Shown here: positions 1-64,000 of the stretch, piece after piece
How the letters are laid out: every line of letters begins with the position of its first letter
Position numbering within the stretch: the first letter of the stretch is position 1
Source of the DNA: Flammeovirgaceae bacterium
Lineage (GTDB): Bacteria; Bacteroidota; Bacteroidia; Cytophagales; Cyclobacteriaceae
NCBI GenBank assembly: GCA_024638265.1
Contig: JAHEKQ010000001.1
Coordinates: 62,001-126,000, forward strand
DNA length: 64,000 bases
Direction of reading: 5' to 3'
Position numbers and translations under genes: made by a program
The notes under the pieces: generated by a model
Databases searched by the model: none
What the model was told of the DNA's origin: nothing
Seen by the model: the letters and a program-made list of their open reading frames with translations, nothing else

Positions 1-642
1 AGAAAACAAAAGACCGCCAATATTCCTGGGTCTACCTTCAACCAGAAATTCATTAGACCGCTCTCCCTGAACGGTCGTGACAATAGTTGCAACCGCACCA
101 CCATTCGGATCATCTACCACTTCATATTGTGCATGGGGAGTGAAATCTACTATTTCAACATCGATATCAGACCCATTATTAAGTGTAAAGCTTTTTTTAT
201 AATCAGCCCCGCTAAGTGGTGAGAACAATACCCTCTGATCTGACTCTATTCTGTCATCCCCATCGTTGATCCAAACAGACACATAGGCATTCTCGGATAT
301 GAAGGTATTGGATGATTCACCTTCCCGAATGTGCATAACTCCTTCATAACCAATAAAGCGGGTAATGCCCGCTCCTATGAGAATAAGTATGAAGGCCAGG
401 TGGAAAACAAGGTTCACAATCTTCTCCTTTCGGTACATTTTGTGAGTGAATATTACCACGATCATATTCACCACGAGTAAACCGAGCATTACCTCAAACC
501 ACCGGGCATTATAAATAACCGCTTTCGCCGAAAGCGTTCCAAAGTCGTTTTCAATGAATGTAGCCACCCCGATCGTGATCCCGAAGAGGAGCAACAACAC
601 ACCCATCGTCCGCATATTAAATACCTTCCCCAATAAATTCAT
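1..642 (-). CDS. Cytochrome c assembly protein, ResB/CcsA-type fusion (5' part only)
   Basis: This is the N-terminal 214 codons of a gene that runs off the left edge, read on the reverse strand from ATG at 642. The visible part has three membrane helices (about residues 12-30, 48-65 and 77-96), a conserved-looking histidine at the start of helix 3 (His81), and then a periplasmic beta-rich section that starts with ITRFIGYEGVMHIREG. That layout is typical of the ResB-like half of the long CcsB-CcsA fusions of Bacteroidota, which carry heme across the membrane and attach it to CXXCH apocytochromes. The di-heme cytochrome at 5723-6748 would be one possible client. The CcsA half with its WWD motif is not in the window, so the fusion is inferred. 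Confidence 0.75.
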   Translation of the reverse strand, partial: MNLLGKVFNMRTMGVLLLLFGITIGVATFIENDFGTLSAKAVIYNARWFEVMLGLLVVNMIVVIFTHKMYRKEKIVNLVFHLAFILILIGAGITRFIGYEGVMHIREGESSNTFISENAYVSVWINDGDDRIESDQRVLFSPLSGADYKKSFTLNNGSDIDVEIVDFTPHAQYEVVDDPNGGAVATIVTTVQGERSNEFLVEGRPRNIGGLLFS

Positions 643-849
643 CAACGTCCCATTTTAACGGACTGCAAAGATACTAACAAGAATAGAAAGTGGATAGTAG
701 AAAGTAGAAAGTGTTGAGTTTAAACTGCTGAACGGCTGAACTTTGCTAGCCAAAGGCTGGTCGGCCTCTGGCCGAAACCGCTGAACTTATTTACAAAATC
801 CTTTCACAATTCAATCCAACACTACATATTTGAAGTTCATTTAAAATTA
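643..849. repeat. Non-coding gap with short tandem and inverted repeats
   Basis: No gene is visible here. The 8-mer tagaaagt occurs three times at 684-691, 698-705 and 705-712. It is followed by three copies of a gctgaac-like string and two small inverted repeats, AGC-CAAAG-GCT at 748-758 and TCGGCC-TCT-GGCCGA at 761-775. The composition resembles other low-complexity gaps in this window (45559-45640, 48221-48255). The last 30 bases probably hold the promoter of the riboswitch transcript. Confidence 0.5.
825..832 (+). promoter_or_regulatory. Candidate -7 promoter box for the methionine operon
   Basis: CATATTTG matches 7 of 8 positions of the Bacteroidota consensus TAnnTTTG and lies about 18 bases before the first base of the SAM riboswitch P1 stem, which is where a transcript containing the whole aptamer should begin. 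No convincing -33 TTTG was found, so this is a positional guess. Confidence 0.35.
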
Positions 850-966
850 CTTATCAAGAAAGGTGGAGGGATTAGGCCCTGTGAAACCTTGGCAACCGTG
901 CAAACATCACTTATGCGAAAGGTGCCAAATCCTACCCCGATGGAGGGACCATCAGGGAGAGATAAG
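850..966 (+). promoter_or_regulatory. SAM-I (S-box) riboswitch
   Basis: The S-box core is readable: CTTATC at 850-855, AGAAAGGTGGAGGGA next to it, then GAAACCTTGGCAACC, a GGTGCCAAATCCTAC block and GGGAGAGATAAG at the end. CTTATC (850-855) pairs with GATAAG (961-966) to close the P1 helix. S-box aptamers bind S-adenosylmethionine and switch off methionine synthesis genes. It precedes metZ by 79 bases. A further hairpin, ATCAAA-CGCTTGT-TTTGAT at 971-989, lies just after P1 and may belong to the expression platform. No clear U-tract follows it, so control could act on translation as well as transcription. Confidence 0.93.
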
Positions 967-1045
967 AAAGATCAAACGCTTGTTTTGATTATACTTAACT
1001 CTGGAGCTTCACACTGATCCACTCTGTTTTTCATAGGGAGAACCG

Positions 1046-2218
1046 ATGAAAAATTTTGAAACAATCGCTATCCGCACACAAGCGGAAAGGAGTCAGCACC
1101 GGGAACACGCTGTACCACTGTACCTCACTTCGAGCTTTGTCTTTAATGATGCAGAGCAGGCAAGAGCTCTTTTTGCAGAAGAGGAGCAAGGCAATATTTA
1201 TTCCAGGTTCAGTAATCCCAATAACTCGGAACTCGAAGAGAAGATCCGGCTCCTGGAGGGGACTGAGTCCGCATTTTCAACGGCATCAGGCATGGCTGGA
1301 GTATTTGCTTCCATGGCCCCCTTCCTGAAAGCAGGCGATCACGTCGTGTCCTCAGCTTCCATTTTTGGAAACACACATAAAGTTATGACTGAGGTATTGC
1401 CCCAGTGGGATATTCAAGTGACCTATGCAGATGTGCGGGATAATAGCTCCTGGGAAAGAGCTGTCCGTGATAATACCCGTCTGATCTACCTGGAAACTCC
1501 TTCCAACCCGGCTCTTGATGTAGTTGATATTGAATGGCTCAGTCAAATATCCCAAAATGCGGGAGCCATATTCGTCGTGGATAATTGTTTTGCCACTCCC
1601 TACCTTCAAAAACCCGCTCATTGGGGTGCAGACCTGGTGGTGCATTCGGGAACGAAATACATCGACGGCCAGGGAAGGGTTCTCGGTGGAGTAGTTGCGG
1701 GTTCGGCCGAACACATCAAGCAGGTAAAGAACTTCGTAAAGAGGACCGGCAGCGCCCTGTCCCCATTCAATGCATGGGTATTGAGCAAAAGTCTTGAAAC
1801 ACTCTCTATTCGAATGGACAGGCATTGTGAAAATGCTGAAAAACTGACAGACTACCTCGACGGCCACCCGGATGTTCAATCTGTTACTTACCCTTTCCAC
1901 AGTAGTTTTGCCAACAGGGATATTGCTCAAAAGCAGATGAATAAGGGTGGGGGTCTTGTGTGTTTTGAGATCAAGGGAGGAGTTTCGCGGGGGCGAAAAT
2001 TCCTGGATAACCTCGAAATGATCTCCCTGACAGCAAACCTGGGAGATACAAGGACCATTGCCACCCATCCGGCCAGCACAACCCATTCAAAACTCACTAT
2101 TGAGGAAAGGGAGAAGGTATATGTTTCAGACGGATTAATAAGGATCTCCTGTGGCCTGGAACATATCGACGACATAACAGAAGATATTGAAAGAGCCCTT
2201 CAAAGGTCGAAATCATGA
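1046..2218 (+). CDS. metZ: O-acyl-homoserine sulfhydrylase (MetZ type)
   Basis: A 390-residue Cys/Met-metabolism PLP enzyme that makes homocysteine from an activated homoserine ester and sulfide in the cytoplasm. The PLP lysine is K204 in the block HSGTKYIDGQGR. The extended YIDGQGRVLGG version of this motif is typical of MetZ rather than MetB or MetC. YSRFSNPN near residue 52 and VVDNCFATP near 178 are further family motifs. It is the first gene after the SAM-I riboswitch and overlaps metX by 4 bases (ATGA). MetZ proteins are often named for O-succinylhomoserine, but the neighbour is an acetyltransferase of the MetX family, so O-acetylhomoserine is the likelier substrate here. Confidence 0.92.
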   Translation: MKNFETIAIRTQAERSQHREHAVPLYLTSSFVFNDAEQARALFAEEEQGNIYSRFSNPNNSELEEKIRLLEGTESAFSTASGMAGVFASMAPFLKAGDHVVSSASIFGNTHKVMTEVLPQWDIQVTYADVRDNSSWERAVRDNTRLIYLETPSNPALDVVDIEWLSQISQNAGAIFVVDNCFATPYLQKPAHWGADLVVHSGTKYIDGQGRVLGGVVAGSAEHIKQVKNFVKRTGSALSPFNAWVLSKSLETLSIRMDRHCENAEKLTDYLDGHPDVQSVTYPFHSSFANRDIAQKQMNKGGGLVCFEIKGGVSRGRKFLDNLEMISLTANLGDTRTIATHPASTTHSKLTIEEREKVYVSDGLIRISCGLEHIDDITEDIERALQRSKS

Positions 2219-3249
2219 GTGAATTAAAAACATACTTCCATCATGAGCCCTTCCGGTTGGAAAACGGCCGATCTATCCATGACTTAAGGATTGGTTATCA
2301 CACTTTTGGGAAGCTCAATGAAAGCAGGGACAACGTAGTGTGGGTATGCCATGCGCTTACTGCCAACAGCAATGTGCCCGAATGGTGGGGAAAACTCGTG
2401 GGCCCGGATGGACTCATACATCCCGATGAATATTTTATTGTTTGTGCCAATATCCTGGGATCTTGTTATGGAACTACGAACCCCCTTGATCACTCGGAAA
2501 ACGGCACTCCCTACCTGACAGATTTCCCTCTTTTCACCATGCGGGATATAGTCAACGCGCACTTCGCTCTAAAGGATCACCTGGGGATTCGTGATATTCA
2601 CCTGGTTATGGGCGGGTCATGCGGGGGTCAGCAGGCCCTGGAAATGGCACTAATGAGCCCGGACAAGGTGGAAAACCTGTTTTTGATCGCCACAAGCGCA
2701 CGAGAAACCTCCTGGTCAATTGCCATTCATACCACCCAGCGGATGGCTATAGAATCTGATGCGACCTGGGGACAGCCACATGCCAATGCCGCAGATCAGG
2801 GATTGAAAACTGCCCGTGGTATTGGTTTGCTTTCATACCGGTCATTTAAAGCCTTCATTGATACTCAAACCGACGAAGACCAAAAAACCGATGGCTTCAA
2901 GGCCGAGTCCTATATCCGCTACCAGGGACAAAAACTGGCAGACCGGTTCAATGCTTATTCCTACTGGTATCTTACCAAAGCCCTCGACACTCACCATGTA
3001 GGAAGGGGAAGAGGTCCTGTCGAAGAAGTATTGGGAGCAATTCAAGCCAAAACACTCATTATTGGTGTAGATTCAGATATGTTGATGCCGTTTTCCGAAC
3101 AGGAATTTATGGCCAGGCATATCCCGAATTCAACATTGTATAACCTGAGATCCTTATACGGACATGACGCATTCCTGATTGAACAGGATGAAATCCGAAA
3201 AGAATTATCAAAATTTCTAGATTTGAAGCATGGCATCATCATTCAATAA
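2215..3249 (+). CDS. metX: Homoserine O-acetyltransferase
   Basis: A 344-residue alpha/beta-hydrolase acyltransferase that acetylates homoserine from acetyl-CoA to give the substrate of the preceding sulfhydrylase. The nucleophile is Ser135 in VMGGSCGGQQALE. The acid lies in GVDSDMLMP and the histidine in YGHDAFLIE near the C-terminus. HALTANS at about 46 is the usual oxyanion region. The family usually has Met after the nucleophilic Ser (GGSMGG), whereas here it is Cys. The start overlaps the metZ stop and the end overlaps the OsmC gene by 20 bases, so the three genes are almost certainly one transcript under the riboswitch. Confidence 0.92.
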   Translation: MSELKTYFHHEPFRLENGRSIHDLRIGYHTFGKLNESRDNVVWVCHALTANSNVPEWWGKLVGPDGLIHPDEYFIVCANILGSCYGTTNPLDHSENGTPYLTDFPLFTMRDIVNAHFALKDHLGIRDIHLVMGGSCGGQQALEMALMSPDKVENLFLIATSARETSWSIAIHTTQRMAIESDATWGQPHANAADQGLKTARGIGLLSYRSFKAFIDTQTDEDQKTDGFKAESYIRYQGQKLADRFNAYSYWYLTKALDTHHVGRGRGPVEEVLGAIQAKTLIIGVDSDMLMPFSEQEFMARHIPNSTLYNLRSLYGHDAFLIEQDEIRKELSKFLDLKHGIIIQ

Positions 3250-3664
3250 GCACCCCAGGATCGTTACAAGGTATGTCGACGACTACGATTACGTCAGCGT
3301 GAACGCCACCGGCAATGAAGTACACATCGATATGCATGACGGTTCGGACAAAAAGCATCAGTCACCTACGGAGCTCTTGCTATCCGCCATTGCCTCATGT
3401 TCCGCAGTGGACGTGGTAGAAATCATCAAGAAGCGACGTAAATCCTTTTCGGATTTTCACGTGGAAGTGGTGGGTACACGAAGGGATGAACACCCCAAGG
3501 CGTTTACGCATATTGAACTACTCTTTGTGATGCATTCCAATGACGTAAAGGAATCGGAGCTCGAGAAGCACGCGCGTCTGGTAGTTGAAAAATACTGCTC
3601 TGTAGCTACCACGGTAAGTGCGTATTCGGAGCTGGTCGTAAAGGCAAAGGTGGTACCCGCTTAA
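3230..3664 (+). CDS. OsmC/Ohr family peroxiredoxin-like protein
   Basis: A 144-residue protein with the two cysteines of the OsmC family, C57 in ASCSAVDVV and C123 in EKYCSVATTV. Family members reduce organic peroxides with these thiols, although the YhfA-like subfamily has no proven substrate. It starts inside the 3' end of metX, so it should be translated from the SAM-controlled transcript. Linking a thiol peroxidase to methionine synthesis is plausible because sulfur metabolism is sensitive to oxidants, but that is inference. Cytoplasmic, with no signal peptide. Confidence 0.85.
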   Translation: MASSFNKHPRIVTRYVDDYDYVSVNATGNEVHIDMHDGSDKKHQSPTELLLSAIASCSAVDVVEIIKKRRKSFSDFHVEVVGTRRDEHPKAFTHIELLFVMHSNDVKESELEKHARLVVEKYCSVATTVSAYSELVVKAKVVPA

Positions 3665-3741
3665 ACATAGACTTTGATATCATCTGATCTTCTGTCAGAA
3701 CCTATTTTTCCGCATATTTGAACTCAATCCAGTTGAACGAC

Positions 3742-4881
3742 ATGATCAAGGGATCAGACAGGCTATCCAAATTAAGTGAGTACTTCTTTTCGCAAAAGCA
3801 GAAGCAGATTTCCGCGATGCGAAAAGAGGGAAAGGATGTAATCAATTTGGGTATGGGGAATCCTGACCTGCCCCCTCATGTTGAAGTCGTGGAAGCACTA
3901 AAATCATCAGCTGATAATCCCGGATTACACGGTTATCAACCTTACCGGGGTACGTCTGAACTGAAGATGGCCATTTCAGAGTGGATGGATCGAGAGTTTT
4001 CGGTGTCATGCAATGCCGAAACCGAAGTTTTGCCATTGATCGGTTCCAAGGAAGGGATCTTTCATATTTCGATGGCTTTTTTGAACCCGGGAGATAAAGT
4101 ACTTGTGCCAGAGCTGGGATACCCTGCTTACCGTGGAATCTCAAAAATGGTGGGGGCCGAGCTCATCACCTATCCTCTCGACTCAAGTTACCACCCTGAC
4201 TGGGATAACTGGCCGGAGCATGGGGAAGAAGCTAAAATCATGTGGATGAATTATCCCCATATGCCAACGGGTGCTGTTGCCTCCCTTGAAACCATGAAAC
4301 GGGCCGTACAGTTTGGAATTCAATCCAACACGCTCATCTGCCATGACAATCCATACAGCCATATTCTCAACATGGAAAGGATGAGTATTCTCACCATTGA
4401 AGGCTCTTCCGAATGTGCATTGGAACTACATTCCTTGAGTAAATCTCACAATATGGCGGGATGGCGAGCCGGCTGGGTGTGTGGACATGCTGATTACATT
4501 GACAAAATCCTGACGATCAAATCCAATATCGATTCTGGAATGTTCCGGGGAATACAGGATGCGGCTGTCAGGGCTTTGGGGCTGGGTGATTCATGGTTCA
4601 AAGAATTGAATCATGTTTATAGGAAAAGACAAGCCTTGGCTTTTTCACTTATGGAAAGCATTGGCTGTCTATTCAAAAAAGCTCAATCGGGCATTTTTGT
4701 ATGGGGGCAGCTACCCGATGGCACGGATGCGATGGAATGGAGCAATGACACGTTAAAAAACCATCACATTTTCATTACCCCGGGAGTGATTTTTGGTGAG
4801 AAGGGAAAGGATTATATTCGCATTTCTCTTTGTGCAAATGAAGATTTGCTGAAAGAGGCAATCAAAAGGATCGGATCATGA
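3742..4881 (+). CDS. Class I/II aminotransferase, probably for aromatic amino acids
   Basis: A fold-type I PLP aminotransferase of 379 residues from ATG 3742. An upstream in-frame TTG at 3718 would add eight residues but is less likely. The PLP lysine is K234 in LSKSHNMAGWRAGW. NLGMGNPDLPPH near the N-terminus, YPAYRG, the substitution MNYPHMPTG for the usual NPxNPTG, and HDNPY are visible. It overlaps prephenate dehydrogenase by 4 bases, and in Bacteroidota such pairs act in tyrosine and phenylalanine synthesis (transamination of hydroxyphenylpyruvate or phenylpyruvate). Sequence alone does not exclude an LL-diaminopimelate or alanine aminotransferase role. Confidence 0.82.
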   Translation: MIKGSDRLSKLSEYFFSQKQKQISAMRKEGKDVINLGMGNPDLPPHVEVVEALKSSADNPGLHGYQPYRGTSELKMAISEWMDREFSVSCNAETEVLPLIGSKEGIFHISMAFLNPGDKVLVPELGYPAYRGISKMVGAELITYPLDSSYHPDWDNWPEHGEEAKIMWMNYPHMPTGAVASLETMKRAVQFGIQSNTLICHDNPYSHILNMERMSILTIEGSSECALELHSLSKSHNMAGWRAGWVCGHADYIDKILTIKSNIDSGMFRGIQDAAVRALGLGDSWFKELNHVYRKRQALAFSLMESIGCLFKKAQSGIFVWGQLPDGTDAMEWSNDTLKNHHIFITPGVIFGEKGKDYIRISLCANEDLLKEAIKRIGS

Positions 4882-5726
4882 AGATATGTGTTGTGGGTCT
4901 TGGACTATTGGGAGGATCATTTAGCCTTGGATTAAGGGCCCTCAATGGTGATTATCATGTTATCGGTGTAGACAAGGATGAAGAACATGCGCGACAGGCC
5001 CTGGATTTGGGAATCGCTGATGAGCTTGCCGGATTTGAGGAAGGAGTTTCACAATGCGATGTCGTTGTCCTGGCCACTCCGGTGGATGAGCTTGTTAAGC
5101 AGGCAAGGGCATCCCTTGATATCATCAGGGAAGATGCTGTTGTATTCGACCTCGGATCCACAAAGAGCCAAATTTGCGCGGCAGTAGCAGACCACCCCAG
5201 GAGGGGCAGATTCCTGGCAGCCCACCCAATCGCTGGTACTGAAGATTCAGGTCCCAGGGCTGCATTTGCTGAACTGCTACCCGGCAAGATGATAATCCTG
5301 TGCGATCACGATCTGACTGATAATAGTGCACTGGAATCTGTAGTTGATCTCCTTCAAAAGCTTGAAATGAGAGTTGAACACATGCCTTCAGCAGCCCATG
5401 ATATGCACATCGCCTATGTCTCTCATCTGAGTCATATCAGCAGTTTTGCGCTGGGAGCAACCGTTCTCGAAAAGGAAAAAAATGAGAACAATATATTTAT
5501 CATGGCAGGGAGTGGATTTGACAGCACAGTGCGGCTGGCAAAAAGCTCCCCTGATATGTGGACCCCCATATTCGAACAAAACCGTGAAAATATATCCGAA
5601 GCGATAGGCAAATACATTGAACAACTGCAGGCCTTCAAACAGATGCTCGATTCAGACAATGGAAAGGCGATGCATCGCTTCATGAAGGAAACCAACGATA
5701 TCAGAAGGGTACTGAAGGGAGACTAG
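4878..5726 (+). CDS. tyrA: Prephenate dehydrogenase
   Basis: A 282-residue enzyme that oxidatively decarboxylates prephenate to 4-hydroxyphenylpyruvate using NAD. The Rossmann motif GLGLLGGSF is at residues 7-15, followed by DLGSTKSQI, the substrate motif AAHPIAGTEDSGPRAAF and the helical YVSHLSHISSF segment containing conserved histidines. There is no ACT or chorismate mutase domain, so it is a monofunctional form. ATGA overlap with the aminotransferase indicates an operon. Its stop shares the palindrome CTAG with the stop of the convergent cytochrome gene. Confidence 0.93.
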   Translation: MKICVVGLGLLGGSFSLGLRALNGDYHVIGVDKDEEHARQALDLGIADELAGFEEGVSQCDVVVLATPVDELVKQARASLDIIREDAVVFDLGSTKSQICAAVADHPRRGRFLAAHPIAGTEDSGPRAAFAELLPGKMIILCDHDLTDNSALESVVDLLQKLEMRVEHMPSAAHDMHIAYVSHLSHISSFALGATVLEKEKNENNIFIMAGSGFDSTVRLAKSSPDMWTPIFEQNRENISEAIGKYIEQLQAFKQMLDSDNGKAMHRFMKETNDIRRVLKGD

Positions 5727-6748
5727 TCTTCCAATGATTCGATCCATGCGCGGATAAGCTTTACCCCCTCTTCATCCATTTGTGTCCTGCCTATTTCAGG
5801 CATTCTTTCACCGGGATTGTTGGTGATCATCCGCTGCAAGAGGATTGATTTATTGGGATGGCCCGGTACAATATCAAATTGTAACCTTTCAGATGCTCGC
5901 CCTGCTGCTACGGGGGTTTTCATAACTCCCAGTTTTCTCTGATCCTTTTCATAGATGGAAAGAAATAATCCCGTATTCCTGGCAGTGCCTGAATTATCAT
6001 GACAATGAGCACAATTGATATCAAGCCATGCACGAGCACGTTGCTCCAGGGTCCCGGATTCAGGGTCTGCCCAGTTGGCATTCCTGGGAAGCTCCCCCTT
6101 GGGAACATTTACCAGTTTGCCTCTTTGAAAAAGTATGTCAATCTGGTTATAACCCTTGAGGCTCCCGATCCCCCCACGGTTTAAATGACGCACTTTGGGA
6201 CCAATAGGTTCTATTCGGCCGTCCACGGAGTGGCACCCTTTGCACTGGTTGATATTCGGAACCAGGTAATCGAGTTTTCTTTTCTTCCCGTTGTAGTGTT
6301 TCCAACTCACCTCCTTCATTGCACCCGCGATTGATAATAAGGCATCCGACCCTGTCTCATTCCATACATAGGGCATAGCTTTCCATGCGTCATCCTCCTT
6401 TATTAGCAGCCTTGTCTCAATCATTCTCCTCTTATCAGCCGGTTTTCTGAAATCTTCGGGGTAAAAGAAATTTTTCACGATAACCGTACCCTCCGGAAAT
6501 TCAAAAGAGACGGTATCTCTATATTTCATAGACGACCCTTCCGGAAGAAATATATACCGGCTTTTCCAGGCATAGTCTGTAAACAAAGGTGTATTGAGAT
6601 CATACTGGAAGAAATGTTCGCTCTCCCTTTGAGCTAGCAGGTCATTAAAAAACGTGTATTCGGATAGACGGGTTTTACTGTTGTGATTAGCGCTGGTTAC
6701 CAGTGCAATAAGGGGTATTGAAAGCAGTATAATCACCAGGTACCTCAT
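5723..6748 (-). CDS. Di-heme c-type cytochrome, SO_2930/HNE_0200 family
   Basis: A 341-residue exported protein with a signal peptide (hydrophobic residues 2-20) and two heme-attachment motifs, CKGCH at 169-173 and CAHCH at 246-250. The region before the first heme (FFQYDLNTPLFTDYAWKSR, then PEGTVIVKNF) and the C-terminal GERMPEIGR are characteristic of the family I know as SO_2930-type di-heme cytochromes. Family members have no established reaction, and electron transfer in the periplasm is the safe statement. The start overlaps the stop of the beta-helix gene, matching the SO_2929/SO_2930 pairing seen in other bacteria, so the two proteins probably work together. Confidence 0.85.
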   Translation of the reverse strand: MRYLVIILLSIPLIALVTSANHNSKTRLSEYTFFNDLLAQRESEHFFQYDLNTPLFTDYAWKSRYIFLPEGSSMKYRDTVSFEFPEGTVIVKNFFYPEDFRKPADKRRMIETRLLIKEDDAWKAMPYVWNETGSDALLSIAGAMKEVSWKHYNGKKRKLDYLVPNINQCKGCHSVDGRIEPIGPKVRHLNRGGIGSLKGYNQIDILFQRGKLVNVPKGELPRNANWADPESGTLEQRARAWLDINCAHCHDNSGTARNTGLFLSIYEKDQRKLGVMKTPVAAGRASERLQFDIVPGHPNKSILLQRMITNNPGERMPEIGRTQMDEEGVKLIRAWIESLED

Positions 6749-7923
6749 CGCAGGTCCACTGGTTTTACTGTGGTTCCCGAACAGCGATGCGGTTTTAAAT
6801 CCCTGGAGATATTCTCAAAGTCATTTTCCGCATCAATATTGGCAAAACTGGCATTCTTATTTTCAGCAATGCAGATATTCCTGTTTTCTCCATTTTCTGT
6901 TATGCCATCCCACATGATATGGGGAACATCCTTCCCAAAGCGAAGTTTGTACCTCAGTAATTTGCCAAATCTTCCCTGCCTGGTCGTCCTTCCTTTAAGC
7001 CGGCTGAAAGTATTGTCATGAATGGATATGTCCCCGGGATAAGGATCATATTGAGAATCATTTATGGGAAGCTCCGTCAGATAATACGAGATGATCCCTA
7101 GGCCCAGTGACTTGTTATTCAGAATTTCATTATCAAATACCTCCACGCCCTTGGTGCCAAGAATTAAAACTCCCGTCCCTTGTGGGACCTTCCCTACAAT
7201 ATTCCCTTTCGGGGCAAAATTTTTGAGGTTATTCTCCGCAATGATATTATTGAAAACCCTGATCTCCCCACCCTTTTTCTTTTCAAGATCCGGTAAGTCA
7301 AAAACCAGGATACCTCCTGTATTTCCGTACGCATTATTATTGAAGACATCTGCTCTTTCGGAATTCTCTATTTCTATTCCCGCTACATTGTTCCACACCA
7401 GGCAACGGGATACTACAATGTCCTCTGACTGACCTACATAGATCCCAGCATCACTGGCTCCGGAGGCTTCACTGTTATAAATATTTACCCTTTTGCACAA
7501 AACAGGGTAAATGCCATATGCTCCATTCTTTTTGTTGGGCTTCCCTGTCCATTCAGCCCTTATGTTCTCAAAGCGAACATCCTCAGTATCCTGTATTTTT
7601 ATGCCATCTCCGCTTGCGTTTCTAACTGTAAAATCGATAAGGGTAATGTTTCGTGCATTGGTGACTTTGATCCCTTCAGCCCCATCCAGCTGGTCACTGA
7701 AATCCAGGACAGATTTGTCTATTCCCGCTCCCTGGATGATTACATTACTCGCATCGTCCATCCAAAGTGTCCGCAGGATCTTGTGTTCCCCGGGTGGTAT
7801 CCTTACGGTATCGCCACTTTCAACGGTAAGGAAGGCTTCCTGCAGTTGAGATTCAAGGTCTGAAATCCCCTGGCCCTTGACCAGGAATGGAATACTCAGA
7901 AGTATGAAAAGCACCAAGCGCAT
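6745..7923 (-). CDS. Secreted parallel beta-helix protein, SO_2929 family
   Basis: A 392-residue protein starting at ATG 7923. An upstream in-frame ATG at 7944 would put seven residues before the signal peptide. After the signal (LVLFILLSIPFLVKGQG) comes a right-handed parallel beta-helix made of about ten turns with the typical GI-I-N pattern (NVIIQGAG, NITLIDFTVRN, VRFENIRAEW, VNIYNSEASG, IVVSRCLVWNN, ADVFNNNAYGN, VEVFDNEILNN). Such folds bind or cleave polysaccharides, or act as binding scaffolds. It is translationally coupled to the di-heme cytochrome, which suggests a joint periplasmic or cell-surface role. No catalytic residues can be assigned. Confidence 0.82.
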   Translation of the reverse strand: MRLVLFILLSIPFLVKGQGISDLESQLQEAFLTVESGDTVRIPPGEHKILRTLWMDDASNVIIQGAGIDKSVLDFSDQLDGAEGIKVTNARNITLIDFTVRNASGDGIKIQDTEDVRFENIRAEWTGKPNKKNGAYGIYPVLCKRVNIYNSEASGASDAGIYVGQSEDIVVSRCLVWNNVAGIEIENSERADVFNNNAYGNTGGILVFDLPDLEKKKGGEIRVFNNIIAENNLKNFAPKGNIVGKVPQGTGVLILGTKGVEVFDNEILNNKSLGLGIISYYLTELPINDSQYDPYPGDISIHDNTFSRLKGRTTRQGRFGKLLRYKLRFGKDVPHIMWDGITENGENRNICIAENKNASFANIDAENDFENISRDLKPHRCSGTTVKPVDLR

Positions 7924-8043
7924 GTAGTAAAGATAGTAATACAACAGAAAACCTGCTTTCAGATGAAGATCACAGTTTGCAACTGAGTCAAGTCACTTCA
8001 AATTGAATATTTGCGGCCTAACTTCCTTTTAGGAAGGGAAAAA

Positions 8044-8877
8044 ATGGCGGCGTATGATTTCAAGGGGAAAACAGTATGGATCACCGGAGCATCCTCAGGA
8101 ATCGGAGAAGCATTGTCATATGAGTTTGCAAAAAGAAAAGCCCATTTAATCATTTCAGCAAGAAGAGCCGACCGGCTGGATCTCGTTAAGGCTATATGCG
8201 AAAAAATGACCGACGTTTCCGTAATTCAAATGGATATTACCAATGAGGAAAGTATCCGTAGAGCAGTTGAAGAGTCAGAAAAATCAGATCGACTTGATCT
8301 CCTTATTCACAATGCCGGTGTAGCTCAAAAGGGATTGGTCAATGAAAACCATATGGATACAGAACGACAGGTCATGGAGACTAATTACTTTGGAACTGTA
8401 GCTCTTACCAAGGCCGTCATACCCAGGTTCGCGGGCCAGAAATATGGTTGGTATGCAGTGGTTACAAGTATCGCTGGAATTATAGGTGTTCCTGGACGCT
8501 CAATCTACTCCGCCTCCAAACATGCACTTCATGGGTTCTTCGAGTCTTTGAGAGCAGAGGTTTTTCCCTCTAACATCAAGGTCAGTATCATCATGCCAGG
8601 TTTTATTGCTACTCAAATTACTCTAAAGGAGCTTAGAGGTGATGGCTCTGCTTATGGCAAGATGGAGAAGTCTCACCAATTGGGTATGAAACCACATATT
8701 TGTGCAAGAAAAATCATTCGTGGACTCGAGCGTCGAAAGAAAAATATTGTGGTTGGTGGGTTTGAAATAACCGGGGTGTATATGCAACGGTTTCTCCCGA
8801 GAGTTTATGACTTTCTCATACGCCAACATCCAATGAAAAGATGGAGAAATTTAAAGCGTGGTTTGGGATTCAGATGA
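8044..8877 (+). CDS. Short-chain dehydrogenase/reductase
   Basis: A classical SDR of 277 residues from ATG 8044. An in-frame TTG at 8011 gives an unlikely extension. The cofactor motif TGASSGIG is at 14-21, HNAG near 89-92, and the catalytic Ser142, Tyr155 and Lys159 (YSASK) are all present. A basic residue after beta-2 (SARRADR) suggests NADP preference. The C-terminal part with QRFLPRVYDFLIR is amphipathic, as in SDRs that act on lipid-like substrates at the membrane. The substrate is unknown. It stands alone between two reverse-strand operons. Confidence 0.88.
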   Translation: MAAYDFKGKTVWITGASSGIGEALSYEFAKRKAHLIISARRADRLDLVKAICEKMTDVSVIQMDITNEESIRRAVEESEKSDRLDLLIHNAGVAQKGLVNENHMDTERQVMETNYFGTVALTKAVIPRFAGQKYGWYAVVTSIAGIIGVPGRSIYSASKHALHGFFESLRAEVFPSNIKVSIIMPGFIATQITLKELRGDGSAYGKMEKSHQLGMKPHICARKIIRGLERRKKNIVVGGFEITGVYMQRFLPRVYDFLIRQHPMKRWRNLKRGLGFR

Positions 8878-8932
8878 TATGAAACCAGTTAAGCCGCTTT
8901 CCCAGAGTTGCCCGACTTTGATTTATTATAAT

Positions 8933-10318
8933 CTATAAAAGGATTCCAAGACTGTATAAAAGCTTGATTTCTGCCTTGCGGTTCTTTGCAATGGTATCAA
9001 TTAATTTGACCTGGGCTGTTATATAGCTGAGCTCCCTTGAGTTAATAAGAAACAATGAACTCTCCCCGAGATTGAACATTCTTCGTTCTCCAGCCAAAAG
9101 AGATGCATAATTGCGGACATTTTCCTCATAGAGACTTATTTGATTTCTCGTGTTTTCAAGATCATTACGTGAGGAAACCACCTTGTACCGTACGGTCTGT
9201 CGATAGTTGGACAGAGATGCCTGTTGGCCCTGCAATTTCAATCCAGCCATTCTGAACTTTCCGCGCTCTTTTCTAAGCAGCAAGGGAAATTTTACCTGTA
9301 AGCCCCAGGTAAAATCATTTCGGTTGAATGAACCGGGAAGTGGGCCCTCTACCGGTTCACTCAGAAGATTGTATTTCAAGTTCACCTCCGGCTTGAGCCA
9401 CTCCCCGGCAAGTCTTCGGTCCACTTCCAATTGTTCCACCTTTAGTTCTTGTGTACGAATCAAGGGATGGTTTGAGATAAGGGAGTCCATTCCCGAGTAC
9501 ACAACCTCCAGGTCCGGTGTCAGGACCGGGTCGGGAATTACATCTTCCTCCAGTTCAAGGGGAACCATTCCGTCATCCCAGAGGAAGGTTGACAGCATTG
9601 CCGTTGCATTTAGAAAGTCAACATTGGCCTGCTGGAAACTGATCATCCTGTTCTGTACCTGAATCCCTGCTTCAAGTGTATCAATAGCGGCGCGATCACC
9701 CAGTTCGGCACTCTGCTCAACTCCGACCAATCTCTCTCTTGCCACTGCTACCGAGCGCTCGAATACCTGTCGTTTCCGGTAAGCTGCGTACCAGTCCCAG
9801 TAGGCAATACCCGCTTCGAGCAAGAGTTTATTCAGTTGAATTTGTCGTTCTGCAGCCACAGCCTCACGGTTGAAATAAGCTTTTCTTAAATCGGCCCTTC
9901 GTTTATCGATAAACAATCCCCGCCCCACCGGAAGTGATACTCCTGCATAGTACAATCCATTTGTTGGTGTATTATTCTCAGGATCGAGAAAAACTCCGTC
10001 GTTGCGCTCGAGGCCGGTATAGAATTCCATACCAAACCAGGTGGGAAGCTTCAGTCCCTGGTCTGTCAGCGAGTAGTAATCATCCCCTTTAAATTCTTTC
10101 TGTGCTCTTTCATAAAAAAGGACCGGATCAAAATTTCCCCGTGCACTGGTAAGTAAGGCCGCACCCATGTCTACTTGCATGTTTGCCACCATTGCCAGCG
10201 GGTGATTCTCCCTGACCAAGCTTAGAAATTCTTCATAGGACAAGGTTCGCTGAAGGCTGTCCTGTGCAAGCAGTCCGCGGAAGAAGATTATCAGAAAAAG
10301 TAAGATATAGTACCTCAT
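8933..10318 (-). CDS. TolC-family outer membrane efflux protein
   Basis: A 461-residue protein with a signal peptide (YILLFLIIFFRGLLAQ) and the long helical repeats of the TolC/OEP family (two hairpins, around residues 150-270 and 340-460). It forms the outer-membrane exit duct of a tripartite exporter. It is the last gene of the tetR - ABC - HlyD - TolC operon and overlaps the HlyD gene by 4 bases. The whole set forms a type I-like secretion or efflux system. The TetR gene in front implies induction by a small molecule. Confidence 0.88.
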   Translation of the reverse strand: MRYYILLFLIIFFRGLLAQDSLQRTLSYEEFLSLVRENHPLAMVANMQVDMGAALLTSARGNFDPVLFYERAQKEFKGDDYYSLTDQGLKLPTWFGMEFYTGLERNDGVFLDPENNTPTNGLYYAGVSLPVGRGLFIDKRRADLRKAYFNREAVAAERQIQLNKLLLEAGIAYWDWYAAYRKRQVFERSVAVARERLVGVEQSAELGDRAAIDTLEAGIQVQNRMISFQQANVDFLNATAMLSTFLWDDGMVPLELEEDVIPDPVLTPDLEVVYSGMDSLISNHPLIRTQELKVEQLEVDRRLAGEWLKPEVNLKYNLLSEPVEGPLPGSFNRNDFTWGLQVKFPLLLRKERGKFRMAGLKLQGQQASLSNYRQTVRYKVVSSRNDLENTRNQISLYEENVRNYASLLAGERRMFNLGESSLFLINSRELSYITAQVKLIDTIAKNRKAEIKLLYSLGILL

Positions 10319-11670
10319 TTTTTCTCCTGAGAATTCATGTTGCCGTTTTCAGTCTTATAATAATCTGCCGGAAAGCCGTTGATCTGTCGCCAAATTTCAT
10401 ACCAGACAAATACATCCTTAAGCAGGATCATACTATATGTGCCTCCCCCGGGTCGCAGAGCTTCAGGCCATGGAACATCGTCAGGGTCAGGAATTACCAG
10501 TATCCTGAACATGCCGTTCTCACTTATAAAATTGTCGATTGCGAAGATCTTCCCACCGTAGGTTCCATAACTTGTGTTGGGCCAGCCTGAGAAAACTATA
10601 GCCGGCCAACCATCAAACTGGATTCGTACCTTTTGACCTCTTTCCAGTAGTGGAAGGTCGAGTGGCTTCACGTACATCTCTACAGCGAGCTGATAGTTCT
10701 GGGGCATGATGCTGACAATTTGAGAACCCTCCTTTATGGTCTCGCCTAATCCTATCTGAATTGCTTTTGTTATATAGCCAGATTGAGGGGCCTTGATATA
10801 ATAGAAGCTATTTCTTATCTCATAATTGGACAGTTTGTTTCTCAACTTGGTTACCGTCGCTTCAGTATCAAACATGGCGGAAAGCGCTGAAAATTTTTCA
10901 GACTGGGCTTTAGCAATATCATCCTTATACTGTGCATCAATGGAAAGTAATTCCATCTTGACATTGAGATACTCATTTCTACTAGCCAACAGGCTATTCT
11001 TGGATGAGATCATATCTGATTCCGCCTTTTGCAAGGTTAAATTTCTCTTTTCCAGGTCTGTTAGAGACTTTAAGCCATCCTGATAAAGCTTTTCCAAACG
11101 CTTGTACTGTCGATCTGCAATCTGATAGTTTATGGAATCAGCTGCATATTTGGCGCTATCGCTCTGTACTTTAAGCTGGGCCTGAAGCAATTTGTTCTCA
11201 GTTTGCTGGAGCTTTAAATCACGTGTTTGTTTGAGAGCTGCAATTTGCTCGTCAAGTGAAGAAGCCTTCTCTTTATAAGATACCGCACTCTGTTGCTTGG
11301 ATGAAAGTTCCTGCGATGTCCTCGAAACCAGTTGTGGATCAAAATAGTCATCCTTGATCTCAGAAATATAGAGAATAGTGTCACCTTTCTCGACAAAGTC
11401 GCCTTCCTTGACATACCATTGTTCAATTCGGCCACCAATAACAGATTGGACAGTTTGAGGCCGCTGGTCCGGTTTCAGCGTCGTTACTACCCCCCTCGAC
11501 CTGATATTCTGAGTCCAGGGCAGAAACATTAATAGCAGGAATACAAAAAAGAGGAACCAAAGCACCTTGATCAGCACCCTTCCGGCTCTTTTACTTTCCA
11601 CCCTTGCAAAGGAGCTGAACTTTTTGGTGTCCAACCGGTCCTTTACTGAATTGTTTGAAATATTAAGCAT
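10315..11670 (-). CDS. HlyD-type periplasmic adaptor (membrane fusion) protein
   Basis: A 451-residue adaptor with one membrane helix at about 31-53, a lipoyl-like half (GGRIEQWYVKEGDFVEKGDTIL), a long coiled-coil from about 115 to 270, a second lipoyl half (IKAPQSGYITKAIQIGLGETIKEG) and a beta-barrel domain. It bridges the inner-membrane ABC protein and the TolC-like channel. It overlaps both neighbours by a few bases. The coiled-coil length suits a type I secretion system as much as drug efflux, and the cargo cannot be told from sequence. Confidence 0.88.
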   Translation of the reverse strand: MLNISNNSVKDRLDTKKFSSFARVESKRAGRVLIKVLWFLFFVFLLLMFLPWTQNIRSRGVVTTLKPDQRPQTVQSVIGGRIEQWYVKEGDFVEKGDTILYISEIKDDYFDPQLVSRTSQELSSKQQSAVSYKEKASSLDEQIAALKQTRDLKLQQTENKLLQAQLKVQSDSAKYAADSINYQIADRQYKRLEKLYQDGLKSLTDLEKRNLTLQKAESDMISSKNSLLASRNEYLNVKMELLSIDAQYKDDIAKAQSEKFSALSAMFDTEATVTKLRNKLSNYEIRNSFYYIKAPQSGYITKAIQIGLGETIKEGSQIVSIMPQNYQLAVEMYVKPLDLPLLERGQKVRIQFDGWPAIVFSGWPNTSYGTYGGKIFAIDNFISENGMFRILVIPDPDDVPWPEALRPGGGTYSMILLKDVFVWYEIWRQINGFPADYYKTENGNMNSQEKK

Positions 11671-13363
11671 CGGTCAGTTCTACTTTCTTATTTTCACTTA
11701 TTACTTTTCCCTTTTCCATTACAATTACCTTATCGACCTTTTCGGCCAGGTAAGTATCATTTGATACCACTACCATGGTCCATTGGTTTTCAGGTGATGT
11801 AATGAAATCTATGAGTCTCTTCCTGTCATGTTCATCTGAGTGTTCAAAAGCATCCTCGAGTAACAGCAGTCTCGGCTTGTCTGCGATACCCCTTGCCAAC
11901 AGGAGCTTTTGTATAATGCTGCGGGGAAGTTTTTTCCCCTGGGGATCGAGAATTGTGTCTATACCATTCTCAAGGCTGTTTATATAGTCTGATAAGCCGA
12001 TATTATCAATCGCCCATCGACAACTTACCACATCAGCGTTGTCCCTGTCTACCGTAATGTTTTCCAAAATGGAACCCTCAAAAAGCAATTCCTGGCTTAG
12101 GGAGTCTCCAATTACCATACGAAGCGAGTCCAGGTGAATATTAGTCAGGGAAATACCATCATAGAGTATGGACCCCTGGTGTACCTCGTAGAGTCCCGCC
12201 AGGATATGTAGCAAAGTGCTTTTTCCGGAACCGTTTTCACCGGTAATCATTACTTTTTCACCGGGCTTCAAAGTGAGGTCCAATCCATCGAGGATATTTC
12301 GTTTCTGGTCAGGATAGTGGAACCGGACATCCTTCATTTCAACCTGCATTCCTGGCTTTTCGGGATCCACTTCATAACCCCCCTCCCTTTCCAATTCAAG
12401 GTCTGTCACCATTCCTATTTTTTCCAGGGAAGTCAGAATATCATATATGGTCTCAAAACTGAGTATGAGTTTCTCCACTGAATTGATTACAAGGAGGATA
12501 ATGATCTCCGCTGCCACAAACTGGCCAATGTTCATCAACTGTTCCATTACCAGGATACCCCCGATGGCCAGTAACCCTGTAGCAACTAATACCTTAAAAA
12601 CCACCATTAATGAGTATTGCTGTACCAGTACAGAGAAATGGCTTTTCCTCGCACCCAGGTACTTGTTAACCAGGGTATCCGATCGCTTCAAAGGCAAGTC
12701 CGTTTTACCGGCCAGTTTGAAGGTCATACTGGTCCGGGCCATCTCCTCGAGCCAATGGGCCACCTCGTATTTATATTTGGATTCTTCGAGGCTGGTATCA
12801 AGTCCCTTTTTAGCAGTTAACCTAATGATGACGACCACTAAAATCACCAGGATCAATGAAAATGCAATGAAGAAGGGGTGATAGAAAGAAAGTAAAATCA
12901 AGCCAAAAATAACCTGGAGGCTGGCTGCCGTGAAATCGATGAGGATTTTTGAAAGGCCTTTCTGAACAGAAACCGTATCAAAGAAACGGTTCATCAATTC
13001 GGGGGCGTAATGCTTGTACAAAGCCTCAAGTTTAATCCTGGGTATTCTGAAAGCGAATTCAAAGGCAGCCCTGGTGAAAATTTTCTGCTGCAGGTTTTCC
13101 GTTATTCTCAACTGGTTGATCTGCAATACACCGGTGACCGCCACCCCAAAAACTACCACGGACACCAAAAGTATCCAGGAAGAATTAATCTGTCCTGCCT
13201 GAAGAATATTGACAATCGCCTGGATTCCCAGGGGAAGCGATAAACTCACGAGTCCATTGAAGATCGCATAAACATATACGTCTTGTACCTCTTTCTTATC
13301 CGGTTTCAGCAATCTCCAAAACCTTTGAATCGGTGTTAATATTGAAATGTCTTTTGGATCCAT
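11663..13363 (-). CDS. ABC transporter, fused permease and ATPase with altered catalytic motifs
   Basis: A 566-residue half-transporter from ATG 13363, with two bases between it and the tetR stop. An in-frame start at 13387 would overlap tetR. The N-terminal 300 residues hold about six membrane helices. The ATPase domain has an intact Walker A (GENGSGKS, 375-382). Its signature is degenerate (GKKLPRSIIQKLLLARG instead of LSGGQ), Walker B reads LLLLEDAF with the usual Asp-Glu pair as Glu503-Asp504, and the H-loop histidine is replaced by Asn535 (VVVSND). The expected sequence drift of a pseudogene is absent. It may bind ATP but hydrolyse slowly, or pair with a second subunit. No peptidase C39 domain is present. 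Confidence 0.85.
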   Translation of the reverse strand: MDPKDISILTPIQRFWRLLKPDKKEVQDVYVYAIFNGLVSLSLPLGIQAIVNILQAGQINSSWILLVSVVVFGVAVTGVLQINQLRITENLQQKIFTRAAFEFAFRIPRIKLEALYKHYAPELMNRFFDTVSVQKGLSKILIDFTAASLQVIFGLILLSFYHPFFIAFSLILVILVVVIIRLTAKKGLDTSLEESKYKYEVAHWLEEMARTSMTFKLAGKTDLPLKRSDTLVNKYLGARKSHFSVLVQQYSLMVVFKVLVATGLLAIGGILVMEQLMNIGQFVAAEIIILLVINSVEKLILSFETIYDILTSLEKIGMVTDLELEREGGYEVDPEKPGMQVEMKDVRFHYPDQKRNILDGLDLTLKPGEKVMITGENGSGKSTLLHILAGLYEVHQGSILYDGISLTNIHLDSLRMVIGDSLSQELLFEGSILENITVDRDNADVVSCRWAIDNIGLSDYINSLENGIDTILDPQGKKLPRSIIQKLLLARGIADKPRLLLLEDAFEHSDEHDRKRLIDFITSPENQWTMVVVSNDTYLAEKVDKVIVMEKGKVISENKKVELTDA

Positions 13364-13364
13364 C

Positions 13365-14054
13365 TTACTTCTCGGGTTTCTGCCCATTTATCGATTTGAA
13401 AACCATTTCCCTGAAAAATTTTACGATTGAATCTTCTCCTTTTACATGATCAGTAAGCCTTGGCAAATGCTCTGCAAAGAACCTTTGATGATGGGCTCCT
13501 TCTATGACAGTAGAAACCAACATGTGAGGGTACTTGTAGCTTTCGTTTATTTCAAGAATATACTCACTCACCTGATGAACCAGTCTCTTATACCCCAGGA
13601 AAGCTCCAATCTGGTTTTCACTATCCACCTGCCGCGTCAGATAGGCCTTAGAAGATTCTGAAATAACGATCCGGCTCAGGGTGGAAACATTGACAAAATC
13701 TGATTCATAGTCGTTGATCTTTTCTGAAATCAGGAAATCTATTGCCTTGTCGAGTTTCTCGTACGAATCGGAAATATTTGCTGTAGAAAAAACGAGATGG
13801 AGCTCCATCCAACCCCAATACCATGAGGTAAGATAAATCAGCAACTTGTTTTTGCTCTCAAAATACCTGTACACAGATGCCTCAGTCGACTGGATCCTGG
13901 CAGCGAGTTTTCGAAAGGTAAACTGTTCAAAACCCACCTCATCAATAAGTTCAGCCCCAGCAAACACGATCCGCCTGCCCAGATCGCTGGATTGGGGATC
14001 CTTTAAATATATCTCATTGTTAACCTGTACCGTTACGTTAAGGAGTCGTTTCAT
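13365..14054 (-). CDS. TetR-family transcriptional regulator
   Basis: A 229-residue regulator. Residues 25-72 form the TetR helix-turn-helix (GRRIVFAGAELIDEVGFEQF followed by KLAARIQSTEASVYRYFESK). The rest is an all-helical ligand and dimerisation domain unlike characterised members. It is the first gene of the exporter operon, two bases before the ABC gene, so it likely represses its own operon and is released by the exported compound. A perfect 7-1-7 palindrome 20 bases upstream of the start is a good operator candidate. Confidence 0.88.
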   Translation of the reverse strand: MKRLLNVTVQVNNEIYLKDPQSSDLGRRIVFAGAELIDEVGFEQFTFRKLAARIQSTEASVYRYFESKNKLLIYLTSWYWGWMELHLVFSTANISDSYEKLDKAIDFLISEKINDYESDFVNVSTLSRIVISESSKAYLTRQVDSENQIGAFLGYKRLVHQVSEYILEINESYKYPHMLVSTVIEGAHHQRFFAEHLPRLTDHVKGEDSIVKFFREMVFKSINGQKPEK

Positions 14055-14073
14055 AATTATTACTCGCAGTTAT

Positions 14074-14088
14074 AATAGTATTACTATT
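14074..14088. promoter_or_regulatory. Palindromic operator candidate for the TetR regulator
   Basis: AATAGTA-T-TACTATT is a perfect 15-base inverted repeat between the divergent tetR and acetamidase-like genes, 20 bases before the tetR ATG. Its size and position fit a TetR-family operator that could control the exporter operon and perhaps also the gene at 14188. This is inference from symmetry and position only. Confidence 0.5.
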
Positions 14089-14187
14089 GTTTTTGCACGT
14101 AACCTTAACGCTGATGACCACAAAAGGTTTCTGAAAACTCAAATATTTTTTCCTTTCTTGTATAAAGTCTATTAATCCCCATTATAA

Positions 14188-15201
14188 ATGAACTCTTCCA
14201 ACCTGTTATTATTCCCCGCAATTTTCCTGATCCTTGCTTGTAACCCAGTTAGCGAGGGTCCTGAGAAAGAGAATTCGCCATCCAAAGGTCTTGTTCCAGA
14301 TTATACCCTTACCAAAGACCAGACCCACAACAAGTTTTCAAAAACAGTACCACCGATACTGACAGTATCTCCCGGTGCTGTAATAGAAGCATTTACAGAA
14401 GATGCCAGTGATGAGCAGATCAACCCCGGTTCGGGAATTGCTGCACTTGATTCCCTGGATTTTGAACCAATCCACCCACTTACCGGACCTGTATTTGTTG
14501 AGGGAGCAAGGGTTGGTGATGTGATCAAGGTAACACTGCATAAAATTGAATTGGGAACCTGGGGTTGGAATGCTATCCTCCCTGGATTCGGATTCCTGGC
14601 GGATACACTTGACTCAAAGTACCTACAGATATATGAATTCGAGCCGGGAATGGATTCCATAGCATTTAATGACAAGATTCGATTACCAATCCAGCCATTT
14701 CCGGGAGTAATGGGTGTGGCACCGGATACGGAAGAAATGTTAAGCACCATCCCACCAAGGGCAAATGGGGGCAATATGGACGACCCGTTCATGACTGAGG
14801 AAACAACCGTATATTTTCCTGTATTTGTTGAAGGGGGTCTTTTCTCTATTGGGGACGGACATGCCGTTCAGGGATTGGGAGAGGTTTGCGGGACAGCTAT
14901 TGAAGCTCCGCTAAGAATCATCTATGAAATAGATGTCATCAAAAACATGAGCATACAAGAACCGCAGTACGAAACGGAAGAGTATTATGCCACAACCGGA
15001 TTTGCGGAAACCATAGATGAAGCAGCTAGGAAAGCTACCTTATATATGGTGGAATACCTGCAAAGGCACCATGAGCTCAGCGAAGAGGAGGCCTATGCGC
15101 TGTGCTCACTGGCAGGAGACCTGCATATAGCGGAAGTCGTAGATGTCCCTCATATGCTAGTTACCATGCATATGAGTAAGCAGGTGATGGGCAGTCGCTA
15201 G
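14188..15201 (+). CDS. Acetamidase/formamidase family lipoprotein
   Basis: A 337-residue protein of the FmdA/AmdA fold, recognisable by VEGARVGDVIKVTL, WGWNAILPGFGFL, RANGGNMD and the metal-site stretch YFPVFVEGGLFSIGDGHAVQGLGEV. The family hydrolyses short amides. Unlike cytoplasmic formamidases it begins with a lipoprotein signal (FLILAC, modified Cys at residue 18), so it should sit in a membrane facing the periplasm. The substrate is unknown. It is divergent from tetR and convergent with the metallopeptidase gene, with only two bases between the stops. Confidence 0.85.
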   Translation: MNSSNLLLFPAIFLILACNPVSEGPEKENSPSKGLVPDYTLTKDQTHNKFSKTVPPILTVSPGAVIEAFTEDASDEQINPGSGIAALDSLDFEPIHPLTGPVFVEGARVGDVIKVTLHKIELGTWGWNAILPGFGFLADTLDSKYLQIYEFEPGMDSIAFNDKIRLPIQPFPGVMGVAPDTEEMLSTIPPRANGGNMDDPFMTEETTVYFPVFVEGGLFSIGDGHAVQGLGEVCGTAIEAPLRIIYEIDVIKNMSIQEPQYETEEYYATTGFAETIDEAARKATLYMVEYLQRHHELSEEEAYALCSLAGDLHIAEVVDVPHMLVTMHMSKQVMGSR

Positions 15202-15203
15202 TA

Positions 15204-16844
15204 TTACTCCAGCCCCAGTACGTCAATACCCTGCTCAAAAATAATATCCACCGGGATTCCTGCATCTGCAAGTTTATCGAGGTCTTCCTGCAATTCAGGT
15301 CCAATCACACCCCTGGAAGCTACGAGGGACGCCACTTCTTCATAGTCCCCGTCACCCTGTATATGTAGGATGAGGCTACTAAGCGCATTCATGGCTTCCT
15401 TCATTATTTCAAAATTTACCGAGTATAATCCATCTTCGTCCTTTGAAAAGGCACCCATTTCCTTGAAGAAATTAAAACGGATCATATTGGCTTTTCCGTG
15501 GGCACTGGAAGCTCCAAATCGAACAGAACGAAAAATACTGGTCATAAAAGTGACATAGTAATCTTCCAGGTTGCCCTCCAATTCTCCTTTTTCATGAAGT
15601 TGAGTGATCATATACAGACCCAGTATATCCGCCTTACCCTCTTCCAGTGCAGATGCATGTTCACGTAATGCCTGTCGGACCGTACCTGACCCGTCCAGGG
15701 TATTTTTAATTCCCAGCCCATGTGCCACTTCGTGGAACATAGTATTACTGAAGAACGCATTGAACGTGATATACTTTCGCTGTTCAGCTGCAATTAAGTT
15801 ATTCGCGATGGGGATCAGGATTTGATCGAATTTCGCCCTCATAGCATTTTTCAATTGCAAGCGCCTGGTTCCCTTTGCCAATTGTACCTCTTCGTCATTG
15901 GGCAGGTTGATCGCAATGGTCTTGCTCCCCGCATTACAATCACCGGCGTAGTATACCACGTCATAGGCATTAAGGTCTGCATCTGTACCCGGCATCTCTG
16001 CTTTATATTCATCCTCAACCGGGAGGCCAGTCTGAAGTTCGGGAAGGAAATCTGCATATTGGGCAAGTCTTTCGCTCCAATCCATATCTTTTATCAGCAC
16101 AAATGTTTCATGGGCTGCTTTTTGCCCGTACAATTGATCTTCATAAGTTTCTATCGGACCGATCACTACCTCGATCCGGTTGGACTTCATGTCCATCCAG
16201 GCCATATCGCTCTCTTGGTATTCATCCGTTTCGAGGGCTGTTGCTCTCAACTCCAGGTATCTCTTCAGCCCTGGGTCCTCGGCCAATTCTGCGCATTCCC
16301 TGAGTATTTCCGCTACACGTCCAACTTCCTCGGTGAACATCTCGTGATAAGGGACCACAACAAGATTGCCATCATCGTCTCTTCTTAAATAGGTGTATAA
16401 ACTTGACTTTCCCTCCAATTCTGCCGCTTCGAATTCTTCACGGGTCATGTCTGCAGGATAATAATTAGCTCCGGCTGGTTTGGCACCGACCCCTTCTATA
16501 AACGGTTCATTGTTGTTCAACCGGTCCCATGGTCCATAATTAATCATGGCGAACTTCTTTAAGTCCTCATCTTCAATTGAGTTCAGTAGTTCTTCCTTGT
16601 CTCCATAGGCATCGAACCAGAAAAGTTCGTCCATAATCGAACCAGCTTGTATCAATTTGGCTACAATCTGCTTTTCATTGTCGCTCAGCGCTCCCATATC
16701 TGATGTTAGCCGAACGGTTACATATTTGTTCAATAGCTTCTGTTCTTCCGTGATTTCAATATTCTCTTCTGTATTCTGATCAGCTTTTTCGGTACAGGAA
16801 ATAAGTGTTAGCATTAAAATCCCCACCAATATTGATATTCTCAT
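15204..16844 (-). CDS. M49-like (dipeptidyl-peptidase III-related) metallopeptidase lipoprotein
   Basis: A 546-residue protein with a lipoprotein signal (LTLISC, Cys17). The zinc motif is HEVAH at 371-375, and a second motif EEGKAD is at 401-406. This resembles the HELLGH plus EECRAE pair of dipeptidyl-peptidase III, with His371, His375 and Glu402 as likely zinc ligands. Here the first motif is the five-residue HExxH form rather than the six-residue HExxGH form. The N-terminal acidic half carries YGPWDRLNNNEPF and GANYYPADM, typical of bacterial M49 relatives. It would remove peptides in the periplasm. A divergent small membrane protein gene follows at 16940. Confidence 0.78.
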   Translation of the reverse strand: MRISILVGILMLTLISCTEKADQNTEENIEITEEQKLLNKYVTVRLTSDMGALSDNEKQIVAKLIQAGSIMDELFWFDAYGDKEELLNSIEDEDLKKFAMINYGPWDRLNNNEPFIEGVGAKPAGANYYPADMTREEFEAAELEGKSSLYTYLRRDDDGNLVVVPYHEMFTEEVGRVAEILRECAELAEDPGLKRYLELRATALETDEYQESDMAWMDMKSNRIEVVIGPIETYEDQLYGQKAAHETFVLIKDMDWSERLAQYADFLPELQTGLPVEDEYKAEMPGTDADLNAYDVVYYAGDCNAGSKTIAINLPNDEEVQLAKGTRRLQLKNAMRAKFDQILIPIANNLIAAEQRKYITFNAFFSNTMFHEVAHGLGIKNTLDGSGTVRQALREHASALEEGKADILGLYMITQLHEKGELEGNLEDYYVTFMTSIFRSVRFGASSAHGKANMIRFNFFKEMGAFSKDEDGLYSVNFEIMKEAMNALSSLILHIQGDGDYEEVASLVASRGVIGPELQEDLDKLADAGIPVDIIFEQGIDVLGLE

Positions 16845-16939
16845 CGTCTGTTTGTTTTTGTTTTGAATTTAGTGAATTTGGTTCATTTCAGGGGCTGATA
16901 ACTCTTGTAAAATTAATTGTGTGGCACTAGATTAAGAAG

Positions 16940-17413
16940 ATGAATGTCCCTCAGTTTACCCGGGTACTGGCACTTTTTATCCTCACCACGGCAGCCTATT
17001 ATTTTTATATAGATTTTGACTACCTGGTTGAATCTTTAAGGAACCAGGCCATGTGGAATCTCTTCCTAGTTGTTACGGTTCTTTGGTACATCTATACAGT
17101 CAGAACAGTTGTTGCACTATTCAAACTTGAACAGATAGGCTGGTATCTTGGAAATGGATGGTTGCTTTATGCCCTTTCTATACGAGTCACCACATTTATT
17201 TCTATGACCTATATCTATAATATCGATATTCCCGGTGGGCTAGGTCAGATGGTGCTGTTTGTAGTCTTTTACGGGATTGCCTGGTATTTTTTTAACAAGC
17301 GTGAATTCAAAGAGTATTTTGATACCGAGCTAAGCAACAGAAACCTTTCAACCTGGTTGCCTATCGCCATTGCAGGTGTTTTATTAGCCTATGCAGCTTT
17401 GACTGCTCAATAA
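16940..17413 (+). CDS. Small multi-spanning membrane protein, unknown function
   Basis: A 157-residue protein made almost entirely of membrane helices, about five (near residues 8-26, 36-60, 68-92, 100-120 and 137-156). It has no motif I recognise and no signal cleavage site. It is single, with its own rho-independent terminator two bases after the stop, and convergent with the ompH genes. The clean frame, ATG start and membrane pattern support it being real. Confidence 0.65.
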   Translation: MNVPQFTRVLALFILTTAAYYFYIDFDYLVESLRNQAMWNLFLVVTVLWYIYTVRTVVALFKLEQIGWYLGNGWLLYALSIRVTTFISMTYIYNIDIPGGLGQMVLFVVFYGIAWYFFNKREFKEYFDTELSNRNLSTWLPIAIAGVLLAYAALTAQ

Positions 17414-17414
17414 A

Positions 17415-17440
17415 AAAGCCAACCTGTTAAGGCTGGCTTT
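17415..17440. terminator. Bidirectional rho-independent terminator
   Basis: AAAGCCA-A-CC and GG-C-TGGCTTT form a hairpin of seven base pairs, one mismatch and two more pairs with a six-base loop. It has A-rich sequence before it and T-rich sequence after it, so it can stop transcription from the gene at 16940 and from the ompH operon on the other strand. Confidence 0.7.
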
Positions 17441-17459
17441 ACAATAAATTTCTTTTCTT

Positions 17460-17981
17460 CTAATTGACGGCTACGCCCATCTTTTTAAGTACGAGGTCGG
17501 AGATATCATATTGCTCATTGGCATATAGAACGATATCTGTACCACCTACTCCCGCTGTAAATACGAAATCAAACCCGTTTTCTTCAGCTACAGAATTTAT
17601 GCTGTTTCCAACTTTTGTGTAGACAGGATCCAGGAGTTCGCCTCTTTTGCTCTCCATACTCTTCTGTGCATCCTGCTGGAAAGTCTGGATATTCTGCTCC
17701 AGTTGTGCGAGTTCGTTCATTCGATCCCGCTGTACCGCATCAGGTGTTGTGGCAGGAAGGTTCTGAAGTGCAGTGAGTTTCTGCTGATACTCATCGTACT
17801 TCGCCTTCAACTGGTTCTCAAGCTGTGTCTGATGAGCCTGGAGTGAAGATTCGATCTGCTTGGACTCCGGCATCTTACTGAAGATATATTCCACGTCGGC
17901 GTAAGCAATCTTTAAATTTTGTGCCGAAGCCAACCCCGCAGCCATCGACAGCACCAATACAAAAAACAGTTTACTTTTCAT
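17460..17981 (-). CDS. OmpH/Skp-family periplasmic chaperone (second copy)
   Basis: A 173-residue exported protein with a signal peptide ending SAQ and the OmpH/Skp pattern KIAYADVEYIFSKMPE, a long charged coiled-coil (about 40-110) and a C-terminal beta segment (DFVFTAGVGGTDIVLYA, then YDISDLVLKKMGV). Skp-like trimers hold unfolded outer-membrane proteins on their way to BamA. It is the last gene of the bamA-ompH-ompH cluster, 12 bases after its paralogue. Confidence 0.9.
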   Translation of the reverse strand: MKSKLFFVLVLSMAAGLASAQNLKIAYADVEYIFSKMPESKQIESSLQAHQTQLENQLKAKYDEYQQKLTALQNLPATTPDAVQRDRMNELAQLEQNIQTFQQDAQKSMESKRGELLDPVYTKVGNSINSVAEENGFDFVFTAGVGGTDIVLYANEQYDISDLVLKKMGVAVN

Positions 17982-17993
17982 CTTATTAATTAT

Positions 17994-18524
17994 TTATCTC
18001 AATACATCATTAGGGTCACCCAGTCCCAGTTCATCAAGGACAAAGTCCGTATAATCATACCTGGGATCGGTGTAAATCATTACGAGATCAGCCGCCTTAT
18101 CAAATATGATCGAAAGCCGGTTTTCCCGAGCAACTTTTTCAACGGCCTCGAAAACCTTATCCTGTATAGGTTTAACGAGTTCCTGTTTCTTAAGAAAATA
18201 CAAGCCTTCAAATCCAAATATCTTATTTTGATATTCTTTGAGTGCTGATTCCTTTTTCTCAATTTCTTCTATTCGTTGTTGCTTCATTTCTGCGGTCAGT
18301 AGTACTTCCTCCGCTTTCAGTGAAGCATACTGGGCCTCAATATCCTTGGCGAGTTCCTGTATCTCAGATTCCCAGCCATTGGAGAGTTTAGTAAGCTCTT
18401 CCTGCGCCGATTTAAATTCCGGCATTTTACTCAATACATAGTCTGTATCCACATACCCAAATTTCTGGGCATTAGCTCCAAACGCCAGGAGAAGTAATAC
18501 TACTATGTAATTAAACCTTTTCAC
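17994..18524 (-). CDS. OmpH/Skp-family periplasmic chaperone (first copy)
   Basis: A 176-residue paralogue of the next gene, with a signal peptide (YIVVLLLLAFGANAQ), FGYVDTDYVLSKMPEF, a charged coiled-coil and the C-terminal YDYTDFVLDELGL. The start codon is GTG and shares one base with the bamA stop (TAGTG). Two adjacent ompH copies after bamA are normal for Bacteroidota. Confidence 0.9.
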   Translation of the reverse strand: MKRFNYIVVLLLLAFGANAQKFGYVDTDYVLSKMPEFKSAQEELTKLSNGWESEIQELAKDIEAQYASLKAEEVLLTAEMKQQRIEEIEKKESALKEYQNKIFGFEGLYFLKKQELVKPIQDKVFEAVEKVARENRLSIIFDKAADLVMIYTDPRYDYTDFVLDELGLGDPNDVLR

Positions 18525-21220
18525 TATCGTATTTGCTGTCCAATCGTAAAGTGGAACTGCGGACCACTTCTCGTATCCCTGCCGGGCAAGGTGTCAAATC
18601 CGTAAGCCCAGTTGATCCCGATGAGTCCGAATGCCGGCATAAATACCCTGACTCCGGCTCCGGCTGACCTGTACATGTCAAACGGATTGAAATCTTCGTA
18701 GTTGTACCAGTTATTACCACCTTCTGCAAATATGAAGCCATAAATGGTAGCCGTCTCACTGGTTGTAACGGGATATCTCAGTTCGAGTCCGAATTTATCA
18801 TAGAGAATTCCACCCCTGATACCGCTGGTGTTTTCCACGCGTGGATTGAAGGGTGGTGTAATTGAATTATCTTCATAACCCCTCAGCCCAATCACATCAT
18901 TAGCTATAATAAATTGTTGTCCGGCAAGACCTGCACCACCCACATAAAACCGTTCAAACGGACCTACCTGGTTATCCGCTTTGTACCTTCCAATTATTCC
19001 AAAGTGCGCTTTGGCTTCTATTACAAATTTGTCAAAAATATTCAGGTAATATTTAGTATCGATCATCCATTTGTGATACTCAATCCATTTGTACTGCTGT
19101 TCCGGTGTAGCATTGTCCGGAAGATTCCTCCAGTAAGAATGAGGGGGGGTAAATGTCGCACTGATCGAAATGCTGGAACCCGATTTAGGATACATTGGAT
19201 TATCCAGACTCTGCCTGGCCAGCGTAAAGTTCAGGTACAGGTTGTTCGCGGATCCGTTCTCAAAACCCTGCCCGAGATCGACATAATTATCGAGTTCGTA
19301 ATTTTGGTATGCCAGGGTTGTCACGAGCGTGAAGTAATTATCAGGCCATTCGAGTCTCTTCCCAAGTCCAATGCTTGCTCCTTTCATTTTAATGGAGCTG
19401 TTAAAATCTGTAAAGAACGGTTGAGAATCAATGAATCCATCACCATCGGTATCTTCTCCACGAGCGGTACGCAACACGGTGCTGTTAACACCTATAGTAA
19501 ATGAATTGGGCCTCTTACCTCCGAGCCATGGCTCCGTGAAGGAAAAAGAGTAATTCTGGTACTGCCTACCGTTTGCTTGCATTCTCAGGCTCAACCGTTG
19601 GCCATCACCCACAGGAATAGGCGTGAACTTGCCCTTCAGCATGTTTCGAACTGAAAAATTGTTCAATGTTACACCCAGGGTTCCCACAAACCCATAGAAT
19701 CCACCCCATCCTCCCGAAAGCTCTATCTGATCATTCGATCTCTCCACGAGGCTCCAATCGATATCGACCGTACCATCCTCTGGATTGGGGAAATAGTTCG
19801 GTACTACCTGCTCCGGGTCAAAATATCCCATGGCTGCAAGCTGCTGCTGAGTTCGGATCAGGTCTGATCTTCGGAACTTCTGGCCGGGTACGGTGCTGAG
19901 TTCTCTTCTTATAACGTGATCACTGGTCCTGTCATTGCCACTGAATGTTACCCGGTTAATGGTGGCCTGCTCTCCTTCAAAGAGCCTCATTTCAATATCA
20001 ATGGAATCATTCTCCACCGACACTTCCACGGGGTCAACCCTAAAGAACAGGTAACCGTCATCCATATACAAGCCACTGATATCCATACCTTTCGGATTGA
20101 AGTTGACCTTCTTGTCGATTAGTTCTTTGTTGTATACATCACCTTTTTTAATTCCGAGTACGGTATTCAATGTTTCCTCGGTATGGATATAATTCCCCGT
20201 CCATTTAATATCCCTGAAGTAATACTTATTTCCTTCGTTTACATCGATATAGACATTTACGGATTTGTCGTCGTGCCTGGCGATACTGTCAGAAAGAATG
20301 TCGGCATCGCGATAACCCCTGGAATTATAATAATCTACCAGTAATCGTTTATCCTCCTTGAAATCAGATTGGATAAACTTGGTGTTCTTAAAAGGGTTTA
20401 GTTTGAAATTATCTTTTAACCAGTTTTTAAGGTCTCCCTCTGAAACTTCGTGACGATGAGCGACAAACTCAGCGGCTTTCTTCGGCCTAAAGCCAAATAC
20501 TTGCTGAAAAAGAAGCTTTGGCAGGTTGAACCTGAATTTTTCACCAGTCTTCTTCAGCTTCCTCTTGAGCCTTGCCTCTGATATCTCCTCATTACCTGAA
20601 ATTATTACTTTGTTGACCCTGATCTTCTTTTGTGGGTCAACCACAATTCGCAACCGGACACCATCCTCGTTGACGCTGTCTTGCTCCATTACTACATTGA
20701 CATCAGTATAGAGGAATCCTTTACTTTGGAAATTCTTCTTCACCGCCAGTTCCGTTTTCCGGATGACCGCATCCGTTACAACTTTACCCCGGTAAAGATT
20801 CAAATCTTCTCTTATTTCTGATTCCCTGCTACTGCTGATTCCTTCAAAAGCAAAGCCCATCAGTCGTGGTAATTCTGCCAGTTCTATAATTAAATGGACC
20901 TGATCCCCTTCGATTCGATCGATCATAATAGTCACATCGCCCACCAGGCCATGGCTCCATAACCTGCGAATCGCTGCACTGACCTGGTCTCCCGGTATTT
21001 TGATCTTGTCGCCGATGCGGAGGCCAGTGAGTGAGATCAATGCATTTTTATCGAGCACCGATAGTCCCGTAATGTCGATAGATGCTATTGTAAATTCTCG
21101 AGGGTTCGCATAATTAGTCAGGTCGGTAGTAGTAGCATCGGTTGTTCGGCGCTGCCTGAACTGCGCATCGACACTCTGAACGATGACCAACAAAATAATT
21201 ATCCCTAGTAATCTCCTCAT
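18524..21220 (-). CDS. bamA: Outer membrane protein assembly factor BamA
   Basis: An 898-residue Omp85 protein. It has a signal peptide (LLGIIILLVIVQSVDAQ), about five POTRA domains up to residue 480, for example FEGISSSRESEIREDL and NRVTFSGNDRTSDHVIRREL, and then a 16-strand barrel with GGWGGFYGFVGTLGVTLNNFS at its start and FHFTIGQQIR at the end. It inserts beta-barrel proteins into the outer membrane. It lies between uppS and the two ompH chaperone genes, the standard order in this phylum. Confidence 0.95.
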   Translation of the reverse strand: MRRLLGIIILLVIVQSVDAQFRQRRTTDATTTDLTNYANPREFTIASIDITGLSVLDKNALISLTGLRIGDKIKIPGDQVSAAIRRLWSHGLVGDVTIMIDRIEGDQVHLIIELAELPRLMGFAFEGISSSRESEIREDLNLYRGKVVTDAVIRKTELAVKKNFQSKGFLYTDVNVVMEQDSVNEDGVRLRIVVDPQKKIRVNKVIISGNEEISEARLKRKLKKTGEKFRFNLPKLLFQQVFGFRPKKAAEFVAHRHEVSEGDLKNWLKDNFKLNPFKNTKFIQSDFKEDKRLLVDYYNSRGYRDADILSDSIARHDDKSVNVYIDVNEGNKYYFRDIKWTGNYIHTEETLNTVLGIKKGDVYNKELIDKKVNFNPKGMDISGLYMDDGYLFFRVDPVEVSVENDSIDIEMRLFEGEQATINRVTFSGNDRTSDHVIRRELSTVPGQKFRRSDLIRTQQQLAAMGYFDPEQVVPNYFPNPEDGTVDIDWSLVERSNDQIELSGGWGGFYGFVGTLGVTLNNFSVRNMLKGKFTPIPVGDGQRLSLRMQANGRQYQNYSFSFTEPWLGGKRPNSFTIGVNSTVLRTARGEDTDGDGFIDSQPFFTDFNSSIKMKGASIGLGKRLEWPDNYFTLVTTLAYQNYELDNYVDLGQGFENGSANNLYLNFTLARQSLDNPMYPKSGSSISISATFTPPHSYWRNLPDNATPEQQYKWIEYHKWMIDTKYYLNIFDKFVIEAKAHFGIIGRYKADNQVGPFERFYVGGAGLAGQQFIIANDVIGLRGYEDNSITPPFNPRVENTSGIRGGILYDKFGLELRYPVTTSETATIYGFIFAEGGNNWYNYEDFNPFDMYRSAGAGVRVFMPAFGLIGINWAYGFDTLPGRDTRSGPQFHFTIGQQIR

Positions 21221-21222
21221 TC

Positions 21223-21969
21223 CTAAATCTTTACCTGTTCACTTATCTTGCCAAATCTCCTCTCCCGGTTCTGATAAGATCTAATCGCTTCATACAAATC
21301 CTTCTTTCTGAAATCCGGCCAGAGCACCTCCGTGAAGAATATCTCTGTGTACGCCAATTCCCAAAGAAGAAAATTACTTATCCTCATTTCTCCGCTGGTC
21401 CTAATCATCAGTTCCGGATTAGGAATTTCACGGGTCGAGAGATAATCGGAAAACATATCCTCATTGATCTCCTCTGGGTCAATTTTCCCGGATTTCACAT
21501 CCATTGCAATATTCCTGGTCGCTTCCAGGATATCCCACCTGCCGCTATAACTCAAGGCAAGTGTCAATATCAATCTCCCATTTCCTGAAGTTAGTTCAAT
21601 AGCTTCCTGTAACTCCTCCTGGCAATCTGATGGAAGTGACTTAATATTTCCAACGGCATGCAGTTCAATCTGGTTCTCTTTTAAAGACTCAATTTCATCC
21701 TTAATGGTTGACACGAGCAAGTGCATCAGGGCATCCACTTCCTCCTTCGGCCTTCCCCAATTCTCAGTGGAAAAAGCGTAAAGAGTGAGATATTCAACAC
21801 CAAGCTCGGCACACCCTTCGGTAATATCGCGCACGGCTTCAACAGCATTTTGATGACCAAATATCCTTTCAGCACCTTTCTGCTTTGCCCACCTGCCGTT
21901 TCCATCCATTATAACAGCTATATGCCGTGGCAGATTTTCCTTATCGATATGTTCCTTATCGTCAATCAA
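21223..21969 (-). CDS. uppS: Isoprenyl transferase (undecaprenyl diphosphate synthase)
   Basis: A 248-residue cis-prenyltransferase that makes the C55 carrier lipid for cell-wall synthesis. Motifs include HIAVIMDGNGRWAKQKG (with the catalytic Asp at about 22), YLTLYAFSTENWGRP, and the C-terminal ELMIRTSGEMRISNFLLWELAYTEIFF. The family normally reads SGExRLSNFLLWQ. The start codon is TTG at 21969 with GAGGA upstream. It is two bases from bamA. Confidence 0.94.
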   Translation of the reverse strand: MIDDKEHIDKENLPRHIAVIMDGNGRWAKQKGAERIFGHQNAVEAVRDITEGCAELGVEYLTLYAFSTENWGRPKEEVDALMHLLVSTIKDEIESLKENQIELHAVGNIKSLPSDCQEELQEAIELTSGNGRLILTLALSYSGRWDILEATRNIAMDVKSGKIDPEEINEDMFSDYLSTREIPNPELMIRTSGEMRISNFLLWELAYTEIFFTEVLWPDFRKKDLYEAIRSYQNRERRFGKISEQVKI

Positions 21970-22034
21970 TATCTTTCCTCAAATGAGCCTGCAAATTTAG
22001 TTAAATTATAAGACTATTGCCCTCACCATTATTA

Positions 22035-22721
22035 TTATCTGTAAGGATTTGTCGGGCATGGGATTTCGTAGAAACTATAAGTAGCGGTGAAACCCACAAA
22101 GTAGTAGAAGTCATTATCATACCAGTTGCCGTATTTATAATTCTTAAACCTTGAATCTCCGAAAGAGGTATTATCGAGGTAATCAAAAAACAGTTTCCTG
22201 ACCCCAAACTCCAATCCGAGATACCAGTTGGGACTCAACACATATTTAACTCCCATCCCGAAAGGGATTACTGGTTGGACCGGACTGTAATCTACATTGC
22301 TCGCCTTCTGACCGGAAAACCCCGCGATACCAATTCCCGCAAAAAGATAGGGTGAACCAAAGTTTACAGGATTTCTGCCCTTCAAATCCAAAAAGTTATA
22401 CTCAAAAACTGTACTGGCCTCAAAGGCAAAAACACTGAAATCCTCATTTCTCTGCGCCGCAAACGGATCCATCGGCCGTTGATCGGTCCCTTTAATAAAG
22501 CCAAACGTCAATCCGGCCCTGAAGTTAACCGCAGAACTCATATTGAATTTGTAGTGGCCGTTTAATCCGGGTCTATGCGTAGCTAAACGGTATTTATGTG
22601 AAAGGTCACCCGTATAATTGAAAGCCCCGACCCCGAAGCCAAGTTCGGTCTTAACCTGGCTCAAAACGGGTGTTGCCGCCAGTACTAATACAGCGATTAA
22701 AAGGAATATATTTTTAAACAT
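22035..22721 (-). CDS. DUF6089/PorG-like outer membrane barrel (type IX secretion related)
   Basis: A 228-residue protein with a signal peptide (LLIAVLVLAATPVLSQ) and an eight-stranded barrel pattern (ELGFGVGAFNYTGDL, GLNGHYKF, NFRAGLTFGF and YYFVGFTATYSFY near the end). It lies one gene before uppS-bamA-ompH. In Porphyromonas gingivalis the gene in this position is porG, part of the type IX secretion machine. The homology is inferred from position and barrel type. No other T9SS gene or C-terminal sorting domain was seen in the window. Confidence 0.75.
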   Translation of the reverse strand: MFKNIFLLIAVLVLAATPVLSQVKTELGFGVGAFNYTGDLSHKYRLATHRPGLNGHYKFNMSSAVNFRAGLTFGFIKGTDQRPMDPFAAQRNEDFSVFAFEASTVFEYNFLDLKGRNPVNFGSPYLFAGIGIAGFSGQKASNVDYSPVQPVIPFGMGVKYVLSPNWYLGLEFGVRKLFFDYLDNTSFGDSRFKNYKYGNWYDNDFYYFVGFTATYSFYEIPCPTNPYR

Positions 22722-23821
22722 TACCTGAACTTGGCCCTTCTGTAAGTTTTTCCGACTACGTAAGTAACGCGAATAGTGGTAACAACGTACATGTCGTTGT
22801 CATTTTTATTGCCCCTTACGTTATCGGGAAATTCCCTGCCGTAGCCACCAAAAGATACATAGCCACCGGGAGCGGGAAGTTCAGGCCCTGCCGTGGATGC
22901 TATTACTTCGGAGTTCCTTGTATCGCCACTCACTGCTGCAGTTGTTTCCCTTGAGCGGTCGGCCATTGCCCGCGAGAGATCACTGGGAAGCAATTCAAGG
23001 TCCACATAATTAGCACTTACATCATCGATGTAATCGGTAAATAAATACCTGATGCCCGTTTCAAAACTAAAATCCAGTTTATCATTCAGTTTATACCGTA
23101 TACCGGCACCCAATGGAATAGAGATCTGCAATCTTTTATAAGGCTTTATTCCATGGTTGATTGCCGATTCAGGAAGGTTGCTGAATTGGCCTTCGGTACC
23201 GAGAGGTTGTAGTGCCACCCATGTACCTGCCTCAGGTAACCCGCTATTCTCATTTACATAACCCTTCGGATTATGATAAAACAGAGCCAGCCCGATGTAC
23301 GCATAAGGAGTGAAGATCAAACGGTTAACATAGCTGTATTCGTTTCTAAATAAATCAAAAACTCCGGTGACAGAAAGTTCTGTAATCCTGTTTCTGAATT
23401 GAAGGTTCCTTACATATCGATATCTTGCATTATCGTCAAGTGGATCTGCAGACTCAAAATCATCACCTCTTAAGGTACCATAGGTAAATTGTGCCCGTAG
23501 TGAGTAGAAAGGACCAAATCGGTGGCCCGCTGTAACACCAAGTGCCGGCCTGGTAAAGGAAAGATCGGTACTAAACCTGCTGGGAAGGGGAGCGAGATCT
23601 CCAAAATAATTCATCCCATTCACCGTAACTCCAACAAATGAATATTGATTGGTGCCTGAGAAACCGGCTTTCCGGCCCCGGAAGTTCCTCATTTTTTTGT
23701 TGTTGGACTTGATTTGCCTCCGATTAAACTGGGCATCAGCTTCGGGCACACTAGCAAAAATGAATACCAGGCCTAAAAAAATTGCAGAAAGACCTGCAAA
23801 CGACTTTTTAAAAAGGCTCAT
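22721..23821 (-). CDS. DUF6089-like outer membrane barrel, longer paralogue
   Basis: A 366-residue relative of the following gene. Translation from ATG 23821 gives a signal peptide ending SVPEADA, whereas an in-frame ATG at 23857 adds twelve residues before it. NQYSFVGVTVNGMNYFGDLAPLP, GVTAGHRFGPFYSLRAQF, PYAYIGLALFYHNPKGYV and FETGIRYLFTDYIDDVSANYVD are typical of this barrel group. An Ala/Ser/Thr-rich insertion near 295-325 is probably a surface loop. It overlaps the smaller barrel gene by one base. The two may form a pair. Confidence 0.75.
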   Translation of the reverse strand: MSLFKKSFAGLSAIFLGLVFIFASVPEADAQFNRRQIKSNNKKMRNFRGRKAGFSGTNQYSFVGVTVNGMNYFGDLAPLPSRFSTDLSFTRPALGVTAGHRFGPFYSLRAQFTYGTLRGDDFESADPLDDNARYRYVRNLQFRNRITELSVTGVFDLFRNEYSYVNRLIFTPYAYIGLALFYHNPKGYVNENSGLPEAGTWVALQPLGTEGQFSNLPESAINHGIKPYKRLQISIPLGAGIRYKLNDKLDFSFETGIRYLFTDYIDDVSANYVDLELLPSDLSRAMADRSRETTAAVSGDTRNSEVIASTAGPELPAPGGYVSFGGYGREFPDNVRGNKNDNDMYVVTTIRVTYVVGKTYRRAKFR

Positions 23822-23878
23822 TAAACGACGGAATTGGCTAACTACAAATGTAAACAAGCCAACACAAAGATAAAAATC

Positions 23879-24583
23879 CTAATCTGCCTTGTTTACAGTA
23901 CCCAGGCCTCCAATATCAGATTGCACATTTTCCGGGTCTCCTTTGTACTTTATACCCCCCAATCCACTTATGGCAGCATCGAGTTCTTCGTAAACCGTAA
24001 CATCCGCACTACCCACACCACTAATCTCAATCCTGGCACGCCTGGATTCAAGGCCAAATCCACTGTATCCGCCAGCTCCACTCATTTCCACTCTCTGGAA
24101 GTCCGCCTTACCCTTCAGTTTTACGGCTCCTGCCCCGCTTACTTGCATTTTAAGCTCATTGACCTCAAGATTAAGGTCTATCGCGCCGGCCCCTGACATG
24201 GATATCATCAGATCTTCAGCCTTTATAATTTCTTCGTTTTGTAATTCGCAAGCCCCGCTGACCATAATTTCTTCAAGTTCCCGGAAGAATATCACGATTT
24301 CAATCCCTTCATCACTGTATATCCTTTCACTGTTGTAGATTTTAAGCGTGTTGCCTTCAACCTCCACAACCAGGTATTCCACAAGGTTATTGTCTATCTC
24401 AACTTCAACTTTTTCCCGGTTGGAAGGAACCAGCACTACGCTATAAGCGCCACCTATATTGATCCTTGAAAATTCTTCGACATCATAGGTCTCAGAAATC
24501 ATATCACCATTCCCCTCTTCCTTAATTCCAAAAGTGACACAACCGGCGAGAAGAAATACAAAAGTAAATGACAAGTAGCGCAT
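23879..24583 (-). CDS. Head-GIN domain lipoprotein (DUF2807)
   Basis: A 234-residue lipoprotein (LLAGC, modified Cys15) whose body is a right-handed beta-helix of repeated short turns with SGAGAIDL, VSGAGAVKL, MSGAGGYSGF, ISGVGSADV and ISGLGGIKY. This is the auto-adhesin-like head-GIN domain, known mainly from Bacteroidota. Its exact role is unknown, and a surface or periplasmic scaffold is likely. It lies 26 bases after the peptidase gene and probably belongs to the same transcript. Confidence 0.88.
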   Translation of the reverse strand: MRYLSFTFVFLLAGCVTFGIKEEGNGDMISETYDVEEFSRINIGGAYSVVLVPSNREKVEVEIDNNLVEYLVVEVEGNTLKIYNSERIYSDEGIEIVIFFRELEEIMVSGACELQNEEIIKAEDLMISMSGAGAIDLNLEVNELKMQVSGAGAVKLKGKADFQRVEMSGAGGYSGFGLESRRARIEISGVGSADVTVYEELDAAISGLGGIKYKGDPENVQSDIGGLGTVNKAD

Positions 24584-24609
24584 AGTTCAGGTTTTTTAAT
24601 ATATACGGA

Positions 24610-26784
24610 TTAGAGGTTGTTTAGGATATAATCAGTCATTAAGCGATAAATATGCATGGTCGCCCCACCCCTTCTAATCCCATGGGCACGATCCGGATAG
24701 TAAAATGACTGAAATTGTTTACCCTCGGATATCAACTTATTCTGAAGTGCAACGGCGTTCTGAAAGTGGACATTATCATCTCCAGTACCATGGATCAAAA
24801 GGAAATTCCCTTTGAGCTTAGAAGCATGCGCGGTAGGTGAATTGTCATCGTACCCCGACCCGTTTTCCTGTGGCAAACCCATATATCTCTCTGTATAAAT
24901 TGTATCATAATACCTCCAGTTAGTTACCGGGGCAACTGCTATTGCCATTTTAAATACATCAGCACCTTTGAAGAGGCAAAGGGAAGACATATAACCCCCG
25001 TAACTCCAGCCCCAGATTCCTATTCGGTCCGCATTCGTGTATGAAAGGCCCGCGATGTACTTAGCAGCGGCAATCTGATCTTCAGATTCGTATTTTCCCA
25101 GTTGACCATAAGTCAGTTTTTTGAATTCTTCCCCACGATAGCCGGTTCCTCTCGGGTCGACCACCGCAATGATGTATCCTTTCTGGGCCAACATATAATG
25201 CCAGAAATCCCTGCCCCCAACCCAGCGGTTACTGACTTGTTGCGAACCGGGGCCACTGTACTGGAACATAAGTGCGGGATATTCCTTGTTCTCATCAAAA
25301 TCGGTGGGCTTTATCATATAACCGTTTAGTTCCACACCTCCCTCGGTAGAAAACTTGAAAAATTCTTTCCCCTTTAGCTTATAGCTGTCCACCACCTCCT
25401 GGTGTTCTTCGTTGTCTGCAAGGTTTTTTATCAACTGATTTCCCGAAGTGGCATAAAGATCAGTAGTTGGTACCCGGATGGAATTACTGTAGGTCCTTAC
25501 GTAATATTCAAAGTCTTTGCTCATGTTCACAGAAACCGATCCGTTGGAAGGAGAGAGTTCAGTGTGTTTCTTCCCCTTGAGATCCGTGACAAAAAATGTC
25601 CTGTCCAGTGGTGAGGCTTTCGCCGCAATATAGTATACCAGGGGTCGCCGACTTTCCTCATCAATCCCCAGGAACCTGGTCACTTCAAAATCACCGGAAG
25701 TCAGTTGCCTTACCAACTCGCCATCGATTGTATAAAGATAGAGGTGCTTGAAACCACTCTGTTCACTGGAGTGGATAAAATGTTTTCCATCATTTAAGTA
25801 GGTCAGGTCATCACAATAGTCCAGGTCGACATAACGCTCATTGGTCTCGGTAAGAACCACTTTCGAATCGCCTGTGGAAGCATCTACATGCATTATATCC
25901 AGTTTGTTTTGCAACCGGTTTAACCTCCTCAAAGACAAAACGTCAGGATCTGTAGTCCAGTTAGCCCTCGCTATGTAAATGTCTGTTTCTGAACCGATAT
26001 TACATTTAACATTGTCTCCGGACTCGAGGTCATGTATAAGAATTTCAACGATGGAATTGTCTTCACCCGCCTTGGGGTACTTGAATACATAATCTTCAGG
26101 GTAAAGTGCCCCTTCATTCCATTTCTGCATATTATAGGTTTTGACACCTGATTCGTCGAATCGGTAAAAGGCAATCCTTCGACTGTCCGGGGACCAGTAA
26201 AAGGCCTTGGCAAAACTCAGTTCCTCCTCATAAACCCAATCTGTACTACCATTGATGATCTTGTTAAACTCCCCATCCACAGTCACCTGCACTTCCTCCA
26301 TGGTCTCCAGGATGGTATAAAACAGATTATTACCCCGAACAAAGGCCACCTTGGCACCATCCGGGCTAAAAGTGGCATATGATTGCTTACCTCCGCTCGA
26401 TAGTTCTTTCATATCCCCCGATTCGCGATCATAGATATAATAATTGGCTTTGTAGGACCTTCTATAAATGCTTTCAAAATCGGTCAACAATAGTATTTTT
26501 TGCTCATTCGCACTGAATTCATAGGCGTTTATGGAAATCCTTGGGGTCAGCTCTGAACCGGAAAGGATCGTCTCAACCACTTCACCGCTCCTCACACTAT
26601 ACTTTACAATATTATTCTGTTCCTGGGCGGTAAAATAATTACCATCGTTCATCCAACGAAGGTTACTGACGAACTCGGTCCTGAAGGTTCCTTTCTGGAA
26701 TATATCTTCCAATGTGATCTCCTTTTGACCAAAGCCTGCTACGGTAATAAAGAGCCCAATTATCAATAGTATGTTCTTTCTCAT
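24610..26784 (-). CDS. Dipeptidyl-peptidase IV family serine peptidase (S9B)
   Basis: A 724-residue exported peptidase. It has a signal peptide, a beta-propeller (about 50-480) with DWVYEEEL, the Glu motif that binds the substrate N-terminus in DPP IV, and an alpha/beta-hydrolase domain. The catalytic Ser594 is in GWSYGGYMS, with Asp669 or Asp670 in GDDNVH and His701 in DRAHGI. It cleaves dipeptides ending in Pro or Ala from peptide N-termini. It overlaps the class-V PLP gene by one base. Confidence 0.92.
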   Translation of the reverse strand: MRKNILLIIGLFITVAGFGQKEITLEDIFQKGTFRTEFVSNLRWMNDGNYFTAQEQNNIVKYSVRSGEVVETILSGSELTPRISINAYEFSANEQKILLLTDFESIYRRSYKANYYIYDRESGDMKELSSGGKQSYATFSPDGAKVAFVRGNNLFYTILETMEEVQVTVDGEFNKIINGSTDWVYEEELSFAKAFYWSPDSRRIAFYRFDESGVKTYNMQKWNEGALYPEDYVFKYPKAGEDNSIVEILIHDLESGDNVKCNIGSETDIYIARANWTTDPDVLSLRRLNRLQNKLDIMHVDASTGDSKVVLTETNERYVDLDYCDDLTYLNDGKHFIHSSEQSGFKHLYLYTIDGELVRQLTSGDFEVTRFLGIDEESRRPLVYYIAAKASPLDRTFFVTDLKGKKHTELSPSNGSVSVNMSKDFEYYVRTYSNSIRVPTTDLYATSGNQLIKNLADNEEHQEVVDSYKLKGKEFFKFSTEGGVELNGYMIKPTDFDENKEYPALMFQYSGPGSQQVSNRWVGGRDFWHYMLAQKGYIIAVVDPRGTGYRGEEFKKLTYGQLGKYESEDQIAAAKYIAGLSYTNADRIGIWGWSYGGYMSSLCLFKGADVFKMAIAVAPVTNWRYYDTIYTERYMGLPQENGSGYDDNSPTAHASKLKGNFLLIHGTGDDNVHFQNAVALQNKLISEGKQFQSFYYPDRAHGIRRGGATMHIYRLMTDYILNNL

Positions 26785-28025
26785 TATGCTTGTTTTACTG
26801 CCTCTACAAATTTATCCAAATCACTAAATGTCGTGTAAAGATGTGGCGTTACCCTTACTCCCTTTACGCTATCCCTGTTTATTGCTACCGTAAATATATT
26901 ATGCTTCTCATGGAAATATTCAGAAAGCTCGTTCGGAGAGTATCCCTCAATTGAAATATTACCCAGGGCGGAAGATCGATCTACATCCAGGGGCATGTTC
27001 AGCGTGACTTTAGGTAGGTCTTTCACCTGGTCCGTCCAATATTTTCGCAATTGCCGCAGTCGGTCCTGCTTTCTTTTCGAGCCGATGGTATTGTGGAATC
27101 GCAGTGCATTGGAAATAGCAAGATTGGTATGAACAGGGTGTGTACCTATGTGCTCAAACTTCCTGATGTCATCCTCTCCATAGGTATCATCTCCGAAAAG
27201 TGGCCAGACTCTCGATATCTTTTCTTTTTTCACCCACAGTATTCCTGCCCCAAGTGGAGTGCAAAGCCATTTATGAAGACTCGCTCCGTAATAATCACAC
27301 CCGAGTTCCGGTATTTCAAAATCCAATTGTGCAAAAGCATGGGCGGAATCACAAATGACCTCAACGCCGTATCGGTGCGCCATATCTGAGATCTTCCTTA
27401 CCGGAAGAACCTGGCCTGTTAAGTTAATAAGGTGGGTAACCAGAATGACTCGGGTTTTCTTCGTAATCGCTTTCTCATATGCGTCCACAATTTCATCATC
27501 TGACTTTGGCCAAAGGGGCAGACTGATCATCCTATTCACTATCCCTTCCCGTTTGGCTTTCTGACGAAAAGCCTCCACCATACTCAGGTAATCCTGATCA
27601 GTCATTACCGCCTCTTCGCCCTTCTCCATTTTCAACCCAAGTATAACCGTATCCAATGATTCGGTGGTATTTCTCGTAACCGCGATCTCGTCAGGAGAAA
27701 CCCCGGCAAATTCTGCCAATTGCTGTTTCACCCTGGTTTTTTCCTCCCGTTGCATTCTCCTCATAAACCATGAGGGCATTTCATTGATCATTCTCTGATA
27801 CTCTGCATGTGCCTTCAGGGTCTCCGTAGGCTGAGGGCTGAAATACCCGTTTTCAAGATTGATAAATTTCGGGGTCTGGTAATAAGCTTTCTGAACCTGG
27901 TACCAAAATGCCTCAGGATCTCCCTGGTCGGCTTGCCTTACTGCTGCGATCAAACTGTCATTGAAAAAGGGAAAGGCCCCTATTGTGAGGCCAATCTTTC
28001 CGAGGAATTTTCTTCTTGAGTCCAT
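26784..28025 (-). CDS. Class-V PLP enzyme with a twin-arginine signal
   Basis: A 413-residue PLP enzyme of the isopenicillin-N-epimerase/cysteine-desulfurase superfamily, from ATG 28025, one base after the upstream peptidase stop. An in-frame start at 28082 would overlap that gene. The N-terminus MDSRRKFLGKIGLTIGAF carries SRRKFLGK, a good Tat motif, so it is exported folded with its cofactor. PLP contacts are Asp226 (CDSAHAF) and Lys252 (ASLHKW). The substrate is unknown. It sits between two exported S9 peptidases in one operon, so an amino acid or peptide released by them is a natural guess. Confidence 0.85.
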   Translation of the reverse strand: MDSRRKFLGKIGLTIGAFPFFNDSLIAAVRQADQGDPEAFWYQVQKAYYQTPKFINLENGYFSPQPTETLKAHAEYQRMINEMPSWFMRRMQREEKTRVKQQLAEFAGVSPDEIAVTRNTTESLDTVILGLKMEKGEEAVMTDQDYLSMVEAFRQKAKREGIVNRMISLPLWPKSDDEIVDAYEKAITKKTRVILVTHLINLTGQVLPVRKISDMAHRYGVEVICDSAHAFAQLDFEIPELGCDYYGASLHKWLCTPLGAGILWVKKEKISRVWPLFGDDTYGEDDIRKFEHIGTHPVHTNLAISNALRFHNTIGSKRKQDRLRQLRKYWTDQVKDLPKVTLNMPLDVDRSSALGNISIEGYSPNELSEYFHEKHNIFTVAINRDSVKGVRVTPHLYTTFSDLDKFVEAVKQA

Positions 28026-28026
28026 C

Positions 28027-30486
28027 TTACTCCCTTTCAATTTCGATTTTCTCCGAGGGAACCTTCTCCCGGTTTTTGACATAATTTTCCAACCATTGGT
28101 CCATTTCCCAAAGCATATGCATCACTGATTCTTTTGCTGCGTAGCCATGACTTTCGAAAGGAAGTCTTACTAATCTAACTGTTCCCCCATGACCTTTGAC
28201 AGCATTGAACAGCCTGTCGCTTTGCATCGGAAAAGTTCCCGAGTTGTTATCATGGGTTCCATGCACGAGTAACAGCGGTTCATCGATCTTGTGTGCGTGC
28301 ATAAAGGGGGACATCTTAAAATATATGTCAGGGGCTTCCCAGAATGTACGTTCCTCGTTTTGGAATCCAAATGGTGTGAGGGTCCTGTTATAGGCGCCGC
28401 TCCTTGCAATTCCGGCTGCGAAAAGATCTGAATGTGCCAATAGGTTGGCAGTCATAAATGCCCCATAGCTGTGGCCTCCAACACCGACCCTGGTGGGATC
28501 TGCAATACCCATCCTGTCGAGCTCATCGATTGCGGCGGCAGCATTTGCCACCAGTTGTTCAACAAAAGTATCATTTGGACGGCTGTCACCTTCACCGATT
28601 ATGGGAAAGTCTGTCCGGTCGAGAACCGCATAACCCCTCATAGCCCAGAATATGGGTGACCCATAACTTATCCTGACAAACCTATGAGGTGAATCTTTGA
28701 CCTGGCCTGCAGCTTTTGGATCTTTGAATTCCCTGGGATAGGCCCAAAGGAAAACCGGTAGCCTACCGTCCTCTGCTTTATCATAGCCTGGGGGTAAGTA
28801 AAGTACTGCATTGAGATCCACACCGTCTTCTCTTTTATACCTTATATTCATGCTCACCACATCCTTCATGGCTTCATAGGGATTCTCAAATGAAGTGAGG
28901 GCTTTTGGTTCACCTCCCTTTTTTATGTTTCTCAGGAAATAATTGGGATTTTCAGTCTTAGATTCCCTCCTGGTAAGAATTTCTCCCCTATCTATATCGA
29001 TAATATCAGCGATGGTCTCATAATGCGTCTTCCCATCAGCCCTCCAAAGCCTGTTGGTGGATGCTTTTGAGATGTTGTATTCATCAATGAATGGGCGATT
29101 TCCATCAGGGCTGTAACCTTCTCCAATGAGGTAGAGGTTTTTTCCATTTTTGGAAGTTAAAAGCGTGGAATAACCATTTCTAGTACTCTTCATCGCAAAG
29201 CTTCCCGGTAGTTGGTAGCGGTTTTCGTAGCTATAGGTAATATCGGGGGTCAGTTCCTGGTTAGATTTAGAAGGGTCAAAAACATACATCTGGCTTTGTC
29301 GTGACTGCCACCAGCGGTCCATGACAACGGCCATTTGGTCGTTACCCCAGCGGATTCCAGCATACCGGTCTTTGACCTTTGCCATCAACCTGGCTTCCCC
29401 ATTAAATGGTGCCTTCAATTCAAAGATGGCATCACGGTAGTCGACCTCCTTTGACTGGTCTCCGTCGTCCATGGCGCGCACCCAATAAACAGCTGAGGGT
29501 TGATCTGCCCTCCAGCCAAAGCTTCTGGGTTGAGGGGTAGTCGAGGATCTTCCACGTGGGCGCTCCTCATCAAGAGGTAAGTCAAATAAACTCTTGACAA
29601 GCGATCCTGAAGGACTGTAGACACTTAAGTTAAAGGCAAATCTCGATGCCTGAACCAGGTAAGAATACGGTTTCAGCAAGGTCTCTACCAGGATGTATTT
29701 TCCGTCTGGTGATTGTGAAACCGATGAATATACAGCAGGGGGAAGGAGCTCTGCCATTTCTCCCTCCATATCGATCTTTGTGATCGCTGAGGTGGCAAAA
29801 TAATCAAAGTTCTTCTCATCAGCTTTACTCTTAAGGAGATCCTGGTAAGTTCTGGCGGGTGCTTCTTTCCCCAGGTTCTCGGAGACCACGGGACCTTCGG
29901 GTGCCTGGTTTGATGGAGTTATCGATCCGCGACTTTCAGGAACTACTCTTGCCAGGAATCCTTTAGAGTCCTTGGTCCATTCATAGGGATTGCCCCAGAA
30001 GACATCATTCAGTATCGGCTCCGTTATTTTTGTTGCTGAGGCTGAAGCTACATCCAGTACCCAAAGTTCAATACCGGTTTCTGCATCGTGCGTAAACGCT
30101 ACTTTGGTGAAATCAGGTGACCACCCGATATTACCTAGCCGTGGATTATCCGGAAGTCCCTTTACCTGTAATTCCTCCATGCTACTAAGCTTCTTCACCG
30201 TAATATTCTCGTAATAGCGGGAGCGGCTTCTCCCGTTTGTCCTGGGATTAATCCTTAAACCAGCCAGTCGATATTCCTGATCACTCAATTCCTTGATAGA
30301 TGAAAACAGGGTGCGGTGCAGAAGGACCAAATTTTCTGCGGATTCATCCATTACCACTACCGGGGCCGGGGCTGCTTCCGCCAGTTTCTTAATGGCCGGA
30401 TCAGGTTCCATGTATTTAATATCAATTTGCGCATCGGCCACAAAGACCGGGAATGATAGAATGAATACTGCTAAAATTTTTCTCAT
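28027..30486 (-). CDS. S9D-type prolyl-oligopeptidase-fold peptidase (glutamyl-endopeptidase-like)
   Basis: An 819-residue exported peptidase with a signal peptide (KILAVFILSFPVFVADA), a long propeller (about 100-560) and a C-terminal hydrolase domain. The catalytic residues are Ser673 in GGHSYGAFM, Asp746 in HGTHDNNSG and His780 in ESHGY. The GGHSYGAFMTANLLAH block and VFLWAYPREFKD are those of the S9D group, whose plant chloroplast member is a glutamyl endopeptidase. The N-terminal YMEPDPAIKKLAEA fits too. It precedes the Tat-PLP enzyme by one base. Confidence 0.87.
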   Translation of the reverse strand: MRKILAVFILSFPVFVADAQIDIKYMEPDPAIKKLAEAAPAPVVVMDESAENLVLLHRTLFSSIKELSDQEYRLAGLRINPRTNGRSRSRYYENITVKKLSSMEELQVKGLPDNPRLGNIGWSPDFTKVAFTHDAETGIELWVLDVASASATKITEPILNDVFWGNPYEWTKDSKGFLARVVPESRGSITPSNQAPEGPVVSENLGKEAPARTYQDLLKSKADEKNFDYFATSAITKIDMEGEMAELLPPAVYSSVSQSPDGKYILVETLLKPYSYLVQASRFAFNLSVYSPSGSLVKSLFDLPLDEERPRGRSSTTPQPRSFGWRADQPSAVYWVRAMDDGDQSKEVDYRDAIFELKAPFNGEARLMAKVKDRYAGIRWGNDQMAVVMDRWWQSRQSQMYVFDPSKSNQELTPDITYSYENRYQLPGSFAMKSTRNGYSTLLTSKNGKNLYLIGEGYSPDGNRPFIDEYNISKASTNRLWRADGKTHYETIADIIDIDRGEILTRRESKTENPNYFLRNIKKGGEPKALTSFENPYEAMKDVVSMNIRYKREDGVDLNAVLYLPPGYDKAEDGRLPVFLWAYPREFKDPKAAGQVKDSPHRFVRISYGSPIFWAMRGYAVLDRTDFPIIGEGDSRPNDTFVEQLVANAAAAIDELDRMGIADPTRVGVGGHSYGAFMTANLLAHSDLFAAGIARSGAYNRTLTPFGFQNEERTFWEAPDIYFKMSPFMHAHKIDEPLLLVHGTHDNNSGTFPMQSDRLFNAVKGHGGTVRLVRLPFESHGYAAKESVMHMLWEMDQWLENYVKNREKVPSEKIEIERE

Positions 30487-30533
30487 CTGTGTAGAGTTTT
30501 ATTACGGAAGGATCAATTTATTAAAGACCTGAA

Positions 30534-31724
30534 TTATTTGTAAGGGGTATTATTTGAAAGGCACTCTGACAATCCGCTCACCACCTGTTCAATTTCATCT
30601 TCCGTGTTGAAATAATGGACTGATGCCCGGACAACTTCCTGAAGCCCCCTCTTCTCCATATATAACCTGGAGTTGGCAGTAAATGCGTAAGCGACATTAA
30701 TATTGCGATACTGAAGGGCCTCCATTACCTCTGCACATGTTTTACCATTCACAGTCAGGGTCACGATGCCCGATTGTACACGGCCACTGTCATGGACCGT
30801 TATTCCGGGGACTGCTCTTAGCTTATCCCGGAAATCAGCTGCCAATTCCTGTACCCTCTGCCAGGTCTTCTCAATTCCCAGGTCATTCTGGTATTTTATT
30901 GCCCTGGCTAAACCCGCTTTCGCTGCGTAATTTTTTTCATAAGTCTCAAACCTGATAGCATTCTTTCGCATCCGGTAATTCTCCAGGTCCATCCATTGTC
31001 CCGAGAATAAATCGATCGAAATAGGATCCAGCTCTTCGATCAGGTTTTTATCTACATATAATAGACCGGTTCCCCGTGGGCCCCTGAGGTATTTTCTCCC
31101 GGTACCGGAAAGTATATGGCAACCGATTTTTTTGACATCGAGAGGACAATGCCCCACTGACTGACAAGCATCTACCATGTAAATGATCCCGTATTTATCC
31201 GCTACCTTACCAACTTCCTCCACCGGATTCACAACACCTCCCATGGTAGGCATATGGGTAATGGCAATCAACCGTGTTCTGTCTGTGATCAACTCCTCGA
31301 GGTGATTGAGGTCCACTTCATCATATTCGTTGTCGCGTGCTACGAGGATCTTAATATCGAACCATTTCCTCAACCTCAGAAAGGAAATATAATTACTCGC
31401 ATATTCGGTATTAGCGGTAATGATCTCATCTCCATCCTGCCAATTTATGCCGAAGAAAGCCCGCTGCCAGGAAGTGGTTGCGCTGTCGGTATAGGCAATT
31501 TCATCACTATTTGCATTGAGCAGTCGTGCTGATTCCGTATAGAAAGTATTCAATTCTTCCGATCTTACAGCTACTGTTTCGTATCCACCTTTTTTCCATT
31601 CCTCCTCAGCATAGTTGAGCATGGATATATAAACCGGCTCAGGCATTAAAGAACTCCCCGCGCTATTAAAATGGATCAGTTCCCCAGTGCCGGGGGTATC
31701 CTTTCTTATCTGTTCAATATCCAA
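30534..31724 (-). CDS. Class-V aminotransferase-fold PLP enzyme
   Basis: A 396-residue cytoplasmic PLP enzyme starting at TTG 31724, four bases after the EF-G paralogue stop. Asp185 (VDACQSVGH) binds the pyridine nitrogen and Lys211 (GTGRKYLRGPRGTG) forms the Schiff base. HFNSAGSSLMP near the N-terminus is the usual opening. The catalytic Cys loop of NifS/IscS desulfurases is not visible. The GRKYLRGPRGTG form is shared with lyases acting on sulfur amino acids, but I cannot name a substrate. Close coupling to an EF-G paralogue is unusual. Confidence 0.83.
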   Translation of the reverse strand: MDIEQIRKDTPGTGELIHFNSAGSSLMPEPVYISMLNYAEEEWKKGGYETVAVRSEELNTFYTESARLLNANSDEIAYTDSATTSWQRAFFGINWQDGDEIITANTEYASNYISFLRLRKWFDIKILVARDNEYDEVDLNHLEELITDRTRLIAITHMPTMGGVVNPVEEVGKVADKYGIIYMVDACQSVGHCPLDVKKIGCHILSGTGRKYLRGPRGTGLLYVDKNLIEELDPISIDLFSGQWMDLENYRMRKNAIRFETYEKNYAAKAGLARAIKYQNDLGIEKTWQRVQELAADFRDKLRAVPGITVHDSGRVQSGIVTLTVNGKTCAEVMEALQYRNINVAYAFTANSRLYMEKRGLQEVVRASVHYFNTEDEIEQVVSGLSECLSNNTPYK

Positions 31725-31728
31725 TTTC

Positions 31729-33855
31729 TCAGGCTTCTGCAGCCGTTGAGTATTCGTCCATTAACTGCTTTTGAATTTCACCCGGAACGGCAGAATATTC
31801 TGCAAACCTCGTACTAAAATTGGCCTTACCCTGGGTAATCGACCTAAGGCTGGTTGTGTATCGGTCAAGTTCGGCAAGGGGTGTTTTCGCCCTGATCACC
31901 TGGTACCTGCCCTTGGAATCCATACCCTGAATAACGCTTCTTCGGGTTTGAAGATCAGTCATTACTTCACCCATCAATTCTTCGGGGACCAATACTTCAA
32001 GTTCGTTTATTGGCTCCAACAATTTAGGGCTGGCATTGACAAAGGCCTGTCTAAAGGCCTGGGCCCCTGCAATCTTAAAGGAGATATCGTTGGAATCAAC
32101 AGGATGCATCTTTCCATCGTAGACCATCACCCTGACATCTCTGACATAACTCCCCGTAAGGGGTCCTTCCTGCATTTTCTCCATAATACCCTTGAGAATG
32201 GACGGAATAAAACGCGCGTCGATTGCTCCACCAACTATACAATTATAAAAAACGAGTTTCCCACCCCACTCAAGTTCTACTTCTTCCCTGCCTCTCACAT
32301 TGAGATCTTCCGGATCCGGCATTCCTTCATAATATGGTTCAATTCGAAGGAAAACTTCCCCGAACTGTCCGGCACCACCAGACTGCTTCTTATGCCGGTA
32401 ACTGGATTCCGACTGTTTCTGTATGGTCTCCCGGTATGGAATCCTGGGTTTTTCGAATTCGATATGGAGTTTATAATTTTTCTCGAGGACCCACTTGATA
32501 ATATTCATGTGCAGCTCTCCCTGGCACGACATGATCAACTGCTTAAGCTCGGGTGAGTATTGAACAATCACTGTCTGATCCTCCTCGTTGAGTTTGTGCA
32601 ATACTTCACTCATCTTCTCCTCATCCCCTTTGGACTGAGCCACAATGGCTGCCCGTATCCTGGGTTCAGGGAATACAATAGGTTTCAGGCCCACCTTAGT
32701 CTTGGAGGAACGAAGAGTATGGTTGGTCTGTGTATCCTTCAGCTTTAGCGTAACACCGATATCGCCTGTCATAAGCTGTTCAACAGTATTCCGCTTATGT
32801 CCATCTACTATAAACAGCTGGTTCAATCTTTCGCTGGTACCTGTTTGGTGATTGAACAGTTCATCTCCGGCTTTTACTGAACCCGAGATTACCTTGAAAA
32901 ATGTCATCTTTCCCAGATTCGGCTCGTATTGTGTTTTGAATATAAATAATATGGGAGGTCCATCAGTTTTGTGAGTTACTTCGGAATCATCCTCAGCCTG
33001 CTCAGGTTTGGTATCGACCGTGGAAGGAGCGACGTTGTCAATGAAACCCATCATTCTTCCACTCCCCATATTGTTTAGCGCGGACAATATAAAAATGGGA
33101 AACACGTCATGATTTCGCATTCCAATTTTCAATCCCTGCCGCATTTCGTCTTCGTTCAACTCACCTTTTTCGAAATACAGCTCCATTAAAGCCTCATCAT
33201 TTTCTGCAGCTTTTTCGACCAGTTCATTGTGGAGTTGATTTGCCTTTTCTTTTTCCTCGTCAGGTATGGGAAGTTTCTCCGGCTTTCCGCCTTCAGGGGA
33301 AAATTTATACATCTTCATTTTTAGAAGATCGATGATCCCATTAAAGCCCTCTCCTGCATTTACAGGATATTGCATAAGTGTAGCTGAAGACCCGAACCTA
33401 TCTTTTATCGAATCAAGAGTCCCTTCAAAATCTGCTTTAGGATGATCCATCTGGTTGATGGCAAAAAGAGTGGGCTTGTTGAATTTGTCCACATAATCCC
33501 ACTGCAGTTCAGTTCCCACCTCTACACCGTGCTGTGCGTTAATTAGAAAAATTACGGTGTCTGCTACCCTGACCGGGGCAATGACTTCCCCCATAAAATC
33601 ATCCAGGCCCGGAGTATCAATAATGTTTATCTTATAGTTTCTCCATTCGGTATGCATTAATGTTGCATACACAGAATTCTCTCTCTCATGTTCAATTTCA
33701 TGATAGTCTGAAACTGTATTTTTATCTTCAACTTTTCCTCTCCTATTGATTAATCCTGCCTCAAATAGCATTGTTTCGGCAAGAGTGGTTTTTCCTGATT
33801 TAGAACTGCCGAGTAGAACGACATTCTTAATATGCTTAGCGTCAAATACCTGCAT
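31729..33855 (-). CDS. EF-G paralogue (EF-G2 type) lacking the switch II histidine
   Basis: A 708-residue translational GTPase relative, ATG 33855 (a GTG at 33858 is also in frame). All five EF-G domains are present. The P-loop is GSSKSGKT (16-23). Switch II reads DTPGLDDF instead of DTPGHVDF, so the histidine that promotes GTP hydrolysis is Leu84. Switch I reads HERENSVYA instead of ERGITIxxA, and NKMD is NQMD. The same substitutions are, to my recollection, found in Bacteroides EF-G2, which was shown to translocate ribosomes without GTPase activity and to help under starvation. Canonical EF-G should be elsewhere. It is the first of a possible operon running to 23879. Confidence 0.9.
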   Translation of the reverse strand: MQVFDAKHIKNVVLLGSSKSGKTTLAETMLFEAGLINRRGKVEDKNTVSDYHEIEHERENSVYATLMHTEWRNYKINIIDTPGLDDFMGEVIAPVRVADTVIFLINAQHGVEVGTELQWDYVDKFNKPTLFAINQMDHPKADFEGTLDSIKDRFGSSATLMQYPVNAGEGFNGIIDLLKMKMYKFSPEGGKPEKLPIPDEEKEKANQLHNELVEKAAENDEALMELYFEKGELNEDEMRQGLKIGMRNHDVFPIFILSALNNMGSGRMMGFIDNVAPSTVDTKPEQAEDDSEVTHKTDGPPILFIFKTQYEPNLGKMTFFKVISGSVKAGDELFNHQTGTSERLNQLFIVDGHKRNTVEQLMTGDIGVTLKLKDTQTNHTLRSSKTKVGLKPIVFPEPRIRAAIVAQSKGDEEKMSEVLHKLNEEDQTVIVQYSPELKQLIMSCQGELHMNIIKWVLEKNYKLHIEFEKPRIPYRETIQKQSESSYRHKKQSGGAGQFGEVFLRIEPYYEGMPDPEDLNVRGREEVELEWGGKLVFYNCIVGGAIDARFIPSILKGIMEKMQEGPLTGSYVRDVRVMVYDGKMHPVDSNDISFKIAGAQAFRQAFVNASPKLLEPINELEVLVPEELMGEVMTDLQTRRSVIQGMDSKGRYQVIRAKTPLAELDRYTTSLRSITQGKANFSTRFAEYSAVPGEIQKQLMDEYSTAAEA

Positions 33856-33955
33856 CACTCAATTCGTTTATAGTGTAAATATGTGGAAGAACTAGACTCC
33901 TTCCCTTTTGAAGGACGACCAAAATAGTAAATGGAACTTATAAAAACAATGAGAT

Positions 33956-34636
33956 TCAAGGGGTGTGGAGATGATCCGCTAGCTCATTTCTGTATAACTC
34001 TATAAACTCCTCCAATCTCTTTAATCTGTACTGCATCACCCATCGTGGATGAGGCAGTGGCCTAATGTCCTTAAAAAGGTTATACCGGTCATTAATTTTT
34101 GAGAGATATGCAATATTCTTACCCCTTCCCAGACTGTATGCAACAGGCCTCGAACCAAAGGAGATTTGTGTTTTGAGACTATCAACCATATAGGGTTCCA
34201 GTATTTTCTGCAATTCAGGTAAGTCGTAGTAGTTCAGGTTCTTCCCATTCTGCACAAAACCCAAAGGGGACACGGAAGTGAAATAGAACTGGTTATAGAA
34301 TTCATGTGGACCGCCAAAGGCATCAATCATTGAATAAATGAAGCGGGAGGAAAGTTCATGTCTCTTGTCCAGGTCATTATCAATCCCACATTTCTCACTA
34401 AGGTTGACAGGATCAGTAAAAGCAATTCCCGTTGCGCCGCCCCCAAACCTCCCCGGGTTAATCCCTATCAGGAATGTTCTTAGCGAATTGTCGCTATAGA
34501 ATTTCCGGTAAAATCTGCTGGTAAGGTCCATAGCTGCAGGTGCGGCATATGGATCCAGAATCTCCACACCATCGGGGAGCTTTTCAACAATTTTAGTTGT
34601 AGACAGAAATGAGATTACCTTTTCTCCAAAACTCAT
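33956..34636 (-). CDS. SMUG-like uracil-DNA glycosylase (DUF4918 family)
   Basis: A 226-residue UDG-fold protein. Motif 1 is GINPGRFGGGATGIAFTDP (58-76), where SMUG1 has GMNPGPFGMAQTGVPFG. Motif 2 is PLPHPRW with His196. It should remove uracil or oxidised pyrimidines from DNA. Length and motifs fit the SMUG2/DUF4918 group of Bacteroidota. It is divergent from the secreted protein at 34711 and followed on its strand by the EF-G paralogue after a 100-base gap. Confidence 0.82.
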   Translation of the reverse strand: MSFGEKVISFLSTTKIVEKLPDGVEILDPYAAPAAMDLTSRFYRKFYSDNSLRTFLIGINPGRFGGGATGIAFTDPVNLSEKCGIDNDLDKRHELSSRFIYSMIDAFGGPHEFYNQFYFTSVSPLGFVQNGKNLNYYDLPELQKILEPYMVDSLKTQISFGSRPVAYSLGRGKNIAYLSKINDRYNLFKDIRPLPHPRWVMQYRLKRLEEFIELYRNELADHLHTP

Positions 34637-34698
34637 TTCGACAAGATAAACGGACGACCCGAACTGACCAAATAAAGGAGTTTGGCCCTCCTTTTGTT

Positions 34699-34707
34699 TA
34701 CCTTTGC
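34699..34707 (+). promoter_or_regulatory. Candidate TAnnTTTG promoter box
   Basis: TACCTTTGC is an exact match to the Bacteroidota -7 consensus TAnnTTTG, ending four bases before the GTG at 34711. If used, transcription would begin at or next to the start codon, giving a leaderless mRNA. A TTTG at 34681-34684 is only 14 bases upstream, shorter than the usual 19-21, so the -35-like half is weak. Confidence 0.4.
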
Positions 34708-34710
34708 GCA

Positions 34711-35652
34711 GTGAGACCCCTCATTGTCATAATTTTTGTGAGCTATACGGCGAATCTCAGTGTAAATGCACAGGATTTTTCAGATCCTGTGGTATACAAT
34801 AACTACTTAATCAAAGAGCAAACTAAAATCATTAAGCTCAGCCTGGAATACCTGAATTATTCTATTCAAAGTGACGACTACGATGGTATTGACAAAAAAC
34901 GGCTTGAGTTCCTTTCGGAGATAAGACGGTCCATGAATAAAGTCAGGAGACTGCCCAATTTCCAGGGAACAGCGAGACTGAAAAGGCAAACCATAGAGGT
35001 TTTTGAGGAATATATAAGTGTCTATGAGACCGATCTGATAGAATCACTCGGTCTTAAAAAGCAATTTGATGATTCCTATCAAGCTTTGGAAGCATACCTG
35101 GAAGCTGAAAGCGAAGTGGATGATAAACTCAACAGGGCAATTGATAAACTTTATAAAGCACAGGAAGCTTTTGCCCGCAAATATGACCTCAAACTGGACG
35201 AATATGATGAGGTTGACCTTAGCGATGAAATAGATCAGATCAGTGAACTCAGTAAATACAGCCGGGCGGTATTTCTCGAGTATTTTAAAGTGAGCTGGGA
35301 GTTTAATGAACTTCTTAAGCTACTCCCGGATCAAAATCATCGGAAACTGGAGAAACAAAGGCTTAAGGTAATCGAGGCATGTAATACCGGATTGAAAAAC
35401 CTTGGCCAAATTGAACCGTACAGGGCTGAATCTGAATACAGGCAACTCACCATGGACTTGATCCAGTATTTTCGCACCCTGAGCCGCAAGGAATTCGCAA
35501 CAATTTCAGCCATTTATAAAAAGGATGAATTCACGGAGGATGACGCTGAGTTCATCAACAAGGTGATCCAGGATTACAATGCCAATATCAGGAACCTGGT
35601 GTTAAGTTGGACTCTGGCCAATCAATACCTCTGGAAAGAAAATATTAATTGA
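34711..35652 (+). CDS. Secreted helical protein of unknown function
   Basis: A 313-residue protein from GTG 34711. The upstream ATG at 34609 would overlap the divergent glycosylase and place 34 residues before the signal peptide. The N-terminus VRPLIVIIFVSYTANLSVNAQ is a clear signal. The remainder is acidic, very helical and likely forms an elongated bundle (for example SEVDDKLNRAIDKLYKAQEAF). No known domain was recognised. It is convergent with the lipase-like gene, with no spacing between stops. A periplasmic or surface location is inferred. Confidence 0.65.
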   Translation: MRPLIVIIFVSYTANLSVNAQDFSDPVVYNNYLIKEQTKIIKLSLEYLNYSIQSDDYDGIDKKRLEFLSEIRRSMNKVRRLPNFQGTARLKRQTIEVFEEYISVYETDLIESLGLKKQFDDSYQALEAYLEAESEVDDKLNRAIDKLYKAQEAFARKYDLKLDEYDEVDLSDEIDQISELSKYSRAVFLEYFKVSWEFNELLKLLPDQNHRKLEKQRLKVIEACNTGLKNLGQIEPYRAESEYRQLTMDLIQYFRTLSRKEFATISAIYKKDEFTEDDAEFINKVIQDYNANIRNLVLSWTLANQYLWKENIN

Positions 35653-36837
35653 CTATTTCAGGGAGTTGATTAATTGAACAACCTCAAAAAAATAGGCCGG
35701 ACCACCCGAAAGATGATCTTCACCGTCCAGCGTTGTTAGTGAAACAATATTTGCTCCAGCTCCCAGGTTCACCATATTCTGGTAGGTGGTTATAGAATTA
35801 CTGAATGGAACCGTAACATCAGCATCTCCATGGTACAGGTACATGGGAATGGTGGGCAACCAATTGGAAAGATCATTCAGTTCCAAAGCATCCTTCATTC
35901 CTGAATAGAGCGGATCAGTGTCAGCATTTGCCATGAACCCTGGCTGCAGAAGGTCTGAAACCTTTGTTGTCAGCGAGGAATTAACCTGGCTTCCACTAAG
36001 CGCTCCTGAAACCAATCCAGGTATTTCGGATGCATAAGGTTCCTGGAAGTAGACCGACAAGTCAGTATTCTGGAAATACTCCTCCTGGTAAGCTGCTCCC
36101 ACATAGGCCATAAAAAAGGGCTGGTCGTAGTTATCCCTGGTAAAAAAGTAATTGCGAAATGCAGTCAATGCATATCCACCCGCTGCGGGGGCGCTGGCCT
36201 TCAACTCAAACCCTTCAATTGGGTTGTCTTCAAATGCTTTGTGGGCAGCCATAGTAGCATAACCACCTTCCGAGTAGCCAGCCAGGAATACCTCACCGTT
36301 AAAATTTCCGCCTTCCAGGTAGAAAAATTCTTCCGCGGCTCGGATCATGTCAATAATAGCTGCTTCGTAAGCTTTGCTTATATAGTAAGGATGAAGGATA
36401 TCTTCTGAACTGCCGAACCCGATATAGTCGGGAATTACCATAATATACCCTCCACTTGAAAAGTAAGTTAGTGTCTGGTAGGAAGGCCAGTCAATCGAGG
36501 GCGCGTCATCATGGTTCACAATGGTACCATGCTGAATGCTTACAACAGGCACTGGCTCTTCGGTAACAGGAATGCTTATCAGTCCAGATGCATTAATATC
36601 CTCTCCGTTATAAGTCGTTTTGTAATAGAATTTGTAAACGATTATCTCATGTTCCACCAGAGACGTGAAAGCTGAAGCACCCCCGGCATTAAAGAGGTCC
36701 TTAATTTGCTGAGCGGTGAAATTGAGTAGTTTCTCGCTATCCTGGTAGTATTCAATCTTTCGCGGTTCTGGATCACTACCACAACCAGCGAGTATGCCAA
36801 TAACTAAAATGAACCAGATGTATCTTAAATTCTTCAT
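35653..36837 (-). CDS. Alpha/beta-hydrolase lipoprotein, secretory-lipase-like
   Basis: A 394-residue lipoprotein (GILAGC, Cys19) from ATG 36837, two bases after murQ. The catalytic triad is Ser189 in GYSEGGY, Asp338 or Asp340 in HGDADVTVP and His375 in GEDHLSG. The size and VSIQHGT and VIPDYIGFGSS motifs match the fungal-type secretory lipase (LIP) group that Bacteroidota share. It would hydrolyse esters outside the inner membrane. It lies in an operon with sugar-recycling genes, though a functional link is not obvious. Confidence 0.83.
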   Translation of the reverse strand: MKNLRYIWFILVIGILAGCGSDPEPRKIEYYQDSEKLLNFTAQQIKDLFNAGGASAFTSLVEHEIIVYKFYYKTTYNGEDINASGLISIPVTEEPVPVVSIQHGTIVNHDDAPSIDWPSYQTLTYFSSGGYIMVIPDYIGFGSSEDILHPYYISKAYEAAIIDMIRAAEEFFYLEGGNFNGEVFLAGYSEGGYATMAAHKAFEDNPIEGFELKASAPAAGGYALTAFRNYFFTRDNYDQPFFMAYVGAAYQEEYFQNTDLSVYFQEPYASEIPGLVSGALSGSQVNSSLTTKVSDLLQPGFMANADTDPLYSGMKDALELNDLSNWLPTIPMYLYHGDADVTVPFSNSITTYQNMVNLGAGANIVSLTTLDGEDHLSGGPAYFFEVVQLINSLK

Positions 36838-36839
36838 AT

Positions 36840-37646
36840 TCAATGTTTTTTATGAGCTTCAATCGCTTTTCTTACAGATCCGAATTCCATAAGCAATGAG
36901 CGCGCTTTATCGCTGTCAATTCCGAGTTCTTCCATGATCATCTTTGTCCCGCGGTCGAGGAGCTTAGTATTACTAAGTTGCATATCGACCATTTTGTTTC
37001 CTTTAACTCGTCCTAAAGCAATCATCAGGCTGGTTGAAATCATGTTAAGCACAAATTTTTGAGCAGTCCCCGCCTTCATTCTTGTACTTCCGGTAACAAA
37101 TTCGGGCCCGACGATCACCTCAACAGGAAATTCAGCTTCGGCAGCCAGTTCACTTCCAGGATTACACGTAATACACCCTGTGAGCAACCCTGCCTCCCTT
37201 GCACTCCTCACACCCCCCACTACATATGGAGTCCTTCCCGAAGCGGCTATGCCTATCAACACATCCGATTTGTTTACTTCATACTCCAGGAGGTCTTTCC
37301 AGGCCCCTTCATAATCATCTTCAGCAAATTCAACGGCTTTCCGGATTGCGCCATCACCTCCTGCAATAAGGCCGATCACTAATCCGTGAGGCATACCATA
37401 AGTCGGGGGTATCTCAGAGGCATCCAATATCCCAAGTCGGCCACTGGTCCCTGCCCCGATATAGAATAACCTTCCACCGTTCTTTAATTTTTCTATTGCC
37501 GACTTAAGGAATTCTATGATCTGGGGAATGGATTTCTTTACTGCCGGGGCCACCAGGTGATCTTCCTGGTTTATTCCACTTACCAGTTCTTCAAAACTGA
37601 GATTTTCCAGGCGGTCATGGTTTGAAGGAGACTCCGTTACACTCAT
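36840..37646 (-). CDS. murQ: N-acetylmuramic acid 6-phosphate etherase
   Basis: A 268-residue SIS-domain enzyme that removes D-lactate from MurNAc-6-phosphate to give GlcNAc-6-phosphate, a step in reuse of cell-wall sugars. The phosphosugar loop is GAGTSGRLGILDASEIPPTYG with the catalytic Glu78. The second Glu/Lys block ends SNTKLLDRGTKMI and GPEFVTGSTRMKAGTAQK is also diagnostic. Length is slightly shorter than the 300 of E. coli MurQ. It overlaps the kinase gene by 4 bases (ATGA). Confidence 0.95.
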   Translation of the reverse strand: MSVTESPSNHDRLENLSFEELVSGINQEDHLVAPAVKKSIPQIIEFLKSAIEKLKNGGRLFYIGAGTSGRLGILDASEIPPTYGMPHGLVIGLIAGGDGAIRKAVEFAEDDYEGAWKDLLEYEVNKSDVLIGIAASGRTPYVVGGVRSAREAGLLTGCITCNPGSELAAEAEFPVEVIVGPEFVTGSTRMKAGTAQKFVLNMISTSLMIALGRVKGNKMVDMQLSNTKLLDRGTKMIMEELGIDSDKARSLLMEFGSVRKAIEAHKKH

Positions 37647-38485
37647 GATACATTATTGTGGTATAGTGTAAGACCTGCAATGGGATCCTCCAGGATCTTG
37701 CCAATTGTAACGCCATGCTTAGCGGCCGCTTTCCTCAGGAAATCTGCAAAGTAGAAAGCAATCGAACCCACAAAGTGACATGGCATGGTCTTATGCTCCT
37801 CATAATTCGAAACATGGGCTTCAAAAAAGTCATCCAGTGTCCTCATGATAAGTGAAGCCATATAGGGGTCTTCGCGGTTTTGTAGGATGAACCGCGTATA
37901 AGAGGCGAGATATTGGTTAGGCCTCTCAGCCCTGAATATCTTATTCAAGATCTCATCTCTTTCAATCGGACCCCGTAGCTTTAGTTTTTCCGAAAGGGAA
38001 TCAGGTAGCTTTCCCCTCAGGTAATCCCTGACCAGCATTTTGCCCATGGCGGCACCGCTGCCTTCGTCCCCAAGAATAAACCCGAGACTATCCACTTGTT
38101 GAGTGATACCTCGGCCATCGTAGAGACAGGAGTTGGACCCCGTTCCAAGGATGCACACGATTCCCGGCTCCCTGCCTGCTGTTGCCCTCGCCGCACCAAT
38201 CAGGTCGTCCTCCACAACAATCTGCGCCCCGGGAAAGACTTCATTCAAAGCCATCAACATGCGCATTTTGTTCTCATGGCTTTTACATCCGGCACCGTAG
38301 AAATAGAGGCTTGGTTGTTTTTCGGCAAACTTGCCCAGTGTGCTCTTCCTGATTTCTTCCAGAATGTTTTCATCTGATGCTACATAGGGGTTCAATCCTT
38401 GTGTGCGTTCCTGGGAAATCTCACCATCGTCATGGATAATGCGCCAATGGGTTTTTGTTGATCCGCTATCTGCAATTATTTTCAT
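37643..38485 (-). CDS. BadF/BadG-type sugar kinase (GlcNAc or MurNAc kinase-like)
   Basis: A 280-residue ASKHA-fold kinase from ATG 38485 (TTG at 38500 would add five residues). The phosphate-1 loop ADSGSTKTHWR is at the N-terminus and the phosphate-2 loop ILGTGSNSCLYDG near 106. LGDEGSGAAMGK follows. The family phosphorylates N-acetylglucosamine or related amino sugars, and the coupled murQ gene points to MurNAc or GlcNAc from peptidoglycan. Cytoplasmic. Confidence 0.87.
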   Translation of the reverse strand: MKIIADSGSTKTHWRIIHDDGEISQERTQGLNPYVASDENILEEIRKSTLGKFAEKQPSLYFYGAGCKSHENKMRMLMALNEVFPGAQIVVEDDLIGAARATAGREPGIVCILGTGSNSCLYDGRGITQQVDSLGFILGDEGSGAAMGKMLVRDYLRGKLPDSLSEKLKLRGPIERDEILNKIFRAERPNQYLASYTRFILQNREDPYMASLIMRTLDDFFEAHVSNYEEHKTMPCHFVGSIAFYFADFLRKAAAKHGVTIGKILEDPIAGLTLYHNNVS

Positions 38486-38544
38486 TTTTCCGTCCCCCAA
38501 TTACTGTAAATTTTTTCAAAACATCAGTTTATTGAATCTGGTGA

Positions 38545-39252
38545 TCACCTTGAGGTGACATGGTAATAGTCTTTCTTGATTACATGAAGGAATTTGATAG
38601 GTGGATCGTTCAACCTTACGCCCATTTTTGAAGCGAGTTTTTCTGCCAGGAGGTTAGCCGGTCCGGGATCCCCTTCCTTCCTGTTGAAATCGAGGGCCTG
38701 CTCAATTAAATCAATCTCCGCATCTGATAACCTGATCACCTCCTTGTAAACGGGCTCATATTCATCATCAAAAGTAGTATTAAGAGGATTTGACGTTAAA
38801 AGGTCAGTCCTGGATAATTTGATAACGGTAGTTCCCGCGGCGAGGTCACCTAACCTCTGACCTTTTGAAGTTAGTATCACAAATAAAAAGGCCACAAGCC
38901 CACTGGAAAACCATATCTCAATGGTCCGAAAAATCCACCGCAGAAAATAATTGATCACTCCCGGCCGCGAGCCATCAAGTTTAATTACCTTGATCCTCAT
39001 GGCGACCTTTCCAGGGCTCTGTCCATTCATGAATAATTCAAAGAGAAAATTATAGAACAAGACAGGTAGGTAAAATATGATAACCAGGTAGTCATCCGGG
39101 TTTGTTACCTGACCCAATGCGTATATTATCAGGAATACGTAGGCGACTTTGATAATAAAATCGATCAAATGAGCAGCAACCCGATCCCCAACGCTGGCTA
39201 TCGGATATTCAATCAGAACATTCTGAGTGGTGCGCACCTTGACGCTTGGCAT
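38545..39252 (-). CDS. RDD-family membrane protein
   Basis: A 235-residue membrane protein with VGDRVAAHLIDFIIKVAYV (the RDD signature region), a second helix pair near 60-80 and 105-130, and SPGKVAMRIKVIKLDGSRP. The C-terminal 75 residues are soluble. RDD proteins are proposed small-ligand or ion transporters. It is divergent from the SpoIIM - MoxR operon, and RDD genes are commonly next to such operons in Bacteroidota, which supports a joint role. Confidence 0.82.
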   Translation of the reverse strand: MPSVKVRTTQNVLIEYPIASVGDRVAAHLIDFIIKVAYVFLIIYALGQVTNPDDYLVIIFYLPVLFYNFLFELFMNGQSPGKVAMRIKVIKLDGSRPGVINYFLRWIFRTIEIWFSSGLVAFLFVILTSKGQRLGDLAAGTTVIKLSRTDLLTSNPLNTTFDDEYEPVYKEVIRLSDAEIDLIEQALDFNRKEGDPGPANLLAEKLASKMGVRLNDPPIKFLHVIKKDYYHVTSR

Positions 39253-39336
39253 GGCTGAATATTTTGATTAATTTCCATTCTTTAAAAGGCGCAATCTAGT
39301 CAGAATTATTTATTCCGGTAAATCAAATTAATCCCA

Positions 39337-40326
39337 TTGAGAAGAGCCGCATTTGTAAAAGCAAACCAGGAACGTTGGAAGAAGTTTGAAGATCTGGTCA
39401 ATAACAAACACAATAAACCCGACCCGGATCAGCTGGCGGATCTCTTCATTCAAGTTCAGGATGATCTTTCATTCTCCAATACTCATTTTCCCGGAACCGA
39501 TACCACCCATTATCTCAATCACCTTGCCAGCAAGATTCACCTGACTATCTACAAGAATAAAAGAGAAAGCAGAAAGCGAATAGTCACTTTTTGGACCATC
39601 GAAGTGCCTATGCTTTTTTATGAACATAGAAAAAAGTTGCTCTACTCATTTATGATATTTTCGCTGGCAGTACTGGTAGGCGCCCTCTCTGCAGCCAATG
39701 ATGAATTATTCGTCCGGCTGATCCTCGGAGACCGGTACGTGGATATGACCCTCGAAAATATCGAAAAGGGAGAAGTTATGGGCGTTTATGCCTCCAGCAG
39801 CGAGGCAAACATGTTCGTTGGTATCACTGTGAACAATATCCTGGTTTCGCTGCGTACCTTTGCATGGGGCTGGTTTATAAACGGTACCCCCTTGTTTGCC
39901 CTGCTATCTTTTGGGACTGGTTTTATACTTGTATTCAACGGTATTATGCTGGGTAGCTTCCAGTATTTCTTCTACAGCTATGGGCTTCTGGGTGAATCTG
40001 CCTTGACAATTTGGCTTCACGGGACCATCGAAATTGCTGCGATAATTATGGCTGGTACTGCGGGGCTTGTTGCGGGTAATTCAATTCTTTTTCCCGGGAC
40101 CTATAAGCGGAAAGACAGTTTTCAAAAGGGTGCTAAAGACGGAGTTAAGATTGTAATTGGCTTAATTCCCCTATTTATTATCGCCGGATTTATTGAATCA
40201 TTCGTTACCCGACTATTTGGTATGCCTGTCGCAATGAAGATTCTGATTATCGCCGGTTCCCTGGCATTTATCCTTTTCTATTTTATCTGGTACCCCTATA
40301 AAGTAAACAAGAAATGCGGACCATGA
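39337..40326 (+). CDS. Stage II sporulation protein M-like membrane protein
   Basis: A 329-residue protein of the SpoIIM/DUF95 family. The N-terminal 95 residues are soluble and basic, and then come six or so helices with NNILVSLRTFAWGWF, FGTGFILVFNGIMLG and LWLHGTIE-like motifs (here TIWLHGTIEIAAI). The start is TTG 39337, because the frame has a stop at 39319 and no ATG or GTG between. It is the first gene of the MoxR/DUF58 operon. The organism type is not spore-forming, so the family name reflects fold only. Confidence 0.85.
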   Translation: MRRAAFVKANQERWKKFEDLVNNKHNKPDPDQLADLFIQVQDDLSFSNTHFPGTDTTHYLNHLASKIHLTIYKNKRESRKRIVTFWTIEVPMLFYEHRKKLLYSFMIFSLAVLVGALSAANDELFVRLILGDRYVDMTLENIEKGEVMGVYASSSEANMFVGITVNNILVSLRTFAWGWFINGTPLFALLSFGTGFILVFNGIMLGSFQYFFYSYGLLGESALTIWLHGTIEIAAIIMAGTAGLVAGNSILFPGTYKRKDSFQKGAKDGVKIVIGLIPLFIIAGFIESFVTRLFGMPVAMKILIIAGSLAFILFYFIWYPYKVNKKCGP

Positions 40327-41327
40327 ACACTAACACCAACTATATCGAATTCCGGAAGAAGAGAACTTTCAGTGAAACCATGAATGCTATTATCGAATTC
40401 ACCAAACGTGAATTTCTCGGTATGCTAAAAGCCCAGGTGTACATTTCAGGGCCGGTAATGCTCGTAGCCGCTATTCTGTTTGCACTGCTGTTTGATACTT
40501 TCTTTACTCTTGGATTTACGGGAAGTCCGGATTTTTTCACGGTCGAAGCAGGTCTTTATTTCGTAGGATTGATGTTTTTCTCACTACTTGCCACAGTATT
40601 TGTAACTGCAGTCAGTCTCGATTACCTCTACATTTATGTAAATGACAGGCCTGATAAAATCACTCCGGATATGGTTTGGAAAAGGTCGAAAAAGACCGTT
40701 TGGGGCATCTTATTTCATGCTTTTATCCTAAGTGTCCTTCTTATCATAGCATACTTTGTTGTGGTCGGTGGGTTTACTGCACTTGTTGCACTTGTATCGC
40801 CGGTATTCTTTATCCTCTTTTTTATACCCTTCGGAGTGATCTTTTACTTTGTGGGTGTATTCAGTATTTATTTCCCCATTTACGTTTTTGAACAAAGGGG
40901 ACTTGATATCGGTACCATCATCGGGCGTTGTTTCAAACTTGTCAAAAATCATTGGTGGAAGACCTTTGGGGTTTTCATGATCACCTCTATAGTGGTTGGA
41001 GTGGTCAGCTCCATATTCTTCATTCCACCTTATGTCACTATGCTGGTACAGGTATTCGATGCCCAACAAACAGGTGCTGAAGAAGCCGTTCTTCAGGAAA
41101 TCACCAGGAGCTGGTGGGTAGTCGGATTTTTCATACTCTACGTAGTAGCCAGGTATCTCCTCAGTTTCCTGATTTTTATTGGAACGGGTATCCAGTACCA
41201 TAACCTGGTTGAACAAAAGGAGGCTGCAGGGTTAATGAATACAATCGCCTCGATCGATACAGAGAATACAGAGAGTAAGCTGGGGGCTGACCGTTCCGGT
41301 GATAGTGAACACGATGAGGATTATTAA
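40323..41327 (+). CDS. Multi-spanning membrane protein of the MoxR operon
   Basis: A 334-residue membrane protein overlapping the SpoIIM gene by 4 bases (ATGA at 40323; an ATG at 40314 is also in frame). About five or six helices are visible between residues 35 and 300, with a soluble acidic tail. I do not recognise a named family with certainty. It is always a good partner candidate of the SpoIIM protein, since both are coupled translationally. Confidence 0.75.
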   Translation: MNTNTNYIEFRKKRTFSETMNAIIEFTKREFLGMLKAQVYISGPVMLVAAILFALLFDTFFTLGFTGSPDFFTVEAGLYFVGLMFFSLLATVFVTAVSLDYLYIYVNDRPDKITPDMVWKRSKKTVWGILFHAFILSVLLIIAYFVVVGGFTALVALVSPVFFILFFIPFGVIFYFVGVFSIYFPIYVFEQRGLDIGTIIGRCFKLVKNHWWKTFGVFMITSIVVGVVSSIFFIPPYVTMLVQVFDAQQTGAEEAVLQEITRSWWVVGFFILYVVARYLLSFLIFIGTGIQYHNLVEQKEAAGLMNTIASIDTENTESKLGADRSGDSEHDEDY

Positions 41328-42000
41328 ACGGCTGATCTTCATATGGATACTTTTAATCGCAATTGCCCCTGCTTTCGCCCAGGATTCGGATGAGTACCGG
41401 GAAATCAAAGAAGAAACTCTTGAAAAACTAAAAGCAGATGGCGACCTGGACTACCCTGTGGAAGTCGGTGAAAAAGCCGGATGGCTCCAGAAGATATTTG
41501 AATGGATTGCAGATGGGTTAAGCTGGTTCTACAGTCTTCTCCAAAGAGGTGGATTGAGTGAACCATTTTTATACCTGATATCCTTTATCGCTGCCGGTGT
41601 TCTCGTTTGGTTACTTTTGAGGTCCCGGTATTCATGGGTATTCTCCAGGAGGTCAAAGGAAGGCAATTTGAGCTATTCTGTCCATCATGAGGATATCCAT
41701 TCAATTGATTTTGATAAGGAAATTGAGGGCGCAATAAAAAAAGAGGACTTCCGATTGGCAGTCCGTTTGGTTTACCTGCGGACCTTGAAACTAATGTCTG
41801 ACTATCAGCTTATCTATTGGGCGGAAGGGAAAACCAATAACCAGTATGCCCGGGAGTTAAGTGACCAGACACTTCGGGAAAAATTCTCCCGCTTAAGCTA
41901 CCAATTCAACTACCTGTGGTACGGTCATTTCGATGCACGGAATGATCATTGGATGAAAGCAGACGAATTATACAGGGAAATAAGTTCTAAAATCAAGTAA
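41314..42000 (+). CDS. DUF4129 domain membrane protein
   Basis: A 228-residue protein from ATG 41314 with a signal peptide (LIFIWILLIAIAPAFAQ), a short periplasmic part, a helix near 90-110 and a cytoplasmic C-terminal DUF4129 domain (RLAVRLVYLRTLKLM, then NNQYARELSDQTLREKFSRLS). DUF4129 domains occur in MoxR/DUF58/transglutaminase clusters thought to support folding or surface processes. It overlaps the preceding gene by 14 bases. Confidence 0.83.
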   Translation: MRIIKRLIFIWILLIAIAPAFAQDSDEYREIKEETLEKLKADGDLDYPVEVGEKAGWLQKIFEWIADGLSWFYSLLQRGGLSEPFLYLISFIAAGVLVWLLLRSRYSWVFSRRSKEGNLSYSVHHEDIHSIDFDKEIEGAIKKEDFRLAVRLVYLRTLKLMSDYQLIYWAEGKTNNQYARELSDQTLREKFSRLSYQFNYLWYGHFDARNDHWMKADELYREISSKIK

Positions 42001-42022
42001 TATCAGAAAGCTGTACTACATA

Positions 42023-43240
42023 TTGATTGGAATACTGCTGGTGATCATCCTCCTTACCATCGGATCGGTCAATACACAGCAAATCAACTGGACACGAATG
42101 TTTTATTCGCAGTTAAAGATCCCTTATGGTACCTATGCGCTTAAAGAGATGTTGCCTGACCTTTTCAGCGACATTGAAAGGAACAGAAATACTATTTTAG
42201 AGCTCACAGATACATTGCAAAACCCGGTAAACTTTCTCAGTGTCAGCGAGAAATTTGAAATTTCTGACCTGGAGCTCAATAAGATCATGGAGAAAGTACA
42301 AGAGGGTAGTAATCTGCTGGTGAGTGCCCATTACTTTAATTCCTCAATGCTCGATACCCTGGGCCTGGACCTGGATACCGCCAATGTTTTCTTCGGCAAT
42401 CAGATTATCCCACTCATGGACGAGGGGACACAATCCAATTACCGGTTTTCCATAAAGGATTTTCTAATCAGGGACACCGTTCATATTCGAGCTACAGATC
42501 GTGCCTTTTCAAAGGACTATTTTGTGATAAAGAAAAGAGATATATTCACCTACTTTACTGATGTAAATGAAACCAACACCCGTGTACTTGCCAGGTATAT
42601 GGACTACCCTATCCTCGTCAGTGTCAGTAATGGAAATGGCAAATTCATAATCTCCAGTGTTCCTCACTTACTTTCAAATATTTACCTGCTTCAGGCAGAT
42701 GGTTATCCCTTCGTCAGTTATATGATGTCGCATGTCCCCGGGACCAAACTGGTATGGACAGAATTTTATGAGATTGGAAGGGGTTTGTCCAATAGCCCAC
42801 TGCGATATATCCTCAGCCAGCCAGCCCTGAAACTCGCTTTGTATACTGTATTGGGAGGTCTGATTCTCATGGCACTATTTGAGATCAAGAGAAAACAAAG
42901 GCCGATACCTATTGTCACTCCACCCCGGAACGACACTCTTGAGTTTGTCCAAACCATAGGTAATTTGTACTTCGAAGGAGGTCACCACAGCTCTATTGCG
43001 TTGAAAAGGGCGCAATTTTTCCTTGAGTATGTGAGATCGCATTATTACCTGGAAACCCGAAAAATGGATGATGATTTTATTAAGGCTTTGACGAGAAAAA
43101 GTCAAAGTGAAAAAAAAATAATTGAAGAATTGGTGAAGCAAATTAGATATATCAATAGTGCTAAGCCTGTGAGCGACGAGCTGTTGAAGAGATTCAGCGA
43201 AAACCTTGATAAATTTTACGATTACAAAGTGACCATATGA
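42023..43240 (+). CDS. DUF4350 domain membrane protein
   Basis: A 405-residue protein with an N-terminal membrane helix, a large periplasmic DUF4350 region (TRMFYSQLKIPYGTYALKEML, then SNLLVSAHYFNSSM) and a second helix near residue 275 leading into a cytoplasmic tail. The start is uncertain: the frame opens after a stop at 41981 and has no ATG or GTG, so TTG 42023 is taken, but ATC or CTG a few codons earlier could serve. It is the fourth gene of the operon. Confidence 0.8.
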   Translation: MIGILLVIILLTIGSVNTQQINWTRMFYSQLKIPYGTYALKEMLPDLFSDIERNRNTILELTDTLQNPVNFLSVSEKFEISDLELNKIMEKVQEGSNLLVSAHYFNSSMLDTLGLDLDTANVFFGNQIIPLMDEGTQSNYRFSIKDFLIRDTVHIRATDRAFSKDYFVIKKRDIFTYFTDVNETNTRVLARYMDYPILVSVSNGNGKFIISSVPHLLSNIYLLQADGYPFVSYMMSHVPGTKLVWTEFYEIGRGLSNSPLRYILSQPALKLALYTVLGGLILMALFEIKRKQRPIPIVTPPRNDTLEFVQTIGNLYFEGGHHSSIALKRAQFFLEYVRSHYYLETRKMDDDFIKALTRKSQSEKKIIEELVKQIRYINSAKPVSDELLKRFSENLDKFYDYKVTI

Positions 43241-43243
43241 CTA

Positions 43244-44224
43244 ATGGAGAATAACGAAACATTTGAAAACAGGATCGACCTCTCACCACTGAAAGAGGGT
43301 GTTGACAAGATCAAGACTGAAATAGGTAAAGTAATTGTCGGCCAGGATGAAATGGTGGAGCTCATCATCTCCGCTATTCTTTCCGACGGCCATATTTTGC
43401 TGGAAGGAGTCCCCGGTGTGGCCAAAACTCTTGCTGCCCGAATGGTCGCCAAAGTAGTGGATGTTGGGTTCAGCAGGATACAGTTTACCCCTGACCTGAT
43501 GCCATCTGATATTATTGGAACCTCTGTTTTCAACATGAAAAATACAGAGTTTGAATTCCGAGCAGGACCGATATTTTCAAATATTATCCTGATCGATGAA
43601 ATCAACCGCGCTCCGGCGAAGACACAAGCCGCATTGTTTGAGGTGATGGAAGAACGACAGGTAACTGTAGATGGAGATACCATGAAAATGGATGAACCAT
43701 ACCTTGTGATTGCAACGCAGAATCCCATTGAACAGGAGGGCACCTACCGGCTTCCCGAAGCACAACTGGATCGATTCCTGTATAAGATCAACGTGGATTA
43801 TCCCACCGAGGCACAGGAAGTAGATATTCTTCATAGCCACCACAGCGGTCAAATCAGCAAAGGTATGGAGAACATAAAAAAAGTTCTTAAGCCCAAAGCA
43901 ATTAATGAATTTAGAAAATTGGTCAAGCAGGTTTATGTGGAAGAGCCTTTGATCAAATACATCGCGGCTTTTGTACAGGATACAAGACGAGATGAATCCC
44001 TGTTTCTGGGGGCCTCACCCAGAGCTTCCATCGCCATTCTGAATGGCGCCAAATCAATAGCCGCGATAAATGGGAGAGACTTCGTTACTCCTGAAGATAT
44101 TCAGCAGGTGGCCTACCCCGCCCTGAGGCACCGGATAATACTTTCTCCCGAGCGGGAAATGGAGGGAATACTTGCCGACGAGATCATTGAACAAACACTT
44201 AAGAGAGTGGAAGTGCCCCGCTAA
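43244..44224 (+). CDS. MoxR-family AAA+ ATPase
   Basis: A 326-residue AAA+ protein with Walker A GVPGVAKT (55-62), Walker B IILIDE (114-119), sensor region ATQNPIEQEGTYRLPEAQLDRFL and an arginine-rich C-terminal lid. MoxR ATPases act as chaperones or in insertion of metal or other cofactors, usually with a VWA or DUF58 partner. The ATG is four bases after the DUF4350 stop, and the stop overlaps the DUF58 start by one base. Confidence 0.93.
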   Translation: MENNETFENRIDLSPLKEGVDKIKTEIGKVIVGQDEMVELIISAILSDGHILLEGVPGVAKTLAARMVAKVVDVGFSRIQFTPDLMPSDIIGTSVFNMKNTEFEFRAGPIFSNIILIDEINRAPAKTQAALFEVMEERQVTVDGDTMKMDEPYLVIATQNPIEQEGTYRLPEAQLDRFLYKINVDYPTEAQEVDILHSHHSGQISKGMENIKKVLKPKAINEFRKLVKQVYVEEPLIKYIAAFVQDTRRDESLFLGASPRASIAILNGAKSIAAINGRDFVTPEDIQQVAYPALRHRIILSPEREMEGILADEIIEQTLKRVEVPR

Positions 44225-45555
44225 TGAAGGGAATCCTGTCACTATATTTCAGTCAGAGGTTTTTCAACCTGTTGTGGTTGTTGTGCATTCTTTTTGTGCT
44301 CGCCTACCTGTTACCCATTCTATTTCCAACCATCCTCTTCCTACTCTACGGTTTTATCATTTTCTCTCTTGTAGACATTATCCTTCTTTATAGAATTCGA
44401 CAGGGTATTTTTGGGACCCGATCCACTCCGGACAAACTTTCCAATGGTGATGAAAATCCCATTACCATCCACCTGGAAAATTTTTACCCCTACAAGATCA
44501 CATTAAAGGTCATCGATGAATTGCCCCACCAGTTTCAAAGGCGTGACCTTGTCATGATGCTTGATTTGTCCCCCGGCGAAGTCAAGTATATCGAATATGA
44601 ATTACGTCCCACCAAACGCGGTGAATATAATTTTGGGGCGCTTAATGTATTTGCCAGGACCCAATTGGGATTGTGTACCCGTAAATTCAGATTTTCGCAG
44701 GGTAAAACCGTACCCGTTTACCCCTCATATCTCCAAATGAGGAAGTACGAACTCATGGCAATCAGCAATAACCTGACTGAGCTCGGGATCAAGAAAATCA
44801 GGCGAATCGGTCATAACATGGAGTTTGAACAGATCAAGGAGTATGTTCAGGGTGATGATTTCAGGACCATAAACTGGAAAGCCACTGCCCGGAAGGCCGC
44901 ACTAATGGTGAACAATTACCAGGATGAAAAAAGTCAGCAGGTTTATTCACTGATCGACAAAGGACGGGTAATGCAAATGCCTTTTAACGGTTTAAGTCTA
45001 CTCGATTATGCCATAAACGCTAGCCTTGTAATCTCAAACATAGCCATCAAAAAGGAGGATAAAGCGGGATTGATCACCTTTCAACACCGAGTGGGAACGG
45101 TATTGCCTGCGAGTAAGCGCAACAACCAGATGTTCCTGATTCAGGAAGCCTTATACAATCAAAAAACCGCATTCAAGGAAACAGATTTCAGCAGACTCTT
45201 TTCTCTGGTGAGAAATAAATTAAACCACCGAAGTTTACTGCTCCTTTTTACGAATTTTGAATCCCGTGTTTCACTCGACAGGCAACTACCATTTCTTATC
45301 AGCCTGGCAAAAAATCACCTCGTGGTACTTATATTTTTTGAAAATACAGAGATGTCATCCCTGATAGAAGATCGCGCATCGAGCCTGAGAACTATGTATC
45401 ATAAAGCCATCGCTGAAAAGTTTGCCTTCGAGAAAAAACTGATCGTTCGTGAACTGGCCAGCTACGGTATTCATTGCATCCTTACCTCCCCCCAGGATCT
45501 TACGGTGAATACCATTAACAAGTACCTGGAGTTGAAGGCGAGGGGAGTTTTTTAG
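44224..45555 (+). CDS. DUF58 domain protein (MoxR partner)
   Basis: A 443-residue protein with two N-terminal helices (about 16-36 and 40-58), a beta-rich periplasmic part (FYPYKITLKVIDELPHQF, then PTKRGEYNFG) and the DUF58 motif YVQGDDFRTINWKATARKAALMVN, followed by a von Willebrand-like domain. DUF58 proteins are regular partners of MoxR ATPases. It ends the operon. The downstream sequence is a G-rich repeat before the convergent sigma gene. Confidence 0.88.
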   Translation: MKGILSLYFSQRFFNLLWLLCILFVLAYLLPILFPTILFLLYGFIIFSLVDIILLYRIRQGIFGTRSTPDKLSNGDENPITIHLENFYPYKITLKVIDELPHQFQRRDLVMMLDLSPGEVKYIEYELRPTKRGEYNFGALNVFARTQLGLCTRKFRFSQGKTVPVYPSYLQMRKYELMAISNNLTELGIKKIRRIGHNMEFEQIKEYVQGDDFRTINWKATARKAALMVNNYQDEKSQQVYSLIDKGRVMQMPFNGLSLLDYAINASLVISNIAIKKEDKAGLITFQHRVGTVLPASKRNNQMFLIQEALYNQKTAFKETDFSRLFSLVRNKLNHRSLLLLFTNFESRVSLDRQLPFLISLAKNHLVVLIFFENTEMSSLIEDRASSLRTMYHKAIAEKFAFEKKLIVRELASYGIHCILTSPQDLTVNTINKYLELKARGVF

Positions 45556-45558
45556 GTT

Positions 45559-45640
45559 GGGGGTTTGGGCTGATGGGTTGATGGGTAGATGGGTTAAAGG
45601 GTGGATGAGTTGGAGAGTGAGGATGAAAGGGGATGGGGGA
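45559..45640 (+). repeat. G-rich period-8 repeat with G-quadruplex potential
   Basis: Between the convergent DUF58 and sigma genes the plus strand repeats an 8-base unit close to NNGATGGG (45570-45577, 45578-45585, 45586-45593), then decays to ttaaaggg, tggatgag and ttggagag. Six G-runs of three or more lie at 45559-63, 67-69, 75-77, 83-85, 91-93 and 99-101, with spacers of three to five bases. That satisfies the G3N1-7 rule for a quadruplex. It may act as a roadblock or terminator. Confidence 0.6.
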
Positions 45641-46867
45641 TTATGTTATTTTTTTCTTTTTGAGGTAATTTCTTTCTGAGGTGTTTGTAGTGTACTGTAT
45701 GGCATGGTCCAGGTATTTATTTGCCATTTGAGTATCCCCCATTTTCTGATAGACTTCTGCGTAAGCTCCATATAGCAGGTATTTTCTATGTTCAAGTTTT
45801 TCAGGTGAAATGGATTCCAGCAAATCCAGGCTATGGGAAACTTCCATATACTGTAGGGCAACAATGGCCATGTTGAGGAGATTCATGGGGGACGGGTTGA
45901 TGGATTGCAATTCCCGGTACAACTCATGGATACCGGCCCAGTCGGTATCCTCAAAAGTAGGGGCTCTTAAGTGTTCAGCCACTATGGAAGCTTCGATATA
46001 GTATGAAGATACACCCTCGTATTCCTCACACTTTAACATCGCACTATTTCCCAGGTTGATTAGGGGTCGATACCATTTTGTGCGATCCTGGTGCTCGAGA
46101 TCGATAATTTCATGAAACTCATTGATTTTACTATCCAACCGGGCAGATTGAAAACACATTAATGCGAACAATGCATACAAGCTTTCTGACCTTAGGTTGA
46201 CCTTTTTGATTAGTAATTGGCTGAGGCGCAGAGCCTCACCACACAATTCCTTATCCACTAGCGACTGACGCTTAGTCGAGTGAAATCCTTCATTAAATAT
46301 GAGGTAAATGACGTGCTGGACCCCCTGCATTCTTTCATTAATCTGCTGTGGATCCGGGTAATCAAATTGAATATCACGGTCGTTGATCTTCTTCCTGGCC
46401 CTGATCAACCTTTTCTTAACGGTTTCTTCCTTCGTGAGCAAGGCAGCGGCTATCTCCCGCATCGAAAACCCCGAGACGGCTCTAAGTGCAAAGGCAATCT
46501 GCTCCTCTGTTTTCAGCTCGGGGTGACAGGCTACAAAAATCATCCTCAGCTGGCTGTCCTCTATTTCGTGATCCAGAAAAATTTCCTGTATACCTATACT
46601 GGCGGTCCCGGTCGGGATACTGTCAACCTGGGCCTGTGGCTTGATTTTTCTCAATAGATCAATTGCCCTATTCCTCGCTGCCCGCATTAGCCATGCTTCC
46701 GGATTATCAGGAAGACCCTTTCTCCATTTGAGGGTTGCTTTAATAAAGGTATCCTGGACGGCATCCTCGATCAGTTCCAGGTGGGTAAGACCGAAAACTT
46801 TGGTTAAAATTGCGATCATCTTTCCATACTGGTGACGGAATAGATGATCGACAATTTTTGGTTCCAT
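45641..46867 (-). CDS. ECF42-like RNA polymerase sigma factor with C-terminal extension
   Basis: A 408-residue extracytoplasmic sigma factor. Region 2 (about 9-80) contains VFGLTHLELIEDAVQDTF and PEAWLMRAARNRAIDLLR. Region 4 follows near 110-165 with the HTH GFSMREIAAALLTKEETVKKRL. The extra 230 residues are helical, TPR-like (DUF6596), with VIYLIFNEGF at their start. The group usually called ECF42 has this tail and is encoded next to DGPF proteins, exactly as here. The gene order suggests it is the second gene, three bases after the DGPF gene. Confidence 0.88.
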   Translation of the reverse strand: MEPKIVDHLFRHQYGKMIAILTKVFGLTHLELIEDAVQDTFIKATLKWRKGLPDNPEAWLMRAARNRAIDLLRKIKPQAQVDSIPTGTASIGIQEIFLDHEIEDSQLRMIFVACHPELKTEEQIAFALRAVSGFSMREIAAALLTKEETVKKRLIRARKKINDRDIQFDYPDPQQINERMQGVQHVIYLIFNEGFHSTKRQSLVDKELCGEALRLSQLLIKKVNLRSESLYALFALMCFQSARLDSKINEFHEIIDLEHQDRTKWYRPLINLGNSAMLKCEEYEGVSSYYIEASIVAEHLRAPTFEDTDWAGIHELYRELQSINPSPMNLLNMAIVALQYMEVSHSLDLLESISPEKLEHRKYLLYGAYAEVYQKMGDTQMANKYLDHAIQYTTNTSERNYLKKKKIT

Positions 46868-46869
46868 AG

Positions 46870-47214
46870 TTAGTCCATTTTTAATACTTCCCGGATTTCA
46901 ACAGTACCACCGAGATCATAATCAGGATAATCCTCTGCTATTTTGACGACATCTTCAGCGTTTTCAGCGGCCACTAGGTAATAGCCTCCAACGAGCTCTT
47001 TTCCTTCTACGAAAGGGCCGTCGGATACAACGCGTTCAGGTCCACTGACCCTTTTGGAAGCGCTGTTCAAGGCATTCCCACCACGGAGAATACCTTGTTC
47101 TCCCATTTTATCGCCCCAGGCAAACCACTTGCCCATCCGTTCCTGCAGCTGTTCTGGGGACAATCCGAGTTCCTCGTAATCTGCCCCGATAAATATCATC
47201 ATGAATTCTTTCAT
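46870..47214 (-). CDS. YCII/DGPF-domain protein
   Basis: A 114-residue YCII-related protein with MMIFIGADYEELG at the start, the namesake motif in RVVSDGPFVEGKELVGGYYL and a C-terminal AEDYPD. This family is the common genomic partner of ECF42 sigma factors and may regulate or be regulated by them. It precedes the sigma gene by two bases. Its true reaction is unknown. Confidence 0.88.
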   Translation of the reverse strand: MKEFMMIFIGADYEELGLSPEQLQERMGKWFAWGDKMGEQGILRGGNALNSASKRVSGPERVVSDGPFVEGKELVGGYYLVAAENAEDVVKIAEDYPDYDLGGTVEIREVLKMD

Positions 47215-47250
47215 CGCTTTGAGGTTTAAGAGTTAGATAATTTACGGATG

Positions 47251-47622
47251 TTAATTGAAAGAATGAAAAGCCACCCGATTACCTTCGGGATCAAGAAAAT
47301 GTGCGATATAACCATTTTCGCCAATATGAGTTTTGGGTACGAGAACTTTACCTCCAGCCTTTTCAACTCGTGCCAAGGGTACTGATAGGTCCTCTCCACC
47401 GTTCAGGTACACTAAAGAACCGGACTGAGAGGGTTCATAACCCTGACCCGTTATAATACTGCCACCGATTCCACCAGATTGTCCATCCGAGGGGAAAAAG
47501 GCCATTACAGAATCTCCCATCTCGGTGGTCTCCATCTTGGCGTCCATGATGGTCTCATAAAATGACTTTGAATCATCGAAATTTTTGACTGGAATTTCAA
47601 ACCAGTTTACAGCATTTTTCAT
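47251..47622 (-). CDS. VOC/glyoxalase-family protein
   Basis: A 123-residue vicinal-oxygen-chelate fold protein: VNWFEIPVKNFDDSKSFYE at the start and HIGENGYIAHFLDPEGNRVAFH at the end, with likely metal or ligand residues His and Glu in those blocks. Members range from glyoxalases to antibiotic-binding proteins. It is 36 bases before the DGPF gene, and VOC, DGPF and ECF42 sigma often form one unit. Confidence 0.87.
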   Translation of the reverse strand: MKNAVNWFEIPVKNFDDSKSFYETIMDAKMETTEMGDSVMAFFPSDGQSGGIGGSIITGQGYEPSQSGSLVYLNGGEDLSVPLARVEKAGGKVLVPKTHIGENGYIAHFLDPEGNRVAFHSFN

Positions 47623-47691
47623 CGTATTTGTGTTTTTGTTTCCCTTATGACGATTGTGCTTCCACTGGTGGGGACATTTTCCGGATAAATA

Positions 47692-48192
47692 TTACTGATT
47701 CTTCTCAATCCGGTAAAAAAGCGTCTCCTTTTCGTCCTCAATCCGTTTTTCATGAAGCTTCATCCCCAGCCTTTCTGCAAGTCTTTGCGAATCAATGTTT
47801 TCTTCATCAGTGGCAGCTGCCAGGAAATTAAACCCAAGGTCTGATAGTGCATAATCGATAATCGCCTGAGAGAATTCCCTTGCATAACCGAACCCAGTAA
47901 AGTTTTTTTTCAATATGTAGATCAGTTGTGGTTGTTTCTCTTCAAAAAAATGCCACAATCCGCTGTATCCGACAGTTTGACCTTCCTTTAATACTGCTTT
48001 CCAAAGGCCATAACTACAATTTTTAAAAAGATCATCATTAGTTTTCAATAACTCCCGCACCAGATCGATATCAATGATTTCATCATCCCACAAATACTTC
48101 CTGACAAAAGGGTCAATGTTAAGTTTCAGGAATTCCGTTTCATCGGTTTTTTGAAACGGGATCAGATCGAGTCTTTTGGTTCTCAGTATCAT
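47692..48192 (-). CDS. GNAT acetyltransferase (RimJ/RimL-like)
   Basis: A 166-residue GNAT-fold protein. LRTKRLDLIPF opens it, LIYILKKNFTGFGYAREFSQAII is the acetyl-CoA loop, and NFLAAATDEENIDSQRLAERLGM is the typical C-terminal part. Such proteins acetylate N-termini or small amines, and the acceptor is unknown. It sits 69 bases before the VOC gene on the same strand. Confidence 0.85.
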   Translation of the reverse strand: MILRTKRLDLIPFQKTDETEFLKLNIDPFVRKYLWDDEIIDIDLVRELLKTNDDLFKNCSYGLWKAVLKEGQTVGYSGLWHFFEEKQPQLIYILKKNFTGFGYAREFSQAIIDYALSDLGFNFLAAATDEENIDSQRLAERLGMKLHEKRIEDEKETLFYRIEKNQ

Positions 48193-48220
48193 GATTCACG
48201 GTATTCGATAGAGCCTAAAG

Positions 48221-48255
48221 ACCTTTAACTTTTAACTTCTGCCTTTTTACTTCCC
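48221..48255 (-). repeat. Low-complexity intergenic string shared with 62939-62961
   Basis: On the minus strand the 13-mer aaaaaggcagaag (48236-48248 on plus) is followed by ttaaaagttaaaggt. The same 13-mer followed by gcaaaagttata occurs at 62939-62965 on the plus strand. The region lies between the GNAT and gamma-glutamyltransferase genes and has no open reading frame of its own. Confidence 0.5.
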
Positions 48256-48283
48256 AAATAGATTTACACTCTGCACTTTTACT

Positions 48284-50119
48284 TCACCACCCAATCCCAT
48301 AATCATCACCATAGTTACTCGCCCCTCCCCATATGGTTCCATGCTCCCAGTCAAACCATATGGCATTGATAGGACCACTGGTTCGGTTCCTGGTGGATAT
48401 CCTGTAGCCCATTTCAGAGAGTTTGTTCCGGGTATAACGGGGTATTTCACTATTGAGCAGTATCTCACCGGGTTTGATCTCATGGGCACCAAAACTATTC
48501 CTCAGCTGGAAACTGTTGATATTCGCAGCTTCTGCAGCTTCCTGTACATTCATTCCAAATTCTACCACGTTGAGGAAGAACTGAAGCAGGTTCTGGTCCT
48601 GTGTATCTCCTCCCTGTACAGCAAAGCTCAGAAAAGGCTTTCCTTCTTTCAGCGCAAGGCTCGGGGTTAGTGTAGCCCTGGGACGTTTACCGGGTTCGAG
48701 TACGTTAAAGGGGTTCTGTGATTCATCAAGGACAAAACTTTGCATCCTCTGGCTCAGGCCAATGCCCGTGTTGCCTGCGATTACAGCAGGTACCCAACCA
48801 CCGCTTGGTGTGATGGAAACTACCCATCCCTCTTCATCGGCAGCTTGTATTGAAGTAGTACCCGCATGAAAACCTTCCATAAAGCCCATATCCCAGGGAT
48901 TTGCCGGACCGTCATTCACGCTTACTTTGTTACTCCATTCATCGAGAAACTTCATGTACGGATTGGTTTTGCCCATGTAGGGATAGGGGTCACCGGGCTT
49001 GATATCCGGGTCGTTCATGTCCTTATTGAGGGTTTTGATTCGGTCTTTGGCATACTCTTTTGACAGCAGTCCTTCCATGGGCTCTTCCGGTGGAAAATAC
49101 GGGTCCCCGTAGTAGAAGTCACGGTCAGCAAACGCCATACTCATCGCCTGGTAAATGGTGTGAATATATTTTGTCGAATTGTAACCCATAGATTGAAGAT
49201 CCACCCCTTCAAGCAGGTTTAAAGCCTGCAAAAGAACCGGACCTTGAACCCAAGAGGTCAGCTTATATACATCGATACCCTTATAATTAGTGGTTTCGGG
49301 TTCTTCGATATACACCTTCCAATTTTCCAGGTCGTCCATCGTGATCAGGCCGCCCTCCTCCTGAACACCCTTAACAAAGTCCTTGGCAATATCCCCGGTA
49401 TAGAACCTCTCATAGGCTGCATAAATGGCCTCCTTCCTGGACTTTCCCTTTTTCAATGCTTTTTCCTCTGCCTCTACAAGTTTTTGCAGGGTAACCAGTA
49501 AATCGGGTTGAGAAAATACCTCACCGGCTTTTACTGCTTCATAATCCTCCCCTTCGTGGGGAAGAAACAGGGGCTTGCTGTACTTCCATTCTTTTATCCT
49601 CTCTTTACCGGACTCGATCCTTCTCGAAGTAGACTCCTCCATGGGATACCCTTTGGCCATGTCCATGGCGGGCGCCAATACCTCCTTCAGGCTCATGGTT
49701 CCATACTCTGCCAACATGGTCATCAATCCGCCGGGTGTTCCCGGGGTTACCGCAGCAAGGGGTCCGAAGGCGGGAGGGTAGTCCATTTCCTTTTCGCGGA
49801 AGAATTCAGGTGTTGCACCGGTTGGTGCAACCCCCAATGCATTAATCCCAATCACCTTCCCGGTATTCGGGTTATAGATCAGTGCCTGGGTTTCACCTCC
49901 CCAACTCAGTACATCCCACATGGTAGCCGTGGCCGCAAGCATCGCGCAAGCAGCATCTACTGCATTCCCCCCTTTACCGAAAGTCATTGCACCAGCTGTT
50001 GCACCGAGCGGTTTTCCTGTAATGGCCACCCAATGTTTCCCGTGAATAACCGGTTTTTGTGTTTGAGAAAAAGCGCTGACCACTGAAAAGCTGAGTAAAA
50101 GAAAGATGAATCGTTTCAT
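48284..50119 (-). CDS. ggt: Gamma-glutamyltransferase
   Basis: A 611-residue Ntn-hydrolase from ATG 50119, where a signal peptide begins (RFIFLLLSFSVVSAFSQ); an in-frame reading from 50275 crosses the C-rich repeat and is unlikely. GGT precursors cut themselves before a Thr, and here the site is HAGTTSIQAAD with Thr421 as nucleophile. WGGETQALIYN and TPGTPGGLMTML are in the large subunit and PSGGWVPAVIAGNTGIGLSQR in the small one. The usual TTHYSV motif is replaced by TTSIQA, as in the broader exported gamma-glutamyltransferase group. It hydrolyses glutathione or gamma-glutamyl peptides in the periplasm. Confidence 0.88.
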   Translation of the reverse strand: MKRFIFLLLSFSVVSAFSQTQKPVIHGKHWVAITGKPLGATAGAMTFGKGGNAVDAACAMLAATATMWDVLSWGGETQALIYNPNTGKVIGINALGVAPTGATPEFFREKEMDYPPAFGPLAAVTPGTPGGLMTMLAEYGTMSLKEVLAPAMDMAKGYPMEESTSRRIESGKERIKEWKYSKPLFLPHEGEDYEAVKAGEVFSQPDLLVTLQKLVEAEEKALKKGKSRKEAIYAAYERFYTGDIAKDFVKGVQEEGGLITMDDLENWKVYIEEPETTNYKGIDVYKLTSWVQGPVLLQALNLLEGVDLQSMGYNSTKYIHTIYQAMSMAFADRDFYYGDPYFPPEEPMEGLLSKEYAKDRIKTLNKDMNDPDIKPGDPYPYMGKTNPYMKFLDEWSNKVSVNDGPANPWDMGFMEGFHAGTTSIQAADEEGWVVSITPSGGWVPAVIAGNTGIGLSQRMQSFVLDESQNPFNVLEPGKRPRATLTPSLALKEGKPFLSFAVQGGDTQDQNLLQFFLNVVEFGMNVQEAAEAANINSFQLRNSFGAHEIKPGEILLNSEIPRYTRNKLSEMGYRISTRNRTSGPINAIWFDWEHGTIWGGASNYGDDYGIGW

Positions 50120-50207
50120 ATTTTGATGTGTAAGTGATAAATAGGAAGTCCCATTCCCCTGAATATCCATAAAAATGTGAATGGTAGAGATACAATTCAA
50201 TACATAA

Positions 50208-51014
50208 TTGACAAAAGGCATTCCCTTCCACCCCAAACCTTTATACCTTAAACCTCTAAACCAAACACACATCAACCCTTACACCCATACACCTAAAACC
50301 CTTCTCGTTGCAGGAGCCACGGGCGCTACAGGATGTCAGCTCGTGAGGATTCTACTGGAGAAAAGACATAAGGTGAGGGTAATAGTCAGGTCAGCCGGCC
50401 GACTCCCCGATGATTTACAAAAACACGGAAATATTGAAATCCATGAAGGTACCGTGCTTAACCTAAGCGATAAAGAAATCAACGAACTAGTGAGGGGTTG
50501 TGAAGGAGTCGCTTCATGCCTGGGACATAACCTGAGTTTAAAAGGCATCTATGGTAAGCCTCGCAAACTTGTAGAGGATTCTGTTATAAGACTTTGTGAG
50601 GCGATTATTCAATGCAACCCTGCCGGGAAAGTGCGATTGGCATTAATGAATACATCAGGAAACCGAAACCGTGACCTGAATGAAAAAGTATCCTTTGGGC
50701 ACCGATTGGGTATCGGTATAATCCGTTTACTTCTCCCTCCTCAAAAGGACAATGAACAGGCAGCGGAATTTTTACGAACTTCAATAGGTCAAAGTCACGA
50801 GATCATTGAGTGGTCGGCTGTCCGGCCGGATGACCTGACTGATGAAGATTCCGTAAGTTCCTACGAACTTTACCCTTCGCCTATTCGTGATCCTCTATTC
50901 AACCCGGGCAAGACCAGTAGGATCAATGTTGCGGACTTTATGTCCAGGTTACTCACCGAGAACGAAGTTTGGGAAGATTGGAAGGGAAAAATGCCCGTGA
51001 TTTACAACCGATAA
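50208..51014 (+). CDS. NAD(P)-binding Rossmann protein (NmrA/atypical SDR), start uncertain
   Basis: A Rossmann protein of about 240-268 residues. The fold begins at KTLLVAGATGATGCQLVRILLEK (cofactor motif GATGATG), followed by VRVIVRS, EGTVLNL and a C-terminal WSAVRPDDLTDED that resembles NmrA-like reductases. No YxxxK active site is visible. There is no ATG or GTG before the fold; the first possible start is TTG 50208, and the first 28 codons fall in the C-rich repeat at 50220-50300. The real start may be TTG, or the natural 5' end may have been replaced by the repeat. Confidence 0.75.
   Translation: MTKGIPFHPKPLYLKPLNQTHINPYTHTPKTLLVAGATGATGCQLVRILLEKRHKVRVIVRSAGRLPDDLQKHGNIEIHEGTVLNLSDKEINELVRGCEGVASCLGHNLSLKGIYGKPRKLVEDSVIRLCEAIIQCNPAGKVRLALMNTSGNRNRDLNEKVSFGHRLGIGIIRLLLPPQKDNEQAAEFLRTSIGQSHEIIEWSAVRPDDLTDEDSVSSYELYPSPIRDPLFNPGKTSRINVADFMSRLLTENEVWEDWKGKMPVIYNR
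50220..50300 (+). repeat. C-rich low-complexity stretch overlapping a gene start
   Basis: The plus strand is rich in C and A (caccccaaacctttata, aaacctctaaaccaaacacac, aacccttacacccatacacc) and would read as a G-rich strand on the other side, like the G-rich repeat at 45559. It lies upstream of the NAD(P)-binding gene and contributes its uncertain first codons. Confidence 0.5.
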
Positions 51015-51021
51015 TTGTCAC

Positions 51022-51522
51022 GTGGAGGTCAGGATTGACAACAGGATTCTACTCACCCCGGTTATGCCATCATTTGCAGGGGATATCTTTCAGAGCTTCG
51101 ATGAGGAAATCATCCGTTTTCTTGCCGTTGAAGATCCTCCGAAGAAAATCGCTGACACGGAAAAATTTATCCGGACGTCAATGGAGCAGGCTGAAAAAGG
51201 AACGGATCATGTCTGGGTCATACTCGCAGATCATGAGTTTGTGGGTTGCTGCGGATTGCATTCCATTATGGGAAGACAACCCCACTTTGGGATCTGGATT
51301 AAGCAGTCTGCCCAGGGTATGGGTACGGGAAAAAAAGTCGTGCAATTCATGCTGCCCTGGATTGTCAGGAAGTTTGATGTAGACTTCGTTAAATACCCGG
51401 TGGATCATAGAAACGAGAGGAGTATAAAGCTGATAAAAGGACTTCCCATGATAAAATCCGATCACTATAGGATGGGGGAAAAGAAGATCTTAAGCGTTTT
51501 TGAATACAGGTTATATCCTTAG
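51022..51522 (+). CDS. GNAT acetyltransferase
   Basis: A 166-residue GNAT-fold protein from GTG 51022, seven bases after the preceding stop. IGKKV-like acetyl-CoA loop reads QSAQGMGTGKKVVQFMLPWI, and PHFGIWI and YPVDHRNERSIKLI follow. It belongs to the RimJ-like acetyltransferases; the acceptor is unknown. It overlaps the reading frame region of the next gene but not its chosen start. Confidence 0.83.
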   Translation: MEVRIDNRILLTPVMPSFAGDIFQSFDEEIIRFLAVEDPPKKIADTEKFIRTSMEQAEKGTDHVWVILADHEFVGCCGLHSIMGRQPHFGIWIKQSAQGMGTGKKVVQFMLPWIVRKFDVDFVKYPVDHRNERSIKLIKGLPMIKSDHYRMGEKKILSVFEYRLYP

Positions 51523-51562
51523 GGCCAGAACCTTTATGCCCGGATATGACGTACATTACTAT

Positions 51563-52180
51563 ATGATTCGAATTTCCCTCATTTCCCTTATGCTCATTTT
51601 AAGTCTAGCGTGTTCAGAAGCGCAAAATAAACTCGTTGGTGGACCCTGCGAAGGTTGTGAAGCCGTATTCGAGTATGGTGATGCCTTGCTGAGCGCCGTA
51701 GATACTCTTACCGGGTTCGATCAAAGTCCTGCCCAAATTAAATTGACTGGCACGGTCTATAAGAGCGATGGAAGGACGCCCGCAGAAGGGGTTGTTCTAT
51801 ACTTTTATCACACAAATGCCTCCGGAATCTATCCCAAACAGGGCGATGAATCCGGCTGGGGCAAAAGGCATGGCTATTTAAGGGGTTGGATAAAAACCGA
51901 TAAGAAGGGTCGATTTACCTTGTATACTTCGCAACCCGGGAGTTATCCATCGAGGACCAATCCTGCCCATATTCACCTGACCATACTTGAACCCAGCGGA
52001 AAATATTACTGGCTGGAGGATTACGTATTCAAAGGAGATCCATTACTGAAGAAGGAAGACTGGAATAAACCCAATCCCCGTGGAGGGCATAGCGGACTTA
52101 TGGAACTAAATCCCGGAAAGGGAATTCAGACTCTGGAAAGAGATATTATATTGGGTAAGAATATTCCCAACTATAATTGA
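51563..52180 (+). CDS. Intradiol-dioxygenase-like lipoprotein
   Basis: A 205-residue protein from ATG 51563 with a lipoprotein signal (LMLILSLAC, Cys17), as an in-frame start at 51500 would add 21 unlikely residues. The fold is that of intradiol ring-cleavage dioxygenases: KLTGTVYKSDGRTPAEGVVLYFYHT, then GWIKTDKKGRFTLYTSQPGSYP and PAHIHLTI. The Fe(III) ligands would be two Tyr (Y near GIYPKQ and Y in GSYPSR) and two His in HIH. Cytoplasmic family members cut catechols. An exported, lipid-anchored form is seen in several Bacteroidota and its substrate is unknown. Confidence 0.82.
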   Translation: MIRISLISLMLILSLACSEAQNKLVGGPCEGCEAVFEYGDALLSAVDTLTGFDQSPAQIKLTGTVYKSDGRTPAEGVVLYFYHTNASGIYPKQGDESGWGKRHGYLRGWIKTDKKGRFTLYTSQPGSYPSRTNPAHIHLTILEPSGKYYWLEDYVFKGDPLLKKEDWNKPNPRGGHSGLMELNPGKGIQTLERDIILGKNIPNYN

Positions 52181-52181
52181 A

Positions 52182-52568
52182 TTGAAAACTGATAAAATCC
52201 TCATCTCATCACTCATCCTGAGCTCCATGCTCGGATACCTGGAGTGGGGAGAAGATCAAAGGCAATTTTTATTTCAGATGGAAGCGCAGATCCTGAAGCT
52301 CTTATTTACAGATCCTGCTTCCGTATTACATCCATTGATATTACTCCCACTGACTGGCCAGGTCCTTCTGTTAATATCCTTATTTCAGATGAAGCCCCGG
52401 AAAATCCTGGTCTTTACAGGGCTCGGACTCCTTGCCGTTCTCCTTCTGCTCGTACTGTTTACGGGTATCGTGAGCCGTCATTGGTGGACGGTTGTATCCA
52501 CGCTGCCATTCCTGGGGATCTCAACATTGATAATTATTAAAGGCAGGAAATTTGCTAATAGAGAGTAA
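52182..52568 (+). CDS. Small membrane protein, unknown
   Basis: A 128-residue membrane protein with about four helices (6-20, 49-66, 74-94 and 98-118). It begins at TTG 52182, one base after the dioxygenase stop, so both are probably cotranscribed. No motif was recognised. Confidence 0.6.
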   Translation: MKTDKILISSLILSSMLGYLEWGEDQRQFLFQMEAQILKLLFTDPASVLHPLILLPLTGQVLLLISLFQMKPRKILVFTGLGLLAVLLLLVLFTGIVSRHWWTVVSTLPFLGISTLIIIKGRKFANRE

Positions 52569-52580
52569 ATCAATCATGAT

Positions 52581-53177
52581 ATGAAATACCTCCTACTCAC
52601 TGGTTTTCTACTTTATGGATTAACTCTTTCAGCTCAGTTCCGTGGTTATTCACAAGGTTACGTTGTACTCCATGACGGTGATACTTTGGAGGGATTCGTC
52701 AAAGACCGCTCTATTGGTGTTTTCAGTGATCTGTATCAAAAAGTTAAGTTTAAACGTACACGGAGATCATTCAGGAAGAAGTATCGGGCAGATCACTTGC
52801 TGGGGTATGGTTATAATGGGATGATTTTTGAATCGATCTCCCTGCGGGAAGAAACTGCTTTTTTCAAATTCCGGTATTATGTAGATCCGCGAGCTCGTAG
52901 AGTATTCCTCAAATTGATTCTGAGAAATGAGGGATTATCCTATTATCACCTGGAATTCATCCAAGATGACAATAACTTCATCGATTTTGTACCACTATTC
53001 TACAAACCCGGAAGCCCTGAGATGGTCAGGGTCACCCAAGGAGTATTCGGACTGAAACGCGAACGGTTGGCGGAGTATTTCCGCGAATGTCCCCGAATGG
53101 CAAGAGCCTTGGAGGAAAAAGAACTGAGAAGCATATTGGACGTTTACCAGTTCTACCTCGACCGGTGCAGCAGATAA
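52581..53177 (+). CDS. Exported protein of unknown function
   Basis: A 198-residue protein with a signal peptide (YLLLTGFLLYGLTLSAQ). After it comes GYVVLHDGDTLEGFVKDR, a beta-rich pattern seen in many uncharacterised Bacteroidota exported proteins, with a basic stretch KFKRTRRSFRKKYR and a C-terminal YRECPRMA-like helical part. It is 12 bases after the preceding gene and 63 before the CDGSH gene. Confidence 0.65.
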   Translation: MKYLLLTGFLLYGLTLSAQFRGYSQGYVVLHDGDTLEGFVKDRSIGVFSDLYQKVKFKRTRRSFRKKYRADHLLGYGYNGMIFESISLREETAFFKFRYYVDPRARRVFLKLILRNEGLSYYHLEFIQDDNNFIDFVPLFYKPGSPEMVRVTQGVFGLKRERLAEYFRECPRMARALEEKELRSILDVYQFYLDRCSR

Positions 53178-53240
53178 TCGCTTGGCACGATTCTGATGTT
53201 CACAGGTATTTTGTTATCTTTTATAAAATTCAAAAACACT

Positions 53241-53480
53241 ATGGAATTACCTGAAGCAGCAGATACATCCCCAAAAATGACAGAGCTTGAATCCGGAAAA
53301 ACATACGCATGGTGCGCATGTGGAAGATCATCTAACCAACCCTGGTGTGACGGCTCCCATAAAGGGTCAGCATTTAGCCCCAAGGTGTTTTCAGCAGAAG
53401 AATCAAAACCTGCGGCAATGTGTATGTGTAAGAGAACAGGCAATAAGCCCTTCTGCGACGGTACCCATAAAACGCTTTGA
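53241..53480 (+). CDS. Tandem CDGSH iron-sulfur protein
   Basis: A 79-residue protein from ATG 53241 (an ATG at 53196 is also in frame). It carries two CDGSH motifs, CACGRSSNQPWCDGSH and CMCKRTGNKPFCDGTH, each with three Cys and one His, enough for two [2Fe-2S] clusters. Such proteins act in redox or iron-sulfur transfer. It stands just before a Crp/Fnr regulator and a DUF2892 protein on the same strand. Confidence 0.9.
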   Translation: MELPEAADTSPKMTELESGKTYAWCACGRSSNQPWCDGSHKGSAFSPKVFSAEESKPAAMCMCKRTGNKPFCDGTHKTL

Positions 53481-53510
53481 GTTTAGTACTCAGGAAGATG
53501 GTATTTATTT

Positions 53511-54131
53511 ATGGATTCAATTCCCTCCTCTATATCACACTTTAATCCTGACCTCATAAAGCAGATTCTTTCTCATTCAAAGGTCAGCAAGATTCCTGCG
53601 AATACGGAAATTCTGCACGAAGGCCAATACATTAAAGTAATCCCAATTGTACTGGAAGGATTGATAAAAGTTTTTACCAGTTATGAGGAAAGGGATTTGC
53701 TCGTGTACTATATACAACCTGGAGAAAGCTGTATCATGTCGTTCGCGGGGAGCTTGAGAAATGAGCCAAGCCGTGTTTTTGCGATTACGGAAGAAGATAC
53801 CGAAGCGATTTTACTGCCTGTGGATAAAGTGGCCGAATGGACTCGACAATTCCCTGATATCAATACACTTTTTTTTCAGCTCTATAACCAGCGTTATGGA
53901 GATTTATTGGATACAATTAGTGCCGTATTATTTAACAAGATGGACCACAGGGTTTTGGACTATCTCAAAGAAAAAGTGAAACTCACCGGTAAGAATCCTT
54001 TAAAAATATCTCATCGCCAGATAGCGAACGAGTTGGGAACCGCAAGAGAGGTGGTAAGCAGAGTAACCAAAAAACTCGAATTTGAAGGGAAACTTGTGCA
54101 ATTATCCGATGGAATTAAATTAGTGGAGTAG
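53511..54131 (+). CDS. Crp/Fnr-family transcriptional regulator
   Basis: A 206-residue regulator. The N-terminal cyclic-nucleotide-binding-like barrel (LHEGQYIKVIPIVLEGLIKVF, VYYIQPGESCIMSF) lacks the cysteine set of an Fnr cluster and the cAMP Arg-Ser-Ala loop. The C-terminal wing-HTH is ISHRQIANELGTAREVVSRVTKKLE. It could be a heme or redox sensor, but no ligand residue is clear. A TGAC-type palindrome directly after its stop probably binds it. Confidence 0.88.
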   Translation: MDSIPSSISHFNPDLIKQILSHSKVSKIPANTEILHEGQYIKVIPIVLEGLIKVFTSYEERDLLVYYIQPGESCIMSFAGSLRNEPSRVFAITEEDTEAILLPVDKVAEWTRQFPDINTLFFQLYNQRYGDLLDTISAVLFNKMDHRVLDYLKEKVKLTGKNPLKISHRQIANELGTAREVVSRVTKKLEFEGKLVQLSDGIKLVE

Positions 54132-54144
54132 TGACTGTGGTCAC
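54131..54144. promoter_or_regulatory. Palindrome GTGAC-TGTG-GTCAC, likely Crp/Fnr-family box
   Basis: A perfect 5-4-5 inverted repeat resembling the Crp half-site TGTGA/TCACA lies between the crp-like gene and the DUF2892 gene. Its centre is about 42 bases before the start that the TACTTTTG box at 54167-54174 predicts, which is the class II activator position. It is the best candidate site of the adjacent regulator. Confidence 0.5.
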
Positions 54145-54166
54145 TGCATAAGGTGTACCATCATTT

Positions 54167-54174
54167 TACTTTTG
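54167..54174 (+). promoter_or_regulatory. TAnnTTTG promoter box of the DUF2892 gene
   Basis: TACTTTTG matches the Bacteroidota -7 element exactly, 32 bases before the DUF2892 ATG. No -33 TTTG lies 19-21 bases upstream; the palindrome at 54131-54144 takes that place, which fits a promoter that needs an activator. Confidence 0.5.
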
Positions 54175-54205
54175 GTTAACAGTTTGAAACTTAATCAAAA
54201 GTAAA

Positions 54206-54424
54206 ATGAAAAAGAATATGAGTAATGCGGACAGAATTGTCAGGTTGATAGTCGCCGCAGTAATTGGTGTACTTTATTTCAGCAATATCATCACTGGAAT
54301 CCTGGGCCTCGTCTTGGTCGTTTTAGCAGGAATATTCATTCTGACCAGCTTTGTCAGTTTCTGTCCTCTTTACGCAATTTTTGGGGTAAGTACTTGTGCT
54401 GTTAAAAAGCCAGAGGGCTCCTAA
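54206..54424 (+). CDS. DUF2892 membrane protein
   Basis: A 72-residue inner membrane protein with two helices and the family pattern MSNADRIVRLIVAAVIGVLYF, then CPLYAIFGVSTC. The Cys residues (CPLY...STC) are conserved in this family, which often occurs with rhodanese or other sulfur-handling proteins. It follows the Crp/Fnr gene after 74 bases holding a palindrome and promoter box, and ends before a strong terminator. Confidence 0.85.
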   Translation: MKKNMSNADRIVRLIVAAVIGVLYFSNIITGILGLVLVVLAGIFILTSFVSFCPLYAIFGVSTCAVKKPEGS

Positions 54425-54445
54425 ACCGCGAAGCTTAAATATAAG

Positions 54446-54474
54446 AAAAGTGACCCGGAACCGGGTCACTTTTT
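54446..54474 (+). terminator. Rho-independent terminator
   Basis: AAAAGTGACCC and GGGTCACTTTT form an 11-pair stem (GGAACC loop, which can pair further), followed by T-rich sequence. Being A-rich before and T-rich after, it serves both the DUF2892 gene and the convergent sortilin gene. Confidence 0.85.
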
Positions 54475-54500
54475 ACTTTTCAGCAGTTTTATTCCTATCC

Positions 54501-57500
54501 CTATTCCAGTTTACTCCGGATTTCATTCCAATCTGTATCCACCAGTTGGTTTAATCTTTCGATATGACCATTTAACTCCCCTTTGAGCTCCTCAAAAACC
54601 ACGTAAGCCGCATCAGTGGGTCTGGCGTCACCGTTTTCCACACTTCTTCTCAGTGAAGATAAACGATTGTTCAGCTTAATCGGGAAATTCAAGGGATCCT
54701 GTCCACTCTGATTTTTGGTCTGGTACAGATCATTTTCGATAACAGTAATCTTTGATACAAATGCTTCGGCTTGGGCCGCAACATCAGGAGATATCCCCTC
54801 AAGGTTTTCACTGATCTTCGCCTTCATTTCCCGGATTTGAATCACCGCCTCATTGGCTTCACTCTCCTTGTCCCGAATCTGAATCGCAAGTTTAAACTGC
54901 TCTTCCAGGTCCTCAACAGATATTCCTTCGAGATTGGGATTCATCTCAACTTTAAAACTATGAGTGACAGAATGGTCTCCACTTGTAAGTCTGACCTTAT
55001 AATCACCCGGAGGGGCTTTGGGGCCACGTTGTGGGCGGCCACTCCAGATGATAATCCCGTCAAATACTGTCGCGCCGGGATACCTGAGATCCCAGGTGAA
55101 GCTATTGAGCCCCATAGCAGTGGTCGGCACCGAACTTCCACCCCTGGCCCACCACGGTAGGTTCGGATTGGGGCGGTAAGTTGATTCGGTTCCCACATTT
55201 GAAGAAATAACCTGATCATCACTATCCAGTATTTCTATCAATACTTCTTCAACTTCATTCTTCAGGTAATACTGGAGTTTCAAATTGTAAATTCCCCTTA
55301 TGGGATTATTGGGTTGAAAGACCTGCACTTCTTGGCTCATCATTTCAGGACTTACCTGTCTGAGAGGGTTGATATCATCCAAAATCCAAAATCCACGGCC
55401 ATGAGTGCCTAGCACAACATCGCTATCTTTAATCACCAGGTCCCTGACCGGAGTATCGGGCAGGTTCAGTTGGATCGACTGCCATTGATCTCCCGCATTC
55501 ATACTGAAATAGACCCCATGCTCTGTGGCCAGGAAAAGTAATCCGGGTCGAACCGGATCTTCGCGAACCGCCCTTGCGAAATGACCATCCTCAATTCCAT
55601 TTACAATCTTGGTCCAGCTTTTCCCATAATCGGTAGTCCGGAAGACATACGGCTGCCGATCATCGACCTGGTACCGGTTGGCTGCGACATAAAGGGTCCC
55701 GGGATTATGTATGGATTCATCGATAATACTGACCCTGGAAAACTTTGGTAAATCCTTCGGGGTGATATCCCTCCATTTTTTCCCTCCATCCGTGGTGATA
55801 TGGATCTTACCATCATCTGATCCGGCCCAGATAGTATTGACATCGTGAAAGGAGGGGGCCAGCGCAAATACCGTGGCATAGATTTCCGGACCGTTCATGT
55901 CGTTGGTGATAATACCCCCTGTTTCACCCAGGGTTTCCGGGTCTGCATAGGTGAGATCCGGACTGATCTTTTCCCAGGTCTGACCATCATTGGTGGTCTT
56001 CCATACATGCTGGGAGCAGGTGTACATAATATTGGGATTCTGGGGTGCAAACATGATCGGGAAGGTCCATTGCCACCTTTCAGGCAGGGCACTGGCCGGT
56101 TCCCCGGAAAAGAATCTTGGGTACACCTGGATATCGCGGATCTGGCCCGTTTTCCTGTTATACCTCGTGAGCAACGCTCCCTGGCTACCCGCATAAAATA
56201 CATCCGGATCTGAAGGACTCTGTGTAATCCATCCGCTCTCTCCACCGCCAACAGCATAGTACCAGCCGTGATTTGGTCCCCTGGCTTGCATGTGATTCCA
56301 GCCGTCGCTCGGCATAGCGAGCGTACTGTTATCCTGCTGGGCTCCTGCGACATGATAAGGAACATCGCTCGTGGTCATCACGTGGTAAAACTGAGTAGTA
56401 CAGAAATCCAGTTCAGTCCAGGTTTTACCCCCATTGATACTTACACAACCCCCTCCATCATTGGAAGTGATCATCCTCATCGGGTTGTTCGGGTCAATCC
56501 ACAAGTCATGGTTGTCCCCGTGTGGGGTCCTGATTTCCTCGTCAAAAGTCACACCTCCGTCATAAGACTTCCACATATCCACGTTTAAGGCATAAACAAT
56601 ATCCCTGTTCAACGGGTCGGCTACGAGCCTTGAGTAATAAAAAGCCCTCTGCCTGAGTTTGCGCTCTTCATTGGTCTTTTCCCAGGTCCAGCCGCCGTCA
56701 TCTGATCGAAAAACGCCTCCTTCATTTGCTTCGACAATAGCCCACACACGATTCGGATCAGCCGGAGATACGGTTACCCCGATTTTACCCAGTGGGCCGT
56801 CCGGCATCCCGGGATTTTTAGTGAGCTCCACCCAGGTGTCGCCCCCGTTCTCTGATTTCCACAACTTACAATCCGGTCCTCCGCCCCACATCTTCCATGC
56901 TTTCCGGTAAACCTGCCAGGTGGAAGCATATAAAACATTAGGGTTCTTTCGGTCGATAATCAGGTCAGCGGCTCCCGCTCTTGGACTCACATAAAGCACC
57001 TTTTTCCAGGTATTTCCTCCATCCCTGGATCGAAACACACCTCTTTCCTCATTCTCGCCGTAGGGATGCCCGAGTGCGGCTAGGTAAACTATATCGGGGT
57101 TGGTAGGATGAACACGGATTCTCGAGATTGCCTGGGTTTCTTTCAGCCCCAAATGTCGCCAGGTCTTTCCACCATCTACCGTCTTATAGACGCCTTCTCC
57201 TTGTGTAATACTGCCTCTAAGCTGCGTTTCTCCGGCACCGATATATACGATATCCGGGTTGGTCTCAGCAATTGCCACCGCCCCGATAGATGAGGAGTTG
57301 ATTTGCCCGTCTGTCACAGGGAACCATTCATTCCCCCCGTCTACAGTTTTCCAAAGGCCCCCACCGGTCGCACCAAAATAATACTCATGAGATCTTCCGG
57401 GACTACCCATGGATCCGAGGGAACGGCCTCCCCTCTCGGGACCAATGTTTCGCCAGGTCAGGCTGCTGTAATAACTTTTATCAATTTTTTGAGCGTATAC

Positions 57501-57560
57501 GGATAAGTCGGCTATGCATAGAACTGTAAGGCACAGAAGGGCAGGAAGGTAGTTTTTCAT
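54501..57560 (-). CDS. Sortilin/VPS10-like BNR-repeat exported protein
   Basis: A 1019-residue protein from ATG 57560, where a signal peptide begins (YLPALLCLTVLCIADLSVYAQ); an in-frame start at 57746 would extend it by 62 residues. The body holds about eleven Asp-box/BNR repeats (for example KTVDGGNEW, RSRDGGNTW, KSENGGDTW, RSDDGGWTW), giving a ten-bladed beta-propeller like sortilin. The C-terminal 220 residues are a separate domain with helical coiled parts. Many such proteins are annotated as glycosyl hydrolases without proof. No T9SS sorting tail is visible. Confidence 0.85.
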   Translation of the reverse strand: MKNYLPALLCLTVLCIADLSVYAQKIDKSYYSSLTWRNIGPERGGRSLGSMGSPGRSHEYYFGATGGGLWKTVDGGNEWFPVTDGQINSSSIGAVAIAETNPDIVYIGAGETQLRGSITQGEGVYKTVDGGKTWRHLGLKETQAISRIRVHPTNPDIVYLAALGHPYGENEERGVFRSRDGGNTWKKVLYVSPRAGAADLIIDRKNPNVLYASTWQVYRKAWKMWGGGPDCKLWKSENGGDTWVELTKNPGMPDGPLGKIGVTVSPADPNRVWAIVEANEGGVFRSDDGGWTWEKTNEERKLRQRAFYYSRLVADPLNRDIVYALNVDMWKSYDGGVTFDEEIRTPHGDNHDLWIDPNNPMRMITSNDGGGCVSINGGKTWTELDFCTTQFYHVMTTSDVPYHVAGAQQDNSTLAMPSDGWNHMQARGPNHGWYYAVGGGESGWITQSPSDPDVFYAGSQGALLTRYNRKTGQIRDIQVYPRFFSGEPASALPERWQWTFPIMFAPQNPNIMYTCSQHVWKTTNDGQTWEKISPDLTYADPETLGETGGIITNDMNGPEIYATVFALAPSFHDVNTIWAGSDDGKIHITTDGGKKWRDITPKDLPKFSRVSIIDESIHNPGTLYVAANRYQVDDRQPYVFRTTDYGKSWTKIVNGIEDGHFARAVREDPVRPGLLFLATEHGVYFSMNAGDQWQSIQLNLPDTPVRDLVIKDSDVVLGTHGRGFWILDDINPLRQVSPEMMSQEVQVFQPNNPIRGIYNLKLQYYLKNEVEEVLIEILDSDDQVISSNVGTESTYRPNPNLPWWARGGSSVPTTAMGLNSFTWDLRYPGATVFDGIIIWSGRPQRGPKAPPGDYKVRLTSGDHSVTHSFKVEMNPNLEGISVEDLEEQFKLAIQIRDKESEANEAVIQIREMKAKISENLEGISPDVAAQAEAFVSKITVIENDLYQTKNQSGQDPLNFPIKLNNRLSSLRRSVENGDARPTDAAYVVFEELKGELNGHIERLNQLVDTDWNEIRSKLE

Positions 57561-57678
57561 GACATTTTTGGGTTCTGTTAGAAAGATATGAAATGATTTG
57601 GAATCAATATTTGAAAAAAAAATTCTGCCAGGGTGTAATGATTTAGAAAACCCGCCACTAACCAGAAAAACAATTATT

Positions 57679-57894
57679 ATGAAGAACAATAAAAATTTCT
57701 GGTCAGTAGCAATTATCGTAAATGCTCTAATATGGGCAGCGATCATATTGATTAACAGTTGGTATTTCAGGGATTCTGATTATTTCAATGTTATCTTTTC
57801 AGGAGCAATAATCATTTCAACCCTCCAGATGTCCGTTCTCACAGTAGCAAGGGAAAGGATATACGGTAGGAAGGGTTGTAAATACTACTTTTGA
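57679..57894 (+). CDS. Small two-helix membrane protein
   Basis: A 71-residue protein from ATG 57679 with two hydrophobic segments (about 6-25 and 34-53) and a basic tail. An in-frame ATG at 57598 adds an unlikely 27-residue extension. It overlaps the next sigma gene by TTGA, so it is translated in one unit with it. Function unknown. Confidence 0.6.
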   Translation: MKNNKNFWSVAIIVNALIWAAIILINSWYFRDSDYFNVIFSGAIIISTLQMSVLTVARERIYGRKGCKYYF

Positions 57895-58382
57895 CTAGCG
57901 ACTTTTATCATAGCAGGATCCTCCCTTACGCAGGGATCATAATCAAGATTTGCCGGGCCTATACGGCCAACCAGCAAGACTTCGAAGACTATTACCAGGA
58001 AGTCTGCCTGCAAATCTGGCGAAGTCACGAGAACTTCCGGGACGAGTCAGATTGGTCAACCTGGGTGTATAGGCTGAGCTTGAATGTATGCATGACCCTG
58101 TTCAAAAGAAAGCGCAACCGCTATATCCCGGTTGCACTGGATAACGAGACGGAGATACCCGATAACGAAACTCACACCTTCCCCGACGAAGAGTTGAACC
58201 GCCTATACAGAGCCATCAGGCAACTGGGAGAAGTTGACAAAGCGGTTATCCTGCTCTACCTGGAGGAAAAACCTTATGGTGAAATTGCCGAGATCATGGG
58301 AACAAACGCCAACAATATCGGGGTCCGTATAAAACGAATTAAAAAACGATTAAAGAAAATACTCGATGGAATCGAAAATTGA
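57891..58382 (+). CDS. ECF RNA polymerase sigma factor
   Basis: A 163-residue sigma factor starting at TTG 57891. Region 2 contains DFEDYYQEVCLQIWRSHENF and STWVYRLSLNVCMTLFKR; region 4 has AVILLYLEEKPYGEIAEIMG and NNIGVRIKRIKKRLKK. It overlaps the small membrane gene by four bases and the following membrane gene by 17 bases. The next gene is the place where an anti-sigma factor would be expected. Confidence 0.9.
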   Translation: MTSDFYHSRILPYAGIIIKICRAYTANQQDFEDYYQEVCLQIWRSHENFRDESDWSTWVYRLSLNVCMTLFKRKRNRYIPVALDNETEIPDNETHTFPDEELNRLYRAIRQLGEVDKAVILLYLEEKPYGEIAEIMGTNANNIGVRIKRIKKRLKKILDGIEN

Positions 58383-59013
58383 AGATATCTGGAAAAAGGG
58401 CTTTTTAAAGGAAGATGCTTTGGTGGCCCCGCGGGTAAACGACCTGTACAATAGAAAATCGCTGGATCTGATTGACAGAATTAAGCGTCTCTTCAAGATT
58501 AACCTACTGATGCTTTACTTCTTTGCTGCTGCGATCCTCGCTTATTCAGTCCTGATGGGATTTCCCATATGGTTGGCTATCATTTTGCCATTGCTTTTCA
58601 TCGTTCCTGCTATCTATAGTCAGATACAGGTCAGGAGGCATAGTCAGCCTATGAGGAAGTACTCCAATAGTTACGAGTACCTTCAGCAATTCGATCAGTG
58701 GCTTAAAGGTAAATTAAAGCGAAATACACTGCTTGCCAGGTATTATTATCCAATAACTATCCTCGCAACATCATGCATGATCTGGTTTGCCAAAGGACGG
58801 GAGGCCATCATGGAAAAACTCCTGGAGAGTAATCCCGACATGCCCCTGATCGGTGGTATCCCCCTTTACTTTGCACTGCCCGTATTGATCCTGGTTTTAC
58901 TCACCGCAATTTTTGGCGACAAGATATACCATTGGGATGTTAGGATCATGTATGGCAAAGTACTGGACAAGCTGGATGAGCTGATTGCTGATTTGGAAGA
59001 GCTGAGGAATTAG
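58366..59013 (+). CDS. Membrane protein next to ECF sigma factor, possible anti-sigma
   Basis: A 215-residue protein with a soluble N-terminus (1-38), two helices (about 42-80) and two more near 125-150 and 167-190, and then a short acidic tail. No anti-sigma ZAS or CXXC zinc motif is seen. It starts inside the sigma gene, so the products are made together, and a membrane-bound control of sigma is plausible but unproved. Confidence 0.65.
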   Translation: MESKIEDIWKKGFLKEDALVAPRVNDLYNRKSLDLIDRIKRLFKINLLMLYFFAAAILAYSVLMGFPIWLAIILPLLFIVPAIYSQIQVRRHSQPMRKYSNSYEYLQQFDQWLKGKLKRNTLLARYYYPITILATSCMIWFAKGREAIMEKLLESNPDMPLIGGIPLYFALPVLILVLLTAIFGDKIYHWDVRIMYGKVLDKLDELIADLEELRN

Positions 59014-59035
59014 TGGAGTTAAGGGTTGGAGGTTG

Positions 59036-59066
59036 GAGGGATGATAGGTAGCACTCTCCATCCCTC
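59036..59066. terminator. Hairpin between convergent genes, possible terminator
   Basis: GAGGGATG (59036-59043) pairs with CATCCCTC (59059-59066) with a 15-base loop. It sits in the 67-base gap between the sigma partner gene and the S10 gene. There is no U-tract, and the stretch before it (ttaagggttggaggttggaggg) is the same G-rich type as 45559. Weak evidence. Confidence 0.3.
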
Positions 59067-59080
59067 AATTCCCTCCTTTC

Positions 59081-60586
59081 TCACCGATGCGCATCGATGA
59101 ACTCATCGAGATCGGCCTTGAATTGCTTCATAGAAGGCTCATGAATGTACATCATGTGTCCGGCTTCGTAGTAAGTCATCGTGATATTGTCCTTGATTTC
59201 GGGGGGCAAGCTCATGTGGTCAATGGAATACTCCACCCCGTAAAATACAGTTGCCAGATCGTATAGTCCATTCATGATTAACACTTTCATGTTGGGATTT
59301 CTCTTCATCGTCCTTTCCATATCGTGAAGGGTAGTCACTGCTACCTGCATGCTTCCCCATCCATTGTTTCCGGAATGAGACCAGTTCCAGTTAAAGCCCT
59401 CGCGTCCACCGGCACTGGTCTGGTAGTGCATCGTTCGGTCTACTCTTAGATCGTTGTACAGATAATTGAGAAACCCTGTGATATACGGCGGAGAGATTGC
59501 TGCGCTTTGGGGGTCGTACTCTCCGGACTGTGAAATTAAATCGCTGCTCAACCCGGTAAACCTGGAATCCAGTCTACCCACCGTTTTGCCGGATGTTCGC
59601 ATCGCTTCAGCAAAATATTCCCCGTTAGTCACCCGGAGGTCAGCAAGCGACCAGTATTGCTTACTGAGGCCCGTATAGTTCGCGAGATTCTGAGCCATGG
59701 CTTCTTTCTCGTCGGCTGATAATTGATCTCCTGCGAATAAAGCCGGTGCATATTCGTTTTTCGTGAATGTTCTGACATCGTCGATGAACTCCGACAGTGT
59801 GGCCGGTTTATCCGGGACCATATCGTGGTACCACGCGGTAGCGGCATAGGTGGGGAAATGAACGATGTATGATAGGTCTTCATACGGGGGAAAAACAAGC
59901 TGACGCAAATCGAAGACTGCCGAAACCATGATCACGCCATTCAGTGCGATTCCCTGATCCTGCAATTCCGCCATCACACCGGCATTCCGATAGGTACCAT
60001 AGCTTTCACCCAGGAGAAACTTCGGAGAATTCATCCGCCCTTTGCGAATCAGAAATTGACGTATAAATGCACTGATACTCTCGATATCGGGATCAACGCC
60101 CCAGAAATCCTTGAATTCCTTTTCACCCATAGGCCTGGATAATCCGGTACCAATGGGATCGATCATTACCAGGTCGGCTTTGTCGAGTACGGAAAACTCA
60201 TTGTTGACCAGCTGATAAGGTGCGGGGTCCGTATAGGTGGGATCATTAATGGGTATCCTTTTGGGACCGAGAATTCCCATATGTAACCAGAAAGAAGACG
60301 AGCCGGGTCCCCCGTTGTAAGCGAACATAATTGGCCTCCCTGAAACATCCGCCGTGCCTTTTTTCTCGTAGTAGGTAAACCCAAACAAAGCCATGGCTTT
60401 ATCTTGGTTGTCAGTTACCTGGAAGGTTCCCGCTTCGGCTTTCAAATCGATCCGTTTTCCATTGATAGTTACAGATTGATTCGATTCGAAGATTTTTTCC
60501 CTGGGCTTTGATTCCTGCTCCTGGGCAGATAATGGAACAGTAAACAAACCGATAAGGAAGAGAACGCTATATACTTTCATGATCAT
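59081..60586 (-). CDS. S10 serine carboxypeptidase
   Basis: A 501-residue exported peptidase with a signal peptide (VYSVLFLIGLFTVPLSAQ). Motifs: NGGPGSSSFWLHMGILGP (oxyanion region, about 91-108), catalytic Ser195 in LLGESYGTYR, Asp443 in GLYDLATVF and His477 in EAGHMMY. It removes C-terminal residues, best at low pH. S10 proteins of this shape are frequent in Bacteroidota. The start is ATG 60586 or 60580. Confidence 0.9.
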   Translation of the reverse strand: MIMKVYSVLFLIGLFTVPLSAQEQESKPREKIFESNQSVTINGKRIDLKAEAGTFQVTDNQDKAMALFGFTYYEKKGTADVSGRPIMFAYNGGPGSSSFWLHMGILGPKRIPINDPTYTDPAPYQLVNNEFSVLDKADLVMIDPIGTGLSRPMGEKEFKDFWGVDPDIESISAFIRQFLIRKGRMNSPKFLLGESYGTYRNAGVMAELQDQGIALNGVIMVSAVFDLRQLVFPPYEDLSYIVHFPTYAATAWYHDMVPDKPATLSEFIDDVRTFTKNEYAPALFAGDQLSADEKEAMAQNLANYTGLSKQYWSLADLRVTNGEYFAEAMRTSGKTVGRLDSRFTGLSSDLISQSGEYDPQSAAISPPYITGFLNYLYNDLRVDRTMHYQTSAGGREGFNWNWSHSGNNGWGSMQVAVTTLHDMERTMKRNPNMKVLIMNGLYDLATVFYGVEYSIDHMSLPPEIKDNITMTYYEAGHMMYIHEPSMKQFKADLDEFIDAHR

Positions 60587-60728
60587 GGATTTTAGCCAAT
60601 CAAATCTAATCTATTTTCTCCATTCAGCCTCGCTATGTCACTTTTGTAAACAATGTCACCGTTTTTCAACTTAAAATCCAAGACCTTTCAGGAAAGAAGG
60701 ATTCATCTAATGACCTATTAACATAAGC

Positions 60729-61355
60729 TTGAATACTAAATCACACTGGGAAAAAATTTACTCAAGTATAGATGACAATCAATTGGGATGGTACGAAGCT
60801 GACCCGGTCCCATCCCTTGAACTTATTGAACAATCAGGTATTCAAAATCAGGACCGCATCCTTCATATTGGGGCAGGGACGTCCCTGTTGATCGACCGAC
60901 TAATGGAAAAGGGATTTAATAACCAAGTCGTTTCCGACATCAGCGGTACGGCACTTAATAAGATTTATAAGAGGTTGGGTAAGAAAAATAAAGGATTAAT
61001 CTATTGTGAAGAGGACATCATAAATCCAAAATCCCTCTATAATTATGCTCCCTTTGACCTTTGGCACGACCGGGCGGTATTACATTTCTTGGTGGGTGTT
61101 TCCGAAAGGGAAAAATACTTTGATTTTCTTAGGTCAACTGTTTCAATCGGAGGATTTGTCATTATCGCAGCATTCAGCCTTAGTGGGTCGGATCGATGCA
61201 GTGGCCTTCCGGTTTACCGTTACGATGCTGATATGTTAACCTCGCAACTGGGACCTTCATTTGATCTTGACCACTCATTTGAATACGAATATAAGATGCC
61301 CTCGGGGGAACTGAGACCCTATATCTATTCCATGTTCCATCGCATGAGACCGTAA
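60729..61355 (+). CDS. SAM-dependent methyltransferase
   Basis: A 208-residue class I methyltransferase from TTG 60729, which is where the family start SHWEKIYSS sits. Motif I is ILHIGAGTSLLID, motif II VVSDIS, and DLWHDRAVLHFL follows. It resembles small-molecule thiol or trans-aconitate-type methyltransferases found singly in Bacteroidota. The substrate is unknown. It is convergent with the ankyrin gene, three bases apart. Confidence 0.83.
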   Translation: MNTKSHWEKIYSSIDDNQLGWYEADPVPSLELIEQSGIQNQDRILHIGAGTSLLIDRLMEKGFNNQVVSDISGTALNKIYKRLGKKNKGLIYCEEDIINPKSLYNYAPFDLWHDRAVLHFLVGVSEREKYFDFLRSTVSIGGFVIIAAFSLSGSDRCSGLPVYRYDADMLTSQLGPSFDLDHSFEYEYKMPSGELRPYIYSMFHRMRP

Positions 61356-61358
61356 TTC

Positions 61359-61817
61359 TCAGTCCAAAAGATCAACGATCTCCGCTTGTCCCTGGATTTG
61401 AGCAACATCTCTGGCAGTATTACCTTTTTCATCCTTGATCTCCATGTCGGCACCATTTTCAATCAGCATATGGGTGATGGAAACCTGGCCGAAGCTTGCT
61501 GCAAAGTGCAGGGCAGTTGCCCCGGTGAGATTCCTGATATTGACATCAGCACCTGAACTAATCAATTGCTCAGCAATTTCCCCATGTCCTTTAAAGCATA
61601 CTCCCATTAAAGCCGTATTGCCTGCAGCATCCTGTGCATCAATGTTTGCACCGGAATCAATGAGTAACTGAACCACATCTCCAAAACCGGAATATGATGC
61701 TAAAACCAAGGGGGTAAATCCCCTGGGGTCCGGCAAATTCGCCAGCTCGGGTGATTGAGTAAGGAGTTGTTTAATTCCGGGAAGGTCCCTTTGCTTGATA
61801 AGTAGAAATATGTCCAT
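61359..61817 (-). CDS. Ankyrin-repeat protein
   Basis: A 152-residue protein made of about four ankyrin repeats (RGFTPLVLASYSGFGDVVQLL, AGNTALMGVCFKGHGEIAEQL, GATALHFAASFGQVSITHML, KGNTARDVAQIQGQAEIVDLL). It has no other domain and no signal. Short bacterial ankyrin proteins usually bind a protein partner in the cytoplasm, and no partner is evident. Confidence 0.9.
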   Translation of the reverse strand: MDIFLLIKQRDLPGIKQLLTQSPELANLPDPRGFTPLVLASYSGFGDVVQLLIDSGANIDAQDAAGNTALMGVCFKGHGEIAEQLISSGADVNIRNLTGATALHFAASFGQVSITHMLIENGADMEIKDEKGNTARDVAQIQGQAEIVDLLD

Positions 61818-61877
61818 TGACTTAATATTTAAATCGTACCAAATCTACATGGATTAACATTGAAATTGGCAGTGAAG

Positions 61878-61910
61878 TTTGAAGCCCTGCATTCAAATTG
61901 TATAAATTTA
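61878..61910 (+). promoter_or_regulatory. Candidate promoter of the OxyR-like gene
   Basis: TTTG (61878-61881) is 21 bases before TAAATTTA (61903-61910), which matches 7 of 8 positions of TAnnTTTG. This pair fits Bacteroidota promoters in sequence and spacing, 29 bases before the ATG. The second box lies in a short inverted repeat, TATAAATTTATG. Confidence 0.42.
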
Positions 61911-61939
61911 TGACAGTCAAAAGTTGATAAGTTTTCATT

Positions 61940-62884
61940 ATGACCATTACCCAGCTGATTTATGCCTTGCAATTAAAGAAGGACAGGAACTTTAAGAGGG
62001 CGGCCGACCATATTGGAATCAGCCAACCCGCCCTGAGCATACAGGTGCAGAAACTGGAAGAGGAAATCGGTCTTAAGTTATTCGACCGGTCGAGCAGCCC
62101 CCTGAGTCTTACACGTGACGGTGAATTATTTCTGATCCGGGCACAAGAAGTAGTCAATAATGCCAAAGCATTGAGGAATTTCGTAGATGAACTTCACGAC
62201 GATTATAACGGTGAGTTGACCATAGGGGTAATTCCGACCCTCGCTCCATTTCTTATTCCTTTATTCAGTCAATCCCTCCAGGATAATTTTCCCGATCTGC
62301 GTCTGGAATTCAAGGAGCAGATTACGGAAGAGGTAGTGAAGAATGTCAGGAATGGGGACCTGGATGTGGGGCTCATATCCACCCCAATTGGTGTGTATGG
62401 CATACAGTCCATACCGCTATTTTACGAAAGATTTTATGTATACACCTCACGGGATGAACGGGCAGGGTCCCATGAGATCCGTGTGGAAGACATCAGGCAT
62501 GACGATCTCTGGTTACTTGATGAGGGAAATTGTTTCCGGGACCAAATCAACAACTTCTGTGATCTGAAATCTGTCAGGAAAGACAAGAAGTTCATTTATC
62601 ACAGCAACTCCATTGATGCCCTGATCCGGATTGTGGATACGCGGGGAGGAATGACCATTCTACCAGAACTCACCACCATGAGCCTGAGCGGAGAGCAGGA
62701 AGAAAACCTGAAAATCATAAAAGGTAAACCCAAGGCGCGCGAGATAGGAATGATCTTCAGGACCAACCAGGATAAGGGACGCTATATTCAAATCCTGGAA
62801 GAGCATATCAAGTCCAATATCCCGGGCCATATGCTTTCGGGGAGCAACTATGAGATTTTGGATCCGGAGATTGCGATGGACTGA
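61940..62884 (+). CDS. oxyR: OxyR-like LysR-family regulator
   Basis: A 314-residue LysR regulator. The HTH spans about 18-38 (FKRAADHIGISQPALSIQVQKL). In the effector domain LLDEGNCFRDQINNFCD contains Cys198 and Cys207, nine apart, matching Cys199 and Cys208 of E. coli OxyR, which form a disulfide with peroxide. It should activate peroxide-defence genes. No catalase or peroxiredoxin gene is adjacent. A possible promoter lies at 61878-61910. Confidence 0.88.
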   Translation: MTITQLIYALQLKKDRNFKRAADHIGISQPALSIQVQKLEEEIGLKLFDRSSSPLSLTRDGELFLIRAQEVVNNAKALRNFVDELHDDYNGELTIGVIPTLAPFLIPLFSQSLQDNFPDLRLEFKEQITEEVVKNVRNGDLDVGLISTPIGVYGIQSIPLFYERFYVYTSRDERAGSHEIRVEDIRHDDLWLLDEGNCFRDQINNFCDLKSVRKDKKFIYHSNSIDALIRIVDTRGGMTILPELTTMSLSGEQEENLKIIKGKPKAREIGMIFRTNQDKGRYIQILEEHIKSNIPGHMLSGSNYEILDPEIAMD

Positions 62885-62905
62885 TCGCCTTCGGCGGGGA
62901 TACCG

Positions 62906-63089
62906 ACAGGTTTTGCGTGAAACTAAATGGTAAGAAGGAAAAAGGCAGAAGGCAAAAGTTATAAGTTATTTAATGCTAAATGCTGCTCTGTGAATCCCTG
63001 TGTTCTCCGTTTCTCTGTGGTAAATTTGATTATATACTTTGCGCATTTTTTCAAAAACCGTAGCGCAGCACAGGTTTTGCGTGAAACTA
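62906..63089. repeat. 144-bp segment between 20-bp direct repeats (possible short insertion)
   Basis: acaggttttgcgtgaaacta is present twice, at 62906-62925 and 63070-63089. The 144 bases between them carry the low-complexity string shared with 48221-48255 (62939-62965), then ctctgtgaatccctgtgttc with ctccgtttctctgtggtaaa, and an imperfect inverted pair tttgcgca (63039-63046) and tagcgca (63061-63067). No open reading frame is present. The arrangement resembles an inserted element with a target duplication, or a local duplication. Confidence 0.6.
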
Positions 63090-63131
63090 TCTTTCCGTTT
63101 TTACTAAATTGTGCAGCCGTAACTTACAGCT

Positions 63132-64000
63132 ATGAAAAAATTAATCCTCCTCTCAATATTTAACCTGGCCGGTACAGCGCTTCTCGCCCAGGAAGTTGGC
63201 CCCGTATTCAAAGACGGTGAAGCACAAGTAGTGGAAGCTTTCTCGAATCCGGACGATTGGATTCGTCATGACCTGTGGGTCGAAACCGATTTTGACACAG
63301 ATGGCGATGGTAGTAAAGACCGGGTACATGTGGATGTAACCCGTCCCAAACAAACCGAGGATGGATTGAAGCTCCCGGTCATCTATGCCAGCAGTCCCTA
63401 CTATGCTGGGACCGCAGGATTTGCCGAAGGCCTTTTTTGGGAAGTGCGCCACGAACTGGGAGAAATGGGGGCTCCACGGGTTCATCCTGAAGTGACCCGC
63501 AGGGGAGAGAGACCTATTATTTCTAACTCCGAGGTCAATAAGTGGGTACCTCGTGGATATATAGTAGTCCATTCTTCATCACCCGGTACCGGACTTTCTG
63601 ATGGGGCTCCGACTGTAGGAGGAGATAACGAATCACTTGCCCCGATGTCAGTTATCCAATGGCTCACGGGGAAGAGGAAAGGCTACACCACGCGAACCGG
63701 AAAAGAAAAAGTTAAAGCCTTCTGGTCGACAGGGAAAGTGGGAATGACCGGGACCTCCTACAATGGGACCTTGCCGGTAGCGGCAGCAACCACTGGCGTT
63801 GAGGGTTTGGAAGCAATTATTCCGATTGCACCAAACACATCCTATTACCATTATTATCGATCTCATGGGTTAGTAAGGCATCCCGGTGGATATCTCGGGG
63901 AGGATATTGACGTTCTTTATGATTTCATTCACAGCGGGGATGAATCTAAAAGAGCTTACAATAATAAAACAGTCCGGGATACTGAGATGGCCAATGGTAT
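63132..64000 (+). CDS. X-Pro dipeptidyl-peptidase (S15/CocE family), 5' part
   Basis: The gene starts at ATG 63132 and runs past the right edge, so only about 289 residues are seen. A signal peptide (KLILLSIFNLAGTALLAQ) is followed by DGSKDRVHVDVTRPK and LPVIYASSPYYAG, and the nucleophile block GMTGTSYNGTLPVAAA with the catalytic Ser near residue 209. It cuts X-Pro dipeptides. The cap and C-terminal domains lie outside the window. It is 248 bases after the OxyR-like gene, mostly repeat. Confidence 0.86.
   Translation, partial: MKKLILLSIFNLAGTALLAQEVGPVFKDGEAQVVEAFSNPDDWIRHDLWVETDFDTDGDGSKDRVHVDVTRPKQTEDGLKLPVIYASSPYYAGTAGFAEGLFWEVRHELGEMGAPRVHPEVTRRGERPIISNSEVNKWVPRGYIVVHSSSPGTGLSDGAPTVGGDNESLAPMSVIQWLTGKRKGYTTRTGKEKVKAFWSTGKVGMTGTSYNGTLPVAAATTGVEGLEAIIPIAPNTSYYHYYRSHGLVRHPGGYLGEDIDVLYDFIHSGDESKRAYNNKTVRDTEMANG

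Follow-up and report, generated by a model that had tools for sequence, protein, structure and literature searches.

Gene order around the class-V PLP enzyme

The window, a 64,000-nucleotide stretch of a Flammeovirgaceae bacterium genome, carries a gene for a class-V fold-type I PLP enzyme flanked on both sides by genes for exported peptidases. The features referred to below are listed here with their positions in the window.

24610..26784, (-): downstream neighbor, exported DPP IV-type S9 peptidase; its start overlaps the stop of the PLP gene (TAATG)
26784..28025, (-): class-V fold-type I PLP enzyme, 413 aa, with a Tat signal (open reading frame and profile matches)
26853..26855, (-): codon of Arg391, conserved in 116/117 homologs
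27270..27272, (-): codon of Lys252, conserved in 117/117 homologs
27339..27341, (-): codon of His229, His in 106/117 homologs and Gln in 11/117
27348..27350, (-): codon of Asp226, conserved in 117/117 homologs
27942..28025, (-): N-terminal Tat-type signal region, residues 1-28 (MDSRRKFLGKIGLTIGAFPFFNDSLIAA), conserved among homologs; pLDDT <50 for residues 1-23
28011..28016, (-): twin-arginine pair R4-R5 (sequence and alignment of homologs)
28027..30486, (-): upstream neighbor, exported S9 peptidase; a single base separates it from the PLP gene
28030..28037, (-): Shine-Dalgarno-like AAAGGGAG, within the 3'-terminal codons of the upstream gene

The coordinates, strand, and start originally predicted for the PLP gene are correct: the 413-aa frame opens with the ATG at 28025, which lies one base from the TAA of the upstream S9 gene and is preceded by AAAGGGAG in the final codons of that gene, and the encoded N terminus starts MDSRRKFLGKIGLTIGAFPFFNDSLIAAV (residues 1 to 10, MDSRRKFLGK). 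Another in-frame ATG, at 28082, falls inside the upstream S9 gene. Given the 1-base gap on one side and the TAATG overlap on the other, the three genes look translationally coupled. Both flanking genes were assigned to the S9 peptidase family by Pfam, and their N termini appear Sec-like as judged by eye. A second class-V PLP protein is encoded at 30534-31724 (-), one gene further upstream of the S9 peptidase; it carries no export signal and scores 182.3 bits against the SufS profile (cut-off, 475.1).

Catalytic core, predicted fold, and export signal

We compared the window protein with homologs at 119 loci (the window included), drawn from relatives, a phylum sample, and named records. The alignment comprises 117 proteins after removal of two fragments of under 350 residues (L094 and L102), and tests of neighbor rank used the 112 loci that remained once the near-duplicates L015, L050, L051, L144, and L181 were set aside along with the two fragments; loci L105 to L109, which hold other class-V proteins or RidA, were not counted. 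Homologs with E values up to 1e-60 occur in 105 of the 395 genomes of the phylum sample. The source genome has three signal-bearing family members, the window protein and two class-V paralogs that are 45% and 28% identical to it (L003 on contig C82 and L004 on contig C167, respectively). The tree and a motif table separate three subfamilies: subfamily A, which holds the window protein and has E58, Y61, and R89; subfamily B, which differs from it at these conserved positions (N58, G61, and W89); and a divergent subfamily C, with H146 and mostly Q229.

The prediction of an intact PLP enzyme is borne out. The window protein matches Pfam Aminotran_5 (PF00266) with 142.7 bits against a gathering cut-off of 21.5, and the core residues Lys252 and Asp226 are both present at the predicted positions and invariant in the 117 homologs. 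We take Lys252 to be the Schiff-base lysine, Asp226 to bind the PLP pyridine nitrogen, and Arg391 to be the arginine that binds the substrate carboxylate.

A structure predicted from eight sequences has a mean pLDDT of 83.8, with low values in the signal region. Foldseek ranked PvdN first for this model, as did VIA-align (5i90; Z = 41.2, rmsd of 2.4 over 370 residues), where the second match was the cystine C-S lyase C-DES (1n31; Z = 40.0, rmsd of 2.2 over 360 residues); at 41.2 versus 40.0, the lead of PvdN over C-DES in this comparison of a predicted fold is small. A PDB sequence search also placed PvdN first, and the best NCBIfam model was again PvdN (NF051467), which aligned over residues 1-412, signal included. 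PvdN of Pseudomonas (5i90 and 5hh9) shares with the window protein the Tat signal, the class-V fold-type I architecture, the N-terminal extension, and the Lys and Asp residues, but it is only about 22% identical, no pyoverdine genes were seen directly beside the window gene, and the score of 168.7 bits falls far under the equivalog cut-off of 650, by which we rejected the assignment as a true PvdN. Periplasmic transaminase A (PtaA) of Pseudomonas fluorescens is described as another Tat-exported PLP enzyme (PMC6206403). The window enzyme is a putative new variant of the PvdN/PtaA kind and not PvdN itself.

C-DES (1n31 and 1elq) and the SufS cysteine desulfurases have a fold in common with the window protein (Z of about 37 to 40), but their alignments start only after its signal. 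Desulfurases use a cysteine in a C-terminal loop for catalysis, and this residue of the SufS-type enzymes is absent from the window protein, whose only cysteines are at positions 225, 243, and 255. With no cysteine after residue 255 and 126.9 bits against the SufS model TIGR01979 (cut-off, 475.1), a cysteine desulfurase was rejected.

The original prediction also held that the protein carries a Tat-type signal, and it would have been abandoned had that signal been absent in all close homologs. Instead, the N-terminal pair is RR in 86 and KR in 23 of the 117 aligned homologs, and 8 have neither by pattern, of which 4 are RK (L174, L177, L183, and L185); the start of L165 is apparently mis-called, L100 has TRSKF, and neither L083 nor L085 shows the motif. 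By column, position 4 is R in 90/117 and K in 24/117, position 5 is R in 109/117 and K in 4/117, and position 7 is F in 107/117, so that the RR-x-F-L motif near the N terminus of the window protein is conserved across its homologs. The signal exceeds chance and is a trait of the family. In Tat signals, the pair is expected to be followed by some 13 or more residues without charge. A run of at least 13 was found in 106 of the 113 homologs that gave a value (four of the 117 gave none), with a median of 16; the run in the window protein is 12 residues, which puts its predicted signal on the weak side for Tat. TatC and TatA are each encoded once in the source genome.

PLP-enzyme amino acid chemistry is mainly cytoplasmic, and the statement in the original prediction that such enzymes are uncommon outside the cytoplasm is fair, with the qualification that Tat-exported cases are already known in PvdN and PtaA. 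These two Pseudomonas siderophore-tailoring enzymes were the Tat-exported PLP cases in the literature examined, and according to PMC6206403, Tat exports both of them folded and PLP loaded. A periplasmic PLP enzyme thus has a precedent in PvdN, which among solved structures comes closest to the window protein in both sequence and fold. Together with these precedents, the conserved signal makes predicted export of the folded PLP enzyme well supported. In the literature searched, with subscription papers partly covered, no Tat-exported class-V PLP family outside Pseudomonas was described, and the homologs analyzed here apparently constitute a widespread, uncharacterized bacterial family related to PvdN.

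Gene neighborhoods across the family

From the position between the S9D and DPP IV genes, the original prediction suggested a role in processing a released amino acid or peptide, and it called for a search for neighborhood conservation. Across the 112 loci, S9 peptidases make up 4 of 222 neighbors at rank 1, two of them the window's own, versus 7 of 961 at rank ≥3 (P = 0.13; P = 0.68 without the window), which is not an enrichment. Of the relatives found, the closest (G007; 75% identity over residues 191-413) retains the downstream order of lipoprotein-like, two porin-like, undecaprenyl diphosphate synthase-like, and BamA-like genes (named by eye), with no DPP IV gene between the PLP gene and these genes. 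Peptidase adjacency as a family-wide conserved trait was rejected on the basis of this locus together with the lack of S9 enrichment over 112 loci. Within subfamily A, three lineages (the window, L139, and L142) have exported peptidases directly beside the gene, and these account for 5 of 60 neighbors at rank 1 versus 1 at rank ≥3, with P = 0.018 without the window, a value biased by the choice of some query peptidases from those same neighbors. This weak, post hoc excess may reflect a lineage-specific link to peptide breakdown. The predicted peptidase role is weak, despite the tight gene spacing in the window, and it is unsupported for the family.

Synteny of the whole locus is mostly lacking among homologs. 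A downstream cluster (c6 to c9) is common to L063, L064, L065, and L068, and one gene is shared after the class-V genes of L046, L056, L060, L070, and L172; both look like neighborhood inheritance. Tat-signaled proteins that are HisC-type aminotransferase-like by eye are encoded near the class-V gene at L141 (11951-14868), L142 (2551-3723), and L079 (5783-6928), and the L141 region also encodes a Tat-signaled FAD amine oxidase-like protein (by eye), a hint of further exported amino acid enzymes. An LhgO-like (L-2-hydroxyglutarate oxidase) FAD oxidoreductase directly follows the class-V gene at L191, L193, and L196, and the same type follows the class-V and RidA genes at L211. An exported amidohydrolase lies directly beside the class-V gene at L054, L164, and L168, which fall at two distinct places in the tree (Pfam Amidohydro_1 in 2 of 2 tested), and an amidase adjoins it at L049 and L051. 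The LhgO-like, amidohydrolase, and amidase links are rare, and their rank counts are biased upwards because the queries were taken from the neighbors themselves.

An exported RidA is encoded beside or near the homolog in 8 of the 119 loci. Two early loci (L053 and L071) prompted the idea of a link, and 60 further loci fetched after it had been noted supplied 6 of the 8 linked loci, in all six of which the exported RidA directly adjoins the gene on the same strand. By neighbor rank over the 112 loci, RidA makes up 7/222 at rank 1, 1/214 at rank 2, and 0/961 at rank ≥3 (rank 1 versus rank ≥3, Fisher P = 7.6e-6). Pfam Ribonuc_L-PSP was confirmed in 4 of 4 linked RidA proteins tested. The association also appears in reverse: among the best 30 RidA matches in the phylum sample, a class-V gene lies within 1.5 kb in 12 of the 17 with an export-like N terminus versus 0 of the 13 without one, for a RidA query picked because it was linked to a class-V gene. 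In the same sample, at least 15 of the 105 family-bearing genomes have RidA and the class-V gene on one strand and no more than 400 bases apart; 9 of these 15 belong to one family (f42), and L161, L071, and L053 add two further families. RidA-linked rows sit in four places on the tree. Most homologs have no RidA neighbor, no RidA adjoins the window gene, and the link is mostly in another subfamily, with subfamily A holding one of the eight linked rows. The source genome encodes two exported RidA-family proteins elsewhere (L088 1387-1908, whose best Pfam match is YjgF_endoribonc, and L089 1345-1911); by eye, one N terminus is Sec-like and the other lipoprotein-like.

RidA hydrolyzes the imines formed by PLP enzymes and by amino acid oxidases, and clustering of its genes with those of PLP enzymes is known (PMC4433059, Niehaus et al. 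2015). The arginine that the same source describes as needed for imine hydrolysis is kept in 9 of 9 aligned exported RidA-type proteins. The adjacency seen here is of the same pattern as these reported clusters; however, the terms “periplasm,” “signal peptide,” and “class V” are absent from the main text of that paper, whereas here both partners carry export signals. No exported RidA was described in the literature searched, in which subscription papers were partly covered.

Proposed function and competing interpretations

We propose that the window protein is a Tat substrate, a class-V PLP holoenzyme that would act on amino-acid-type groups outside the inner membrane, and that the chemistry of its family is imine or enamine release, a reading in which our confidence is evenly balanced. 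The enzyme would be loaded with PLP and folded in the cytoplasm and then leave through Tat as a holoenzyme, as PvdN and PtaA do. Once beyond the inner membrane, it would react with the alpha carbon of a substrate that has a free amino-acid-type group: an amino acid itself, or a small peptide or natural product whose amino and carboxyl groups are exposed. Lys252 and Arg391 would hold this group. Across the family, a reactive imine or enamine would be released by elimination or oxidative deamination. The second-ranked fold match, the cystine C-S lyase C-DES, is in line with this, since enzymes of that type make an enamine. PvdN, for its part, is grouped with the PLP enzymes that show reactivity toward oxygen (PMC7497351). 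The recurrence of an exported RidA imine deaminase as a gene neighbor makes imine or enamine release the best-supported chemistry for the family. For the window enzyme, this chemistry is indirect, an argument from the family only, because no RidA adjoins the gene, the subfamilies differ, and a single linked row falls in subfamily A; we infer that the chemistry may transfer to the subfamily of the window. RidA could alternatively do no more than clear away side products, or it could shield other PLP enzymes that are exported.

Three other interpretations were weighed against this proposal. The enzyme might, like PtaA or PvdN, tailor an exported small molecule or peptide by transaminating or oxidatively decarboxylating its exposed amino acid end. 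Family, sequence, and fold comparisons all place PvdN on top, and PtaA reportedly exists in species that lack pyoverdine (PMC6206403); set against this are the low PvdN profile score and identity given above and the lack of an evident biosynthetic cluster on reading the open frames around the gene, and we regard such tailoring as unlikely. Somewhat more doubtful in our judgment is a peptide-utilization operon, in which the two exported S9 peptidases would free an amino acid or dipeptide that the PLP enzyme deaminates or transaminates in the periplasm. The tight spacing with both peptidases and the exported peptidases that adjoin L139 and L142 in subfamily A speak for it, but the excess in that subfamily carries the query bias already described, the closest relative has no DPP IV gene, and S9 peptidases are not enriched over the 112 loci.

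We consider it improbable that the protein resembles isopenicillin N epimerase in function and produces D-amino acids, or peptides with a D-residue at the end, outside the cytoplasm. The D-(G/S)-A-H and H-K-W motifs, which are known from the isopenicillin N epimerase family, are both present, and a Tat-signaled DAO-type FAD oxidoreductase (Pfam DAO) adjoins L053 and L072; yet this FAD link is confined to 2 of the 119 loci, which are sister rows on the tree, and no epimerase profile or structure is among the NCBIfam, PDB, and fold matches listed.

Returning to imine or enamine release, we tentatively suggest a two-part extracytoplasmic pathway, in which a Tat-exported PLP enzyme would make an imine or enamine and a RidA exported by Sec or as a lipoprotein would hydrolyze it at once; this would be a phylum-wide module with the window enzyme as a subfamily member. 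With homologs in 105 of the 395 genomes sampled from the phylum and three signal-bearing members in the source genome, the family would make exported PLP catalysis routine across the phylum. The RidA link is a clue to the chemistry of the family, and it would place imine detoxification outside the cytoplasm.
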